Assembly (NCBI GenBank): GCA_008330645.1
Contig: VLTN01000040.1
Coordinates: 186,001 to 250,000, forward strand
Direction: 5' to 3'
DNA length: 64,000 nucleotides
From: Cafeteria roenbergensis
Taxonomy: Eukaryota > Sar > Bigyra > Bicosoecida > Cafeteriaceae
Part shown: in pieces, positions 1 to 64,000 of the stretch
Numbering within the stretch: position 1 is the stretch's first letter
Layout: every line of letters begins with the position of its first letter
Translations under genes and position numbers: made by a program
The notes under the pieces: model-generated
What the model saw: only the letters and a program-made list of their open reading frames with translations
Told to the model about the DNA's origin: nothing
Database searches by the model: none

Positions 1-1
1 A

Positions 2-2254
2 GATGACCTCGGGGAAGCCATTGTCGCGACGAGGCGCCACTTGGACGACCTGGTGCTCTGGGAGGCAGCCGGCTCACATCGAGTGGCTACCCAGCACAGC
101 TCCGCTGGAGCTGTGGGCCCCATGCCAGCCACGCCCGGTGGCGTTGGCTGCTCCCAGGCGTGGTTCTCCCCCGCAAGAGTGCTGTCGCACGTCGTGCAGC
201 GCAGCGTCGGCCTCGTGTGCAGGCAGCAGGGAATCCGGCTCGTGCTGCCGACCCGCACCCCAATGCTGCCCGAGCCGCGCCAGTGGCGGCGGGACTCGCA
301 CTCCCTGAGCCATCAGGCGGCCGCAGCAGCTGACCAGTCGGCGGGGTTCGACGACACCAGCGTGGCTCCGCCCTCCACCGCCGCGCCGCCCTTCGACTCC
401 GGCGGCACCTCGCAGTCCAGACTGCCCGCAGACGTGGAGGTGTTCACGGACATGGAGAGACTGGTCGGGCTCTGCAACAACGCCATCTCCAACTCCATGA
501 AGCACTGCCCATCGGACGGCACTGGCACAATCCAGCTGTTCGCAGCAGTGATGCCTGGGCGGCTGCCGGGGCACCCCGACCCGCTCCTCGCGCCGCCCGA
601 CACCCCGAGGCGCGCCTCGAGTGCCTCGGGACGCGGCCGTCGTGGCCAGCCAGCCGCGTGGCAGCAGGGGGTGCTGACCATCGAGGTCCGCGACAACGGC
701 GCCGGCATCCCCCAGGAGCTCCTCGAGTCCGGCAAGCTCTTCCAGCCCTTCGCCCGGCTCAGGCAGGGCGACGACTCCCTCCGCATGGCCTCGAGCGGGC
801 TGGGGCTGGCCATCGTGCGCTCCATCGTGGTGGACTACCTGGGCGGCGTCGTGGGTCTGAGCAGCCGGCAGGGGGAGGGGACGGTGCTGTTCGCGAGGGT
901 GCCCGTCTGGTGGCGCGACGCATTCAGTCCTCCCGCCATGCTCAGTGGTGAGCTCTGGCGCGAAGGCGCTGAAGCGCCCAGGAAGACCCACGTGCTGCAG
1001 AAGAAGCTGACAGCGCCCGCGGCGCTTGGGGACCCCAGCGGCGCTGATGCGGGCCGCGCTCCCGCCCTTGGGTTCGGCGCCCCTTGGCCCAGCCAAGGCA
1101 AAGGCAGCGTGCCCCGCGCGCGTGCTGCCCCCGCGGTCCAGCGGCTCGATTCCCCGAAGCCGCTGCACGCGCTGGCGAAGTCGGCTTCTCCCACCGCTGG
1201 TCCGGGAGCAAGGGTGCGGCCGCTTGGATCGGTGTCAGACCTGCAGTCCACCACCGTAAGCACCGTATCCGCGGCCGGGATGGTTCTCCGGTCCAGCGGC
1301 TCTGGTGCGCCAGGCGAGCACGCCCGTTGCTCCGCGCAAGACAGCAGCCGGCGCGCTGGAGCCCGTGGCAGCCGCGTGCAAGGCCCTGCGGCGGTGCGTT
1401 CACCGGCCGCGGGGGCTCGGAGCAGCTCCTCCAACGACTCGCGGGGCGCCCAGCGTCGCACCCGCGAGGAGCGGGCGGCCCGGCGCGCCAACCGCCAGGC
1501 CGGGCGCCCTCAAGCTCGCTCCGTCAGTGGCAGCAGCACCAGCCTCGGGCTCGGCCCCTCGAGCGCCGGCTGTGTGGCCTACGTTGTCGACGACGAGCGG
1601 GTGAACCGCACCTTGCTGGCAGCCCTCCTGAGGCGGTTGGGGCTGACAGTGTTCGAGTTTGCGGACGGTCATGAGGCCGTGGAAGCCCTCCACGCTGCAG
1701 CGGACGCAGCCGCGAAGGCCATGGCGACGCAGCACCGCAGGGCGGCCGGAAGTGGGGCTGGCTCCGCCCCCGGGCCACCCGCAGGCCAGGCCTTCCTCTC
1801 CACGACGCTGGAGGACGGTCCGCGCCCCTCGGCAAGTTGTCAAGGCCGCGATCCGGCTCGGCGGGTTGGGGGTGGCCGCGGGCTGGCAGCCGTCCGAGTT
1901 GCGCCTGGCGGAGACCTGGCTGAGCCGCAGGCGCCAGCCCTACTGGAGGCTCCGCAGCTGCGGCACGCTGCCGTCCTCCCAGCGCTGATCACGCTCGACG
2001 TCCAGATGCCGCGCTTGGACGGCCGAGGCGTGCTTCGTGCCATGCAGGGCATGGACTGGCTGGCCACAGGGCGCGCACGGCCGCAAGTAGTTGTCGTGAC
2101 GGGGAACGCCCGCCTCTCCGAGAAGCCAGAGCTCGAGGCGCTCGGGGCGCGACACGTCCTGACCAAGCCGGTCGACCCGCCTGAGTTGATCGCGATCGTC
2201 AAGGCCGCCCTCGTCCGGGCTCGCTCGCTCGCACTGCCTGGCTCGGGACGCTGA
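2..2254 (+). CDS. Hybrid histidine kinase/response regulator, 5' partial (paralogue A)
   Basis: The frame is open from the first bases of the window, so the sensor and most of the dimerisation domain lie upstream. The first residues (ATRRHLDDLVLWE) match the end of the HisKA helix of the downstream paralogue. A HATPase_c domain follows: N box NNAISNSMKHC near 476-508, G1 box DNGAGIP near 692, F box LFQPFARL near 738 and G2 box SSGLGLAIV near 791. A Ser/Ala/Arg-rich linker of about 200 residues leads to a receiver domain (about 1570-2210) with VVDDE, the phospho-acceptor Asp at 1997 in TLDVQMP, VVVTGN and the conserved Lys in LTKPVDPP. Stop at 2252-2254. By family it would autophosphorylate on His and relay to its own receiver. 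The block 668-918 is identical to 5178-5428. The ligand cannot be read from what is present. Confidence 0.88.
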   Translation, partial: DDLGEAIVATRRHLDDLVLWEAAGSHRVATQHSSAGAVGPMPATPGGVGCSQAWFSPARVLSHVVQRSVGLVCRQQGIRLVLPTRTPMLPEPRQWRRDSHSLSHQAAAAADQSAGFDDTSVAPPSTAAPPFDSGGTSQSRLPADVEVFTDMERLVGLCNNAISNSMKHCPSDGTGTIQLFAAVMPGRLPGHPDPLLAPPDTPRRASSASGRGRRGQPAAWQQGVLTIEVRDNGAGIPQELLESGKLFQPFARLRQGDDSLRMASSGLGLAIVRSIVVDYLGGVVGLSSRQGEGTVLFARVPVWWRDAFSPPAMLSGELWREGAEAPRKTHVLQKKLTAPAALGDPSGADAGRAPALGFGAPWPSQGKGSVPRARAAPAVQRLDSPKPLHALAKSASPTAGPGARVRPLGSVSDLQSTTVSTVSAAGMVLRSSGSGAPGEHARCSAQDSSRRAGARGSRVQGPAAVRSPAAGARSSSSNDSRGAQRRTREERAARRANRQAGRPQARSVSGSSTSLGLGPSSAGCVAYVVDDERVNRTLLAALLRRLGLTVFEFADGHEAVEALHAAADAAAKAMATQHRRAAGSGAGSAPGPPAGQAFLSTTLEDGPRPSASCQGRDPARRVGGGRGLAAVRVAPGGDLAEPQAPALLEAPQLRHAAVLPALITLDVQMPRLDGRGVLRAMQGMDWLATGRARPQVVVVTGNARLSEKPELEALGARHVLTKPVDPPELIAIVKAALVRARSLALPGSGR

Positions 2255-2413
2255 CCCCCCGCTTGGATTTGCTGGGCGTCCGCTCCGTCTGCCATCTCCC
2301 GCCGCGCGAGGCCGGGCTTCCAGACGAGTTTTCGGGCGCTCGATGCAGGCGCGCTCTGCTGACACTGCCTGCGAGCTCGAGCGTTTGGCAAGCGTGAGGC
2401 TGATAGCGCGTCC

Positions 2414-5400
2414 ATGCGAACTGTCGCGGCGCCCATCGCCCTGCGGGTTGCCTGGTTGCTCACATCGAAGCGAGGCGCATGCGATCCACTCGCTCGCGAA
2501 GCCGGCACGCGACCTCCTGCCGAGCTCTGCTGGTTGCTTGGCGGGGTTCACGAATTCAACAACCGCCGGGCAGCCCGCCTCCGCCTTCGCACTGCCTCCG
2601 AACCTGTGAAGCGTTTGGCGGGCATGCAGCGCTCGAGCGAACCGGCCGCACGAGGAGCCCCTTCCTCTGTCCGCATGTCCGAGGCGCGGCGGGTGCCCCA
2701 GGCGGCAGAAGCGAAAGGGGAGTCAGCACAAAGCAGCAGTGACTGGACAACACCGCCGCGCGCGACGTTGGAGGCAACTGGGAGTCCCGCAGCCCGTGAA
2801 CCATCCATGTGGCCCGTTCTCCCGGCTTCTGAGCTCCTGCTCTGGCCCTCCGTGGTCATCGATGCCAAGTCTGGGGCGAAGCTTCGCCCGGCGAGCGACG
2901 TCCCGAAGCTGTACTTGCTGCTCGCGGCCTTTCTGGTGCTTGCTGGCGTTGCTTGCGCCGTGACGCACGCGCTGCTCCCGGACTCGTTCTTTGTGATGCG
3001 CACCGCCCTCGCGCCGGCCATCGTCCAATGGATCGACGCGAGCGATGTTGCCCATCTCTCAGGGCCGCACGCTGCCGAATTGGAGGAGAACCGGCATTCC
3101 GCGCTGTGGCTGTCGAAGGTGGCCTTCTCCGCAGGCGCAGCCACGTGGGTGGCGCAGATCATGGTGGTCATCAGCGTCTGGAATGGCTGGGCGGACCTGA
3201 GCGCCCACGCACGAGGCCGGTGAGCAAGTCGAGGCTCAAGTTGTTTGGGCGTTTCCGCGAACAAGTGGTGTAGTCAATGCGCAATCAGCAACTCGTCTCT
3301 CGATTGCAGGTTTGCTCTTTCGCTGTTCCCGCCGCCCCCCGCGTCCTCGCAGCCTGGTGCTGGTGGGCTGTGGCTTCTTGGGAGAACTCCTCATGGTCAG
3401 CGCGTTCCGGCGTGGCAAGACCGTGCTCGTGTCTCTGGCCCCGATGGCGGAGCCATGCTCTTCTGTCCGAATTTCCATCAACACCCTGCTGGCCGTGCTG
3501 GTGGCGCTCAGCGTCGAGGCCGCGTTTCTTGCTTCCACGATCCGCGACTCCATTGAACGAACCTCTCCTGCCGGGGCGCGCCTCTGTTTTCAGGCCACGA
3601 TGACGGGCTTGACGGGCGGCCTTGCAGCGGGCATCTGGATGGTGGCCGTGTCGCTCCCGCGCTGGTCAACACCTTGGGCACCGGCGGCGACCGCGGTCGC
3701 GCTGACGCTCATCTGGGGCACAGTGGTGCTTGTGCTGGCGTTCCTGTGCTTTGGGCAGGGCGCCGGCCCGCGGTCCGGCTGCTTGCGCGGCTCAGCGGCG
3801 GCGTGCTGCGCGAGGCGTCGGTGCCGTCTCCTGCGCGTCTTCTCCATCGTCCACGCCATTGTGCTTGTGCTGTCACCAGTGGCGTTCATCAGCGCGGTTC
3901 GTGTCGGCCGCGTGTCGGACTTCTGCCCGCCGCTGATGGCGCACCCTGAAGCCGTCTCCGGGCTTCCTGCTGGGCAAAGCTTCCCCTTTGGGCTGAGCGC
4001 CACCGACCTGGCCGCAAGGCGAGATGTTCTGGGCCACCTGCGGGTGCAGTGCGAGTTCCTCGTCCTCAGCCTGGTCGTATTCCTCAACTTGTGCGCGAGC
4101 TCCACCCTTGACGCCCAGGCGGCAATCAGCTGGCGGAGGAAGGAGAGCGCGGAGGCGTCAGCAGCCGAGCTTGGCCAGGCCATCGCATACGTCAGCCACG
4201 AAGCACGTGGCCCGTTGAACGCAGCCGTGCTGGGGCTTGCGCTCATGGAGGATGCGCCCGCGGACACGAGGGAGGAGGCGGAGCTCCTCAGCGACCTCTC
4301 CATCAGCATCGACGCGACCCGGCGTCATCTTGACGACCTTTTGCTGTGGGAAAGGGCCGGTGCTGCTGCGACTGACAACGCCAGTGCTCGAGGGGCCCAT
4401 GCCAGCTGGCTTGGCTGCTGCTGCTCCGACGGCGCGCCAACCCCGCGTAGCCGCGCGGGGGCCTCTGGAGCTGGCCAAGCAAACACCGACGGGGCGTGGA
4501 TGCACCCCACAGTTGCCCTGCTGGGTGACATTGGCCAGCGCTTCGACGGAGCCTGCGCGATGGCCGGCCAGCGGCTGCTGCTCAGGTGTCGCGTTGGGCA
4601 AGGAGGCAGCAGCAAGCAAATTGGGGTGTTTGGGGCGACCAGGTCTTCACCAACTGCTTCGTTGGAAGCAACGGCCATCACTGAGCAGGGTGATTCGCTT
4701 GACGGGACGCTCCATACATCGTCAGTGGCGGAGGGACTCGACCCGTCGCAGATGAGCCTGCCCGGCATCACAGCTGCGTTGCAGCCGAGCGGCGAGGAGT
4801 CACATCCTGAGCAGGTGCGGGAGGGCCTCGAGGTGTTCACAGACTTTGGCAAGCTCGCCGGACTTTGCAGCAATGGCGTGTCCAACGCCATCAAGCACTG
4901 CAGCGAGAATCGGCAATCGTTCGCAGTGGTGACGGTCGGGCTGGAGACCCGGCCAGACCCCAACGCCGAGCGCCGGCACCCCACACTGGCGCCTGCCCCC
5001 CCGAAGGCTCGCAGCCTTGGGAGGCGCGGCCGCCCAGCGCGCGGCGCAGGCGGAGCGCGTGTCACCCCTGCAAGCGGAAGTCATTCCAGTGGAGCCCGAA
5101 CGCGCACGACGTCGCATTCGACGCCCTCCAGACGGACCTACGGCTCACCCAGACCCAGGGCCTCGAAGCCAAAGCTCGGGGTGCTGACCATCGAGGTCCG
5201 CGACAACGGCGCCGGCATCCCCCAGGAGCTCCTCGAGTCCGGCAAGCTCTTCCAGCCCTTCGCCCGGCTCAGGCAGGGCGACGACTCCCTCCGCATGGCC
5301 TCGAGCGGGCTGGGGCTGGCCATCGTGCGCTCCATCGTGGTGGACTACCTGGGCGGCGTCGTGGGTCTGAGCAGCCGGCAGGGGGAGGGGACGGTGCTGT

Positions 5401-6593
5401 TCGCGAGGGTGCCCGTCTGGTGGCGCGAGCAGGCGCAATCAACACGGATGTGCAAGGCGTCTCGAACCGACCAAGGCGCCTCCGCTCCGAACTCTGGAAC
5501 GGACTCGCAGCACAGGGGCCGCGCGTTCGAGGTGCCAGGCCGAGGGCCGGCTTTGCGCGCGCAACCCATTCGCATCGGCTCAAGCGGTGGAAGTGCTATT
5601 CTGCAGTCGCCGCCCTCCGTTGTGGGGCACTCTCCACTCATCAAGTCGCCAGTCCGGACGCGGATGCGCGAGCCCAAGGCCGGCCCAGCGGTGAGTCGCT
5701 GGACAGCGCAGACGTCCGGGCGGAGGCCGTTCGCGTCAGTCCCGACCTCCTCCTGCGCAATGGACTCGAACGACGTCACCTCTGTGGCCGGGGGCGGTAG
5801 CACCAAGGGCTATCGCGCACTTGCGTCGACGTCGCCTCGAGTGCCGTCGGAAATTGGCGCGGCCAGGCTTCAGTCACGGCGAGGCTCGGTGGGCAGAGAC
5901 AGCACCGAGCGGCAGGCCCGGCGCTCGGCGAGGAGGGAGTCCCGGGCAGCTCAGCGTGGCACCGAGAGATGCGCCTCCACCTCTCTCCTGCCAGAGTCGT
6001 GCCGCGGCATGCTGGCCTACGTTGTGGACGATGAGCGGGTGAACCGCACGCTGCTGGCCGCGCTGCTGAGGCGGTGGGGGCTGGTGGTTCGCGAGTTCCC
6101 GGACGGTGCCCAGGCTGTGGCAGCGCTCCAAAGCGCGCTGCGCGACTGCAAGTCGCACGCAGGCTGCTCGGGCAAAGCACTGGGGTTCGGTAGCGACAGC
6201 GCTTCGCCCATGGGCTCCATGTTGCGGCAGGGGGCTGCGGCCGCAGACCCTAGCAGCAAGTCGGATCACGCCCTAGCCCAGCTGGAGGCTGCTCGCCACC
6301 ACCGTCACAGCGTACCCGTCGTTATGACGCTCGATGTCGAAATGCCGCACCTCGACGGGCGGGGCGTGCTCAGGGCAATGCGAGCGCTGGATTGGGAATC
6401 GGCGGGCACAGCCCCCCCTACCGCCATCGTGGTCACCGGAAACGCCCGGCGTCATGACAGTCGACAGTTGAAAGGTCTGGGGGCTCGAGCGGTGCTGACA
6501 AAGCCACTGGACCCGCCTCAGCTTGCCGCCCACATTTCCCAAGTGCTCTCCGCCGCCCGGGCGCAATCTGGAACGCCTCCCAGAGTTGCTTGA
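2414..6593 (+). CDS. Membrane-bound hybrid histidine kinase/response regulator (paralogue B)
   Basis: Model join(2414..3219, 3353..6593), 1348 aa. The donor GTGAGC at 3220 and the CAG at 3350-3352 restore frame exactly (phase 2), after a long pyrimidine tract. The N-terminal half carries about eight hydrophobic segments, for example LYLLLAAFLVLAGVACAV, LLAVLVALSVEAAFLA and IVLVLSPVAFISAV, so the sensor is probably polytopic. A HisKA domain follows, with the H box YVSHEARGPLN (His about residue 551), then HATPase_c (N, G1, F and G2 boxes) and a C-terminal receiver (VVDDE, Asp about residue 1263 in TLDVEMP, Lys in LTKPLDPP). It sits 160 bp downstream of paralogue A on the same strand, which indicates tandem duplication. 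The exact start is uncertain; in-frame Met codons at 2624, 2675 and 2807 are alternatives. No periplasmic-type sensor domain is recognisable, so the stimulus is unknown. Confidence 0.85.
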
Positions 6594-6794
6594 GGCTCCA
6601 AGCTGCTCTGGGACGGCTCTTGGCGAGTGCCACCGGACAGCGCCCTGTTGAGGGATTGTGGGCTGCAGTGTTCTGCTCTGTGCGTGCCGCGGACTGGAAT
6701 TGCGAGAACAGCAGAGCTGGCTGCGAGGCGCGCGAACGCACTGCCCACAGTGACTTGCGAGCACCGAAAAAAAGGCTTCCTGAGCTGCGCACCA

Positions 6795-9700
6795 ATGTCA
6801 GCCTTCCACGCCGGCGGGCAGTCGCTCCACGAGACAGTGGCCGCGGAGCGGCGGCTCGAGTTGCTGATGAAGGAATTGAGAAACGCTCGGCGCGAAGCCG
6901 CAGGCCGCAGGCCTCACCCTAGGCTGTCAGCATTCGCAGACTCCCTGGCCGAGCTTGCAGTCGTGGACCAGATCGCGCCTGGTGGGTACGCGGCCCGATA
7001 CAGGGACGACAAGCGAATTTCCGACGCAGCCAAACGGGCCGCAAGCTGGAGCAGGAGGCCGCCGGCTCCTGGAGCCCTAGCCGACGAAGCTGAAGCCGCC
7101 CGCTCCATGATACGCACTCGCATGAGACTTGGGGTAAGTGACGTCGGGGAAGTTGACCGCGGTCTCGGCCTCGGCCCGCGGGACGGCGTGCATCGGGCAG
7201 CGGATGCGGCTTGGTGGCAGCCCGGCCTGCCCAGCGTCCAGGAAGCGGTGGGCGCCAGCATCAAGGCAGCAAGCAGGGCCGCGGAGAGATCTACAACGGC
7301 CCGCGCGGGAGCAGCCCGGTGGGTAGCCGGCGGCGCGCGCGCGGCCGAGGTGGCGTCCGGAGTTGCAATTGTGTCCTCTGGCGGCGGCTTGTTTGCGGCC
7401 GGCGCGTGCGATGCCGACGTGAGCGCTGTTGCTGGGCCAAGCGGACACGCCCAGCCGCCCGACGCGTCCAGTCTCCAGTCAGCGCTGCTGCAGGCGGCAA
7501 CAGCGTGCGGGGCAGGAGCGTCCGTGCGTGCAGTGTTTGTGGCATCAGTTCCCGTGCGGCCTGGCGATGGCCCGGCCCCACAGCCGCGCGCCTCGGAGCC
7601 CGAGGCAAACACATTCGTTGCGCTTAGCCAGGCGTGCGAGGGCGTGCTGGCTCGCTCCACGGCCTCGTCGGCGTCGGTGTTCCTTGTGGCCACGTCGGGC
7701 CACCTGCTGCAAGTGCGCGCTGGACGCGGAACGCTGCCCTCCGACGGCGGAAACACCGGTCACGGGCAGACCAACCACGGGTATGGAACCACAGTTGTCC
7801 CCCTCGAGCGATGGGGAGAGCTGCAGGCAGATGTGGTGGAGGCAACGCGGCTGTTTGCGGCGTCCGGGCCAACTGCCGCGCCGTCCGGCTCTCCGTGGCA
7901 CTGGCGCGTTGGAGACGTGGGCGATTGGCTCGAAGCCGTCTTGGAGCTGCCCCTCGCACGCCCTCTCTTTGAGCGCGCGAGCGTGGACGGGCCGCTGCTG
8001 CTTGCGCTCTCGCAGAGCGACCTGCAGGTGCTCGTCGGAGTGCCTCACCCGGTGCACGCCCGAAAGATTGCAGAGGCCGCCGCAGCCCTCAGGGCAACTC
8101 ACCCGCCACCGAGTGCAGTCGGCTCGCGTCCCGCGAGCGGCGAGGCGCGCGCTGGGACGTCGCTCCCGGTGCCCGCAGCTGAAGCCGCGCCGCGAGCGCA
8201 CCTGCCCCCGGGCCGCCGACAGACGGCGCGCACGCTCACGGTCGGCCGAGGCGGCAGGCCCCGAGGCCGGTCGCCGAGCCTCCACCCCGACGACGTGGCA
8301 AGGGCCGAGGCGCTGGCTGACGCGGCGGCCTTGCGGGAGCTAGCGCGGGTGTACAGCGGCAGAGCTTGCGCGGGCAGCGGAGCAGCTGGTGGCGCGACCG
8401 CAGCCTCGGGGCGCGCTGGCGGCAAGGCCTCGGATGCGAGTGAGGATGACGCTCCCGGGACATCGGGGCACGGCGGGCAGGCGGGAGGCAGGGCCACAGC
8501 CGCTGCGGGCGCCGAGGCAGCCGCTCGGGACGACGCTGGGGCCAACGATGGCAGGGATGTGGCTCTGCAGGGGAGGGACGTGCTCGCAGCCGACGACGCC
8601 CTGGCAGCCGCCAGGGAGGCGCGTGAGCGGGTGCTCAAGCGGGAGATGGACAAGCTTCGGGCGGCTGCGGCAGCAGAGGCTGCCGGTGCTGGTGCCGGTG
8701 CTGGTGCTGGTGCTGGTGCTGGTGCCAGGGCAAGCCGGAGCGGCGCGCGGGGCAAGGGCGACAAGCGGCGGGATCCTTCCGAACAAGGGGATGTCACGCA
8801 GCATGACGCCGCCGGCGGGGCAGCGGACGGGGCAGCGGGGGTTTCCCAGCGCGGGGCAGTTTCGCAACGAGGCCTGTCGGGATCAGATGCATCTGACACC
8901 GACGCCGTGGACCCAGTCCAGGAGGCGCTGGATTCCGCGTCCCCGCGCGAAACCGAGCCGTCGACGTCCCGAGCCACATCTCCTGGCAGGGGCAGCGGGG
9001 CGGGTGGCGGGGCTGCGGCCTTCAATCAGCAGCACGGCAGCGCTCCCTTCGATAGGATGACGCCTGGGTCGATCCGGGCAGCAGCCTGGCCCTCGAGCGA
9101 CCGCCCTGGAGCCAGCTCCCGCGATGGGCAGGGCCTCTCGCTGGATGCAGGGGCGGTTGGGGAGGGGGCGGCGGACATCGCAGCGGCGATGACGCCGAGT
9201 CTCGCGCTGTTTGCAGTGCTGGGGCCAGACGCCGTTGGGCTGGTGAGCTGGGCAAGCGCAGGGAACACGACTGGTGCGAGCGGCGGCCCCTCCGCAACTA
9301 GGGCCGGCGCTCGCGAAGCCGCCTCGTGGCCAGCGTGGCTTGCCTGCGGCGAGGGCAGCGGGGTGGCGCTGTTGGAGAGGTCCCGCCGCGTGGCGAGCGC
9401 CGCGGCTCTGCCCGACGCGGCTCCCGTCAGGAGGCGGAGGCGGCGAGTGGCCGCGGCTGCCAGTGTGCTTGCCCCGGCAGTCGAGGCGTGCGGGGCCACA
9501 CTGCGAGCGCTGCTATCACCCGGAGTGGCCGGGCTGCTGAGGCAAGACCAGGCTCTGCGTGTGTGGCACGCGATGGCTGCGGCGGCAGCAGAGGAAGTGT
9601 CCGCAGCGGCATCCGCCGGGGCAGGCGCGGGGCGCAGCGGCAGTGGGTGGATTGCCAAGACGCTGGCTGCTGTGCCTGGCGCCCTGGCAAAGAGGTCCCC

Positions 9701-12383
9701 GGCGGAGAGCGGAGGGCCCACCCAGCGGCCCAACCAGGGCCAACGGGCGGGGGAATCCCCATCGGCGAGTGGGGGCGGGGAGGGAGGCGGGTCCGGCGCT
9801 GCTGGGCTGCTCGCCGACGCTGCCCGGGCCGCCGCTGGAGGGGCTAGCGTGGACGAACTTGGAGCCGTGGCCAGCCTTCGGCTATTGGGGTTCGGGCCGG
9901 GCACAGGCGTGCCCGCCGCATGTCACGCGGCGGCTGTGGCGTCCGGCGGGCGCCTGGGTGTGGGGTCTCTCTCGACCCTTGTCGCGGCCGTGGGAGCCTG
10001 GGGAGGGGACTGCCACGTGGCTGCCTGCGCTGATGCCGCCATGATTGGGGCAACTCCAGCGGCGCAACGCCCCGGCACCGGCGTTGCCACACCTGTGGCA
10101 GGAGGCTGGTTCAGCCGCCAGGCGCCAGCCGGCGCGACAGCGGCTTGCAGGGAGGGCGCGCTGGACGGTCGGCTATCCAACGGCGCCCCAGACGACCGGG
10201 GACGGCCGACGTGCCGCTCAGAGGCGCTCAGGGCGGAGCTTCAAGCTCAAGAGCGCATGCTGCAGGCAGAGCTGGCTGGCATTGCAGCGACGCGCGCAGC
10301 CGTCGTGCCGCTGCCTGGCATGGGGCTGACCCCGCAAGAGGAGGCCCGGCTTGCCCAGAGGGCCGTTGAGCGACAGGAAGTGATCCGCCGGCTCGACGAC
10401 GCGGCGCGGCGGGCTGCGGCGGAGGAGGCCGCGGCAGCGGCAGGGGCAGCAGTCGCGGCTGCAGCAATGTCCCAGGCCGGGGCGGCAGGGCGGCCGGCGG
10501 CTGGACACGCGTGGGGCGCGCCTCGTGCGGGGCCGGACGCGCGGCATCGTGGGGCCGAGGCGGTGCTGCTCCCTCAACGCAGCACCCGCGCCGACACGGC
10601 AGTTGCAATGTGCTCCACCACGTCCGCGCCCGGCTTGGCGGCGGCTGCTAGCTCAGCAGGCGATGCGGCCGAGGGGACTCGCAGCGGGCGCGCTGGTGAT
10701 GCCCCCCCTCCAACGGCCATTGCCCCAGGAGCGGAGGCGTGGTACAGCAAGCTGGAGCAACGGGCCAGCTGCGCGGCGTCATCCGAGGGGTCGTTTGCGT
10801 GGGTGCTTGCCGAGGCTGCGGTTGACATGGCGGTCCGTGGAGCGCAACAGGAGCTCGCTCAGGCTGGGAACCGGAGCGACGCGGCTCTCTGGCGCATCGT
10901 TGACGAGCGACTCCTCGGCGTGCCGCCCGCGGACGCCCTCGCAAACGGGCTTCCCGCTGCCGATGTAGCCGGGCCGGGCACTGGAGAGGCGTTGCTTGCG
11001 AGTGGAGTCGCAACCGTCGTCCGCGCCCACCCGTCTGCGGAGGGCGGAGCGAGCGTGGCTCCTCTGAGGAAGCCCTTGTATGCCGAGGGTGCGGCCGTGG
11101 AGGTCCGTCCGAGAGGAGGCCGGACCCACCTCCCAGCAATAGTGTCCGCCGTCACGCCAGCGGCGCGGGCGATGCCGCGCGGCCAGAATCCCTCCTTGCG
11201 CGAGCTCGACAGCGCCCACGCCACGTACAGGGTGGAGTTCCAGGGCACGGGCGCGCCGCCGCCAGCCGAGGGCGTGCCTGAGCGGCGTGTGCGGCCGCGG
11301 GGCTACACTGCCGCTGCTGCGGCGGCTTCTTCAGGCAGGGAAGCTGGCCAGGCGGCCACTGGTAGAGCTGCTCTTGGCAAGGCTCTGACGCAAGCCCAGG
11401 GGGACAAGCCGCCGATGAGCGCAGCCCAGCGGCTTGGGAGTGCGGCAACTGCTCCATCGTCTGCCACAGCCAGGGGGGCGCTGATGGACAGCAAGAAGCC
11501 AGTGTCGCCCACGGCCGGCGACGCCAAATCCGGCGGCGCCAAGGCCGGCGACGCCAAGGCCAGCGACGCCAAGGCAGGGCCGGCCAAAGCGGGCGGCACC
11601 AAGGCAGGATCGCCCAAGGCAGCATCGTCCAAGGCCGGCGACGCCAAGGCAGGGCCGGCCAAAGCGGGCGGCGCCAAGGCCGGGTCGCCCAAGGCCAGCG
11701 ACGCCAAGGCTGGCGACGCCAAGGCAGGCGACGCTACGGCAGCGTCGTCCAAGGCCGGCGACGCCACGGCAGCGTCGTCCAAGGCAGCGTCGTCCAAGGC
11801 AGGATCGCCCAAGGCTGGCGGCGCCAAGGCAGGCGAGCCGACGGCGCCATCGGCGGCTTCTGGAAAACCTCATGGCCGTCAGGTGGGACCGGTGGCCACT
11901 GCACCGCCGGTGTCGGGGCCCAAGTCGCAGCGGAGGGCTCTGGAGGCGGCCCCCAAGCCGGCGCCTTCCGGGTCAGCTGCTCCAGCTTCAGACGCTAAGG
12001 ACGCTGATGCGTCCCTGGCCGCCGCAGGCACGCCCGGGACGCCGGCTGTCGCAGCCGCAGCCGCAGCCGCACCCGACGCCAACGCGAAGGCCCAGTCAGC
12101 TGATGGGACGGCCGGAGCCGAGGGCAAGCCGGCTGACGACGCGGCTGCCTTCACGCTGCCCGGGGCTCCCAGCAACGACCAGCCGGCCGCCAAACCGTCG
12201 CGCCCGGCAACTGCCCGTCCGGCCAGCTCTCGTCCAGCCAGCGGCCGACCAACCATCAGCGTGACGTCGGGCACGGGAACGAGCGCCGCCCCCGTGAGCC
12301 CGTCGACTAAGGCCACGGAGAGCATTGACTATGAGGATGACTTCCTGGTGGAGTCGCTCGAGGAGCCGTCCCCGCAGGGGTGA
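6795..12383 (+). CDS. Giant Ala/Gly-rich protein with SAM domain and Tudor-like segment
   Basis: About 1862 aa, starting from the first in-frame ATG at 6795. A SAM domain is recognisable near residues 370-435: VGDWLEAVLELP, LLLALSQSDLQVL and VPHPVHARKIAEAAAALR. SAM domains mediate homo- or hetero-oligomerisation. Around residues 1423-1500 (about 11060-11290) the pattern YAEGAAVEVRPR, then TYRVEFQGTG and a closing RRVRPR, resembles a Tudor/Agenet-like barrel; this is a weak call. A Lys/Ala/Gly repeat tail (11515-11840) and a short acidic C-terminus (IDYEDDFLVESLEE) follow. Much of the rest is low complexity. A GTAAGT at 7134 with a CAG ending at 7220 could define an 87-nt in-frame intron; both forms keep the frame, so it was left unspliced. 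The full protein is unrecognised. A scaffold or cytoskeletal role is a guess. Confidence 0.7.
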   Translation: MSAFHAGGQSLHETVAAERRLELLMKELRNARREAAGRRPHPRLSAFADSLAELAVVDQIAPGGYAARYRDDKRISDAAKRAASWSRRPPAPGALADEAEAARSMIRTRMRLGVSDVGEVDRGLGLGPRDGVHRAADAAWWQPGLPSVQEAVGASIKAASRAAERSTTARAGAARWVAGGARAAEVASGVAIVSSGGGLFAAGACDADVSAVAGPSGHAQPPDASSLQSALLQAATACGAGASVRAVFVASVPVRPGDGPAPQPRASEPEANTFVALSQACEGVLARSTASSASVFLVATSGHLLQVRAGRGTLPSDGGNTGHGQTNHGYGTTVVPLERWGELQADVVEATRLFAASGPTAAPSGSPWHWRVGDVGDWLEAVLELPLARPLFERASVDGPLLLALSQSDLQVLVGVPHPVHARKIAEAAAALRATHPPPSAVGSRPASGEARAGTSLPVPAAEAAPRAHLPPGRRQTARTLTVGRGGRPRGRSPSLHPDDVARAEALADAAALRELARVYSGRACAGSGAAGGATAASGRAGGKASDASEDDAPGTSGHGGQAGGRATAAAGAEAAARDDAGANDGRDVALQGRDVLAADDALAAAREARERVLKREMDKLRAAAAAEAAGAGAGAGAGAGAGARASRSGARGKGDKRRDPSEQGDVTQHDAAGGAADGAAGVSQRGAVSQRGLSGSDASDTDAVDPVQEALDSASPRETEPSTSRATSPGRGSGAGGGAAAFNQQHGSAPFDRMTPGSIRAAAWPSSDRPGASSRDGQGLSLDAGAVGEGAADIAAAMTPSLALFAVLGPDAVGLVSWASAGNTTGASGGPSATRAGAREAASWPAWLACGEGSGVALLERSRRVASAAALPDAAPVRRRRRRVAAAASVLAPAVEACGATLRALLSPGVAGLLRQDQALRVWHAMAAAAAEEVSAAASAGAGAGRSGSGWIAKTLAAVPGALAKRSPAESGGPTQRPNQGQRAGESPSASGGGEGGGSGAAGLLADAARAAAGGASVDELGAVASLRLLGFGPGTGVPAACHAAAVASGGRLGVGSLSTLVAAVGAWGGDCHVAACADAAMIGATPAAQRPGTGVATPVAGGWFSRQAPAGATAACREGALDGRLSNGAPDDRGRPTCRSEALRAELQAQERMLQAELAGIAATRAAVVPLPGMGLTPQEEARLAQRAVERQEVIRRLDDAARRAAAEEAAAAAGAAVAAAAMSQAGAAGRPAAGHAWGAPRAGPDARHRGAEAVLLPQRSTRADTAVAMCSTTSAPGLAAAASSAGDAAEGTRSGRAGDAPPPTAIAPGAEAWYSKLEQRASCAASSEGSFAWVLAEAAVDMAVRGAQQELAQAGNRSDAALWRIVDERLLGVPPADALANGLPAADVAGPGTGEALLASGVATVVRAHPSAEGGASVAPLRKPLYAEGAAVEVRPRGGRTHLPAIVSAVTPAARAMPRGQNPSLRELDSAHATYRVEFQGTGAPPPAEGVPERRVRPRGYTAAAAAASSGREAGQAATGRAALGKALTQAQGDKPPMSAAQRLGSAATAPSSATARGALMDSKKPVSPTAGDAKSGGAKAGDAKASDAKAGPAKAGGTKAGSPKAASSKAGDAKAGPAKAGGAKAGSPKASDAKAGDAKAGDATAASSKAGDATAASSKAASSKAGSPKAGGAKAGEPTAPSAASGKPHGRQVGPVATAPPVSGPKSQRRALEAAPKPAPSGSAAPASDAKDADASLAAAGTPGTPAVAAAAAAAPDANAKAQSADGTAGAEGKPADDAAAFTLPGAPSNDQPAAKPSRPATARPASSRPASGRPTISVTSGTGTSAAPVSPSTKATESIDYEDDFLVESLEEPSPQG
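11515..11840 (+). repeat. Coding Lys-Ala-Gly repeat tract
   Basis: Degenerate 12- to 24-nt units of the type GGCGACGCCAAGGC inside the SAM-domain gene. They encode variants of KAGDAKAG, KAGSPKAAS and KAGGTKAG. The result is a basic, disordered, linker-histone-like stretch of about 110 residues. Unit order is irregular, which suggests repeated slippage and unequal exchange. Confidence 0.85.
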
Positions 12384-12743
12384 GTGCCCATTGCCGACTG
12401 GCGCGAGTTGCCTGTGGCCTGCGGTGTTGTCGACCCGCTCACAAGGTGCCGCTTTCCCAGCCGGTGGGGGCGTGATTTGCGGCGCGGTTCGCGGGGCAGC
12501 TTCGAATTCGGGCCTGGACGGCAGCACGCCACAGGGCGTAGGCCGCGAGGAACAACGATGTTCCCGCCATTGAGGCCGCAGCGGCTTCTGTCGTGAAGCT
12601 GTTGCGTGTGCGGTGATTGTGGCATTTGACGATGAGCGCACCGCCGCGCGCTCGCAGGCGCCCTCGCTCGCTGTTGCATCCCAGCTCGCGCGCATTGGGT
12701 CAAGCATCACGCACATGCGCGCCAGCGGAGGGACACGCCCCGC
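12384..12743. other. Convergent intergenic region
   Basis: 360 bp between the stops of the SAM-domain gene (+) and the carrier gene (-). It must hold both 3' UTRs and both polyadenylation sites. No AATAAA and no conserved ORF are seen. A short TG-rich stretch (CATGTGCGTG) lies on the minus strand about 25-35 bp past the carrier stop. Confidence 0.6.
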
Positions 12744-13637
12744 TCACTGCCTCGAGGCATCGCCCCGCGACCCGAGGAGCCGACCCGTGGCCTCCACTCC
12801 GAGGAACAGGGCCCCGTTGGCAGGGAACGCGCGTAGCACGGCCGCACCCCACCCTCTGTAAAGCGCACGCGTGCCGCCCTCGCGCAGGACGGCCTGGAGA
12901 GCTGCCAACGCTCCGTCCGCAGTCGCCCCGCCGGACACGGCTGCAGTCTGCATCCGGCTCTTGACGGTGTCTGCCGGGAAGACGACTGTCCAGGCCGTTG
13001 ATCCTGCCGCACCACCCGCCAGCAGCACCGCTGCTGCCGGAAGGTCACCCCCCGGCGCAATCCCCATCGCGCTTCTTAGCAGAGCCGTGTACGTTGAGTA
13101 AAAGCCGAAGAACAGCGCGTTAAACGGAACGTCCCGCACCAGCAGCGGAGCGAGACCGGTGAGCAGCCCTCGAGGGCCTTCGGTTGACAAGAGGGAGCGA
13201 AGGGCTTGCGTCGGAGTCAGCCTTGCAGAGCCTGCCAGTCCTCGGTGTTGCGCCCGCACTTTGATCACCTCGGGTCCACAAATTGCTGTCGCGCTGAATA
13301 CCCCAGAGAGCCCTCCGATGAGAAAATGCTGCGGCAATGACAGGGCGTCGTCTGGCACCGACGAGCTTCCGGCAAAGAGTCGCTTCAGCGCCCCATTCGC
13401 GCTGAACACCACGGCATTTTCCACCATCGCACTCCAAAACGCGGGGACAGCGCCTCGCCAGAGCGCAGCGGCGCCCTCCTTGCGAAGCAAGTCCCTCAGG
13501 GCGCCCCCGATAGTTGAGTCTGCCGCGGTAACTGCCGTCTGAGTTCGGAGCTTGATGGTGTCGAACGGCTGGCCTGCAGCCACAAGGCACACGGAGCCCA
13601 CCACGCCCCCGAGGGTGTCCCGCAAGTCTAGAGACAT
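12744..13637 (-). CDS. Mitochondrial carrier (SLC25), carnitine/ornithine-like
   Basis: 297 aa, single exon, start MSLDLRD at 13637 chosen because the family fold begins there (DTLGGVVGSVCLVAAGQP). Three tandem repeats are visible with the signature PxDxx[KR] in the forms QPFDTIKLR, GPEVIKVR and FPADTVKSR, each followed after about 20 residues by an EG-type motif (KEGAAALWRG, TEGPRGLLTG, EGGTRALYRG). The length equals the normal six-helix carrier. By family it exchanges small solutes across the inner mitochondrial membrane. The first repeat (VCLVAAGQPFDTIKLRTQT) recalls the carnitine/acylcarnitine and ornithine carriers, but the substrate contact residues were not resolved. A 48-residue extension is open upstream of the chosen Met but looks like 5' UTR. 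It is divergent from the metallothionein gene. Confidence 0.85.
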   Translation of the reverse strand: MSLDLRDTLGGVVGSVCLVAAGQPFDTIKLRTQTAVTAADSTIGGALRDLLRKEGAAALWRGAVPAFWSAMVENAVVFSANGALKRLFAGSSSVPDDALSLPQHFLIGGLSGVFSATAICGPEVIKVRAQHRGLAGSARLTPTQALRSLLSTEGPRGLLTGLAPLLVRDVPFNALFFGFYSTYTALLRSAMGIAPGGDLPAAAVLLAGGAAGSTAWTVVFPADTVKSRMQTAAVSGGATADGALAALQAVLREGGTRALYRGWGAAVLRAFPANGALFLGVEATGRLLGSRGDASRQ

Positions 13638-14014
13638 CGGCAGCGCCCCGCCACAGCGGCCAAAGGTATTGCCCTCGCTGACCTCACCGGCCCAGCCTCT
13701 GAGGCGGGCGCAACCGGTGCCTGCAAGCACTCTCCGGGGCCGTCGTTGCCCGTCTTTGCTGCGACAAGTATCCCCTTGCTGCAACCTGGCGCTAGGGAGC
13801 GCTACAACTCCCTAACAGCAGTCAGGCCAAGTGCGGGAGAGCCCGCGCCCCAGCCAGACACGCGCCAGCTGATGCCGCCAGACGCTCCATGCCTCCAAGC
13901 TGGAGTTCGAGCGGGTCACGAGCAGAGCGCCGGTTCTTGGCGTCGCCGCTGTGTCAATCGCAAGCTTCTGCACAGCGAGCATCGGGCACTTCCTTCGACA
14001 GCTCGAGGGCAACC
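13638..14014. promoter_or_regulatory. Divergent intergenic region, carrier/metallothionein
   Basis: 377 bp between two divergent starts, so both promoters should lie here. No TATA box is seen and no convincing metal-response element (TGCRCNC) cluster. The assignment rests on gene layout only. Confidence 0.5.
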
Positions 14015-15155
14015 ATGGCCGATTCCGCTGCTGCTGCTTCGTGAGTGGACATGCGTGGGCGTCAGGGTGGGTCGGCGCCGGCGCCAGTCAGGACCGAGTC
14101 GCTTTCCGTGCCACGCTCTGTTGGAGCTGTGTTCGCAGAGCCAAGCCTTGCTGCGCGCCCAAGTGCGGCGACGACAAGTGCGGCAAGGAGGGCGAGGTGT
14201 GCGCGTGCGGCCCCGACTGCAAGTGCTGCTGCTGCGTGGCCAAGTGCGGCGACGACAAGTGCGGCAAGGAGGGCGAGGTGTGCGCGTGCGGCCCCGACTG
14301 CAAGTGCTGCTGCTGCGTGGCCAAGTGCGGCGACGACAAGTGCGGCAAGGAGGGCGAGGTGTGCGCATGCGGCCCAGCCTGCAAGTGCGCGGAGGGGTGC
14401 TCTTGCGGCTCCGCCTGCGCGTGCGGCCCTGCCTGCTGCACTCCCAGCACTGGCGGCGCTGCAGCTGCTGCTGCCGCCGCCACTGGTGGGAGCTGCTGCT
14501 GCGCGTGCGGGCCAAGTGCGGCGACGACGACAAGTGCGGCAAGGAGGGCGAGGTGTGCGCGTGCGGCCCCGACTGCAAGTGCTGCTGCTGCGTGGCCAAG
14601 TGCGGCGACGACAAGTGCGGCAAGGAGGGCGAGGTGTGCGCGTGCGGCCCCGACTGCAAGTGCTGCTGCTGCGTGGCCAAGTGCGGCGACGACAAGTGCG
14701 GCAAGGAGGGCGAGGTGTGCGCATGCGGCCCAGCCTGCAAGTGCGCGGAGGGGTGCTCTTGCGGCTCCGCCTGCGCGTGCGGCCCTGCCTGCTGCACTCC
14801 CAGCACTGGCGGCGCTGCAGCTGCTGCCGCCGCCACTGGTGGGAGCTGCTGCTGCGTGGCCAAGTGCGGCGACGACAAGTGCGGCAAGGAGGGCGAGGTG
14901 TGCGCGTGCGGCCCCGACTGCAAGTGCTGCTGCTGCGTGGCCAAGTGCGGCGACGACAAGTGCGGCAAGGAGGGCGAGGTGTGCGCGTGCGGCCCCGACT
15001 GCAAGTGCTGCTGCTGCGTGGCCAAGTGCGGCGACGCCAAGTGCGGCAAGGAGGGCGAGGTGTGCGCGTGCGGCCCAGCCTGCAAGTGCGCGGAGGGGTG
15101 CTCTTGCGGCTCCGCCTGCGCGTGCGGCCCTGCTTGCTGCACGAAGGGCGAGTGA
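14015..15155 (+). CDS. Metallothionein-like Cys-rich tandem-repeat protein (frame change between units)
   Basis: ATG at 14015 (Kozak-like AACCATGG) encodes MADSAAAAS. The donor GTGAGT at 14041 and the acceptor CAG ending at 14138 join in phase to AKPCCAPKCGDDKCGKEG. Three large units begin at 14161, 14514 and 14862. Each has two copies of KCGDDKCGKEGEVCACGPDC followed by KCCCCVA, then a third module ending CSCGSACACGPACC. The CxC, CC and CxxxxC patterns and the lack of aromatics are those of metallothioneins, which bind Zn, Cu or Cd in the cytosol. Unit 1 is in frame with the start, but units 2 and 3 are read in another frame. Near 14500-14513 the spacer has 5 nt more than the equivalent spacer near 14855. 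Either the downstream units are not translated from this start, or the assembly has an indel in the repeat. Stop of the downstream frame at 15153-15155. Confidence 0.8.
14161..15150 (+). repeat. Metallothionein tandem array, three units of about 350 bp
   Basis: Unit starts are 14161, 14514 and 14862, giving periods of 353 and 348 bp. Within each unit a module of about 80 bp is repeated nearly exactly. The units are almost identical in sequence; differences include an extra GAC at the start of unit 2, an extra CTG in the first spacer, and a GAC-to-GCC change in unit 3 (KCGDAKC). Confidence 0.92.
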
Positions 15156-15495
15156 TCGTGGTCCATCGCTCATCGTCCAAGCGGCTTGAGGTCAAGCTTC
15201 CCCCGTGCTGAACTTGCCTCCCAGCGCGCACTGTGTCGGGCGCTGTTGCACCTGAAGCGGAGGACGACGGCATCGCGCCCACAACAAGCGACCGCATGCG
15301 AGCCATGGCCATACACCCGGTCCAACCCCATGGCTGCAAACCCGTGCACGCGACTGAGCCTTGCAGGGGTTGCCGAGGCGAGTCGCAAGCCAAGCGCTTG
15401 AGCGCAGCTCCGAGCAGAGTCGGACCCGCGGAGGGTGGAGCAGAGACTCACTCTGGCAGCCGCGGAATCGGACGCCGGCGCCAGGGTCCACTTGG
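15156..15495. promoter_or_regulatory. Intergenic region, metallothionein to PI4K
   Basis: 340 bp between a stop and a start on the same strand. It should hold the metallothionein 3' end and the PI 4-kinase promoter. No motif or extra gene is visible. Confidence 0.45.
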
Positions 15496-18400
15496 ATGGA
15501 GACGGACCCGGAGGAGTCGCCGTCCAACCCCCTGATTGGGCGAACAGGTTTCCGTCCCTCGCCTGCAGGAGCGACAGGCCAGCGCAAGGCGCCAGCTCGC
15601 AGCGCGTCGGTCCCAGCACCGCCGCCCGACTCCGACTCGGAACCTTCTTGCTGCTGCATGGGTTGCGCCTGCAGCTGCTTTGCTGACAGCGGGAATGGCA
15701 CGGTGACTGCGGGTACGTCCTCGCAACAACGGCAGCGGTGGCAGCGCAAGTATCAGCACTTGCTGGCCACCGCCCTCGTCGCCAACGCCTTCTCCAAGCA
15801 CCGGACCTCCGACGTCGCATTCCGCACCATCGCAAGGCTCTATGCCCACGAGGTGAGTTCTCGCCGACCACGCGGCTCCCTGGCCCAAGGCTGGCGAGGG
15901 CCGTGGCGCGGGAAGGAGGACTCGGGCAAAGGCGCAGAAGAGTTCAGCGATTTGCTGGCTTTGGCCGCTTTGCTGAGCCGCGCCGCCCGCGGCCACCGCG
16001 AGCGCCCGTGCGCGCGGCGCGACCTTTTCACGGGGGATGCATGCGATCTGTCTTCCCTGGCCTGCCGCAGGAAGATGCTGTCCGGGAGCTGTATGAGAGG
16101 CACAAGAGGTCGCCGTCGATGATGCGTTTTTACGCGCCGCTTCTCGTCAACTTTTTGCTGCACGGCCACGGGGAGGCAAGGTCGAGCGGCGAACTCGAAG
16201 TGTTTTTGCTGGGCAAGTGCGAGACGTGAGTTCGTATGCGAGGGGCCTTGCGCAGCGTTCAGCGTGGGCGGGGGGGAAAGACGGGGGGAGAGCGCGCAAG
16301 TCCGGCGCTCAGATTCGGCGCGGGACGCCTCAGTGCGATTGGGAGCCCTTCGCTGGGGCCGTATCTGTGAGCCGCAGGTCCATTCACTTCTCGCACCGAG
16401 TCTACTGGTTCCTAGCAGCCTTTGCGCCGGACAACGCGTACAGCTCGCCCATATGCGGCGCAATTCGTGGCGGCTTGCTGGGCCAATCGCAGCTTATGCG
16501 CGCAGTCGAAGTGCAGGGCGCGCTTGCGTCGCGCAGACTGCTCCGCTTGGGCCCCATTGAGGGTGGCGATGTGCTTCCGGATACGTCGCGGCTCCGGCAG
16601 GTCCGCTCCTTGGGATTCGCGGGCCGCGCCCAGCAGGCGGGCACGTTCGTGTCACAGGCAGGACGTGCCGCGCTGCGAGCGGCGAGGGGCCTTGTGACGA
16701 GTGCGCGGGACTTTGTGAGCACGGCTCCAGAGGGCGCAGCTGCAGCCATGTCAGACTCGCCTGAAGGCGCCTACTCGTCGCCCACGCTCGGCGAGCCAGC
16801 CTCCCCGGCCACGAGCCCGACCAAAGGCCCGAAGGGCGCCGCAGTGGCCTCGCATGCTCCAGGGGCAGCGCACTCGGCGACAGGACGGCCTCCCAAGTCG
16901 GCCACGGGCAGGGCGGCAGCAGGCCGCACCGCCCCTGTGGCGCCAGGGGCTGCAGCCTCGGCTCCGACTCCTGCAGCGTCCCAGGCGGTTCCCGGGCCAG
17001 CCGCGCCAGCTCCAGCGACCACTATGCCGCCTGGGGCTGTGGAGTCGCCTCTGGTTCGGGCCCTCGCCACCCCACCCAGAAGCAGCGCAAGCTCCACGCC
17101 TGTCTCGGCCGCCGCCGCCGCCGCCGCTGCCTCAACGGGCGGAGGCGGAGGCGGAGGCGGAGGCGGAGGCGGCGAAGGGCCGACCTTCCCGCCCCCTGCG
17201 GCCCTCGGCCCTCCCGCGATAGCAGCGGACGGCGGGCTCCCGGCCTCCTCCGCCGCCATCATGACCTCCCCCGAGCGCATAGGCGGACCCTCTCCTGACG
17301 AGGCCGAGGTCTTCCTCGAGATGATCGCTTTCTGCAGCGAGCTCCTTCAAATCGGCGACTCTCTCATCGAGGACGACCCCGTGCGGGACCGGAACACGCG
17401 CCTCCGCGCCCTCCTCTCCCGCCTCAACGCTCGCTTCCTCCCCTCGCGCTCCGGCGCGCTGTACCTGCCCGTGGGCAACAACCACAACCGCCTCCTCGCC
17501 ATCCACCCCGACAGGTCCTTCTGCTTCCGCACCAAGGAGCGCGTGCCGTACATGCTCGTGGTGGAGTGCACAGACTACGCCACGGCATCGGGCAGGCCCA
17601 TCGACCTTCCGTCGGCCGACGACGGCGCTGACAGCGACGATGTGTCCGACTTTGACTCGGACAGCGGCGGGGACGTCGACAGCGAGCAGGGCAGGCGCAG
17701 GGGCGTGCAGCAGCGCATGGGCAGGGCCATCGGTGGCGCCGTGACGACCTTGCGGAACATCGTTCGGCCGGGACAGTCACAGCAGTCGATTCCCTTCTCC
17801 ACAAGCGCCGACGTGCCCCACGGCGCTGGAGGGCCGGGGCGAGGCGACGGTGGCGCGCCTGGCGCTGGCGGCACGGGCGCTGGCGCTGCAGGAGCGAGGG
17901 ACGCCGGTGGCAGAAGCCACCGCGTTCACCGGCGGGGCAGCAGAGCCGAAGCGGAGGAGGGCGCCTACGGCGCCATGGGCGACAGCGACGACGCACCGGG
18001 CAGCAACCCCGCGGCTGGCGTTGAGGTCGGCTCTGCCGCTGCCGGCGCCGCAGCCATCGACGCCGCGGCGGCCTCGTCCAAGGCCGGCGCAGGAGTTGCA
18101 GGCGACTCCAAGCGGCGCCGCGGGGCGTCCATCTCCAAGCACGGCCTCCTGCCGACGGACAGCGCAGGGACGACGGATTGCGAGGACCACGCCGCCCCTC
18201 TCACCGCCGCCCCCGCCGCGGGCGACGTAGGCGGCAGGGCGAGCCTCGGCATCGCTGCCGACGGTCGCGCGCCGGGAGCGGGCGCCGGGGCCGTCGGGGC
18301 AGGCCGTGCGGCCGGCGCGGCTGGCGACGGCGCCGCCGATGACGCCGGGGCGTTTGGCGCCGGCGAAGGCGACCCCACCGACCTGGGGCAGTGGGGCCAG

Positions 18401-20215
18401 CAGGGCGGCCTCACCCCCGTCTTCGAGGACGACGCGGCGAGGAAGGAGGAGCGTCGGCGCCGCAGGGAGCGCCTCCGCAAGGCCAAGAGCGGCCAGGCCG
18501 CCTCGCCCGGCACGGCGTCCTCCCGGGCCCTGGGTGGGGGAGCGCCCCCGCCGGCAGGGGGCAGCACGCGGCGCGGGCTGGCCAGCACGGCGGACGCGGA
18601 TCGCACCGACCCCGTGCCCCCCCCGCCCGCTCCGGGCTCCCGCGAGTACAGACAGGCCATGTCGTACGCGGCCGCGGCGGCTGCAGGCGCCGCCGTGGAC
18701 GCGCCCACCGCCGCTGCGGGCGGCCCCCAGCCCAAGCACGGGGCAGCCTCGGGGGCAGTGGGCACGGCCGTGACCAACCCGCTGTCCGTCGTCACGTCTG
18801 GGGACCTCCCAGCTGTGTACCGCACCCGCCGTGCCGGCAGCGATGCCGGCATCGAGCCCCGGGTCGAGGGCCTCATGGACAGCGTGCGTGCAGAGGCGGG
18901 CCGTCGCCGAGGCGCAGCTGCCGGCGGAGCGGCCGCTGCCTCTGCTGCCGGCGCTCGGGGCGCCCGCTCCTGGAGGGGGCTGCAGCCGTCTGCAGAGGAC
19001 AGGGCGGTCGACGACGAGCTGGCCGCCGGCATGGAGGCCTTCCACGAGGACCCGTCCCTCACAGACCTGGAGGACGCACCAGGGCGGCGGGGGCCGGTCG
19101 GTGCCGCGGCGGTCAGCGGCCCGGCCTCCGCTGCCGCCACAGGCGCGGCGGCGTCTGCCGCTTCGGGCGCGGCCCACTCCGGAGGGCAGAGCTCGGCTGG
19201 TGACGCGGAGAGCAAGGCCAGCGCGCCTCGTCGCCCACCCCGTGCGGCGGCCTCTGCCCGCGCCGGCCCGGCCTCGGCCGCGGGCGGCCTGTCCACCAAG
19301 CCCGACGCAACGGACGAGGCCGTGGCGGTGGCCTTCCGCCAGCCGTGGAACTCGGTCGTCGACGAGGTACGGGCTGCCTCGCCCTTTGGCCACCTCCCCG
19401 GCTGGCGCCTCGTGCCCGTCATCGTGAAGAGCAACGACGACCTCCGGCAGGAGCAGTTTGTCTCGGTGCTGCTGAAGCAGTTTGAGCTCATCTGGCGCGA
19501 CGCTGACGTGCCGGTGTGGGTCCGTCACTACGACATCCTGGCCACGGCCCGCGACGGGGGCATCATCGAAGCCATCCCCGACACCATCTCCATCGACTCC
19601 CTCAGGAAGGGCCTCGGAGAGCGCTACGGCGGGCTGCAGGACTTTTACGTGCGCCACTGGGGCGCGGGGCGCAAGGACAGCCCCCGATTCCGCGCGGCTC
19701 GCAAGGCCTTCGTCTCCTCCATGGCGGCCTACGCCATCGTGTGCTACCTGCTGAACATCAAGGACCGGCACAACGGTAACATTCTCATCGACCGCCACGG
19801 CCACGTGATGCACATCGACTTCGGCTTCCTCCTCTCCAACAGCCCCGGCGGAAACATGAACTTCGAGGCCGCGCCCTTCAAGCTCACCAAGGAGTTCGTG
19901 GACCTCATGGGGGGGGCGCGCTCCCGCTCCTTCGTGGCCTTCCGCAACCTGTGCGCCAAGGCCTTCCTCGAGGTCCGCAAGCGCAAGGAGAAGGTCATCC
20001 TGCTCGTCGAGATGATGATGGACGGAAACGAGGACCTTCCCTGCTTCAGGGCTGGCAAGCGCGCCATCATCGAGCAGCTTCGAGCGCGATTCGCACCGGG
20101 CGCAAGCTCTCGCCAGTGCGTGTCTCTCGTCAACGGGCTCATCAACCAGAGCATGGACAACTGGCGCACGCGCTGGTACGACGCCTACCAGCGCTGGTCC
20201 GTCGGCATCCACTGA
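15496..20215 (+). CDS. PI4KB: Phosphatidylinositol 4-kinase, type III beta (PIK1) class
   Basis: Model join(15496..15852, 16071..16225, 16378..20215), 1449 aa; phases 0 and 2 agree at both junctions. The N-terminal part matches the lipid-kinase-unique helical region: YQHLLATALVANAFSKHRT, RSPSMMRFYAPLLVNFLLHG and SIHFSHRVYWFLAAFAP (residues about 80-190). A very long Ala/Ser/Gly/Asp-rich region (about residues 250-1150) separates it from the C-terminal kinase: WRLVPVIVKSNDDLRQEQ, the catalytic loop IKDRHNGNILID near residue 1301, and HIDFGFLLSNSPGGN (Asp of DFG) near residue 1316. FKLTKEFVDLMGG is typical of PI4KB rather than PI4KA. It makes PI4P at the Golgi and feeds vesicle traffic. The insertion is far longer than in animals or yeast and is probably disordered. 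Start chosen at the first Met of exon 1. Confidence 0.92.
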
Positions 20216-20678
20216 GCCGCCTCATGGCCGCCTCCCGGCCGCCTCCCGGCCGCCTCATGGCCGCCTCGGACTCTCTCTTGCTCATAGCCCTCTCCCCCAT
20301 GCGTGCTCCCTCCGCCTGCTTGCTCTTGCTGGCTTGGAGGGACTCATCTTCTCCTAGGCTGCGACATCCCGAAGCCGACAGCGAGCGGAGCTTGAATTTG
20401 CCGCAGCTCCGCCTTGTGGCGGCCCTCGCTTCCCCCTCCCGCGCACCCCGCTTCAACCACTCTCTGCACAGGCGCTTCGAGCCTCCCCCCTCCAGTCGGG
20501 GCATTGCATTTGAGTGTATTTTGCGCGACTGATCTTGTGTCATCCGCACTCACCCCCCCCGTTGGCCCCGCCGCCTGCGTGCACGCACACACACGAAAAC
20601 CATTTTCTCCACACGAAAACCCGCCCAGGCGCGCGCAGCGGCAGCCTGTTGGCCGTGCCCGGCGCAGGCGCAATGCGC
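20216..20678. other. Convergent intergenic region with short repeats
   Basis: 463 bp between the PI4K (+) and TCD (-) stops. 20220-20270 holds imperfect copies of GGCCGCCTC(CC). Two copies of CACACGAAAACC lie near 20588 and 20608. On the minus strand the latter region reads as a TG-rich stretch 85-105 bp past the TCD stop. No gene is seen. Confidence 0.55.
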
Positions 20679-22430
20679 TCAGCGCCTCGCAACGTTCACA
20701 CCCACGGCAACGGTTGCGCACCCCACAGCGAATCCTGACAGCAGATACGCCCCAGCCCACAGCCACTCCGACTCGGCCGCGGCCTCGCGCGTCGCCTCGA
20801 GCGCCGAACCCCGCGCAAGAGCCGCCTCCATGGCCGCCGCCGCCTCGGTCGTCGCCCGCTTGTCAGCCGCCAGCGACGCCCTGACCCACGCCAGCCGCCC
20901 CTCCACCTGCTCTGCCACCGCGGGGTCCACCCAGCCGTTCCCCTCCTTCTCCAGCCTGACGATGCCCCGCTCGTCCGCCAGCACAAGGTTGTCGATGCTC
21001 GCTGGGCGGTCCATCGCCCACCGAGTCAGGCCCAGCTTGGGCTTCTTCCCCGCCGGCACGCAGTCGAGCGCGTCGCGGCCCCGCCACACCTGGGTGAAGT
21101 GGTACCCGCAGACGGCGTGGTCCACCCGCTGCTGCACCAGCGCAGAGTCGCGCTCCCCGTGGACCTTGGCCTCCCGCGATTGCAGCCTGTTGGTGAGCTT
21201 CGTCAGGGCGGTCTGGCTGAGGCCGGGAGCGGGCACCGGGTCGGCAATGGGCTTTCCCGCAAGCTCGCAGAGCGCGTGGCCCGCCACCGCCTGCCCGAAG
21301 AGCGCGGGCACGGTGCCCAGCACCGGGATGACTCGCAGCCTGAAGCCCGCGAGCAGACCAAACTCCTCCGGGTTCGCGGCCTGGGCGTCTGCCAGAGGCA
21401 TGAGGGCCTTCACGGCGGGCTCGGAGGAGTACACCGCGTCGACGGCCATCATGATACGGCGGGCCTCGGCCGCAATGGCCGGGTCGCCACTCAGGGTGCG
21501 CTCGCTCGGAGTCGCGTCGCCGCCGTCGGCCTCGTCACCGGCGGCTGCGGCGGCGGCGGCAGGAGCTGCAGCAGCTGCTGCTGCGGCTGCAGCGCCTGGG
21601 GAGGCACCGGCCTGCGCACCGCCGTCCCCCGGCTGCGCCCTGTCCTCCCACAGGCCCCTGGCCTTGAGGATCTCGCAGCGAAGTGTGTAGCGGAGCTTCG
21701 CCGCCAGCGGGTCGATGGTGGCGTGGGCGAGCTTTCCGATGTGCACGCGGGTGGGGTCGGACTTGCCGCCGGCTCCGAGCGAGCTGATGCAGCGGAGGCC
21801 TAGCCTGTCGCAGGCGAGCAGCAGTTGCGCCTTGGTAGAGCTGTCGTCGATGCAGTCGAGCACCAGGTCGGGCGAGCCGGCCAGGAGGTCGTCCGCGTCC
21901 TCGCCGCGGAAGATGGAGGGAACAGCCTCGATTTCGCACCAGGGGCACACGAGCCGCAGGTGGTCCGCCAATGCCTTGACCTTGGGCTCCCCCACGTTGG
22001 CGCGCGTCGCGGTTGCGTGCCGGTTGAGCGAGGACAGCGACACGTTGTCGAAATCGACAAGGCGCACCCTTCGCACCCCAGCGCGCACAAGCATGTTAGC
22101 CGCGTGGGAGCCCACACCGCCCAGGCCCACCACCACAACGAAGGCTCGCTCGATGCGGTCCTGCCCGTCGTCGTCGAAGAACTGCCTGTTGCGCGACAGC
22201 TGCTCCGACTTGAGGCTCGGCACATCCTTGCCGGCCTCGATGGCGCGGCGCAGGTGCTCCGCGGCCACGTCGTCAAGCTCGTCCAGCACGTGCACGGACG
22301 GGTCGGCGCAGCGAGTGGCGGGCCGCTTCTCGCTCGCGCCGGCGCCCACGGCCGCCAGCACCGCCGCAGCCGTCGCAGCGCCGACAGCTGCGCTCACAGC
22401 CAGCACCTTTCCAACCGTCGCACTGTCCAT
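20679..22430 (-). CDS. TCD1: tRNA threonylcarbamoyladenosine dehydratase (TCD/TcdA family)
   Basis: 583 aa, one exon, start MDSATVGKV at 22430, just before a hydrophobic segment (about residues 6-30). The E1-like/ThiF fold is clear: VVVVGLGGVGSHAANMLVRAG at about 98-118 (nucleotide-binding Gly loop), VDFDNVSLSSLNRH (Asp, Asn and Arg of the adenylation site), and DLVLDCIDDSSTK. SEQLSRNRQFF before the Gly loop and the RVHIGKLAHATIDPLAAKLR region are typical of TcdA/Tcd1 rather than ubiquitin E1s. By family it uses ATP to cyclise t6A at tRNA position 37 to ct6A. A poly-Ala insertion lies near residues 340-360. A second hydrophobic segment (YLLSGFAVGCATVAVGVNV) ends the protein. Yeast Tcd proteins sit on the outer mitochondrial membrane, which would fit. 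It is divergent from NAGS. Confidence 0.88.
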   Translation of the reverse strand: MDSATVGKVLAVSAAVGAATAAAVLAAVGAGASEKRPATRCADPSVHVLDELDDVAAEHLRRAIEAGKDVPSLKSEQLSRNRQFFDDDGQDRIERAFVVVVGLGGVGSHAANMLVRAGVRRVRLVDFDNVSLSSLNRHATATRANVGEPKVKALADHLRLVCPWCEIEAVPSIFRGEDADDLLAGSPDLVLDCIDDSSTKAQLLLACDRLGLRCISSLGAGGKSDPTRVHIGKLAHATIDPLAAKLRYTLRCEILKARGLWEDRAQPGDGGAQAGASPGAAAAAAAAAAPAAAAAAAGDEADGGDATPSERTLSGDPAIAAEARRIMMAVDAVYSSEPAVKALMPLADAQAANPEEFGLLAGFRLRVIPVLGTVPALFGQAVAGHALCELAGKPIADPVPAPGLSQTALTKLTNRLQSREAKVHGERDSALVQQRVDHAVCGYHFTQVWRGRDALDCVPAGKKPKLGLTRWAMDRPASIDNLVLADERGIVRLEKEGNGWVDPAVAEQVEGRLAWVRASLAADKRATTEAAAAMEAALARGSALEATREAAAESEWLWAGAYLLSGFAVGCATVAVGVNVARR

Positions 22431-22640
22431 GGCGCCCGGCGCGTGCCGCCCGAGCAAGGCCGCTGCGCCTCGCCCCTTTCCTCGCCGCGAGCAATGCATG
22501 CGCCGCGGGCAATATTCGGCGGCTCTGCCGCCTGCGGCAGCCATCGACCCCCCGCTGCTGCTTGTTCGGTGCCTGCGGGCGCGCCGCAAGCCCTGCGGCC
22601 CGCACTCCCCGAGGCTCGGGGACCCGGCTCGAGGAGCTCG
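22431..22640. promoter_or_regulatory. Candidate bidirectional promoter, TCD/NAGS
   Basis: 210 bp between divergent start codons. GC-rich, with the sequence GCAATATTC near 22510 as the only AT-rich point. No TATA box. Inferred from layout. Confidence 0.45.
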
Positions 22641-25600
22641 ATGCGCCAGGTCGCTCGGGTCGCATCTCGAATCGCTCACCAGTCCGTGCCGTCCTCCCGC
22701 CGTTGGGCCTCAGCCGCCGCCGCCAACCCTCCGCCCGAAAGCACCCAGGATGCGTCCCCAACCTTTGCACAAGAAGGCCCTGCCCCGGCCGCTCCCAGCC
22801 GCAAGGCCACGCGCTCAGCGCAGCGCGAGCTCGTTTCGCAGCTCTTTGGATATCTGCGGCAGACCGCTGAGGTGCGCCACTACCTCAAGCATTTCGGAAC
22901 AGCCGACACTGAGCGCTTCGCAGTCGTTAAGGTGAGGTCGCCGTTCAGCGGAAGGAGCCGCCGGCGATCGAGGGCAGCGCAGCCCCCCTTGGGCCATCAT
23001 TCCGGAGCGGCTCCGCGTCGCCGAGCGAGTTGAATCCCACAGGCAGCGGCTGCACCTTGGCCCAGCAGCTGGCCGCCACAGCTGCGCGTGCGCCCAAACG
23101 TCGAATGCCGCCGCAGCGAGCTTGCCTGACAAGCATGCCCCTGTCTTGTGGGGCCTGGCGCTGCCTCGCGCGCCTTCGGGGCCGCTCCCGCAGCGCCACG
23201 CTCCGCACCCGCCTCCCAGGGCTCTCAGACCCCCGGCCCGCTCCTTCCTGCCCCCCCCCCCCCCGCAAGGCTGCCCTCCCCGCACCCCCCGCTCTGGCGC
23301 CGCCCCCGCCTGCCCCCCTGCTCGCAGGTGACCGGCGATCTGCTCCACCTGCCCGGAGAGGCCGACCGCGTCGCGTCTGCGCTGGCTTTCCTGCACCAGA
23401 TGGGCCTGGTCCCCGTGGTCATCCACGGCGCAGGCCTCTTCAGCGGACGCCGCGCGCAGGAGGTCGCGGACGCTCTGCGTCACGACGGGCACTTCTCGCC
23501 CATCGAATATTCCGGCAGCGGCCTCGAGGCCAGCAGCGGCATGTCCAGCTCAGGCGAGGGCGCCACCCCCGACCAGGCGGCCGCCTCGGACGCCCGACGC
23601 CTCCGCCGCCGCGCCGCCAGGCACAGCATGCGCGCCGCCCGCAAGTACATGGCCCGCGCCAACACGGCTCTGTGCCGGGCTCTGGCTGCGCTGGGCGTGG
23701 ACACCGTCCCGATGATCACAAGCGCGTTCAACGCCACCGTCGACAAGTCGATCACCGGCCCCGGGGAGGGGGTGGTGGCAAACATCACGGCAGTCAACAC
23801 GGAGGCGATCCTCGCTGCCGTTGACGCGGGGGCGCTGCCGGTAATCGCAGCGCTTGCCCCTCGTCCGCCGCCGCCTGCCAGGCGCAAGCTCGCAGAGACC
23901 GCAGCCGCCGTGACGGCGGGCGACGACGAGGAGGGCGACGAGCACGACGACGCCGTACATGACGACGACGACGATGATGACGAGGAGGAGGAGGAGGAAG
24001 AGGACGAGGAGGCCGATGAGGCCGAGATCGCTGCCGCCACTGCGCTGGCCGCCCGCCAGCCCGCCCTCACCTTCTCCACGTGGAAGGCCGCCGCCTCCCT
24101 GGCCCGCGAGCTGCGGCCTCTCAAGGTCATCGTGCTGCGCCCCGAGGGCGGCTTCCTCAAGGGAGGTGAGTCCCGAGCTCTCGCCCGTTCCAATGTGCAC
24201 CCGCGCCCTCCGCTGGCTCCCCCCCGCTGCCCTCCGACCGCTGCGGTGGCCACTCCCCGCCGACCCCCCCCCCCCCCTTCCTGTTGCCGCCCGCCCCGCG
24301 TCGCCACCCCCCCGCAGACGGGTCACGACTGGGGCGCATCTCGCTGGCGCGGGACCTGCAGCGGCTCTGCCCGGAGGCAATCCCGCTCACCCCCACCGAG
24401 CTCGCCGCCGCTGCGGCAGCCGCGCTGGCAGAGCAGTCCCGGGCCCAGGCCCAGCAGGGCCAGGGGGCGGACGACGAGGAGGAGGACGGGCCGGCCCTGG
24501 TGCCCGGCGAGGGAATCCTCGCTGACCTAACCATGTCCCCGGCTCTGCCCGAGCTCGACCTGGGGGAGGCCGGCGACCTGCCCCACTACCCAGCCACGCA
24601 GGCCGACGCGCTGGTGGACCCGGAAGAGATGATCCACGGCGAGGACGACGCTGCGCCTCTCATGGGCGTCGCCGCGGCAGACCTTCTGGAGACAGAGTCG
24701 CCCCTGCTCGCGCAGATCGCTGCAGCCGGCGAGCAGGCCGAGGCCGACTACGCCGCGGTGGGCCCGGCCGGGGACGACGACGCGTATCTTGCCCCGGACC
24801 GGCGCTCGAGCCAGCTCTCGGCCGGAGACCACGGCGTTCTTCGCCACGTCGCCGGCCTCTTCGACGATGGCGAGCTCGAGCCGGGAGCCACTGTGGCCAT
24901 TACCAGCCCGCAGTTCCTGGCCGCGGAGCTCTTCACAGAGCGCGGCAGCGGGACCCTCGTCGTCCGCGGAGAAAAGGTCAGCAGAGCCGCCGCCTGGCCC
25001 GCTGCCCGTGCTGGAGCCTGCCTGCCCCGAGCTCGTCTGCTGTCTGCGCGATCGTGCCAGCCCTGGCGCTGCGCTGACGTTGGCCGCCCCGCGTCTCGCC
25101 GTGTGGCGCCTGGCCCCGCCTGGCCCCCGCCTGGCCCCCGCCTGGCCCCCGCCTGGCCCCCGGCTGCCTACCCGCCTGGCCCCCGCCTGGCCCCCGCCTG
25201 GCCCCCGCCTGGCCCCCGCCTGGCCCCCGCCTGCCTACCCGCTCGCACGCTCGCCAACGGCGCCCACCCCCCCTCTTGCCGCCGTCTCCGCCCTGCTTCG
25301 CGCGCCTGCAGATCCGCAAGTTCACGTCCTTCCAGCAAGTGGACAAGGCCGACCTGAAGGATCTCCTCGAGCAGGCCTTCGGCAAGCGCCTCCCGGACGG
25401 CTACTTCGACGACCGCGCCCAGCGCCTGCGCTCCATCTATGCGTCAGAGTCCATGCGTGGCGCAGCCATCGTCACGACCGAGAACGGTGAGCCAGCCCCT
25501 CGCGGCAGACTTGCCGCGCGCTTTCCAGTGTCGCAGCCCGACCCGGGAGATGCGCCGTGAATTCGCCGTGCGCACGTTGCGATGCCCCGCCCGCATGCAA

Positions 25601-25959
25601 GCCTCGGTCCCGATGTGCCCGCCCGTCGCGCAGGCATTGCGTACCTGGACAAGTTTGCGGTTTCGCCCAGCGCGCAGGGAGATAAGCTCGGCGACGACGT
25701 TTGGCAGGCGCTGGTCGAGGGCGAGCCGAAGCTCTTCTGGCGATCTCGGTCTGACAACCGTGTCAATGGGTGGTATTTCTCCCGCGCGCACGGCAGCTAC
25801 ACGGCGCCGAGCATCGAGGACCCGCGCAAGGCTGCAGAGGCGGCAGACGCCTATGGCCACGCGCCTGGCTACTGGACCGTCTTCTGGCGGGGCCTTGGCG
25901 ACTCTGACATCCTGGATGCAGTTCGCGCGGCGCACGCCATGGCGCCCACGTTCACCTGA
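22641..25959 (+). CDS. NAGS: N-acetylglutamate synthase (amino-acid kinase + NAT domains), mitochondrial
   Basis: Model join(22641..22931, 23328..24165, 24318..24976, 25312..25486, 25634..25959), 762 aa; all four junctions keep phase (0, 1, 0, 1). The basic N-terminus [14 protein letters not shown] is a likely mitochondrial presequence. The amino-acid-kinase domain runs from ERFAVVK across the first junction to [12 protein letters not shown]-type sequence (here [14 protein letters not shown]) and on to PVIAALA. The C-terminal NAT domain (from about residue 596) has [45 protein letters not shown] and YWTVFW, which match vertebrate and fungal NAGS/NAGK NAT domains. It makes N-acetylglutamate for arginine biosynthesis. 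An Asp/Glu-run insertion (about residues 305-330) is unusual. A fungal-type acetylglutamate kinase with NAT domain is the main alternative, but the kinase catalytic residues were not checked. Confidence 0.85.
22932..23327 (+). other. NAGS intron 1, with poly(C) tract
   Basis: 396-nt intron, donor GTGAGG, acceptor CAG. It contains a run of 14 C at 23251-23264 and several shorter C-rich blocks up to the acceptor. No gene is seen in it. Confidence 0.75.
25108..25238 (+). repeat. Minisatellite in NAGS intron 3
   Basis: About eleven copies of the 11-nt unit GCCTGGCCCCC, interrupted once by GGCTGCCTACCC and again at the end. It lies in the 335-nt intron 24977-25311 (donor GTCAGC). Confidence 0.9.
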
Positions 25960-26318
25960 GTGATTCATGAGCTTGCTCCTCGAAACGGCCCGCCTTGAGC
26001 GCCCCCCCCCCCCCCTTCCCCGCCCGCCACTCCCTCAGCCCCTGCCCCGTGCGCGCGCGTGCGCACCGGCGTATGCTGGCCGCGGCCTTGGCCATCCACA
26101 TCGTTTTGCGACTGGCTCGGGTGCACGAAACGCTGCGCGGGCGCGCGAGGGCGCGCGGCATGGGGCCGGCGCCTTGCACGGAACATTGCTCTGTTGGGTT
26201 GCGCGCGAAAGGCAGGGCTGGGCTGGACTACTGGGCGTCGCGCGCGCCTTGTCGTGGTCCCGGAGGCGTCCTTGCGCGGGGCGTGAGCGACCGGCGGGCG
26301 CTCCGGCGCTGCGCGCGC
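25960..26318. other. Convergent intergenic region
   Basis: 359 bp between the NAGS (+) and SHMT (-) stops. It holds a run of 14 C at 26002-26015. No gene and no AATAAA are seen. Confidence 0.6.
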
Positions 26319-28693
26319 TCATGCGCGGTACTTCATGGCGGACTCGTCGAAGCCGATGCTGGGGAAGGTGCGAGCGAAGTCCTTGACGTCCCTGGCGAGA
26401 GCCTCGAGCTCCGCGGGGGGGTTGGCGAGGAGCTCGGCGTTGAAGTCCGCCACCTTCTTCTTGCCGTCGGCCTTGAGCTTCTCGTTGACGCTCTGGGTGA
26501 TCTCGATGGCGCGGCTGAAGAAGCCGGTGACCGCGTCAAAGTCAGCCTCGACGAGCCCGCGGGAGGTGAGGGCGGGGGTGCCCATGCGAATGCCACCGGG
26601 CACAAGCGCGGACACGTCGCCGGGGACGGTGTTCTTGTTGGTAATGATGCCGGCGAGCTCGAGCACGCGCTCGGCGCGCGCCCCGTCGATCCCCTTGGCC
26701 CGGAGGTCGACGAGGACGAGGTGGTTGTCGGTACCGCCGGACACGAGATCGAAGGCCGCGTCGGTGAGCGACTTGGCAAGCGCGGCGGAGTTCTCCATCA
26801 CCTTGCGCTGATAGTCGACGAAGGAGGGGTCCTTCACCTGCTTCAGCGCCGTGGCGAGAGCCGAGATAGTGTGGTTGTGGGGGCCGCCCTGGAGGCCGGG
26901 GAAGACGCTGAAGTTGATGGGGCCCTCCAGGTCGTACATGGTCTCCTTGCCCTTCTTGCTCACGCTGCGCACGCCCTTGCGGTAAAAGATCATCGCCCCG
27001 CGGGGCCCGCGGAGGCTCTTGTGGGTGGTGGTGGTCACCACGTCGCACTGCTCGAAGGGGGAGGGGATCTGGCCTGCCGCCACGAGCCCGCTGACGTGCG
27101 CCATATCGGCGACCAGGTACGCGTCGTGCTTGTCGGCCGTGGCGCGCATGCGGTCGTAGTCGATGAGGCGGGAGTATGCCGAGGCGCCGGCCACCAGCAG
27201 CTTGGGCCGGTAGAGCTCTGCGTTCCTGTCGATGGCGTCGTAGTCGATCCTTCCAGTGGCCTGCGCGTGAGGAGGGGTTCGGGGGATTGGGGAGGAGCTC
27301 GGGTGGGTGGGTGGGTGTAGCTGTCCACCGGGGGCGGGAAAGGGACAATCGGGGTCCGGCCAGACTGTGGCCGCTGTTGGCCGGGCGGCGGCAGCGGCAG
27401 CGGCAGCGGCAGCGGCAGCGGCAGCGGCAGCGGCAGCGGCAGCGGCAGCGGCAGCGGCAGCGGCAGCGGCAGCGGCAGCGGCAGCGGCAGCGGCAGCGGC
27501 GGCGGCAGCGGCGATCGGCATTGCGCAGTGGCTGCCGCTGCGCCGGCAGCTGCGGCGTTAGCTCACCTCGTCGAGGCGGTACGGGAAGGTCTCGAAGTAG
27601 ATGGACACCGCCGAGATCTTCTTCTTGGCCGTCTGGTAGCCGTGCGAGAGGTGTCCGCCGTGGGGGAGGTCGAGCGCCATGATGCGGTCGTGCGGCTTGA
27701 GGAGGGCCGTGTACACGGCGAAGTTGGCCGGGGACCCGGAGAGGGACTGCACGTTCACGCCCCAGCTGCGGCTCGCGGCGACGCGGGAGGCAAAAGGTGC
27801 GAGGCACGGGCGGGGGGGTGGGGGTGGGGGGAGGCAGAGGTGGCGGCTGGCGAAGGGCAGCGGTATCCTTGACGCGGTGACGCGACGCTGACTCGGCGGA
27901 ACGGGCGGCAGGACGCGCTGCCTTGCCTGGCCAGCGAGCGATCCGCGGGCAGCGCGCCTCACGCTGTGGCAGCACGAGGCGCACTCACCGCTCAGGGTCG
28001 AGGTCGAACGCGTCGAGGGCGCGCCGCTGGCAGAGCGTCTCGGCCTGGTCGATCCACTCGTTGCCTCCGTAGTAGCGCTGCCCGGGGTAGCCCTCGGAGT
28101 ACTTGTTGCTCATGACGGAGCCAAGGGCATCGAAAACCGCGCGGGAGGTGAAGTTCTGCGCGCCGTCGGGCGGGGGGAGGGGCGCCCAGTGCGTATGGAG
28201 CAGGGGGACAAGTCTGGCGAGAGCAAGCGAGCTGCGGTTGCTCTTGCCTGCAATCCGGAACGCACCGGCCGTCGGGCGCGCTGGCCGGGCGCCCACTCAC
28301 CTCCGACGCGATGAGCACCAGGCTGGAACGCTGGCGGTCCTTCTCGTGCTCGATGATGTCGAACAGCTCGGGGTCAGTGTTCTCGAGGCTGTCGTTCAGG
28401 CTTGGCACCCAGGTGGCCTGGCTGGAAGCCTGCGGCGTCAGAGGCACGGGAGGGCGAGCTAGGTCGGTGGATCGGGCGACTGGGCTGCCGCGACTAGGAT
28501 GGAGGCGCGGCCGCGCTCGCGCGGGCCGCCCAATCCGCGCCAAGGGGCGGAAACGCTCTGCGGCGCTCAGGTTCACCTCCGAGGGCGGGGGCGCGGTGCG
28601 CTCCGGTGTTCCAGCCGCGATGCTCACGGCCCTGACGCCCGCCGAGGCCAGGGAGCCCGCCCGTGCAACCGTGCGCGTCGCTGCCGCAAGCAT
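26319..28693 (-). CDS. SHMT: Serine hydroxymethyltransferase, mitochondrial
   Basis: Model complement(join(26319..27260, 27567..27765, 27989..28155, 28301..28429, 28577..28693)), 517 aa; all junction phases agree. Exon 1 encodes a presequence ([19 protein letters not shown]). The body begins [15 protein letters not shown] and shows [30 protein letters not shown] (substrate-binding Tyr region), [38 protein letters not shown] (PLP-contact Asp and His) and [19 protein letters not shown] (catalytic Lys in the THK motif). It interconverts serine/tetrahydrofolate with glycine/methylene-tetrahydrofolate; the presequence indicates the mitochondrial pool. Length and motifs are complete. Intron 4 carries a long hexanucleotide repeat. 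It shares a short divergent spacer with WASHC3. Confidence 0.96.
27387..27512 (+). repeat. (GGCAGC)n hexanucleotide repeat in SHMT intron 4
   Basis: About 20 near-perfect tandem copies of GGCAGC (GCTGCC on the gene strand), with one GGCGGC variant near the end. It lies within the 306-nt intron 27261-27566. If translated it would give poly-Gly-Ser or poly-Ala, but family alignment shows the surrounding region is absent from the enzyme. Confidence 0.95.
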
Positions 28694-28953
28694 GCCTCGC
28701 GCTCCGTTCGTGTGCGTCTGCGGGGGCCGGCGACTCGCACCTTCGAGGCGCCACCTCTGGCAGAGCCGCCGTCGCGGCAGCGGGCCACGCGAGCCGAGCC
28801 TGCGCGCTGGCAAGCCGAGGGCGGCACCCGGCGAGCGGCACTGGCCCTGCGCCCGGCGGACCCCCTGCGACCCCCGGCTCCGTGCCGGCCCTCCTGAACA
28901 GCGGCAGCCGCCCCGACCCACCGGCCGGCCGCTTGCGCCGGGCAAGTTGAAGC
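28694..28953. promoter_or_regulatory. Candidate bidirectional promoter, SHMT/WASHC3
   Basis: 260 bp between divergent start codons, GC-rich, no TATA box. Inferred from layout only. Confidence 0.45.
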
Positions 28954-29559
28954 ATGGCAGACGCAGCAGCCGCTGGGGCGCCTCCCGAGGACGACGCCGT
29001 GCCCATCAAGCAGGCGCTTGTGCTCATCAACACGTTCGTCACAGACACTACGTCCTTTCTGAACCGCTTCGCGGCCATGGCGGACGACCGCCTCCGCACT
29101 GTGGAGAAGCAAATCGTGGGGATTGAGAAATCCCTGCTTGTGCTCGAGGGCAAGCTCAACTCCGTCGAGGGCCTCACCAGCGCCGCCCCTGCGCCCAGCA
29201 CAGCTGCAGCACCCGCTGCCGCAGAAGTGCCGGCTGAGGCGCCGCCCGCGGCCCCTGCAGCACCAGCCGCACCCCCTGCCCCCGCGCAGGCGCCACCGGC
29301 CCCTGCCGGCGCGCCGCCCGCGCCCGCGCCAGCGCCGCCAGCTGAGGCCGAGCAGCCCGCAGCGGAGCCAGCACCCGCAGCGGTGATGACCGTGCGCGAG
29401 GACCCCGCCTACTCGACCTACTTCGCCATGCTGCGGATGCGGGTGCCAATGGGAGCGGTCAAGGTCAAGATGTCCTCGGAGGGCCACAACCCTGACCTGC
29501 TGGACACCCCAGACGCGCCGTCGCCGAACGCGTCTGCGCTGGCCGTCGTTCCAGAGTAG
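28954..29559 (+). CDS. WASHC3: WASH complex subunit 3 (CCDC53)
   Basis: 201 aa, single exon. The N-terminal helical region (VPIKQALVLINTFVTDTTSF and FLNRFAAMADDRL, followed by VEKQIVGIEKSLLVLEGKL) matches the coiled-coil core of CCDC53, including FLNRF and the LEGKL heptad end. A Pro/Ala-rich linker (about residues 70-140) leads to a conserved tail: YSTYFAMLRMRVPMGAVKVKM, then SSEGHNPDLLD, which is the hallmark VP..A...KM..EG.dPdlL motif. By family it is a structural subunit of the WASH complex, which activates Arp2/3 on endosomes. The length is normal for the family (about 190-200). Start fixed by the only upstream ATG in frame. Confidence 0.9.
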   Translation: MADAAAAGAPPEDDAVPIKQALVLINTFVTDTTSFLNRFAAMADDRLRTVEKQIVGIEKSLLVLEGKLNSVEGLTSAAPAPSTAAAPAAAEVPAEAPPAAPAAPAAPPAPAQAPPAPAGAPPAPAPAPPAEAEQPAAEPAPAAVMTVREDPAYSTYFAMLRMRVPMGAVKVKMSSEGHNPDLLDTPDAPSPNASALAVVPE

Positions 29560-30040
29560 GCAGGACTGCGGGTAGCGACGCCAAGCGCGGGGCTGGCTGG
29601 CTTTCCCTCTGGCTGGGGCTGCGGCGCTGGACCCGGAGTCGCGGGGACGGTGAGCCCGCCCCGGTCGCGGGACAGATGGCCGTCGGCATTCGCGCCCGTG
29701 CATGCGTGAATGTGTTTGTGTGTGCATGTGTGAAGGGGGCGAGAGCGCAAGCTGGCGCGGCCGCTCACACTGACGCTGCGGCGTCGAGAGACGCCGCCGC
29801 AGCTGCCCGAGCGCCCGCTTGCGAAATGGGGCGTCGAGCGTTTGTGGGCCGGCGCATCGCAAGCACAAGCAGTGGCAAACATGAAGGCGCGCCGAGCCGG
29901 AGATGGTTCGCGAGGGGGGCCTCTCGGCATGGGCGGCGCGGAGACGAGCCACGCGCGCCCGCTGAGCCACGCGCGGGGCCAGCGCGGTGGGGCCGCGTGA
30001 TCTGGCAGGGGGCGCGAGCGGATCTTGGCGGCGCATGCGC
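29560..30040. other. Convergent intergenic region with TG-rich tract
   Basis: 481 bp between the WASHC3 (+) and FHA/F-box (-) stops. A TG-rich stretch (GTGTTTGTGTGTGCATGTGTG) lies about 145-170 bp past the WASHC3 stop and may be a GU-rich 3'-processing element. No gene is seen. Confidence 0.6.
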
Positions 30041-33000
30041 TCAGTTGTCGTCATCCGCGGCCTCGGAGCCGTCGAGGTCGGCCGCGTCGTCTGACTTGCG
30101 GGACTCCTCCGCTGCCTTGAGCGACTCTGCGAAGCGCTCGCAGGCGGCCAGCGCCTGGTAGTCCTCGTCGTCGGGCTGGAGGCTCTTGAAGCAGTAGCGA
30201 GCAGCCCGGCGCACGTTCTCGAGGATGCGGAAGCGGGCGTGGTCCTTGTCCTGCTTGTGCCAGATCTCGACCTTGAGAGACTCGAGGTCCGGGCAGGCGA
30301 CGAGGGCCCGCGCGAGGTTTCTGATGGAGACCTCCTGGTTGCCGGCGAGGTTGAGCGAGACCAGCTTGGGGCAGGCGCGGGCAATGGCGGCAAAGCCGGC
30401 TCCAGAGATGCTCTCGCAGCCGCGGAGGGAGAGGTGGCGCAGGTCGGGGCACTTGGTGCAGAGGCTGCTGGGGGTGCCGACGAAGGCCTCGTCCGTGAGG
30501 CGGTGGCACCCGTCAAAGTTGGCCCTCTGCAGGCCGGGGCAGTGTTCTGCCAGCGCGTGGACGGCTCCATCGGTCATCTGGTGGATGCCTTCGAGGTCAA
30601 TGTATCGGAGGTTGGGCACGCAGGCCGGCAGAGCCATGAGGTTCGGCAGAGCGAGCTGCAGCATGCCGCCGAGGCGAAGGGCAGTGAGCTCGGGGCAGTA
30701 GCGCAGGATGATGATGAGGGCCATGGGGTTGATGTTCGCGCAGCCGTGAAGGTCGAGGGAGCGCACCGGAGAGGCGAAGGAGGCGGGCACGGGGTCCGAC
30801 ATGCGCTGGAGCGGGGTGGGGGGCAGCCACGTCGCGGTGCCGTTCACCGTGGGGCCATGCCGCTCTGTGATGGCCAGCGGCCGGGGCTGGGCAGTGGCGC
30901 CAAAGGCTGGCGCCGGGATCCAGGTGACGACGTCGGCCGGGGAGATGTCGTCCATGAGAGCCTTCTGGAGCGTTGCGATGGTTGCGGGGTGGCCTCTGAC
31001 GGCTCTGCTGGCCGCCTCCTCGGCGCGCTCGCTCGCGCTGCTGGCGGAGGTGGGGCGGGCCATTTCCTCCGCGACCGCTGCCTCTGCCGCTGCGAGGGGC
31101 GCCTGCCACGGCGAGACCCAGTTCGAGCGGGAAGCGATGTGCTCCTGCATCGCCGGAAGCGACATGTTGACGGCGGTGAAGAGGAAGTAAGGGTCGACGG
31201 CCTTGCCGCGCGAGTCCAGCATCGCAAAGGCGGAGCCGGGAGCCGCACCAAGCGACATGGTGGCGGGGCGCAGCGTGGTGAGTTTGGCCGCCTTGGCCAG
31301 GTCCTCCTCCTCCTCCGAGTCGTCCTCTTCCTCCTCCGAGTCGGCGCCATGCCCGGCCGAGCCGGCCCTGGGCGCCGCAGTGGCAGGAGCTTCGCGGCCG
31401 TCAATGGAGCCTGCGACGGCGGCGCCGCGGACGCTGTCCACTTCGCTGTCGGTATCCGGGGCGGAGGCGGCGGTGGGGGACTGCGGCTCCGTCGCGTCGT
31501 CGGCGCCGGACTCCCCGCGGGCTGCCGCGCCGCTGGGCAAGGCAGAGAGCTTCTCCGTTGCGACGTCGACGCTGCCCAGGGGCAGGCGGCTCAGGCGCAT
31601 GTCAAAGAAGCCGGAGCGACCCGGGACCTCCTGCGCCCGCAGGGCAGGGTCGTGGTCCTCGTTGTCGTTGGCCACATCCAGCGCATTCTGTGACGCCTCG
31701 TCGTCGGCCTGGCCAAGCGCCACGATGTCGCGGACGCGGCGGACAGGAATGCCTCGTGTGGTGGCCGCCGCAACCTTGAAGAGAGCCACAGGGCTCTTCG
31801 TGTCGCTGGAGGGGAAGCCTGGCCGGAGCGACTCGAGCTTGATCTCCGCCCACGCGGCGATGGCCGCCCGCGCCCGCAGGGAGGGGGCGGCGGTGACACG
31901 CGCGCTGAAGGTCTCCTTGTTGATCATGGGCTGCTCCACCCACACGGGGCCGACGCCGGGGATGCACGCGCCGGCTCCTGGCTTGGTGCTGTAGCCTCGC
32001 CTGAGCACTGCGCCGTCGGGGAGGTCCTCCGTGAGGGGGTCCCTCGGGGCCACGCGGGCATGCTCGCGGCCAGACTCCGCGAGCTCCCTCTGCCCGCTGT
32101 CGTAGGCCACGGCGACGTTTCGGGAGGTGAGCGCGACGGAGAGGCGGTCGTCGACGGGACCCCGAAGCGAACTGAGGTCGCGACGGATGGAGCTCAGCTG
32201 GCCGTAGGCTGGGGTGCCGGCGAAGGCGGACGCGTCGCGGATTGCCAGGGCCTCGGCGCGGGACATGGCCCGGAGCGTGCGATTGACGAAGAGGTTGAGG
32301 AAGGCATCGAGGAGGCGGCGGGGCTTCGGCTGGGTCTTGAAGAGCCAGCGTTGCGACGTGCTGGCCTCGATTGGGACGGGGTTGCTTGTGGCGCCCCGGC
32401 CGCTGTCGGCGAGGAAGTCGACGGCGTTCTCGGGGGTGGTGAGGTTGAACGGCATGGCCGCGTCCTTGCCAAGTGCGCCGGCGCGGCCGGCGGAGGCGGC
32501 GGGGCCGAGGGAGTGGCTGCGGCGGGAGGCCGGAAGAGCAGCCGCGGAGGCAGCCGCGCCTGCAGAGGCGGCGGCTGCGCCTGCGGCGGAACCGCCCGTC
32601 GCGGTGCCTGGAGCAGAGGCCTGGCGGCCCAGGCCGGCCTCCTCTGTATCCAGGGCCGTCTGGGCGGGGCTCAGGGCGCAGGGGTCGCTTGCGGGACCGT
32701 CGGGGGCGAAGGCCACACGGTGCGTGTCGGCGGGGCGGACGGACGGGTCCTCAGTCGCCACGGAGTAGGCATGGGGGCGCAGGCGGATGGGAAGCCCGAG
32801 GAACATGGCGAGGTGGCCGGCAGTAGCCCAGCGGCAGCGGGCGAGGGACAGGTGGTTGAGGCACCAGCGCGAGCGCGTGGCCACGTTGAGGAGGAGGCGG
32901 AACGGGGGCTCGTTGACGCCCGGGCAAAACGCCCCGATGCGGATGGTGCTCAAGACGCCGCTGGTCGTGACGGTGCTCTCCCAGCTGCGGGAGACGCATG

Positions 33001-34717
33001 CGCAGCTGAGGAGGTCTGGGAGGGAGAGGAAGGCCAGCGCGCGGCGGAGGACCCGGGTGGGGAGGGCGCTCAGCGACCTGGGAGCAGGGGCACATGCGTT
33101 GGCGGCGGAAGCTGCAGCGCCCCGCTGGAACGGCGACGATGACGACGCGCGTCCGTCGGCGCCCTGCGCAGATCCCTCCCGCGACAGGGCTGGGGTCCCC
33201 GCTCTGCTGGGGGTGCCGCGGTCGTCTTCGTGTGCCCCGGTCTCGAACGCGGCGTCTTCCACGCCGTGCTGCCCCGTGGCGTCGCCGTCGTCGTCCGTTG
33301 CCGACCGCGGGCCGGCGGCATCGGCATCGGATGCAACGCGGATGAGGCGGGGAGGGCCTCCGTCCGCGGAACCGACGTGGCTGAGGCTTGTCTGCGTGAG
33401 CTGCGTGTCCCCGGCAGCGGCAGCAGCGGCGGCAGAGCGGCTGGGCGCAAGAAGGCCAAGGCGGAACTGCCTGCCTGTGACGAGTGGCGCCGAGGCCGCT
33501 GCCGTCGGCGGCGAGGGCGAGGGGCTGCCCGCGGCACTGCTCCCGTCCGCGCCCTCGCCCTCAGCGGCGGCGGCTCCCTCCTCGTGCTTCATTCCCAGCT
33601 CCAGCGCCTGCTTAGCGGCTTGTGAGGAGGTTTCGGGAACGCTGCCTGTCATGGTCTTGAAGGCGTACAGGCTCGGAACGACTGGAGTGTGATGGAGCAG
33701 CGGCATGCCTGTGACGGACACCTCCAGAACCTGCACAGCGTAGCGCGCCTGCGTGTCGTACAGCATCTCGACCACGTCTCCAGAGTACAGTCTGCAGAAC
33801 TTGGCCTGCTGCACGCGCGCGTGCTTTCGCCTCGCAAACGACACGATGCGGAAGGTGTTCTTCCCGGTCTGCGAGGCGAGCAGCGACCGCACAGCACGCA
33901 CCAACGCGTAGAGCACACAGCAGGTGTCGCAGTGGACTCAAGGCGCGGAGAGGGGGCAATGGAGCCTCCTTGCGTTGGCGAAGGCGCTGTCGAGCCCTTC
34001 GAACTGGCCCACCACCCGGCGAGCTCTCGCCCCAAGCATCCACGCTGTCCCCACGGGGCTTGGGGCGCTGCACGGACGGGCCAAGCGCGTGCCAGTGGCA
34101 CCTGCCACGAGCCAGCAGGCGCGACGCGAGAGGAGGAGCACGGCCGCGAAAGCATGGAGCGAAAAAGCTGCACCACTCGCGCTCACGTTGTGGGCCAACA
34201 GCAAAGCCCGGCCATGCAGGTCATAGTTGACGGATATGCAAAGGTGCCGCCTGGAAATGTGCTGATTGTCCAGGGCATGGGCGTCGTTCCGGCCGATGGT
34301 GACGCTTGCGTTCACGGGAACGTCATCTGCGGCTCGGCAAGCGGCGGCGGCGAGGTGGCAAGTTTGCTCCGGGCAGCGGGATCGGGTCCCCCGCGCCCGC
34401 TGGCGCGCCCTGCCGTCCGCCTGGGGCGCAATCGCTCCCGCTCTGGCCCGCGGCGAGCACGCCTGCCGCGATGGCAGTCTTGGGGGCAAGCGGCGGGGCC
34501 TGGCGGACCTGCGGCAGGCTGCGTTCTCACAGATGGACTCTTGCCCCTCGCCGTAGAGAGGAACAACGATGAAGCGCGTCTGCTGCCTGGGGCCTGCTGC
34601 CGCGGCATCGTCGTCAGCAGCAGCGGCCATTGTGGCAGGCCGCTTTGCCTTGAGCTCGTTCGCGCTGCTGCTTCTGGGCCTCTTGGTGCGCGCTGGGCCG
34701 ACGGACGACTCCGACAT
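30041..34717 (-). CDS. FHA / F-box / leucine-rich-repeat protein
   Basis: Model complement(join(30041..33868, 34187..34326, 34531..34717)), 1384 aa; both junctions keep phase (1 and 0) and together rebuild one FHA domain. FHA (about residues 50-160): RFIVVPLYGEGQESIY, VTIGRNDAHALDNQHISRRH (GR, then SRRH in place of SxxH), AHNTGKNTFRI across the second junction, and YSGDVVEMLYD. F-box (about 372-415): LSALPTRVLRRALAFLSL followed by DLLSCACVSRSWES. C-terminal LRRs (about 1135-1320) are AMN1/FBXL-like: LDLHGCANI, YIDLEGIHQMTDGAV, ANFDGCHRLTDEAF and LSLRGCESISGAGF. FHA domains bind phosphothreonine peptides, F-boxes bind Skp1 in SCF ligases, and LRRs bind substrate. Long Ser/Ala/Glu-rich linkers separate them. 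A phospho-dependent SCF receptor is inferred. I know of no standard family with this order. Confidence 0.85.
33869..34186 (-). other. Intron inside the FHA domain
   Basis: 318-nt phase-0 intron, donor GTGAGC after the codon pair for His-Asn, acceptor CAG before Thr-Gly-Lys-Asn. It splits the FHA domain between its beta strands. The frame runs open through the donor into the intron, so unspliced RNA would give a truncated FHA-only product. Confidence 0.8.
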
Positions 34718-35135
34718 GCACTGGGCAGAGGCCGATTCGAGCTGTGCCGAGCCAAGGACGCTCTAGCGCCTGCTCAAGCCAAGCCCAACACGCAGGCTCC
34801 GGCAGCAAGCGCGACCGGGGTGGTCGCACCGAGGGTGGCGCGGGGCGCGAGCGCGATCGACGCCCGGGCTGGCCGACTGTGGCCTCGTCAAGCGCCGCAG
34901 GCTCGCTTCCGAACTGCTCTGTCGAGCAAACGCCCCACACTCGGGCGCGTGCACGCAGTGTGCGCCTTGCGCGCGCCGCAAGCCGTGCATTCGCCTTCCC
35001 GTTGCTCGAGGCACGCCACTCAAATGTTGCCGCGCTCCCAGGGCGCCGCCGGCCACGCGCCTCGCGCCGCGCGGCTCCGCGCACCGGGCGGCCTGCGGAG
35101 GCCGGCCGTTGCCCAGCAAACGCCCCAGCCGCGCG
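34718..35135. promoter_or_regulatory. Intergenic region, ATP23 3' end to FHA/F-box start
   Basis: 418 bp between two minus-strand genes. It should hold the FHA/F-box promoter and the ATP23 3' UTR. No other gene or motif is seen. Confidence 0.45.
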
Positions 35136-37320
<2,185 letters not shown>

Positions 37321-37579
37321 GCGACCTCGGCGCCGCGGCACGCCCGCACAGCGCCTTGAGCGCACCCCCGGTGTTTGTCAACACCACTTGGGCCAGGATG
37401 CTGCTGGCTCGCGCACACACCCACAATGCATGATGCCATCGCTGGCCGCCTGCGAGTCAGACGCCTGCGTAGCTCTGCCGAGTGCAGGCCTCGCGCTGCG
37501 CTTCGCTGCAAGCGCCATCGCCTCGCGCGCACCTGCGCCAGCAGGGCAGGGCGGGGCGGGTGCTCCGGGGTGTGCCGCG

Positions 37580-38572
37580 ATGGCGGCTGCCGTCACTGAC
37601 GAGCTGGCTCTGGAAAACTTGGAGCGGCAAATCGATGAGCTCGAGGCGCTCGAGCTTGTCCTTGGCGACGGGGAGGGCGCGGCAACGTTGGAGATTACGG
37701 CACCGCGCGCCGTAGAGCGGGCGAGGACGGCGCTTGCCGCTGGGGCGGGCGCATCGTTCGAGGCCGTGGGCGAGATTGCCTTGAAAGTCGCAGTTGGCAC
37801 CAGCACCTTGTTCGTGAGCATGCCAAGCGCGTACCCTTCACACGCCCCACTGGAGCTCTCCTGCAGCGCAGACAGCCCATCCAAGACCGAGCGCTTGTTG
37901 GAGGTTGCTCGGCAGGCCACAGAGGAGGCGGGGGAGGGTGCGGAATCCGCCCTGGCGGCAATCCAGGCCTTCGCCGACGCCGCCCAGGCCTGTGACGAGG
38001 AGGACGGCGGCCCAGCAGCCGCGTCTGACAGCGCGTGCGAGGCAGGCGGTTCGGGGGGTGCGGCGCGGGCCGCTGCGGCTGCTGCAGCTGTGAAAGCACC
38101 CCTCCGGCTCGCGGGGCCAGGGGAGGGGTGGCTGGATATCTCGCCGGGCGATCTTGAGGACAGCGGGCTGCCTGCCGCCGCGCGCGTGTGGCGCGGGCCC
38201 GAGCTGTTGGACAGGAAATCCGTGTTTCAGGCCTTTGCCATGCAAGCCACGTGCCGCGCGGACGCGGCGGGTCTGGTCCGACTGCTCCTGCGCGACCGGC
38301 GAGTGGCCAAGGCCACCCACAACATGATGGCGTACCGGGTGGTGCGAGCGGAGGACGGGCTGGTGCTGTCGGACAACGACGAGGACGGCGAGAGCGGGGC
38401 AGGGGCGCGGATGAGCCACCTGCTGGAGCTCATGGGGGTGGACAACGCCGTTGTTGTGGTCAGCCGCTGGTTTGGTGGCGTCCTGCTGGGGCCGAAGCGG
38501 TTCGCGCACATCAGCAACTGCACGCGTGAGGCGCTGGAGCAGGCCGGCCTGTTCCGCAAGCCTTCGGCCTGA
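37580..38572 (+). CDS. IMPACT: IMPACT / YIH1 homologue (RWD + UPF0029)
   Basis: 330 aa, single exon, start MAAAVTDELA. The N-terminus is an RWD domain: NLERQIDELEALELVLGDG and VSMPSAYPSHAPLEL. The C-terminal UPF0029/Impact domain (about residues 205-325) has DRKSVFQAFAMQATCRADA, ATHNMMAYRVV, LSDNDEDGESGAG and VVVVSRWFGGVLLGPKRF. By family it binds GCN1 through the RWD domain and thereby restrains GCN2, easing eIF2alpha phosphorylation under amino-acid stress. The linker is Ala-rich. Length is close to the animal protein. Downstream of H3 on the same strand, with a 259-bp gap. Confidence 0.93.
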   Translation: MAAAVTDELALENLERQIDELEALELVLGDGEGAATLEITAPRAVERARTALAAGAGASFEAVGEIALKVAVGTSTLFVSMPSAYPSHAPLELSCSADSPSKTERLLEVARQATEEAGEGAESALAAIQAFADAAQACDEEDGGPAAASDSACEAGGSGGAARAAAAAAAVKAPLRLAGPGEGWLDISPGDLEDSGLPAAARVWRGPELLDRKSVFQAFAMQATCRADAAGLVRLLLRDRRVAKATHNMMAYRVVRAEDGLVLSDNDEDGESGAGARMSHLLELMGVDNAVVVVSRWFGGVLLGPKRFAHISNCTREALEQAGLFRKPSA

Positions 38573-38908
38573 CGGCCGGCTGCGGATGTGCGCGCAAACC
38601 ATGAATGGGCCTGCCCGCTTGTGCGCGCATGCGCATGCGTGTGCGTGTGGGTGTGGCTGTGGGTTGTGAGTACTGGCGCGCCCTACACCAGTCTTTGGTC
38701 CAATTGCCGGCACGCTGGGCATCGTTTGCACCCCGTCGCGGCAGCAACATCCAATTGTTGCGGCTCTGCATTGGCACCAGCGCCTCGCCCGCGGCACGGC
38801 CACTCGGCGAGCACGCATCCGTACCCCCGCGCAGGCCGCGGACGGTGCGGCCCTGCGATAGGGACCGCTCGAGCTGCAGGCGGGCGACGAGTGCGGGCCG
38901 GTGCGGAA
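38573..38908. promoter_or_regulatory. Intergenic region, IMPACT to SPT3
   Basis: 336 bp. About 55-100 bp past the IMPACT stop is a TG-rich stretch (GCGTGTGCGTGTGGGTGTGG), possibly a 3'-processing element. The rest should hold the SPT3 promoter; no motif is recognised. Confidence 0.5.
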
Positions 38909-40780
38909 ATGGCAGCCAGGCGCCCGGCTCGCAAGCAAGTGCCAGCGAGCCCGTCGGCGCCCACTCAGTCGCCAGCCTTGGCAATGCTCATGGCCGCGCG
39001 CGGACTTGGGCCCCAGCCCAGCGGCGCGGGGGCGTCGAGCCGCGCCAAGCGGCCGCGCTCGCCTGGGTCCGACGGCAGCACGTCGGACACATCCTGGGCG
39101 GACCCTGGCACGCTGGACTTGGCTGACGGGTCGGACTGCGACGAAGAGGGCCCTGCTGACATCGTTGAGGAGGTGGCACGCGCTCGAGCCGCCAAGGCCA
39201 AACGCAGGCGCCGGCAGCTCGCGGGCGGCCCCTACGTGACAGGGGACGCGCCGCTCAGCTCCGAGAACCGGGCTCTGCACACGGCTGTCAAGGCAATGAT
39301 GTTCGCGTTTGGCGATAGCAGCAGCCCCTCGGACGCGGCTGCGGCTCTGCTTCTGAGAGACGCGCTCTTCGTCGCGCGCGAGGCCCTCCGCCAGCTGCGC
39401 ACGCTGACTGGCCGCGCTAGCGTCACCCTCCGCGACTTCGAGGCAGGCATGCCCCTCACCATGCGTGCCTACCTGCGCTGGCGCCTCATGCGCTCAGCGG
39501 CAGGAGGCGACCGGGGGGCTGCGCGGCAGGGCGCGACAGGCACGTCGATTGACCAGCGAAGCGGTCCATTCGACTTCGGCTCTGCTGGTGCCGCCCCTGT
39601 AGCCGGGGACGGCGGCGGCTACGGCGACAGCGGAAAGGAGAACGAGGACCTCAACGATGTCAGTGACGACGACGTGGACGACGTGGACGACGTGGACGAT
39701 GATGACGAAGTGGACGACGACGTGGACGACGATGACGACGACATCACGGAGAGAGCAGTGGCCAGCCTCGAGGGCACAGACGTGGCGGATGTGCCGGTGG
39801 AGGCAGATGCCGCCTGCATTCCCTCCGACCCGTGGCTGGCGTTCCAGCGTCGCTTGCGGCTGCTCGGGAGTCGCTCGGCGCTGTTTCAGGCCGACGAGTA
39901 CCCTCTGTTCGTCCGATGCCGCAAGGCATTCTTCCTGCGCGGGGCCGACTGCAAGACAGAGTTCCGAGAGGCAGTCGCCGGGGCGGCGGCGTCGCCACAG
40001 CGGGGCCTCCGAGAGGCGGCGACTGCGACGGACGCTTCAGGACGGGGCGGCGACGCGAGTGAGACGTCGCTGCCAGCGGAATCCACCGGCTCAAGCCAAG
40101 GCGAGTCGGCCGCGCCGGCCGCGGAAGCAGCGGCTGGGCCCGTCAGGCTGGCGCAGGGTGCGCTCGCCGCGGCTGCCTACGTCGGCTTCGACCGCGTGGC
40201 AGCGATTGTGGAGCAGGCAGCCATGCACCCCTCCGCTGCTGAGGGCGTCGCTCGCGATCAAGAGGCCGTCAGCGAACGGTCAGCCCTCCGCCAGCGGTTT
40301 GGCGCCGTGCGAATGCTCGCCGACGCGGCGCTGCCGCTGGCGGCCTACAAGGCGGCCGTGGCGACGGAGCCGTCTGCGCTGGCCGAGCTGCGGTCGGCGC
40401 AGCTGGCGAAAGGGCGCAGAGAGGCCGGGGTGTCGCGGGCCGCGGCGGCAGCGTGGCAGGCGGAGGAGGACCACCGAGCCTCCATCGGAGCGGCCGTTGC
40501 CGCGTTGGAGGCGGATGCTGCGGCTGCGGCGGCGTGTGGCGCTGCCATCGTCGTTCCGCACGACGCCGCGGACGGGCAGCGGGTCGCGTCAGCGGCAGCT
40601 GCTCCAAGCGCTGCGACTGCGACTGCGACTGCGGCGGCTGTTGCTCCCATCCCCCAGGACGCGTCTTCGTGCCCGGCCGCCGGCGCCGCCCTTCCCGAGG
40701 CCCTGCCGCCCCCGTCGAGCTCGCGGGCAGCTGGGGGGCGGCGCCGGCGCCGGCCCGTCTCCGGGATGAACGGGGTCTAG
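38909..40780 (+). CDS. SUPT3H: SPT3 (SUPT3H), SAGA/TFIID histone-fold subunit
   Basis: 623 aa, single exon, start MAARRPARK. The N-terminal histone fold of the TAF13/SPT3 type is seen around residues 115-195: VKAMMFAFGDSSSPS, LLLRDALFVAREALRQLRTL, ASVTLRDFEAGMPLTMRAYLR and WRLMR. After an Asp/Val-rich run comes the SPT3-specific signature ADEYPLFVRCRKAFFLRG (compare EYxxWxxCRxASF of yeast SPT3), then the second, TAF11-like fold beginning ALAAAAYVGFDRVAAIVEQA. SPT3 has both histone folds in one chain and contacts TBP within SAGA. The protein is longer than yeast SPT3 (337 aa) because of Ala-rich, acidic and C-terminal extensions. The second fold is diverged, hence moderate certainty. Confidence 0.8.
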   Translation: MAARRPARKQVPASPSAPTQSPALAMLMAARGLGPQPSGAGASSRAKRPRSPGSDGSTSDTSWADPGTLDLADGSDCDEEGPADIVEEVARARAAKAKRRRRQLAGGPYVTGDAPLSSENRALHTAVKAMMFAFGDSSSPSDAAAALLLRDALFVAREALRQLRTLTGRASVTLRDFEAGMPLTMRAYLRWRLMRSAAGGDRGAARQGATGTSIDQRSGPFDFGSAGAAPVAGDGGGYGDSGKENEDLNDVSDDDVDDVDDVDDDDEVDDDVDDDDDDITERAVASLEGTDVADVPVEADAACIPSDPWLAFQRRLRLLGSRSALFQADEYPLFVRCRKAFFLRGADCKTEFREAVAGAAASPQRGLREAATATDASGRGGDASETSLPAESTGSSQGESAAPAAEAAAGPVRLAQGALAAAAYVGFDRVAAIVEQAAMHPSAAEGVARDQEAVSERSALRQRFGAVRMLADAALPLAAYKAAVATEPSALAELRSAQLAKGRREAGVSRAAAAAWQAEEDHRASIGAAVAALEADAAAAAACGAAIVVPHDAADGQRVASAAAAPSAATATATAAAVAPIPQDASSCPAAGAALPEALPPPSSSRAAGGRRRRRPVSGMNGV

Positions 40781-41218
40781 AAGCCCGGCGACGAACCGTG
40801 GCTTGCGGTTTCGCGGCGCGATGCAGCCCCGGCGAGCGCGCGAGAGTGCTGTCCAGTGCCCTCGTGTTGGGGGGGGGGGGAGGGCAGGGATGTTTGATGC
40901 CAAGGCTGTTGTCTGGGGCGAGTGTTGCAGTGCCAGCGCAGCAAGAGCCGCTGCGATGGAGGGCGTGAGCGGGCGCGGGGCGCAGAATCCCAGAGAGCAA
41001 GTCCACGGGCAGCGCTTTGGGCGTCGCGCGAACGGAGATGGGGGGCTGCATTCGTCGTCGAGAGTGGGCTCAGCGGGTGACCGTGCGCGCGCCCCTTGCA
41101 AATCCTACCGCGCGCTCGTCAGCGTGCGGCCGGGGCAGAGACTCGCTGCTGTTGCGCGCGCGAGCAAGGCTAGCACTCGCGCTCGAGCCGGCCACGCAGA
41201 CGCACGACGCAGAGCCAT
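40781..41218. other. Convergent intergenic region
   Basis: 438 bp between the SPT3 (+) and J-domain (-) stops. It holds a run of 12 G at 40869-40880. No gene is seen. Confidence 0.6.
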
Positions 41219-43243
41219 TCACCGGGTCTTGGACCGCAGCTGCTTGTACGAGTCAATGATGATGCGAGTCCGCTCCTGCAGCGCCTCCGGGTCGTAGTCG
41301 CTGTTCTTGTTGTGGTCAGGGTGCCACCGCATGAGCTCGCGGCGGAACCCCTTCTGGATGTCGCTGGTGGGGGATCCCCTGGGCACTCCGAGGACGGCGT
41401 ACGGGTTGCTCTCGTCCACGCGGGGGATGGGCTGGTACCGCTTGGAGGAGGACGACTTGGCGGACGAGGAGGACGAAGAGGAGGAGGATGCAGCGTGAGA
41501 GCGGGCCTGGTGGCGCTGTCTGTCCTGCCGGCGGTGTTGCTGGTGCTGCTGCCACGAGTCGTTCTCCCGTTCCCTGTCGCGCCTGCGGTCGCCGGCAGAG
41601 CGGCCCTGCGGTCTGAAGGTCCAGGAGTCCGTCATGCGGGCCTGCGAGGCCAGCTCGCGCGCCCTCGTCTCTGCCCACTCCGAGTAGGAGGCGTCTTGCT
41701 GCTGCTTCGCGTGGCGTCTGCGAACGGAAACCGACGCGCAGCCGGGGGTGGATAAGGGGGGGGGGGGGGGGGAGAGAACGCAACGGGGGTGTCGGAGCGG
41801 GAGGGGGGCAGCGCGAACCGGACGCAGCCTGCGCTATTGCAGCCCGCACCGAGAGCGAGCGCCCGGCGGGGCACACAGTGTGCTGGACGTAAATGGGCCC
41901 AACGCCTGCCCGCCGGGCTGCTGTGGCAAACGGCTGGTTAAGGCAGGAAGCGCTCACTTGAGCCACGACCCGTAGAAGAACGTGCCCACGACGGCGGCGA
42001 CGAAGAAGGGAGGCGAGAGCAGCAGCCGGGCAGCGAGCGACCCCACCACGCGGAGCAGGAGCAGACCGCCGGTCATGATGCTTTGCGGGCCGACTGCGGT
42101 GGCGGGTGGGCGGGCGAGGAATGCAATGCGGCGGGGTGGGCGGGCGACCGCTTGCGTCCGATTGACCCTGCCGGGCGGCCGTGGCACCCCGTCTGCTGCG
42201 CTGCAACGCGCCGGCGCCGTGGCGGACGAGCCCGGCCACTCACAGCGCTGCTCCAGCTGTTTCAACGACCTCCCTACAGCCGAAACCGCGCTCCACGCCT
42301 CGCCGACGAGGGACCGCTGCTCGATGCCGAACGCGTCCCCCGAGACGCCGTTCACGAAGAGCCGGAAGGTGGCGCCGCCGTGCTCGTATCTGCAGGAAGC
42401 GGGGACCACGGGCGGCCGCACGAGAGGGCCAAGGGAGGAGATTGACGACTGCGGCACGGGAGGGGAGGAGCGCGGTGTGCAGCCAACAAGCAAGGCGCGA
42501 GCCCGGCCGCTCGCTCGGCCAGCCGGCAAGGGACGACCCCGCCAGCTGCAGAGCTCACTCGACGATGTGCGCGGGCATGAGGACCCTCCGTGAGGTGAGG
42601 CGCGTGTACGACACCTCGACCTCCTGGTTCGGGTGCTGGTCGTAGTGGATCTCGGCCTCCTCCTGCAGGACCTGCTCCCGGATGAGGTCCAGCGCCGTGC
42701 GCTCGAACACAGACCACTCGTCAATGTCCACGCGGTTGTCCATGCCGTCCATCATCGACGCGGAAAAGGGGACAGCGCGGGAGGCGTCTGACTTGAGCAC
42801 CTCCGTCATGCGCCGGCGGAAGGTGTGCCCGCCGTACACCTGCATGGCAGCCCCGTCCGCGAACTTGTGGTACACGGCCCCGCCCACCCGCGTCGTCAGC
42901 TCGGCCTCAAACACCCAAAACGGCAGAAAGTACGTGTACATCGCCGTGATGGGGGGCGGGCGGAGCATGGGAGTGGATTTCCGGCACCACGACTCGTAAA
43001 TGTGCTCGGCGTCCACGGCGCGCACGGCAAACGGCAACGCCTGCGGGGGAGGCACAGGGCGCCCAGTCGCGCACGAGTTTGGGCTCGGCCAGGCTTCGCA
43101 GCGGGAGCAGGGCGGCGCGGCGCGGAGGCTGCGCGGCAACGCGCTGGTGCGCTCACCTCCATGCTGTGAGACGCCATGCCCCTTGAGGGCTGCATCGCCA
43201 CCGCAGCTCGCGGCATGGAGCGCCGCAGCACGCGGGCGATCAT
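41219..43243 (-). CDS. Membrane protein with C-terminal J domain, probably mitochondrial
   Basis: Model complement(join(41219..41717, 41958..42093, 42244..42389, 42559..43040, 43157..43243)), 449 aa; four junctions keep phase (0, 2, 1, 2). Exon 1 is a basic, Met/Arg-rich leader (MIARVLRRSMPRAAVAMQP) like a mitochondrial presequence. A domain of about 200 residues follows: ITAMYTYFLPFWVFEAELTT, DEWSVFERTALDLIREQVLQ and SRRVLMPAHIVEYEHGG. Exon 4 gives two hydrophobic stretches (GGLLLLRVVGSLAARLLLSP and PFFVAAVVGTFFYGSW). The Arg/Gln/Ser-rich linker ends in a J domain (about residues 385-449) with NPYAVLGVPRGSPTSDIQKG and the HPD motif in RRELMRWHPDHN. J domains stimulate Hsp70 ATPase. The tail-end J domain after a membrane hairpin suggests recruitment of mitochondrial Hsp70 to a membrane; this is inference. 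The middle domain is not one I can name. Confidence 0.82.
41756..41772 (-). repeat. Poly(C) tract near 3' splice site
   Basis: A run of 17 G on the + strand, which is C on the gene strand. It lies in the 240-nt last intron of the J-domain gene, about 40 nt before the acceptor, where a polypyrimidine tract is expected. Confidence 0.8.
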
Positions 43244-43445
43244 CCGCGCAAGCCCTGCCCGTTGACGCGGCTGTGACGCCGCGGACGGCAGCCAGCGGCC
43301 CGAGGGTGCAGAGCAGAATTCACGGCAACCCCTGTCGCTTGCGGCGGCGGCGTCGACACGCGCGAGCAAGGAGGCCGGCGAGCGCAGTCGGGCCGACTGG
43401 CATTACCAACGCCTGCGCTGTCCCCTCCCCCTCTGCAACGAGCAG
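43244..43445. promoter_or_regulatory. Candidate bidirectional promoter, J-domain gene/G-alpha
   Basis: 202 bp between divergent starts. No TATA box; no recognised motif. Confidence 0.45.
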
Positions 43446-45266
43446 ATGGGGAGCGCCTGCTGCAAGCCGAAGGAACCGGAGCTGACGGGGTTGGATGCCG
43501 AGCTTGAAGCGCAGCGAGAGGCAGCAGCTCGCAAGAAGCGCATCCTTATTCTCGGCACCGGGGAAAGCGGCAAGTCCAGCCTTGTGAAACAGGTCAAGCA
43601 AATCTTTGGAGTGAGGCCCGGGAAGTCGTGCCACGATTGGGGCGGGCAGTGCAGCGAACTATTTGTCCCTCAAACGGGTGCGTTCAAGGTCCGCCCGCCC
43701 TGCCCCCCCCCCGCGCGCGCTCCGACTCCCTGTCTGCGCTGGTGCTCGCAGGCTGGCCTCTCCCCTTCCGAAATTCGTCAAATCGCAGTCGTCCTGCGGG
43801 AGAACGTGGAGACGTGCTGCGTGGTGAGCCGGGAGCCGCTCCTGGCTGTGACGCAGCACCAACGCGCCACGTCGGGTCGCTGGCAATCACAAGCCTAGCT
43901 CCGCTGCGCTCAACAGACGCGACCCAGACTCGTGTACCAGCGGCGCCGGGCTGGCGCATGGCATCGCGACGCGGCCCCACGGGGCGGCACGGCGCCCAGC
44001 GCTGGCGCGATCCCCGGTCGCGAAATTGCACCTGCCTGCGTCCTCCAGCTGAGCCCTGCCGTTTCCTGTGCTGCGCGGCCCCACTCTCCGCGCAGTCCCT
44101 GGTAAACGCCGTCCGGGACTTGGGCATCGACACCAGCGCTGAGCCCAAGACCGCGGCGCTCCTGTCGGAGTTTGCAGCCGCCTCGGAGGCAGGAGAGGTC
44201 TCGCCCGAATGGAGGCTCTCCGAGGCCACGCTGCCGCGCTACACAGAGATCTGGCACTCCTCCAGCGTGCAGGCAGCATGGGAGCGTCGGTCTGAGTTCT
44301 GGGTGCTGGACGCTGCGCGATACTACTTCGAGAACGCCAGCCGGTTCGTCGACCCCGCCTTCGTTCCCAACGAGGACGACGTCGTGATGGCCCGCGTGAT
44401 CACCACCGGCATTGCAGAGACGAGCTACAGAGACTCGGGGGTCGACATCACCCTCGTGGACGTCGGCGGCCAGCGGAGCGAGAGGCGCAAGTGGATTCGC
44501 TGCTTCGAGGGCGTGGACGCCGTGGCCTTCCTGTGTGCGCTCCCGGAGTACGACCAGGTGCTCTACGAAGACGCGTCGACAAACAGGATGCGCGAGTCCC
44601 TCTCGCTCTTCGCTGAGGTCGTGGCGTGAGCCCTGCGGGTGTGCCGCGACGAGACCGCGCAGCCCCGCCGCCCCGCCGCTCCCCCCCCTCCGCTTCGCAC
44701 CCCCATGGTCCCGCTCAGCCCGCTGCTCGCGCCGCTCGGGCGCCCGCGCCCCTATTCCTTGCGCTGCCGCGCCGGCCCTCCCTGATGCCGCCTCCCCGCT
44801 GCGCCCACCCGCCACCCACAGAAACCCCGCATTCGCCCGGACGCCCTTCTTCCTGCTGCTGAACAAGAAGGACCTCTTCGAGACCATGATCGCGACCAGG
44901 GACCTAGCCGCCACCTTTCCCGAGTACCGAGGGGGGAAAGATGCCTCCCAGGCGGTGGGCTTCATCACCAAGCTCTTTGAGGAGCGGTTCCGGGAGGCCG
45001 CGCCCGCGACGGGCTCCCTCTCGTGCCACGTGCTCTCCTCGCGCGTGCGGGTGGAGGTGCGGGACACCATGAAGGCTGTGAGGCGCACCCTTGTGCCTTC
45101 GAGCAGCATGCGTGCCTTCGACAGCAGTGCCGGTGCCGGCGCTGGGGCCGGCGCGAGGCGCGACGCAGCAGGGGGCTGTGGCTGCGCCAGCTGCGGCCTC
45201 TGCTGCTGCGCGTGCTGCGCCTCCAGGGCTGTCATTCCGGCCCAGCGCCCTCACCCCGGAGTGTGA
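43446..45266 (+). CDS. Heterotrimeric G-protein alpha subunit with Cys-rich tail
   Basis: Model join(43446..43610, 43752..43823, 44096..44625, 44822..45266), 403 aa; phases 0, 0 and 2 agree. The N-terminus MGSACC gives a myristoylation Gly and palmitoylation Cys residues. G1 is ILGTGESGKSSLVKQ, G2 MARVITTGI (with the switch-I Arg), G3 DVGGQRSERRKWIRCFEGVD, G4 FLLLNKKDLF. The helical domain is short (AGLSPSEIRQIAVVLRENVE through WHSSSVQAAWERR). The TCAT motif is replaced by LSCHVLSS. The usual receptor-binding C-terminus (DTI..NL..CGLF type) is not seen; instead DTMKAVRRTLV runs into an Ala/Gly stretch and a Cys cluster (CGCASCGLCCCACC) ending in HPGV. It is a GTP-switch that couples to membrane receptors by family; the altered tail makes the receptor partner uncertain. 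Confidence 0.9.
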
Positions 45267-45510
45267 TGCCGCGCCGTCCGCTGCATTCCCGCTGTTTTTT
45301 GTGTGGTTCATCCGATGCGTGTGGCCGCTTCGCGAGCGGTGCCCAGAAAAACGAGCCTCGTCCCCAACCAGCGAATTCGGCGTGTGTCCCAAGAGTGGAC
45401 CATGCTTCACACAACGTGTGAGCATCAACGCCGGCGGCGCTCCCCAGTGAACACGCTATTGAGCGCCCGTCCTGGCCCGGCACGGGCCCAGAGAACCACA
45501 TCTTGCGCAC

Positions 45511-46136
45511 TCATGCGGACTTGGGCACGCCGTGGCCCTTCATCACCACGAGGCCGCGGGGCACGATCTTCAGGAACATCTCCGCGCGCTTGTTGGGGAG
45601 GGTGAGGGTGTACAGGTACTGCGAGGAGAGCGCGAGGAGGCGGGGGCGCGCTGGGGAGGTGGACTGGCGTGCGCATGCCAAGTGCCAAGCCTCCGAGCAA
45701 GCCACTGCTCGCTGGGCGGGAAGCAAGTGAGCCCCGCGCCGCCAAGGCTCACCCGGGAGGTGCGGATCTTGAACTTGGTCTTCTCGTCCTTGGTGCGGAA
45801 GATGGTGACGCCTGCGGCGGGAGGGAGGGGCCGGACAGCGGCAGTCGGTGCGTGCTGGAGCGGCAGAGCCCGGCCGGAGAGCGCAAGCGCGCGCTGCGCG
45901 CGACCAAGGCGCCGAGGACTCACGCTTGACGTCCTTACGCCGGGAGGCGTTGATCAGGAACTTGGGGTCGGTGGTGACCTTGGGCTGCGAGGGGGAGAAG
46001 GCGGCGAAATGGCGCGCAACAGATGGAAGCAGCCGACCAAAGAGAGGACCCGCCGCCCAGGAGCCCCCATGGCGCCGCACCGCGCCGGACCTCCACGGAA
46101 AGCGCATCGTGTCCACCGTTTCCCCTCGCTCACCAT
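45511..46136 (-). CDS. RPL38: Ribosomal protein eL38
   Basis: Model complement(join(45511..45618, 45753..45811, 45924..45984, 46134..46136)), 76 aa. Phases 0, 1 and 0 agree. The protein reads PKVTTDPKFLINASRRKD, VTIFRTKDEKTKFKIRTSR and YLYTLTLPNKR, then a short C-terminal extension (GHGVPKSA), matching the roughly 70-residue eL38 of other eukaryotes (ARRKDA, FKVRCSRYLYTL). The first coding exon is inferred to be just the ATG, directly followed by the donor GTGAGC, since the next exon opens in phase 0 at Pro 2. It is part of the large subunit. Divergent from TRAPPC6 and convergent with G-alpha (244 bp). Confidence 0.9.
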
Positions 46137-46330
46137 CCTGAGAGGTCCTGTAACCGGCTGGCGGTTCACTGGGGTGGCGGGGCTCTCTGCCGTCACACTC
46201 TGCGCCAACGTCGTCGAGCGGCCGCCGAGCGACAGCTCTGCCGGGCGGCTGAGAGAGTTGCTGCCGGAGGATTGCGCCGCCGCACCGCCCCGCGCGCGCT
46301 CGAAGGGGCGCCGGGCCTGGGCAGGCCACG
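46137..46330. promoter_or_regulatory. Candidate bidirectional promoter, eL38/TRAPPC6
   Basis: 194 bp between divergent starts. No TATA box. A pyrimidine-rich initiator typical of ribosomal protein genes was looked for on the minus strand and not found clearly. Confidence 0.45.
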
Positions 46331-47178
46331 ATGGCAGCGGCAGCACCCGCCGCCCGGCCGGCCTCGTCAGGCTCGGTTGCGCGCACGGGCCTGGAGCTGC
46401 TGCTGTTCGCCTACACGGACCACCTGGTGAGCCGATTGCTCGGCATTGGGGGTGCCCCAGGCCCAGTCTGCCCGACGAAGATGCTTCCAAGGGTGCTTGA
46501 ATCGGTACTCGTGCGCCCCGCCCGCGAATGGGTCGCTTTCGTTCCGCTCCCCGTGCTTGTTGCAGCTTTCCGAACCCGGAGAGGGAATCGAGGCCCGACA
46601 GGCAGTGCTAGAGAAGCTCGAGGCGCTGGGCTACAACGTGGGCCGACGAATGGCGGAACGGTGCGACCAGGGCGCGCTGCGTCGGTGGCAGCCCGCCGGC
46701 GCTCGCTCGCGAGTGTGTGTCGCGCCTCGCCTTGAGCAACGCTCCTCCCAGCTCCCGCGCGGACCGCCGTCCCCCTCACCTTGAAGCCGGCAGCACCCCC
46801 CCACCCACACCTCGCAGGCTGATGCTGATGCAGTACGAGCTGCCTGCTGGGACCGAGAAGGCCATGCAGATCGTGTGCACGCGGCTGTGGCGGGAGCTGC
46901 ACGGTCGCAACGCCTCGCGTCTCAAGCGCCTCAAGCAGGACGGCGGGTACATCATCGAGGACAACCACTTTCGCTTCTTCGCTTCGCTGGCCGCGCCCGG
47001 CGGCGTGGACGTCAGGGACGTGGCCGGGAAGTACGTGATGTTCACCCGAGGGGCGGTGCGGGGCGCGCTGGTCGCGCTGGGGGTGAGTGCTGCTGTGCAC
47101 GCCGACTGGACCAAGGACTTCCCGGGAGTCCGGTTTCGCGTGCAGCTGGACCAGACCATGTTCTCGGGGGCCGTCTGA
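46331..47178 (+). CDS. TRAPPC6: TRAPP complex subunit 6 (BET3 family, Trs33)
   Basis: Model join(46331..46426, 46566..46660, 46818..47178), 183 aa; phases 0 and 2 agree. The second donor is the rarer GTGCGA, but it is the only one that joins in frame to LMLMQYELPAG. Recognisable BET3-fold parts are LELLLFAYTDHL, LEKLEALGYNVGRRMAER, IVCTRLWRELHGRNASRLK, GGYIIEDNHFRFFASLA (the YvlqDn motif), KYVMFTRGAVRGALVALGV and the final FRVQLDQTMFSGAV. This order fits TRAPPC6/Trs33 rather than BET3, which has the acylated Cys pocket. TRAPP tethers vesicles and is the exchange factor for Rab1/Rab11-type GTPases at the Golgi. Confidence 0.9.
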
Positions 47179-47603
47179 GGCCGCCCCGCCTGTGCTGTGG
47201 CGGCCGGCAGCCCTCCGCCGCCGCCCCGCCCGAAGTTCCGAGAGGCTGTTTGTGTTGCATGTGGCTGTGTGTTTGTGTTTGTATGCGCACGCGCGCGCGT
47301 GCGTCCACTCTCTGACGTTGCGTGTCCGCCGACAAAGCTTGTGGGTGGCGCGCACGCGTGTGGAGCGCCGCGGATGAATCAGACGAGGATGCAACACCCA
47401 TTGGCAGCGAAAGCCCCGCCGCCCATCGCAGCACACGCTCTGGCCAGCATACCCCCTCCCTCCCCCCCCCCCCCCGCGCGCGCGAGCAAGCCCGCACGCA
47501 CTTGTTCTGGTCGCGGAGCATCACGGGGCGGTGCTGGGACTGAGGCGGGGACGCAGACGTTGTCATCGGCCTGGAACACGGAACGGGCAGGGACCCGCCG
47601 CGG
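47179..47603. other. Convergent intergenic region with TG tract and poly(C)
   Basis: 425 bp between TRAPPC6 (+) and the stomatin-like gene (-). A TG-rich stretch (TGTGTGTTTGTGTTTGTATG) at about 47264-47284 passes into alternating CG/CA, a possible Z-DNA-forming run. A run of 14 C lies at 47462-47475. No gene is seen. Confidence 0.6.
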
Positions 47604-49418
47604 TCAGTCAAGGGCCGCGTCTCCAGCGGCCGCGGCGGCGGCATCAGCACCGCCGGGCGCACCGGCAGCACCTGTTGCCACGCCCTGCTTGCGGCCGAAC
47701 GCCGCGGGAAGGCGGTGCAGGAGGCCTGTGACGGCGGAGGCGTCGTACGGAAGGTACAAAACCTGCGCAACGCGAAGCGGTTGGAAGGATCGGGCAGGGC
47801 CGAGGGGGGTCGCAGAAGCATCGAGCACTCGGCCATCCCAGGCAGCGTCAAGCGGCAGCATGGCGGCAGCGGGGCGGCAGCGGGGCGTCCCGGCGTGGCT
47901 GACCTTGTTCGAGACGTGCGCGACGCCGTCACGCATGAAGTTGTTGTAGAGGTTGAAGAGGGCGTAGTCGGTCTGAGAGCAGCCGTCGGTCTCGACCTCC
48001 TCCGCGACGGACTCGAGCGCGGTCGTCTCGGCCTTTGCCATCTCGATCTTGGCCGTCTTGGCGCCCTCGGACCTGCGGGAGCCGGGCGAGGGGGCAGCGG
48101 TGGAATGGCTGGCGGCGCGGTTCGAAGCAGCACGCGGCGGCAGGGGCGGCAGGGGCGGCAGGGGCGGCAGGGGCGTCAGGGGCGTCAGGGGCGTCAGGGG
48201 CGGCGGGGAGCAGCATCGCTGGCGGTGCGCGTGCGGGCTCTCACCGCTTGCGCGTGGCCTCCTGCTCCGCCACGCCGATGTTGGTCTTGCACATCTTCTC
48301 TCCCTCGGCCACGAGTCGCGTGGCCGTTTTGTTCCCCTCTGCGACGATGAACTCCGCGCGGCGCTTGCGCTCGGCCTTCATCTGCTCCTTCATGGCCACG
48401 GCGGTGTCCGAGTGCGAGAGCGGGCTGAGGTCGAGGAGCTCGATGCGGTACACCTCCAGGCCCCAGCTCGTGAACTCTTTGTCGAAGAGGCGCTGCAGGT
48501 GCTCGTTCACAGTCTTCTGGCCCTGCAGGGCGGCGGACATGGTCTTGGAGCCAAACACGTCCTTGAGCTGCGCCTGGGCAACGTTGTGGACGGCGCCTGC
48601 GAGGTCGTCCACCTGGTACACGGCCTTGTGCACGTCGGCGATGCGGAAGTACATCACGGCGTCCACCTGCGGACCAAGGGGGGGAGTGACCCGCCGAGCA
48701 GCAAAGGCAATGCTATGACCGAGGGGCAGGGGCGGCGGGGGCGTGGCGCGGCCTTGGGAGTGCGGGCGCCGTGCGGAACGCGTGCAGGCCGGGGCAAGCG
48801 ACCGCCGAGCCGCTCACCTTCATCTGGACCGTGTCCACCGTGTACACCTCCTGGGACGGGAACTTGAACACAGCCTCGCGCAGGTCGATGCGCGTGACGT
48901 TGACGGGGTCGCTGTGGATGGATCCGTCGGCGAGCAGGCGGTCGTCGCGCCAGACGAACTGCTTCGGCGAGTCCACGAGCGGGATGATGCACTGCAGCCC
49001 GGGGTTCAGCACCCGGTGGAACTTCCCTAGCCGCTCAATGATCACGGCCTCGCCCTGCGCGCAAGGGACTCGGGCAGAGAGGGGCAGGGGGGGCGCGCTT
49101 GCTCGCCGGTCGGCCAGGGCGCGCTTGGACCTCCGCCGCTCCGGCCCGCCGCCGCGCGCGGCCAGGCCTCCCCGCTCCGGCGGCGCACGGCTCGTATGGG
49201 GCATCGCACCTGCTGCGCGCGCGGGAGGGGGGGGCGGGGCAGCCCTTTCCAGCAGCAGCGGGCGCGACGCGCTGGGGACGGTTCGCGGAACCAGCGAGCA
49301 AATCGCCGCTCACCTGGTTCACGATGATGAACACCTTGGAGAGGATGAAAGAGATGACGATGAGCGCCGCAACGGTGGCGGCCACGCCAATGATGGCGTC
49401 GGTCGTGGAGTCCGACAT
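47604..49418 (-). CDS. Stomatin-like SPFH/prohibitin-domain membrane protein
   Basis: Model complement(join(47604..47762, 47904..48072, 48245..48666, 48818..49054, 49314..49418)), 363 aa; phases 0, 0, 2 and 0 agree. Exon 1 gives one membrane anchor (TDAIIGVAATVAALIVISFI followed by LSKVFIIVNQ). The SPFH domain starts GEAVIIERLGKFHRVLNPGL and has LLADGSIHSDPVNVTRIDLRE, VYTVDTVQMKVDAVMYFRI, LQRLFDKEFTSWGLEVYRIE and LLDLSPLSHSDTAVAMKEQ. A coiled coil follows, then a helix with GCSQTDYALFNLYNNFM. The RLGKFHRVLNPGL signature is that of STOML2/bacterial QmcA-type stomatins. Such proteins form oligomeric rings that organise membrane proteases; STOML2 works in the inner mitochondrial membrane with cardiolipin. 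No clear presequence is seen, so the compartment is uncertain. Confidence 0.88.
48135..48208 (-). repeat. 9-nt tandem repeat in stomatin-like intron
   Basis: Eight or so copies of GGGGCGGCA / GGGGCGTCA on the + strand (TGACGCCCC on the gene strand) within the 172-nt intron 48073-48244. The two unit variants are clustered, which indicates recent expansion. Confidence 0.9.
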
Positions 49419-49557
49419 GGCGGCGCAGCGGCTGGGCGGCAGCGGCGGCCGCGAGTGCCGCCGGCGCAACTGGGAGCGCCCCAGTCGGCAGAGTCGCCCC
49501 GGTAACTCGCGGCGGTCGCCAACTGCGAAGCGGCACTGAGCCTCGCCCGGTCAGCCC
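49419..49557. promoter_or_regulatory. Candidate bidirectional promoter, stomatin-like/ferredoxin-like
   Basis: 139 bp between divergent starts, the shortest such spacer in the window. No TATA box. Confidence 0.45.
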
Positions 49558-50579
49558 ATGGCAGCCTCGGCCCTCAGCCGCGCAGTCCTCGGCCTCAGCG
49601 GTGAGCCCCTGCGCCGCTCGCGCCACCCTTGCGCCGGGCTGAGCGGTGGCTGCCGTGGCCGCGCGCGCGCGCCGCGAGCCCTTGGCGAGCGCTCGTGCCG
49701 CCCCTGCGCCCCCTCCACGCGCGCGCCTGCAAGGCCCTGCGCTGCTGCTGGCGCCGCCCTCCCGCTCGACCGGCCCTGACTCTTTGCGTGTGCGTGTCCC
49801 TCGTGCGCAGCTGCTTCGCGCGCGGGTGCCCGCTTCGTGTCCAGCTCGGCCGCGGCGTCAGCCGGCATCAAGGTCGAGGTGCCGGGCACCACCACCCAGT
49901 CCTCTGACGATGTGCAGTGAGTTGAACCGCGCTGGCACGTGCTCGGAGGCGTTGGCCCCGTCGGGGCGCGCGCTCCGCGCCCCCGCGGCCGACTGCGGGC
50001 CCGCGCCTGTGGTGCGCAGCGATGGGCGGCCGAGCAGATCGACTCGGCCGAGGCCGCCTTCCCCGACCGCCGAGCTTGCAGGCGCTGCCCCCACCCCGGC
50101 CCCCGCGCCGGAAACACGCGCGCGCACTCATTGCCGGTCTTCCCCTGCCCCCGTCCTTTCGGTGTGCTTCGCGCAGCGTGTCCGTGACTCTGGTGAACAC
50201 GGCCGGAGAGCGTGTGCGCATCCCCGCACGCGTGGGCCGCACGCTCACGCAGGCCGCCGTCGCCTACGGGTACACCGACCTGCGCTGCCCGTGCGAGGGA
50301 ACCAGCCCCACTGTCAAGCAGCACTCCACTGCCGGCGGCTGGGAGGAGCCGACCTTCGGAGAGGGCGCGTACTGCTCGCAGTGCCTGGTTGTGATGCCGG
50401 AGGCGCTCGCAAAGGACTTGCCCCGCATCGTCGACGACGAGGAGCAGCGCCTGGCGGACCACCCCTTCCGCGACGAGATCGGCTCGTCCTCGCGCCTTGG
50501 CTGCAAGGTGCACATCACCCCCAGCATGGAGGGCATGGTGGTGTTCGTGCCCGACGGCGCCGAGCCGGAGAGCCGCTGA
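49558..50579 (+). CDS. Mitochondrial ferredoxin-like protein, resembling the complex I bridge subunit C1-FDX
   Basis: Model join(49558..49600, 49811..49916, 50177..50579), 183 aa; phases 1 and 2 agree. The N-terminus (MAASALSRAVLGLS, then ASRAGARFVSSSAA) is a likely mitochondrial presequence. The ferredoxin fold starts VSVTLVNTAGERVRIPARVG. Four possible ligand Cys are at 89 (CPCEGTS), 116 and 119 (AYCSQC) and 159 (SRLGCKV). In adrenodoxin-type ferredoxins the first two are six residues apart; here they are 27 apart because of an inserted loop. The end, SRLGCKVHITPSMEGMVV, recalls from memory the C1-FDX subunit that bridges membrane and peripheral arms of complex I in plants, algae and ciliates. 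A soluble electron-transfer ferredoxin for Fe-S assembly is the alternative, but the loop argues against it. Confidence 0.78.
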
Positions 50580-51055
50580 TTGCGCGGCCGCCCCCGCCGG
50601 CGCTGCAGCGTTGCCCGGCCTCTTCCTCGCCGGCCCCCGGTGCCCTGGATTGTGAACTCCCGGGCGGCCGCTGGCCGGGGCGGGCCGCCGGCTCGCTGAC
50701 GCCGCAAGCCGCCCCCGGCTCCAGTGCGTGTAGTGTGTGAGTGAGGCGTCGACCCCGGGGCCCCCTCCCCGACGCTGACAACGTAGCCTCCTCGTCTTTT
50801 GACCATCTGCGCGCGCCTTCGGCTCCCTCACTCGCTCTGCACGCGCATGCCGGGCGCGCGCCCAGCTTCGCGCGGCGCCGTGACTCGAATCACTGCCGTC
50901 TGGCCCAACCCGCTCGCTCCCGGCTGCAGCGCCACTCTCCTCTCCCGGGCGCGTGCCAGAGCGCCAGGGCCCCCGGCCGGCCAGCCGCGGCTCGCTTGCC
51001 GCAGCCTGGCACACACACACCCAAGACAAAGCTCCGAGACGTCTCCGCGCTCGCC
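50580..51055. other. Convergent intergenic region
   Basis: 476 bp between the ferredoxin-like gene (+) and the carrier (-). TG-rich stretches lie past both stops: GTGTAGTGTGTGAGTGAG on + near 50728, and GGTGTGTGTGTGCC on the minus strand near 51008-51022. No gene is seen. Confidence 0.6.
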
Positions 51056-52378
51056 TCAGCGGAGCAGGTTGGCGATGACCTCGTAAGCCATCATCAGGAT
51101 GCCGCCGCCCGGGCCCAGCCTCAGAACCTTGGGCATGAAGCCGCGGTACAGCGCGCCGGCGCCCTCCTCCCGCGCGATGAGCGCCACCGACTGCCACGCA
51201 TTCCTGTACGGAGTGGGCTCGCCCGGCAAGACGTTGCGCATGCGGGACGTGACAACGTCCAAGGGGTTGTTCAGCGCCACGCCCACGGTGCCCCCCACCA
51301 GGCCCGAGACAAAGTTGCGCCCGAGCTCGCTGCCGCGGGAGTCCGGGGTCCACAGCACGTGCTTCTTCATCGCAAAGCTCATCGCGAAGAAGCTGCCGTT
51401 CCAGGTTGCCTGCCGCCACAGCGCCGCCTCCAGGCCCTGCGCAAGCGCTCCCACGCCTTCGGTCTTGACGATCTTCATGATGGCGTCCCCCGTGTTCTTG
51501 TACAGCGCGGCGCGCTCCTTGGCCTGCATGCGAACCTTCACCACCTCAGCTGGCGCGATGGCCAGGCACTCGGTGACGCCCGCAAGGCTGCGAGTCACAG
51601 AACCAGGAATTTGCACCGCCAGGCGCGGGAACAATGGCGTCGAGCGGCGGTTGCGGGGTCGGCCACGCGGGCGCGGGGCGGCGGGGTGGCACATCTCCAG
51701 TGCCGGAGTCGGGCCGCAGCGGAACACCCGATCCCGCGCTTCGCTGCGGCCCCTCCCCCCACAGCTACACTCACGCTCCGCATGCGAGGGAGGTCCACAC
51801 CGTGGGTGCCTTGTCTCCGATGATGATCGCCGCGTACTTTGCGTTGGCAGAAAACTTGATGGCGCGCTTCAGGGGCTCGACGCCCAGCGGCGCGAGGAGG
51901 CCGCGGTCTGCGCCCGGGGGCCGAGTGGCTAGCGCGGGACAGGAGGGTGGGTGCGCGTCGCTGGGGCCGGCGCGGGCCGCAAAGGCGCGGTAGGAGGCCC
52001 GCCACGGCGGCCCGCGCGGGCGCGCTACGTCAGCGGCGTGCGATGGCGAGCGCGACGGCCTGCGCCCTCCTGCTCACACATGTTCGCGAACCCCTCAGAG
52101 CGAAGGGCCCGGAGCGCGTCCACGATGGACGGGCTCTTGCCGCGGCCGGACATGAGCTGGAATCGGGTCTTGATGACGTCCTGCGCAACCGGTCAGCACG
52201 CCCGGAAACGAAGGGGAGCAGTCGGGGCAGGCTGGCAGGCCCGCGGGTCAGCCGGACTCGCTGCGGCGACGCCGCGACTCACCAGGGGGTACATCACCAG
52301 GAGCTCGCTGGCGCCCGCAATCGCCCCGGCGGCGAGGTTCTTGGAGAATGACAGGGGGGGCTGGGCGGAGGACGCCAT
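51056..52378 (-). CDS. SLC25A21: Mitochondrial 2-oxodicarboxylate carrier
   Basis: Model complement(join(51056..51587, 51775..51907, 52078..52180, 52283..52378)), 287 aa; phases 0, 1 and 2 agree. Exon 1: MASSAQPPLSFSKNLAAGAI followed by AGASELLVMYPL. The three signature motifs are MYPLDVIKTRFQL (across junction 1), IAPAEVVKVRMQ and LNNPLDVVTSRMR. Family-specific blocks seen in yeast ODC proteins are present: NMYRGLLAPLGVEPLKRAIKF, GLEAALWRQATWNGSFFAM, LVGGTVGVALNNPLDVV and LYRGFMPKVLRLGPGGG. By family it exchanges 2-oxoadipate and 2-oxoglutarate across the inner membrane, linking lysine and tryptophan breakdown to the TCA cycle. Length is normal. Divergent from the NOX-type gene. Confidence 0.92.
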
Positions 52379-52564
52379 GGCGACGAGGCGGCCGGAGTGG
52401 GCGCTGGGGGCGCGAGCCGGTCCGAGCAGAGCCGGGTCGCAGATTGATTGGCAACTGTCCCTGCAGGCTGCCCGACTCGCGCACCGCCGCGCCGCGCTCG
52501 CGGCGGGAGCTGGGCGGCGCCCCGGGCCTGCAGCCGGGCGCGAGGCCGCCAGGCGCGGCTCAGG
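52379..52564. promoter_or_regulatory. Candidate bidirectional promoter, carrier/NOX-type gene
   Basis: 186 bp between divergent starts, GC-rich, no TATA box. Layout only. Confidence 0.45.
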
Positions 52565-55500
52565 ATGCCGTGCCCGGCGCTGCTGCGCCGACGCGGTCTT
52601 GCGCTTCCGACTGCTGCATTCATTGCAGCGCAGCTCGCGGTCTTCGCACTCGCTACCGACCACTACGCCCGAGCGCCTTCCGCCCGCATTCTGGGGTGGT
52701 CCTTCGTTGCGTCCAGGGCGAGCGCGGCTGTGATCCTCCTCGTCTTCCCGGTCATGGTGAGCGGAGCAGCAGCGCCGCACTTGCCCTGTCGCTGCACCTG
52801 GCCGCCCGCTCCCTCCACCGCTCCTTGACGCGGGCGCGTCCCCACCCCCCCTGCTGCGCGCAGATTCTGACCATGCATCGCCCGCTCGCCGGGTGCCTCC
52901 TTCGCGTGCCGTGCCTGGCGGCTCGCGTGCCGGTCGAGGCCGTCAAGAAGGCTCACAAATGCGCCGCCTGGGCGACGGTGATTTGGACCCTTGTGCACGT
53001 CGGCGGGCACTACCGGAACTTCACCGTGCTCGCTTCCCTCCCTGCTCGCGCCGTGCTTGCGAACATGGGCCTGGAGGGGTGTATTGGGCGCCCCGAGGCT
53101 GACCCGCGGTGCTGGACGCTGCCACCTGCGGTGCTCGCGGCAGGAGCGCTGGCCGGAAACGCCACCGCGCCCACTGCGGAGCTGCAATCGGATCTGCGTG
53201 TATCCGCGGCAGAGTGGCTTCTGGAGAGCGTGCCGGGCGCCACTGGCCACGCCATGCTCGCTGCCATGGCTGCCGCAGTGCCGCTGGCGGCCTGCCCCGC
53301 CGTCCGCATCCGCTGCCACGAGCTCTTCTCGCGCAGCCACGTTGCGCTCTTCATCGTCATGGCGGTTTGCCTTTCCCTGCACGGGCAGGGAAGCTGGCTC
53401 GACGTCTCGCGGTGGTACGTCATGGCTCTGCCGTGCCTGCTGGTTCTGGCGCGAATGGCGGCACAGTGCGCCCTGCCGCTCACGCAGCAGGCTGCTGTGG
53501 TCAGCGCCATCGTGGACGACAGCGGCGTGGCGCGTCTCGAGCTCGTTATCCGCCGGGCGGCCTGTGCTCGGCCCGTGGCCCGCGCCGCAGGTGCGCTCGG
53601 CCTCCCCTGGACCCTCGACCCGGCCCAACACCGGCCCCTCCGCGCCCTCCCAGGGCAGTTTGTGCTCCTCCGCCTGCCCTCCTTGTCTGGGCTCCAGTGG
53701 CACCCCTTCAGCGTCAGCTCCGCCTCCGCAGACGACGTCCTCGTCCTCCACGTCAGGCCCCAGGGAGACCTCACGCGCCGCATCGTGGAGGAGCTCTGCC
53801 TCTCTGCGGACGAGGTCGACGCGGGAGCGAGGGTGGTGCACCAAGGCGCGGACGACGGTGGTTCCGGCGCTGCAGCCGGCTCCGGCTCGCGCTGTGGCGG
53901 GGGTGCACCGCGCTGTGCAGGGAGGGTCTTCGGCGCCGGATGCTGCAGCTCCAGCAGCGGGGCAGAACGCGCTTCAGCCGGCCTGGCCTTCGAATTGACC
54001 ACCCTGCCGGCAGCCGTTGCGCCGCCTCGGCGCCCCGGCGCAAGCCGCCGCATCGTGATGCGCACCAAGTCCTTCCGCCAGGTGGGCCACCTGCGTGCCA
54101 GCTCAGACCTCGTGGGGAGAACCCTTTCCGGGACGCCAGCCGCCCCAGAGGCCCACCTGGCCCCCGTCGCAACGGGGTCGCCTCGCTCTCCGCCCGGCGC
54201 TGCGTCGCCCGCAGGTTTCGCACCGCAGGGCAAGGCGCCAAGCGGGCGCTGCCCAGCCGCCCGGCTGTGGCGCCCGGTGCCTGTGCAGCTCTCCGGCCCG
54301 TTCTCAGCCGGCGCCCAGCTGTGCCTCTCGTCCGCCTTTGAGGACGGGGGCGTGTTTCTGGCGGCCGCAGGTGTGGGCGCCACACCCTTCGTCTCGGCGC
54401 TGAGGGAGCTTCACGCCGCATTCGACGGGGGAGGCACGGCGGCTGGAGACGGCCTGCAGGCCAACACGCCAGCGTGGCTTCCCCACAGCGTCTGGCATGG
54501 CACCCCACGGCTCCCGAGGCACGTCACGTTCGTGTGGGTCGTTCCGACTGTCGCCAAGGCCGCGTGGGGGCTGCCCACACTGCGGGACGTGGTGACCAGC
54601 TACGCCACCCGCATGCGGGTGCGAATCGTGCTCCACGTGACGCAGGAGCCGTCCCCGCCGCACTGCATCACCTTTTCGACGCGCAAGGTCGAAGCGGAGC
54701 GGCCGTCTGGCACGGACGACGCCAGCGCGGCGGCGGCAGCCATTGGCCTGGTGGCCGCGCCCTCGGTGCCGAGCGCGGTTGCTGGCAGCGCCGCTCGACC
54801 CCCCACAGCGAGGCGGTCAAGCGAGGCAGCCATGCAGGAAGCATCTGCGGTTCGCCATCGAACAGGCAGCGTTCTCGGCGCGCTTGGTGCCGGGGCGGTG
54901 TTTGATCGCGCCGCGGCTTCGGGCAAGGCGCTGCCTGCCGCTGGGGACGAGATTCGAGAAGAAGAAGGTGTGGTCGTCCCGCTTGGTGAACTGCCCAGCG
55001 AGGAAGAAGACGACCCCGACGAACCGGGCGTCGCCGTTGTTTGCAGGGCAGCTGGCGCCAGCCCGGAAAGGCTTCGCACTTGCCTTCCGGGACCGGCAGC
55101 CAGCCCTACTGCTGCCGGCGAGCAGCCTGAGCCCAGCCCTGCCAGTGGCAGGCAGCCGGTGTCCCGCGCCTCCCGAGTCCGCGCTGCTCGGGACAGCACA
55201 GTGTCCACGGTTGAGGGGCGAATCGAGATCCAGCCAGGAAGGCCCGATTGGGCCGCACTCCTTCGGGCAGAAAAGCACCTCGCAGCTTCTTCGCCTTTGG
55301 GCTGCGAGCCGCAGGAAACCGTCACGGTAGGCGTCTTCGCATGTGGCCCTCCGCCCATGGCGAAGCAGCTTGCCCAGGCGTGTCGAGCCATCAGCGACGA
55401 AGAGCCTTGCAGCTGCGGCTTCCGCTCGCGAAGGGCTGGGAAGGGGGACGCCAGGCGCCCCAGCGGCATGGCCAGCACTGCCGGCTCTCGTCGCCCCGCG

Positions 55501-55629
55501 CGGGGGCGTCCAGCCTTTGTTGCCAACCCGCTGGCTGCTGGCTCCTGTGCACACCCGCCCTCAGACAATGAGCTTCTGGACAGGAAACGTCTCGTGCGAT
55601 TTACGCTTGTGAAGGAGCGCTTTTGGTAG
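52565..55629 (+). CDS. NADPH oxidase / ferric reductase-type flavocytochrome
   Basis: Model join(52565..52756, 52864..55629), 985 aa, phase 0. N-terminal helices include LALPTAAFIAAQLAVFAL and ASAAVILLVFPVMILTMHR. Two pairs of haem-binding His lie in HKCAAWATVIWTLVH and HVALFIVMAVCLSLH, each spaced 14 apart. The FAD domain has PGQFVLLRLPSL and WHPFSVSSA (HPF[ST] motif, about residue 344). The NAD(P) domain has GVGATPFVSALREL (about 567) and the C-terminal FACGPPPMAKQLAQA (about 889). Electrons pass from NADPH via FAD and two haems to oxygen or Fe(III) across the membrane. Long Ser/Ala/Pro-rich insertions lie after the FAD site and between NADPH motifs, so it is longer than the usual 550-700 aa. 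No EF-hand is present. NOX versus ferric reductase is not settled by the His spacing. Confidence 0.88.
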
Positions 55630-56201
55630 CGCCTTCTGGCTGTGCCTCTGTCGTTTGAGAACCTCTATTCGCGAGCAGCTACCGCCCAAAATTATGCTGG
55701 TTGGCCGCGAGCTGTTTCCGTCGCAGAATCGACCAACAAAGAAGCACAGCTGCTGCAAGGAACAAGGTTCAGTCCGGCAACCAAACATTATGAGCAAGCA
55801 GCCGTCTTAGTGGAGCGATTTGTTCTCGGTTGGAAAAGCGCTTTTCTGTCACATGGAATCAAGTAACAACAGGGGCATATCCACACGGAAAGTCGGTTGA
55901 GCATAAAATCGGCAATCAAGCCAGAGCTTGCAAAAATCTGTGCTGCACCGGAGCGCCGTAACTTTTTTCAGGTCACAACCGCTGGGCACGAGGCAACGTT
56001 CGGCATAGTGAGAAATATTGAAAGGGAGGAGAGATAAACACGTTAGCAGCATGCCTCGAGAGTTGCGAAAGCAGTCCTACGGAGCTCGACGTGACAAAAA
56101 ATCGTTTGCGAACGAAGTCTCATGCTCACAAACAACGAGCCGTCTGTTTCCTGTGCGTGCAAAATCTTCCTCGCAGAGCACACAAGGCCGTGCTGACACA
56201 G
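55630..56201. other. Low-GC convergent intergenic island
   Basis: 572 bp between the NOX-type (+) and EF-hand (-) stops. A hand count of 55681-56220 gives 272 G+C in 540 (about 50 %), against about 70 % or more in flanking genes. It has A/T runs such as AAAAAATCG and ACTTTTTTC. No ORF longer than about 80 codons, no tRNA-like cloverleaf and no spliceosomal RNA signature (U1, U2, U4, U5, U6) was found. Confidence 0.7.
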
Positions 56202-59200
56202 TCAAGTGTCCAGGTCAGATTCGGAAACTCCGAGTGCAGCCTGGGCGTACCTCAGCTGCTGGGCCGCTTTTGCTGCAGAGCGGGCCTCGTCCTTCGCAGC
56301 AGCGCGGAGCGCCGCGTCATCTGCCCGTGCCTGGATCCCCTTGAGCAGAGTCTGCCCTCGTTGCGCTCGGAGGAGGGAGCGCTGGTGGCGCGGCTGGACC
56401 GTCGCCAAGTCCCCCGAGCGGGCCAGCCCCGGTGGAAGCGTTGCCAGCGTCCGGCCGAGCGGCTTTCCATGGGCACCGACGATCGGTTCGTCAGCCCGCC
56501 GGCCGGATGCACCGATGCCCGCGTGCCTCGTCGCTGCTGCCGCTGCGACAGCCGAAGGGTCCGACATTGCCGTGCACGCCGCCTCCCACTGTCCCGGAGC
56601 AAGCTCCGACTTTCGCACGAACCGGTCGTGCTCCGGCAGAAACGCCGCGTGCGACAGTTCCGTTGGCATCGTGGCCTGCGTCGCCTGGCGCCGGGGCCGC
56701 AGCGACGTGCGCCACGTGCGCTCCACGCGCTCCCCGGCCTGCGCGAACATTCGCTCCATCTGAGCCGCGGCGCTGCTGCTGTGGCTCAGCTGTGTCGCGG
56801 TGGGGAGCACAGGAGTCGACGCCGACGACCTCCCCATTGTGCGGGCCCTGGCGGCAGATCTGGAGGTCTCGCGAAGGCGGTCCGACAGCAGCGGGCCCGC
56901 AGCGGCAGCAGCGCCCGCCCGCGCGCTCGTGGCCGCCCCAAAGATGCCGGCGCTGCGGGCTGACCCGCGCGTGGATGACGAGCGCGCCGAGGAGCGTGCG
57001 CTGGCGGCTCCGCTCGCCGCAGTGCCGCTCCAGCTTCTGGCAGTGAGCCCGGCTGTGCCCCGGGGCGCCGGCTGCAGTCCCGCCGGCGGCTTGGAGTGCA
57101 TCATCCGCCGCCGGAGCGTGGCCATTCCGCTCTGTGACTTGTCCGCCGGCGACGCCCCGAACGCGTCGGGACCCATGCCCGCCATGTCCGACCACTGCGT
57201 GGCAAGGCCCAGCGACCGGGGGAGGGGCGGGCGCCGGCCCCTCGGCGGGTTGCTCCCTGCAGCCATGGCGTCGGCCGGCACGAAGCCCGCCGGCGAGCCT
57301 GAGGCCCCCGTCCGCGCAGTCTCCGACAGGGGAGGCAGACGGCCGCTGCCGCCGCGCGCGCTGCCTCCGGCTCCAGCTCCTGCCGCCCCTGCGTACTCCT
57401 GGTCCAGCCGAGGCGAGTCTGCCACGTCCAGGTCTGCGTCCGTCTTGGGGCCGAACGCCACCGTCATGCGCTGCCGCTCCATGGCCAGGGGCCCGCCGAG
57501 CGACGCCTCGAGCGACGGGTGAAGCTGCCCGAGGGGGTCTGCCTCCGCGGCGGCCTGGCTGCCGGCAAGAGCCCGCCGCACTGCGGAGGAGGCGGGCAGC
57601 GTGGAGAGAAGCTTGACCGTGCGGTTGAGCTCCAGCCCCATCTTCGAATCGTCGTCGTCCGCCGCCTCCCCCGCGAGCTGCCGACCGGCAGAGCCCGATC
57701 CAGACCGCAGCGCGGCACCGGGGTCCTCTGACTTCCTGTCCCCGTCGTCGGCGCCCGCCCCGGAGGCGCTGGCCGCCTGGACGCGGCTTCGCAGCGCACG
57801 GAGGCCCCTGAGCGACGCCTGCCGCATCGCGTCCCCGGTGGTGTGGTCGGTGCCCGCGGACTTGAGGAACGCGTCGAACTTGAGCGGCTCGATTGCGCCC
57901 CCCTCGTCGCTCAGCTGCTCCAGCAGCACACGCATGCCCCGCCGCGAGAGCCCCAGGTCGAAGCCCTTGGGGCCGCACAGCCCCACGAACTGCTGCTGGT
58001 TCAGGAACCCTCGGTCGTGCTCGTCGAACCGCCGCCAGGCGGCGAAGAAGTCTGCCCCCCGGCGCCGCACCCGGCTGGCAATTTGCTTCTGAAGCAGCCT
58101 CGCCTCCTCCTCCACGGTCTCTGGGGCGCGCTTCAGCTCGGGGTCCACGGGCGGTGGCCCGTCCGTCCACCGCTCGCTCAGGTCCACCCTCCCGTCCGCC
58201 TTCACCGCCACCGGCGGGAAGGATCCGTCCGGCAGCAGCGGGGCGACGAGCGGGGGCTTCTGTCCCTGGGCGTCCTCCAGCGGGGGCAGCCCGCCGCACA
58301 CTCGCTTCACCTCCTCCTCTGACACGCTCACCTTGGCCGCCCGCCGCACGGCCTCAACCAGCGGGTCCTTCTGCCGGGGCTTGTACGTGCCGCGGGGCGT
58401 GAACTGCTCCAGCGCCTCGATGTTGGCCACCTGCTCCGGCGTGAAGCGGACGAAGCCCTCCAGATCCTCGGTGGCAGTGGCTGCGCCCTCAGCCGCTGAT
58501 GCGTGGCCCGAGCCGAGCGAGGCGGGCTCGAAGACGTTGACCAGCTCGGCGAAGTCGAGGCCCTGGGAGCCGTCCTCGTCGATCCCGGCGAAGATCAGCA
58601 GCGACTCGGCCTTGGTGAGCGGCCAGTGGTACTCCTTCACACCTGCAGACGAGGCGCGTCAACGGGCGACAGCGGGGGCAGGGGTGGCCGGGGGAGGGTG
58701 CATATCCGAGACCGGGGACAGGAGCGGGGCAAAACGGAGCTGGAGGGCGGTGCAGTGCGGTGCGGTGGGGGCTGGGGCCTGCCCGCCATGAAAGCCAAGG
58801 TTGCGAATCGCGGTGTGGTGCGCTCGTCAGTAGCCAGAGGCACAGTGCGGGCCGGCTCACCCTTGAGAAAGTCGTCGAGAGAGATCTCCCCATCGTGGTC
58901 GCTGTCGAAGAAGAGCAGCAGCTTGTCCATGCGGCCCCCGTACTTTTCATACAGCGCGCTGCGGGCGGCGGAGGGGAGCAGCACATAGGCGAGAGGGGGT
59001 GGGGGGTTTGGGGGCAGGCAGAGAGCTGTTTCGGCGCTGCGGCTTGCGGCGCGCTGCTCGCCGCGCCGTCGCGCGGGGCAGGCTCACCGCTGGAGCTTGC
59101 CACGGACACGCAGGAGCTCGCCACGGATGGAGCGGAGCTTCACAGAGGACTTGTAGTGCTTGTCGAATGCGAACCTGCTCGCTGCGCCGCTCGTGGCCGT

Positions 59201-59545
59201 GGTGGCGATTGCCGCGCTCTGCGGGGGCTGCGAGCGCCCGTCCTCGTGGCCCGCGCCGCTGCGGCCCGAGAGCGAGCCCCCTTTGCGACTGCGATCGGAC
59301 CTGCTGGTTGATAGCCGCGGGGCGGACCTCCGTGAGCGGGCGGAGGCGGTGGTTGTCGTTCCTGCAGGGCTCGGCAAGCTGCCCCGCACGACGCTGCCCC
59401 CGGTCGGCTTCCTGCGGGAGGGTGAGGGGGGCGTCCACGGGTGAAGCGTGTGCGCTCACGTAACCAGGCGAGACCGGGCCCCGCACGCTGGGTCTGGCGT
59501 CACGCTGGCGCGCAGCTCGCCGAGCGGCGCGGCGTCGCAACGCAT
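56202..59545 (-). CDS. EF-hand protein, Ser/Ala/Arg-rich
   Basis: Model complement(join(56202..58642, 58861..58958, 59088..59411, 59460..59545)), 982 aa; phases 2, 2 and 1 agree. The first exon (MRCDAAPLGELRASV) is the least certain. Exon 2 ends FAFDKHYKSSVKLRSIRGELL. Exon 3 gives EF-hand 1 with loop DSDHDGEISLDD (LLLFFDSDHDGEISLDDFL). Exon 4 gives EF-hand 2 with loop DEDGSQGLDFAE, which has Asp 1, 3, 9 and Glu 12. A third, degenerate EF-like helix-loop-helix (FFAAWRRFDEHDRGFLNQQQF) lies near residue 380. The C-terminal half is disordered, with Arg/Ala/Ser stretches, and ends in SESDLDT. Calcium binding follows from the loops. No known orthologue is recognised. A flagellar or cytoskeletal role is only a possibility. 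Confidence 0.75.
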
Positions 59546-59809
59546 TCGCGCGCTCAGAACCCGGGAGCAGAAGCGCAAACGAGCCTGGGCCACGCCGGAG
59601 CCCCGGGCCTCACCGGGAGCGCTGCGAAGGAAACCCGGACATCGGGCGTCGGCTGGGGCTCGGGGCCTTCGCCCGGTCCCGTGTGGCTGCGGCGGTGGCG
59701 GTGGCAGCACCACAAAACTGGAGTCGCGGTCCAGCGGCACAACTGGCTCTGTCAGGCGCAGCCCGGAATTGGTGATCGGGACGACGGGGGCCCACTCACC
59801 AGCACCGTG
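59546..59809. promoter_or_regulatory. Candidate bidirectional promoter, EF-hand gene/glucosidase II beta
   Basis: 264 bp between divergent starts. A minus-strand frame runs open through it, so the EF-hand protein could begin further upstream; the nearest Met was preferred. No TATA box. Confidence 0.4.
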
Positions 59810-61988
59810 ATGAGGCTCTCGCTCGTCGTGCTCGCGGCGTGCGTCGCCGCCGTGTCGGCGGGCACTCGGGGCGTCCCCCAGTCGAAGCAGCGCCACTACG
59901 ACGGCGAGACCGTGAGGCTTCCGGCTTGGCGGCTTGGCGTCCACCGCGCCTCCGCGCCCCGTTGCCACAGGCCCAAGGCCGCCTCATCGCCGTCGACCGT
60001 TGCCCGCAGTTCACCTGCCTGGATGGGTCCGCCACGATGCCTTCGTCGCGCGTGAACGACGACTTCTGTGACTGCGAGGACGGCTCGGACGAGCCCGGCA
60101 CAGGTGAGGCACCACGTGTCCCGCGTCCCGCAGCCGCTATGGCCACGCGGCGGGCCTGCCAGCTCGCCATAGTGTGCCCCTGGTTGTAACTATGGCCATG
60201 TGTGCGTCTGCGCTGCGTTTTTCCTCTTGTGCAGCTGCTTGCGAGGGCGGGAGCTTCTTTTGCCCCAACGTCGGGTTCCGCGGCAAGACGCTTCCCTCGA
60301 TGCTGGTCAACGACGGCGTCTGCGACTGGTGAGGCCGTTTCGTTCCGTTGGGGCGAGCGCGCGGCTCCTGCCGCCGTTTGCTCTCAATGGCGCGCCGATG
60401 CAGTCTGAGGCAAACCAGTCAGCTCGCTGCCGCCGCCCCCGTCCCCGCCCCCGCCACCCCTTGCTGCTCCCGGATGCCCCCCTTCCTTCCTTGCTGCTGT
60501 ACAGCTGCGACGGCTCCGACGAGTGGGAGAGCGGCAAGTGCGCCAACACCTGCGTGGAGGAGGGCCGCGAGTGGCGCGAGCACATGGCCGAGCGGATCAA
60601 GTCCGTCGAGCAGGGCGCGTCTGCCCGGCTCGCCTACGCGGAGGAGGGAACCAAGGCCACCGCCGCTGCGGGCGAGAAGGTCACCGAGGCGACCTCTCGC
60701 ATCGAGGCCGTGAGCATTGCCTCAATGCCTGCCTTCCCGTTGCGCAACTGCGTCGGCGAGCGCCGCATCCTCGCCGGAGCACGCCGGAGCACGCCGCCCA
60801 GACACGTCCGCGCGGCCCACAGCCTCGCTCCCTCCGCCGCCGATCCTCGCCCCGACCGCGCTCCCGCAGCTGGACCGCCGTCTGACCGACCTCCGGGCCG
60901 AGCGAACCGCCGCGGAGGAGAAGGGCAAGTCGGACCAGCTCGCCGCTGCGGCTGCAGCCAACGACGCCGTCGCCACCGCCCTGGGGCTCGACTCTCTCGA
61001 CGCCCAGGCGCTGCGCCGTGCCGTGAGCCCCCCCCCCCCCCGCCTTCGCCCCGCCCGCTGGTGGCTTCGCAAGTTGGCACGGAGCCCGCGAACGCCCCCT
61101 CCTCGCCAGTGCCTCTACGCCCGAGTCCCCGGCCCGCCGGCTCGCGCGCCTGCTGGACCCGCTGCGGATGGACAGCCCCGCAGCCCGCGTCGCATGCCCT
61201 GCTCCGTCCCTTCCCCGCTTCGCGCCTCGTGCCCCCCCCCCGCACCAACGGACCGCCCTCCCCTGACTGTGCTCCCCCCCCCTTCCCCCTCCCGTCGACT
61301 TCCCGGCGTCGCCGCTGCCCCGCCGCAGTTTGTCCAGCTCGCTCGTGACGCAAATGCCAAGACTCAGGCTGAAGGCGTGGCCAAGGCCGTCGCGAGGGCA
61401 GCAGCCTCGCCCCAAGACGCGGAAGCCGCCGCCGACGCTATCGCGTGGCCTGGGGACGACACCACGCCCCCCGTGGCTGAATCCGCGACCTCCACCGTTG
61501 ACGCTGAAATCGCCCGCGTGCAGTCCGACCGCGACGCCGCCGAAGCGGATCGCAAATCCGCCGCCGCCGACACGGTAAACGACTACGGGCCCGACAGCGC
61601 TTTCTACCCCCTCAAGGGCAAGTGCTTCGAGATCTCCATCACGCAGTACACGTACAAGATCTGCCCCTTCGTCGACGCCAAGCAGGACTTCACTTCCCTC
61701 GGAAAGTTCTCCGGATGGCAGGAGGGGTCCGACCACTCCGTGATGCTCTTCACCGACGGCCAGTCCTGCTGGAACGGCCCAGCCCGCAGCATGACGGTGT
61801 CCTTCGAGTGCGGCTCCGAGGACAAGGTGCTCGCCGTGGACGAGCCGTCCAAGTGCGCGTACAGCTCCCGGATGAGCACCCCTGCGGCGTGCGACGCGAA
61901 CGCGGCCAAGGCGCTCCGCCTCGAGCTCAACGAGCCGCCCGCTGCAGCCGAGCCCGCTGCAGAGGGCGCGGCCAAGGACGAGCTCTGA
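59810..61988 (+). CDS. PRKCSH: Glucosidase II beta subunit (PRKCSH), ER
   Basis: Model join(59810..59911, 59971..60103, 60235..60328, 60505..60709, 60870..61022, 61329..61988), 448 aa; all five junctions keep phase (0, 1, 2, 0, 0). The signal peptide is MRLSLVVLAACVAAVSAG. The two LDL-receptor-A-like Cys/Asp modules are FTCLDGSATMPSSRVNDDFC with CDCEDGSDEPG, and FFCPNVGFRGKTLPSMLVND with CDGSDEW across the third junction. A Glu/Ala coiled coil follows. The C-terminal MRH (mannose-6-phosphate receptor homology) domain runs from YPLKGKCFEISITQYTYKIC to ECGSEDKVLAV. The protein ends in KDEL, the ER retrieval signal. It holds the catalytic alpha subunit in the ER and aids glucose trimming of N-glycans for calnexin quality control. 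Confidence 0.95.
61023..61328 (+). other. Glucosidase II beta intron 5, C-rich
   Basis: 306-nt intron with a run of 14 C at 61028-61041 just past the donor and C-rich blocks up to the CAG acceptor. Nothing gene-like is seen inside. Confidence 0.8.
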
Positions 61989-62379
61989 AGGCGAGTTGGC
62001 GGCTAGGGGCGGCATGCAGGTCACAGGCCGCACTCGCTGGCTGTGCGCGGCTCGTGGGCGGAAGCCCCGCGAATCCTAGCACGTGTGTTCACTGAGTGTC
62101 TCGCTGCGACCCCCCCCCCCCCCCCCGTACCCCTCCGTCCCTCCCCGCGGGCGCACCGGCAACGGCTGCCGTTCTCGTTCACGCAATACGAGCAGAGGCT
62201 TGAGCGTGGAGCAGTCGCCCTCGAGCACCCATGCACACGAGCAGAGCCGGGGCTACCGCCCGCGCCCACACAAACAAAAGCTGGAGCTCTTGATCGCACT
62301 GCAACTGCAGGCCGGGCAAGCGGGGCAACCCGCCAGCTGCTTCTTGGCGCGGCAGAGAGCCTGGCTGGGCCACACGCGC
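61989..62379. other. Convergent intergenic region with poly(C)
   Basis: 391 bp between glucosidase II beta (+) and TTLL (-) stops. It has a run of 17 C at 62110-62126, GTGTGTTCACTGAGTGTC about 95 bp past the + stop, and a TG-rich stretch (CTTTTGTTTGTGTGGGCG) on the minus strand 100-120 bp past the TTLL stop. No gene is seen. Confidence 0.6.
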
Positions 62380-64000
62380 TCAGTCCCTGCGGCTCTGCCT
62401 GCCTGCCGGCGCCACGATGGGGGACGTGGTCATCCCTCGTCCGGCGTCAACACCGGCCAGTCCACGAATGGGCGGGGGCACCTCGACACCGGCGGGGAGC
62501 TCGCTTGCTGGAGCAGCACCGGCACCCGACGCCGCTGCACCAGCGGCTGCCGCAGCAGCACCAGCGGCTGCTGCAGTAGCATCAGCGGCTGCCGCGTCAG
62601 GCTCCGAGAGCGGTGTCGACGGCGCCTCGGCCGCGGCCCCAGCCTTGCCAGACGCCTTTGTCATTCCCTCGAAGTGAGCGTCCGAGGGCGGCAGCGTGCC
62701 TAGCCATGACGACAGTCCTGCTGGCCTGTCATGGGCGGTAGGGCCTCCGTCCCAGATGCAGTCAAACCCGCCGACTCTGCGGAAGTGTGAGGCACGAGCC
62801 AACTCGAACGTGGCGCTGCCGGGCCCAGCCCATTGGCCGTTCGGGCGCGAAGGCGCCGGAGGCGCTGCGACCCATCAAGGGGCGGGCAGCGCTTGCGTCG
62901 CGGGCTTGCTCACGATAGCTCGTCGCCGGAGCGAGCGCCCTCCAGATCCAGTACGTCGAGCATGTCGCTGAGCATGGCTCGCTTCATGCGGTAGTCGGAG
63001 TCCGTGTCCGCGCTCAGTGAAGGGCTGGCGTTCACCTCCAGCAGCCAAGGCTTGAGAGACCTGCGGGCCCGCGACGCGCAGAACGAGGTCTGGGAGAGTT
63101 GGGGAGGGGGAGCGGGCAGGCGGCCGGCGAAGCAATCCGCGTCACAGATGAGCTGCGGAGAGCCGAGGCAGGCAGGATCAAGCGCGCCACTCGCTCAACC
63201 CCTCCCCCCCTCAGGAGGGGCTGGGGCGCTGCGCGATGCGGGCGGCGCAGCCAGCCTCACTCGTCCCAGAGAACGTCGTACCCGTAGAGCTCGAACGAGT
63301 GGCGGTCCTGAATGACCACCTGCTGGCAAGCGAGCAGCGACCGGATGATCAGCGCCTCAATGTCGCCCATGAGGCGGTTCACAGCGGGAAGGCCGTGCTT
63401 GGAGGCCTGCACAAGCAGGGGCGGGAGAGCATGGGGTGGAATCGCAGGCGGGGGTCCGTGTCGCGGTTTCGCGGACCAGACGGAAGCTGCACAAAGCGCC
63501 AGGCCGCAGCTGTGCTGCGGCGCTCGAAGCCGGTCGCACCATGAACAGCTTTAGGTTCCGCATCGACCACTTGGAGCCGCCGCTGGCCGCGTATGCCGCT
63601 GTCTTCTTCTGAATGGCCACGTTGGTGAGGTGCATATCTGCGGCCGAACGCGAACAGCGAGGCGGGCAGGTGGGCTGGCGGGGCAGCGCGAACGAACAGA
63701 CGCCGTGGAGGACGCTGCCGTTGCAGTCGGGGGAGTGGAGAGGGGGGGAAGGGGGAGAGGGGGTGCGGCGAGCGCAGAGCGTGCCAAGCAAAGAGAGGCA
63801 GCAGCAACGTGGCGCGCTGTCGCCGGCTGGACCGCCGGTCGCCGCGCCCACCCACAGCGGCCCGCGAGCGGCCGATCGAGCGCGCGGGGCTCTCACGGAG
63901 GTCCTCCGTGCCTGCCGAGTGGTCGTAGCGAGCCGACGAGAACCTGGCGAAGCCTCCCCGGTAGAGCCACACGGTCAGGGGCGTGAACGAAGTGACGAGG
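62380..64000 (-). CDS. Tubulin tyrosine ligase-like (TTLL) glutamylase, 5' partial
   Basis: Visible model complement(join(62380..62776, 62914..63060, 63261..63406, 63540..63637, 63897..>64000)); the N-terminal part lies beyond the window. Phases 2, 2, 0 and 1 agree. Motifs in order: FTPLTVWLYRGGFARFSSARY, HMHLTNVAIQK (ATP-grasp metal/ATP region), SKWSMRNLKLFMV, DRHSFELYGYDVLWDE, LKPWLLEVNASPSLSADT (the catalytic E-N pair), then YRMKRAMLSDMLDVLDLEG and VGGFDCIWDGGP. The last motif and the short distance to the end favour a TTLL9- or TTLL1-like polyglutamylase. By family it adds Glu to tubulin tails, typically in axonemes. An Ala/Ser-rich tail of about 85 residues closes the protein. It supports a flagellated cell. 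Confidence 0.9.

Follow-up and report, generated by a model that had tools for sequence, protein, structure and literature searches.

The gene lies on the minus strand of contig VLTN01000040.1 of Cafeteria roenbergensis and runs from position 34717 to position 30041 of the window, by which we mean the whole 64,000-nucleotide stretch of DNA that was analysed. In the spliced gene model it has three exons and encodes 1384 amino acids (Table 1), and the coordinates, splice junctions and product length proposed in the initial annotation match this model exactly. An ATP23-like gene on the same strand, ending near 35136, bounds it on one side, and CCDC53 on the opposite strand, ending near 29559, bounds it on the other. 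Codon statistics favoured the exons (exon 2 weakly) and were negative for introns and flanks. Over 34740-34500 the codon log-likelihood of exon 1 was 0.8 to 2.5 in its own frame and no higher than -9 in either other frame, and a window within exon 2 scored 0.7, with -9.3 and -29.9 in the other frames. Exon 3 was positive in its own frame except in four windows between 33540 and 33000 (-1.1 to -4.0), and past its stop codon the score was negative. A window wholly within intron 1 scored -13.3 in the gene's frame, and three windows within intron 2 scored -9.6, -4.9 and -2.2. The ends of intron 1 are GTGAGAAC...GAGCCGCAG and those of intron 2 are GTGAGCGC...CCTCGCAG; both introns thus have the form GTGAG...CAG and, read by eye, resemble four cullin introns. 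The exon structure is supported by these sequence statistics and splice sites. Because a single uninterrupted exon carries the second half of the FHA-like domain together with the F-box and the leucine-rich repeats (LRRs), these parts do not belong to separate adjacent genes, and the proposed order of an FHA-like domain, an F-box and FBXL-type LRRs in a single chain is supported. A scan for prokaryote promoters and terminators returned no elements, which means little in this organism, and a tRNA search of the window found none.

Table 1. Features of the gene, with positions in the window and residues of the spliced product.
Feature	Position	Strand	Remarks
Exon 1	34531..34717	-	Start codon (34717); Ala-rich N-terminal part; start of FHA-like domain
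Intron 1	34327..34530	-	204 nt; GTGAG...CCGCAG; multiple of three; without in-frame stop
Exon 2	34187..34326	-	FHA-like core; GR (aa 74-75) and SRRH (aa 87-90)
Intron 2	33869..34186	-	318 nt, divisible by three; GTGAG...TCGCAG; a single TGA in frame
Exon 3	30041..33868	-	Single unbroken 1275-aa frame to stop codon; second half of FHA-like domain, F-box, LRRs
FHA-like domain	33704..34579	-	aa 47-164, encoded by all three exons; aa 71-143 matched by Pfam
F-box	32960..33073	-	aa 375-412; PF00646
LRR-like segment, single	32798..32884	-	About aa 438-466, soon after F-box; read by eye
Main C-terminal LRR solenoid, FBXL type	30245..30769	-	About aa 1143-1317; PF24758, E 2.4e-7

The F-box and the C-terminal repeats are firmly identified from their sequences and, for the repeats, from a predicted fold. 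A domain search of the 1384-residue product gave PF00646 a score of 31.7 bits (E 1.3e-7; cut-off 20.5), bearing out the F-box that had been assigned from the letters; in the genome search the same F-box reached 37.2 bits. The same search of the full protein matched eight Pfam families at E <= 1, with no RING among them. A weak alignment to FBXL2 (E 0.16) extends into the LRR-like segment behind the F-box. The repeats are split, as this segment is followed by approximately 660 Ala-rich residues and then by the main LRR, an arrangement absent from the initial annotation. Against PDB sequences the LRR gave 19 matches at E <= 0.001, led by FBXL2 (1.8e-23) and FBXL17 (2.7e-20). In an AlphaFold model of the LRR piece, residues 31-190 (numbered within the piece) had pLDDT values of 67-91 in blocks of ten, and Foldseek placed FBXL17, FBXL17 and FBXL2 at ranks 1-3 for this model. 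The sequence matches and the fold search uphold the claim of FBXL-type LRRs at the C terminus, beyond the F-box.

The N-terminal domain is more divergent. Its motifs begin at residues 74 (GRND), 87 (SRRH), 110 (TGKN) and 138 (SGDV). Against the Pfam FHA profile the full protein scored 13.2 bits (E 0.12) and the excised domain 18.9 bits (E 0.0021), both under the cut-off of 20.7 bits. An E value of 0.12 is by itself at noise level, because two of six shuffles of the domain matched unrelated families (E 0.12 and 0.27); none of the six matched FHA. Exons 1 and 2 alone scored 14.9 bits over profile positions 1-28, the exon 3 piece alone gave no match, and the intron-bearing read-through scored 13.7 bits over positions 1-29, whereas the spliced piece, at 18.9 bits, covered positions 1-65 of 67. 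We also built a local FHA profile from eight of 13 FHA matches in the same genome (L001, L003, L004, L006, L007, L008, L029 and L031) together with CHFR and Rad53, leaving out L002, L005 and three partial own-genome matches; seven rows were used in A2. With the local profile the excised domain scored 25.2 bits, compared with 13.8 for the best of 5000 shuffles, and among 624 open reading frames of the window the best unrelated one scored 5.6 and the gene's own unspliced frame 16.6. The hhalign probabilities for FHA were only 35, 86 and 41%. The earlier statement that splicing restores a complete FHA domain therefore holds in part: removal of the introns extends the profile match from positions 1-29 to 1-65 of 67, but the domain is divergent, falls below the Pfam cut-off and has an altered Asn-Gly loop.

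It is possible that the N terminus is not an FHA domain at all, the GR and SRRH motifs being a chance match and the protein an ordinary FBXL whose N terminus is variable. Besides the sub-threshold Pfam score, a profile of 59 bacterial FHA domains would fit this explanation, as it gave the domain only 13.3 bits, mainly from the GR...SRRH half, and gave the full protein 8.0, under the best of 5000 shuffles (10.3). The domain also had no match in a PDB sequence search, and searches of NCBIfam and PHROGs returned nothing. However, none of the 5000 shuffles reached the local profile score and no unrelated reading frame approached it, and the Pfam match attains its near-full coverage only once introns that are independently supported have been removed. 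We consider a chance match improbable. The statistical support for FHA is divided, above every shuffle with the local profile, short of the cut-off with Pfam and, for the full protein, under the best shuffle with the bacterial profile, and together the sequence comparisons suggest that an FHA domain is probably present at the N terminus in divergent form.

Of the residues that form the FHA phosphate pocket, the Gly-Arg pair (G74-R75) and the Ser-x-x-His motif (S87 and H90) are kept in register in both the MAFFT and the profile alignments. The Asn-Gly loop reads K112-N113-T114, and N113 falls on the Gly in the MAFFT alignment and on the Asn in the profile alignment, so the choice of alignment decides whether the Asn in contact with the phosphothreonine backbone is in place. 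Counted on the letters, 12 residues separate the Arg from the Ser, compared with 14 in L001 and 15 in Rad53. This spacing, the replacement of N-G by K-N-T and the sub-threshold Pfam score are what one would expect if the FHA fold had been kept but phosphothreonine reading lost, leaving an otherwise ordinary FBXL receptor with a module for simple protein-protein contacts or dimerisation. Retention of the pocket Gly-Arg, Ser and His in register argues against such a loss, which we regard as rather unlikely. The FHA-like domain may bind phosphothreonine, with a phosphorylated partner as its putative ligand. For this region only the intron-bearing read-through was folded; it started at residue 43, in exon 1, reached exon 3, included the two introns and had TGA read as W. 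Its mean pLDDT was 37.2, and it was discarded as a guide to the 11-stranded beta sandwich of FHA domains. Bacterial FHA rows considered as support for this fold were dropped, since with a local aligner their C-terminal halves failed to align to exon 3.

The core parts of an SCF are encoded in the genome, as judged by sequence matches: Skp1 at one place, cullin stretches on five contigs, and RBX1-type proteins, for which 11 of 18 matches were over the cut-off. The protein would presumably join an SCF. Alternatively, it might function apart from an active SCF, its FHA domain serving localisation. There is a precedent in Toxoplasma, where the F-box proteins FBXO13, FBXO14 and FBXO1 are reported to have pulled down Skp1 without detectable Cul1 (PMC11570480). 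The presence of Skp1 and cullins in the genome speaks against such a role here, as does the finding that SCF or Skp1-bound ligase structures account for several of the LRR's best fold matches, and we judge it improbable. We favour, with a probability of roughly one half, an FBXL-type SCF substrate receptor that carries a divergent N-terminal FHA domain in cis as a second, phosphothreonine-dependent contact. In such a receptor the F-box would dock on Skp1, the LRR would hold a client or co-receptor, and the FHA domain would give the second contact, tying recruitment to a kinase signal.

The closest known systems each share part of this architecture. FBXL2 and FBXL17, which came closest to the LRR in both sequence and fold, likewise have an F-box followed by LRRs; to our knowledge they have neither an FHA domain nor an insertion of approximately 660 residues between the F-box and the main LRR. 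RNF8, CHFR and yeast Dma1 and Dma2 combine an FHA domain with ubiquitin-ligase function in one chain, and the FHA structures of CHFR and RNF8 were among those retrieved. These ligases are RING-type and are not known to have an F-box or LRRs, whereas here the FHA domain sits on a candidate receptor subunit. Pellino has a RING-like catalytic part and is not known to have an F-box or LRR. It is a ubiquitin ligase with an FHA domain and is reported to be recruited to phosphorylated p53 (PMC8786283).

SCF receptors as commonly described sense phosphate either through the WD40 propeller that binds the substrate or through an accessory, for example Cks1. Skp2-Cks1, in which Cks1 reads the phosphate, and Cdc4/beta-TrCP resemble the present protein as SCF receptors steered by phosphorylation, but here the candidate phosphate reader is an FHA domain rather than a WD40 propeller or Cks1. 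Phosphate reading in Cdc4/beta-TrCP is reported to reside in the WD40 propeller (PMC8786283). With a phosphothreonine domain of its own in cis, a single receptor would be able to read one protein and mark a different one, and an FHA-bearing receptor would connect FHA signalling, known from RING ligases, to cullin ligases. Among the papers listed by literature searches, and by word counts in papers on protist F-box proteins, we found no family with FHA, F-box and LRR together, a negative that covers the literature rather than eukaryote proteomes. We tentatively propose, at somewhat short of even odds, a class of SCF receptors with an in-chain phosphothreonine reader, in which a kinase signal on one partner would set when or where the LRR client is ubiquitinated. 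Such a class, if real, would be the equivalent, among cullin ligases, of RNF8 or CHFR.

Motif counts in the two linkers (T..[DE], T..[ILV], TQ, SQ and [ST]P; ten comparisons) were mostly near the shuffled expectation. The highest counts relative to expectation, both in linker 1, were [ST]P, with 7 against 3.4 expected (reached by 16 of 500 shuffles), and TQ, with 2 against 0.5 (47 of 500), so the counts gave no support to binding of the FHA domain to the protein's own linkers. No paralogue turned up for the FHA region, whose three matches at E <= 1 were the gene's own exons, or for the F-box region, whose one match was itself. Although 39 stretches of viral contigs matched a pattern, none was confirmed as a relative of the exon 3 protein. 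When the genome was searched in six frames, this F-box was the best of only three Pfam F-box matches at E <= 0.001 (17 candidates scored), a number that is a lower bound, so the protein may be a major receptor of C. roenbergensis. A DNA search gave two matches: one was the gene itself, the other a stretch of 101 bases at 75% identity. The LRR had 17 further, weaker matches, as expected of a common repeat.

The initial annotation had proposed one chain rather than separate FHA and F-box genes. At the sequence level, the F-box and the LRR sit in a single uninterrupted frame together with the latter half of the FHA-like domain (TGKNTF onward), and the three form one gene, not two. All three exons had been placed exactly, and the spliced frame encodes 1384 aa without an internal stop. 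We scored codon log-likelihoods in 120-base windows from 35100 to 29900, on the minus strand only; the training set was 3097 codons of this genome, drawn from two frames of cullins and four of FHA genes. Exon 1 scored 0.8 to 2.5 in the gene's frame, and exon 3 was positive in that frame save for four windows between 33540 and 33000 (-1.1 to -4.0), among which the start of the F-box falls. A window within exon 2 gave 0.7 in the gene's frame and -9.3 and -29.9 in the others. In intron 1 the gene's frame scored -13.3 and another frame +0.5; the values in intron 2 were -9.6, -4.9 and -2.2, the gene's frame being the least negative in two of these three windows. Scores were -10 or lower wholly 5' of the gene (one window, -9.9) and -13.4 past its stop. 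Given this pattern, exons 1 and 3 are clear by codon statistics, and exon 2 is supported more by the FHA match and the splice sites.

Coordinates of the focal gene model and neighbouring features
Feature	Position	Strand	Remarks
Exon 1	34717-34531	-	focal-gene model
Intron 1	34530-34327	-	multiple of three; no in-frame stop
Exon 2	34326-34187	-	focal-gene model
Intron 2	34186-33869	-	multiple of three; TGA in frame
Exon 3	33868-30041	-	focal-gene model
ATP23-like M76 peptidase pieces	35136-36042	-	PF09768, 22.3 and 17.0 bits, cut-off 25.2
CCDC53, WASH complex subunit	28951-29559	+	130.5 bits
Histone H3 reading frame	36492-36749	+	...EFKTDLRFQ, by eye

The window covers bases 186001-250000 of contig C40, and its G+C content is 67-74% per 2-kb step. 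The introns of the focal gene have GTGAGA and GTGAGC at the 5' side and CCGCAG and TCGCAG at the 3' side; four cullin introns likewise start with GTGAG and end with CAG, by eye. As both lengths are multiples of three, retention would cause no frameshift; a retained intron 2 would terminate in its TGA, and a retained intron 1, which is free of stops, would insert 68 aa inside the FHA-like domain. It is possible that retention of intron 1 acts as a splice switch. Methionines lie at aa 144, 164 and further on, and internal starts may give an FHA-less form.

Splicing had been said to restore a complete FHA domain. The Pfam FHA match does grow on splicing, from 14.9 bits for exons 1-2 alone (profile 1-28), no match for the exon-3 piece alone and 13.7 bits for the read-through including introns (profile 1-29) to 18.9 bits for the spliced piece (E 0.0021, profile 1-65 of 67), but it stays below the cut-off of 20.7, as does the full-protein score of 13.2. 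An E of 0.12, as obtained for the full protein, is no better than noise, since two of six shuffles matched an unrelated family at E 0.12 and 0.27; none of six shuffles of the domain matched Pfam FHA. With a local profile built from eight of the 13 FHA matches of the genome together with CHFR and Rad53, the domain scored 25.2 bits and the full protein 19.7; the best of 5000 shuffles reached 13.8 (second, 6.6), and among 624 window ORFs the top unrelated one reached 5.6 and the focal gene's own unspliced ORF 16.6. G74-R75, S87 and H90 align in register with known FHAs. A bacterial profile (59 FHAs) gave the domain 13.3 bits, chiefly from the GR...SRRH half, and the full protein 8.0, under the best of 5000 shuffles (10.3); the next unrelated window ORF had only 0.4. 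Three hhalign comparisons returned P-values of 4e-4, 5e-6 and 2.8e-4 (probabilities 35, 86 and 41%), and searches of PDB, NCBIfam and PHROGs found nothing for the domain. The Asn-Gly loop position reads K-N-T here, its Asn being placed differently by two alignments. We consider it probable that an FHA-like domain is present, though divergent.

Statistical support for the F-box was firm (31.7 bits for the whole protein, 35.5 for the excised piece, cut-off 20.5), and its matches in PDB were weak, the best being FBXL2 (E 0.16). The C-terminal LRR matched 19 PDB sequences at E <= 0.001, including FBXL2 (1.8e-23), FBXL17 (2.7e-20), FBXL5, Rad7, TIR1 and Skp2. Predicted alone and without an alignment, it folds as a repeat solenoid (mean pLDDT 69.3, pTM 0.66; 67-91 in blocks of 10 over piece residues 31-190). 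Foldseek with this model returned 87 matches at E <= 0.001, led by FBXL17 (6wcq, 6w66) and FBXL2 (6o60) at ranks 1-3, with TM-scores on the query of 0.46-0.55. We rate the gene's known kind as an FBXL receptor. About 660 residues, 20% alanine, separate the main LRR from an LRR-like segment after the F-box; no Pfam match was found in a 309-aa piece of this stretch at E <= 0.1, or there in the full-protein scan at E <= 1.

Six-frame searches of the genome (36,303,456 bases, 167 contigs), whose counts are lower bounds, found one Skp1 match (78.8 bits, 2 candidates scored), 13 cullin stretches across five contigs, 18 matches to RBX1-type zinc fingers (11 above the cut-off) and three F-boxes at E <= 0.001, the focal gene's scoring highest. 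The other two F-box loci are L034 (G000:C70:64500-70000) and L035 (G000:C50:186000-190500), in whose frames no LRR or FHA was seen by eye. The FHA search gave 13 matches from 15 candidates, none inside the window, where the domain was missed because it is split across exons. The strongest (L001, G000:C30:165951-169148; 77.4 bits) has CHFR and Rad53 as its nearest PDB FHAs and a protein-kinase frame, recognized by eye, directly downstream. As this resembles the FHA and kinase arrangement of Chk2, canonical FHA signalling probably exists alongside the divergent domain.

By analogy with the family, the F-box would dock Skp1 and the LRR would hold the client. Through the FHA the receptor could also contact a partner phosphorylated on threonine. 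If that partner were the client, recognition would take place at two points; if it were a scaffold, the contact would position the ligase. Phosphothreonine is described as a strict requirement of FHA domains (PMC8786283). Motif counts lent no support to self-binding of the FHA to its own linkers.

Among the full-text matches listed for FHA with F-box, no title or abstract start described an FHA, F-box and LRR family. The word 'FHA' occurs 0 times in the main text of F-box papers on Dictyostelium (PMC9485057), Toxoplasma (PMC11570480) and trypanosomes (PMC12816148). EvoProDom, in its accessible portion, has F-box and FHA as separate entries only (PMC8409312), and the lone FHA mention in a GALA-LRR paper is a reference (PMC2244805). 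A full-text literature search found no paper joining 'Cafeteria burkhardae' and 'F-box'. These comparisons are weak evidence that the chain is new as a family, because they draw on literature rather than on eukaryote proteomes or domain-architecture databases.

The focal gene is bounded on both sides. Upstream, on the same strand and ending near 35136, lies an ATP23-like peptidase, both pieces of which fall under the Pfam cut-off and whose HEMQH was recognized by eye; it probably contains an intron, as its pieces occupy two frames. Downstream, CCDC53 is convergent on the opposite strand, ending near 29559. The histone H3 frame departs from the H3 sequence mid-gene, so this gene too is probably intron-bearing.
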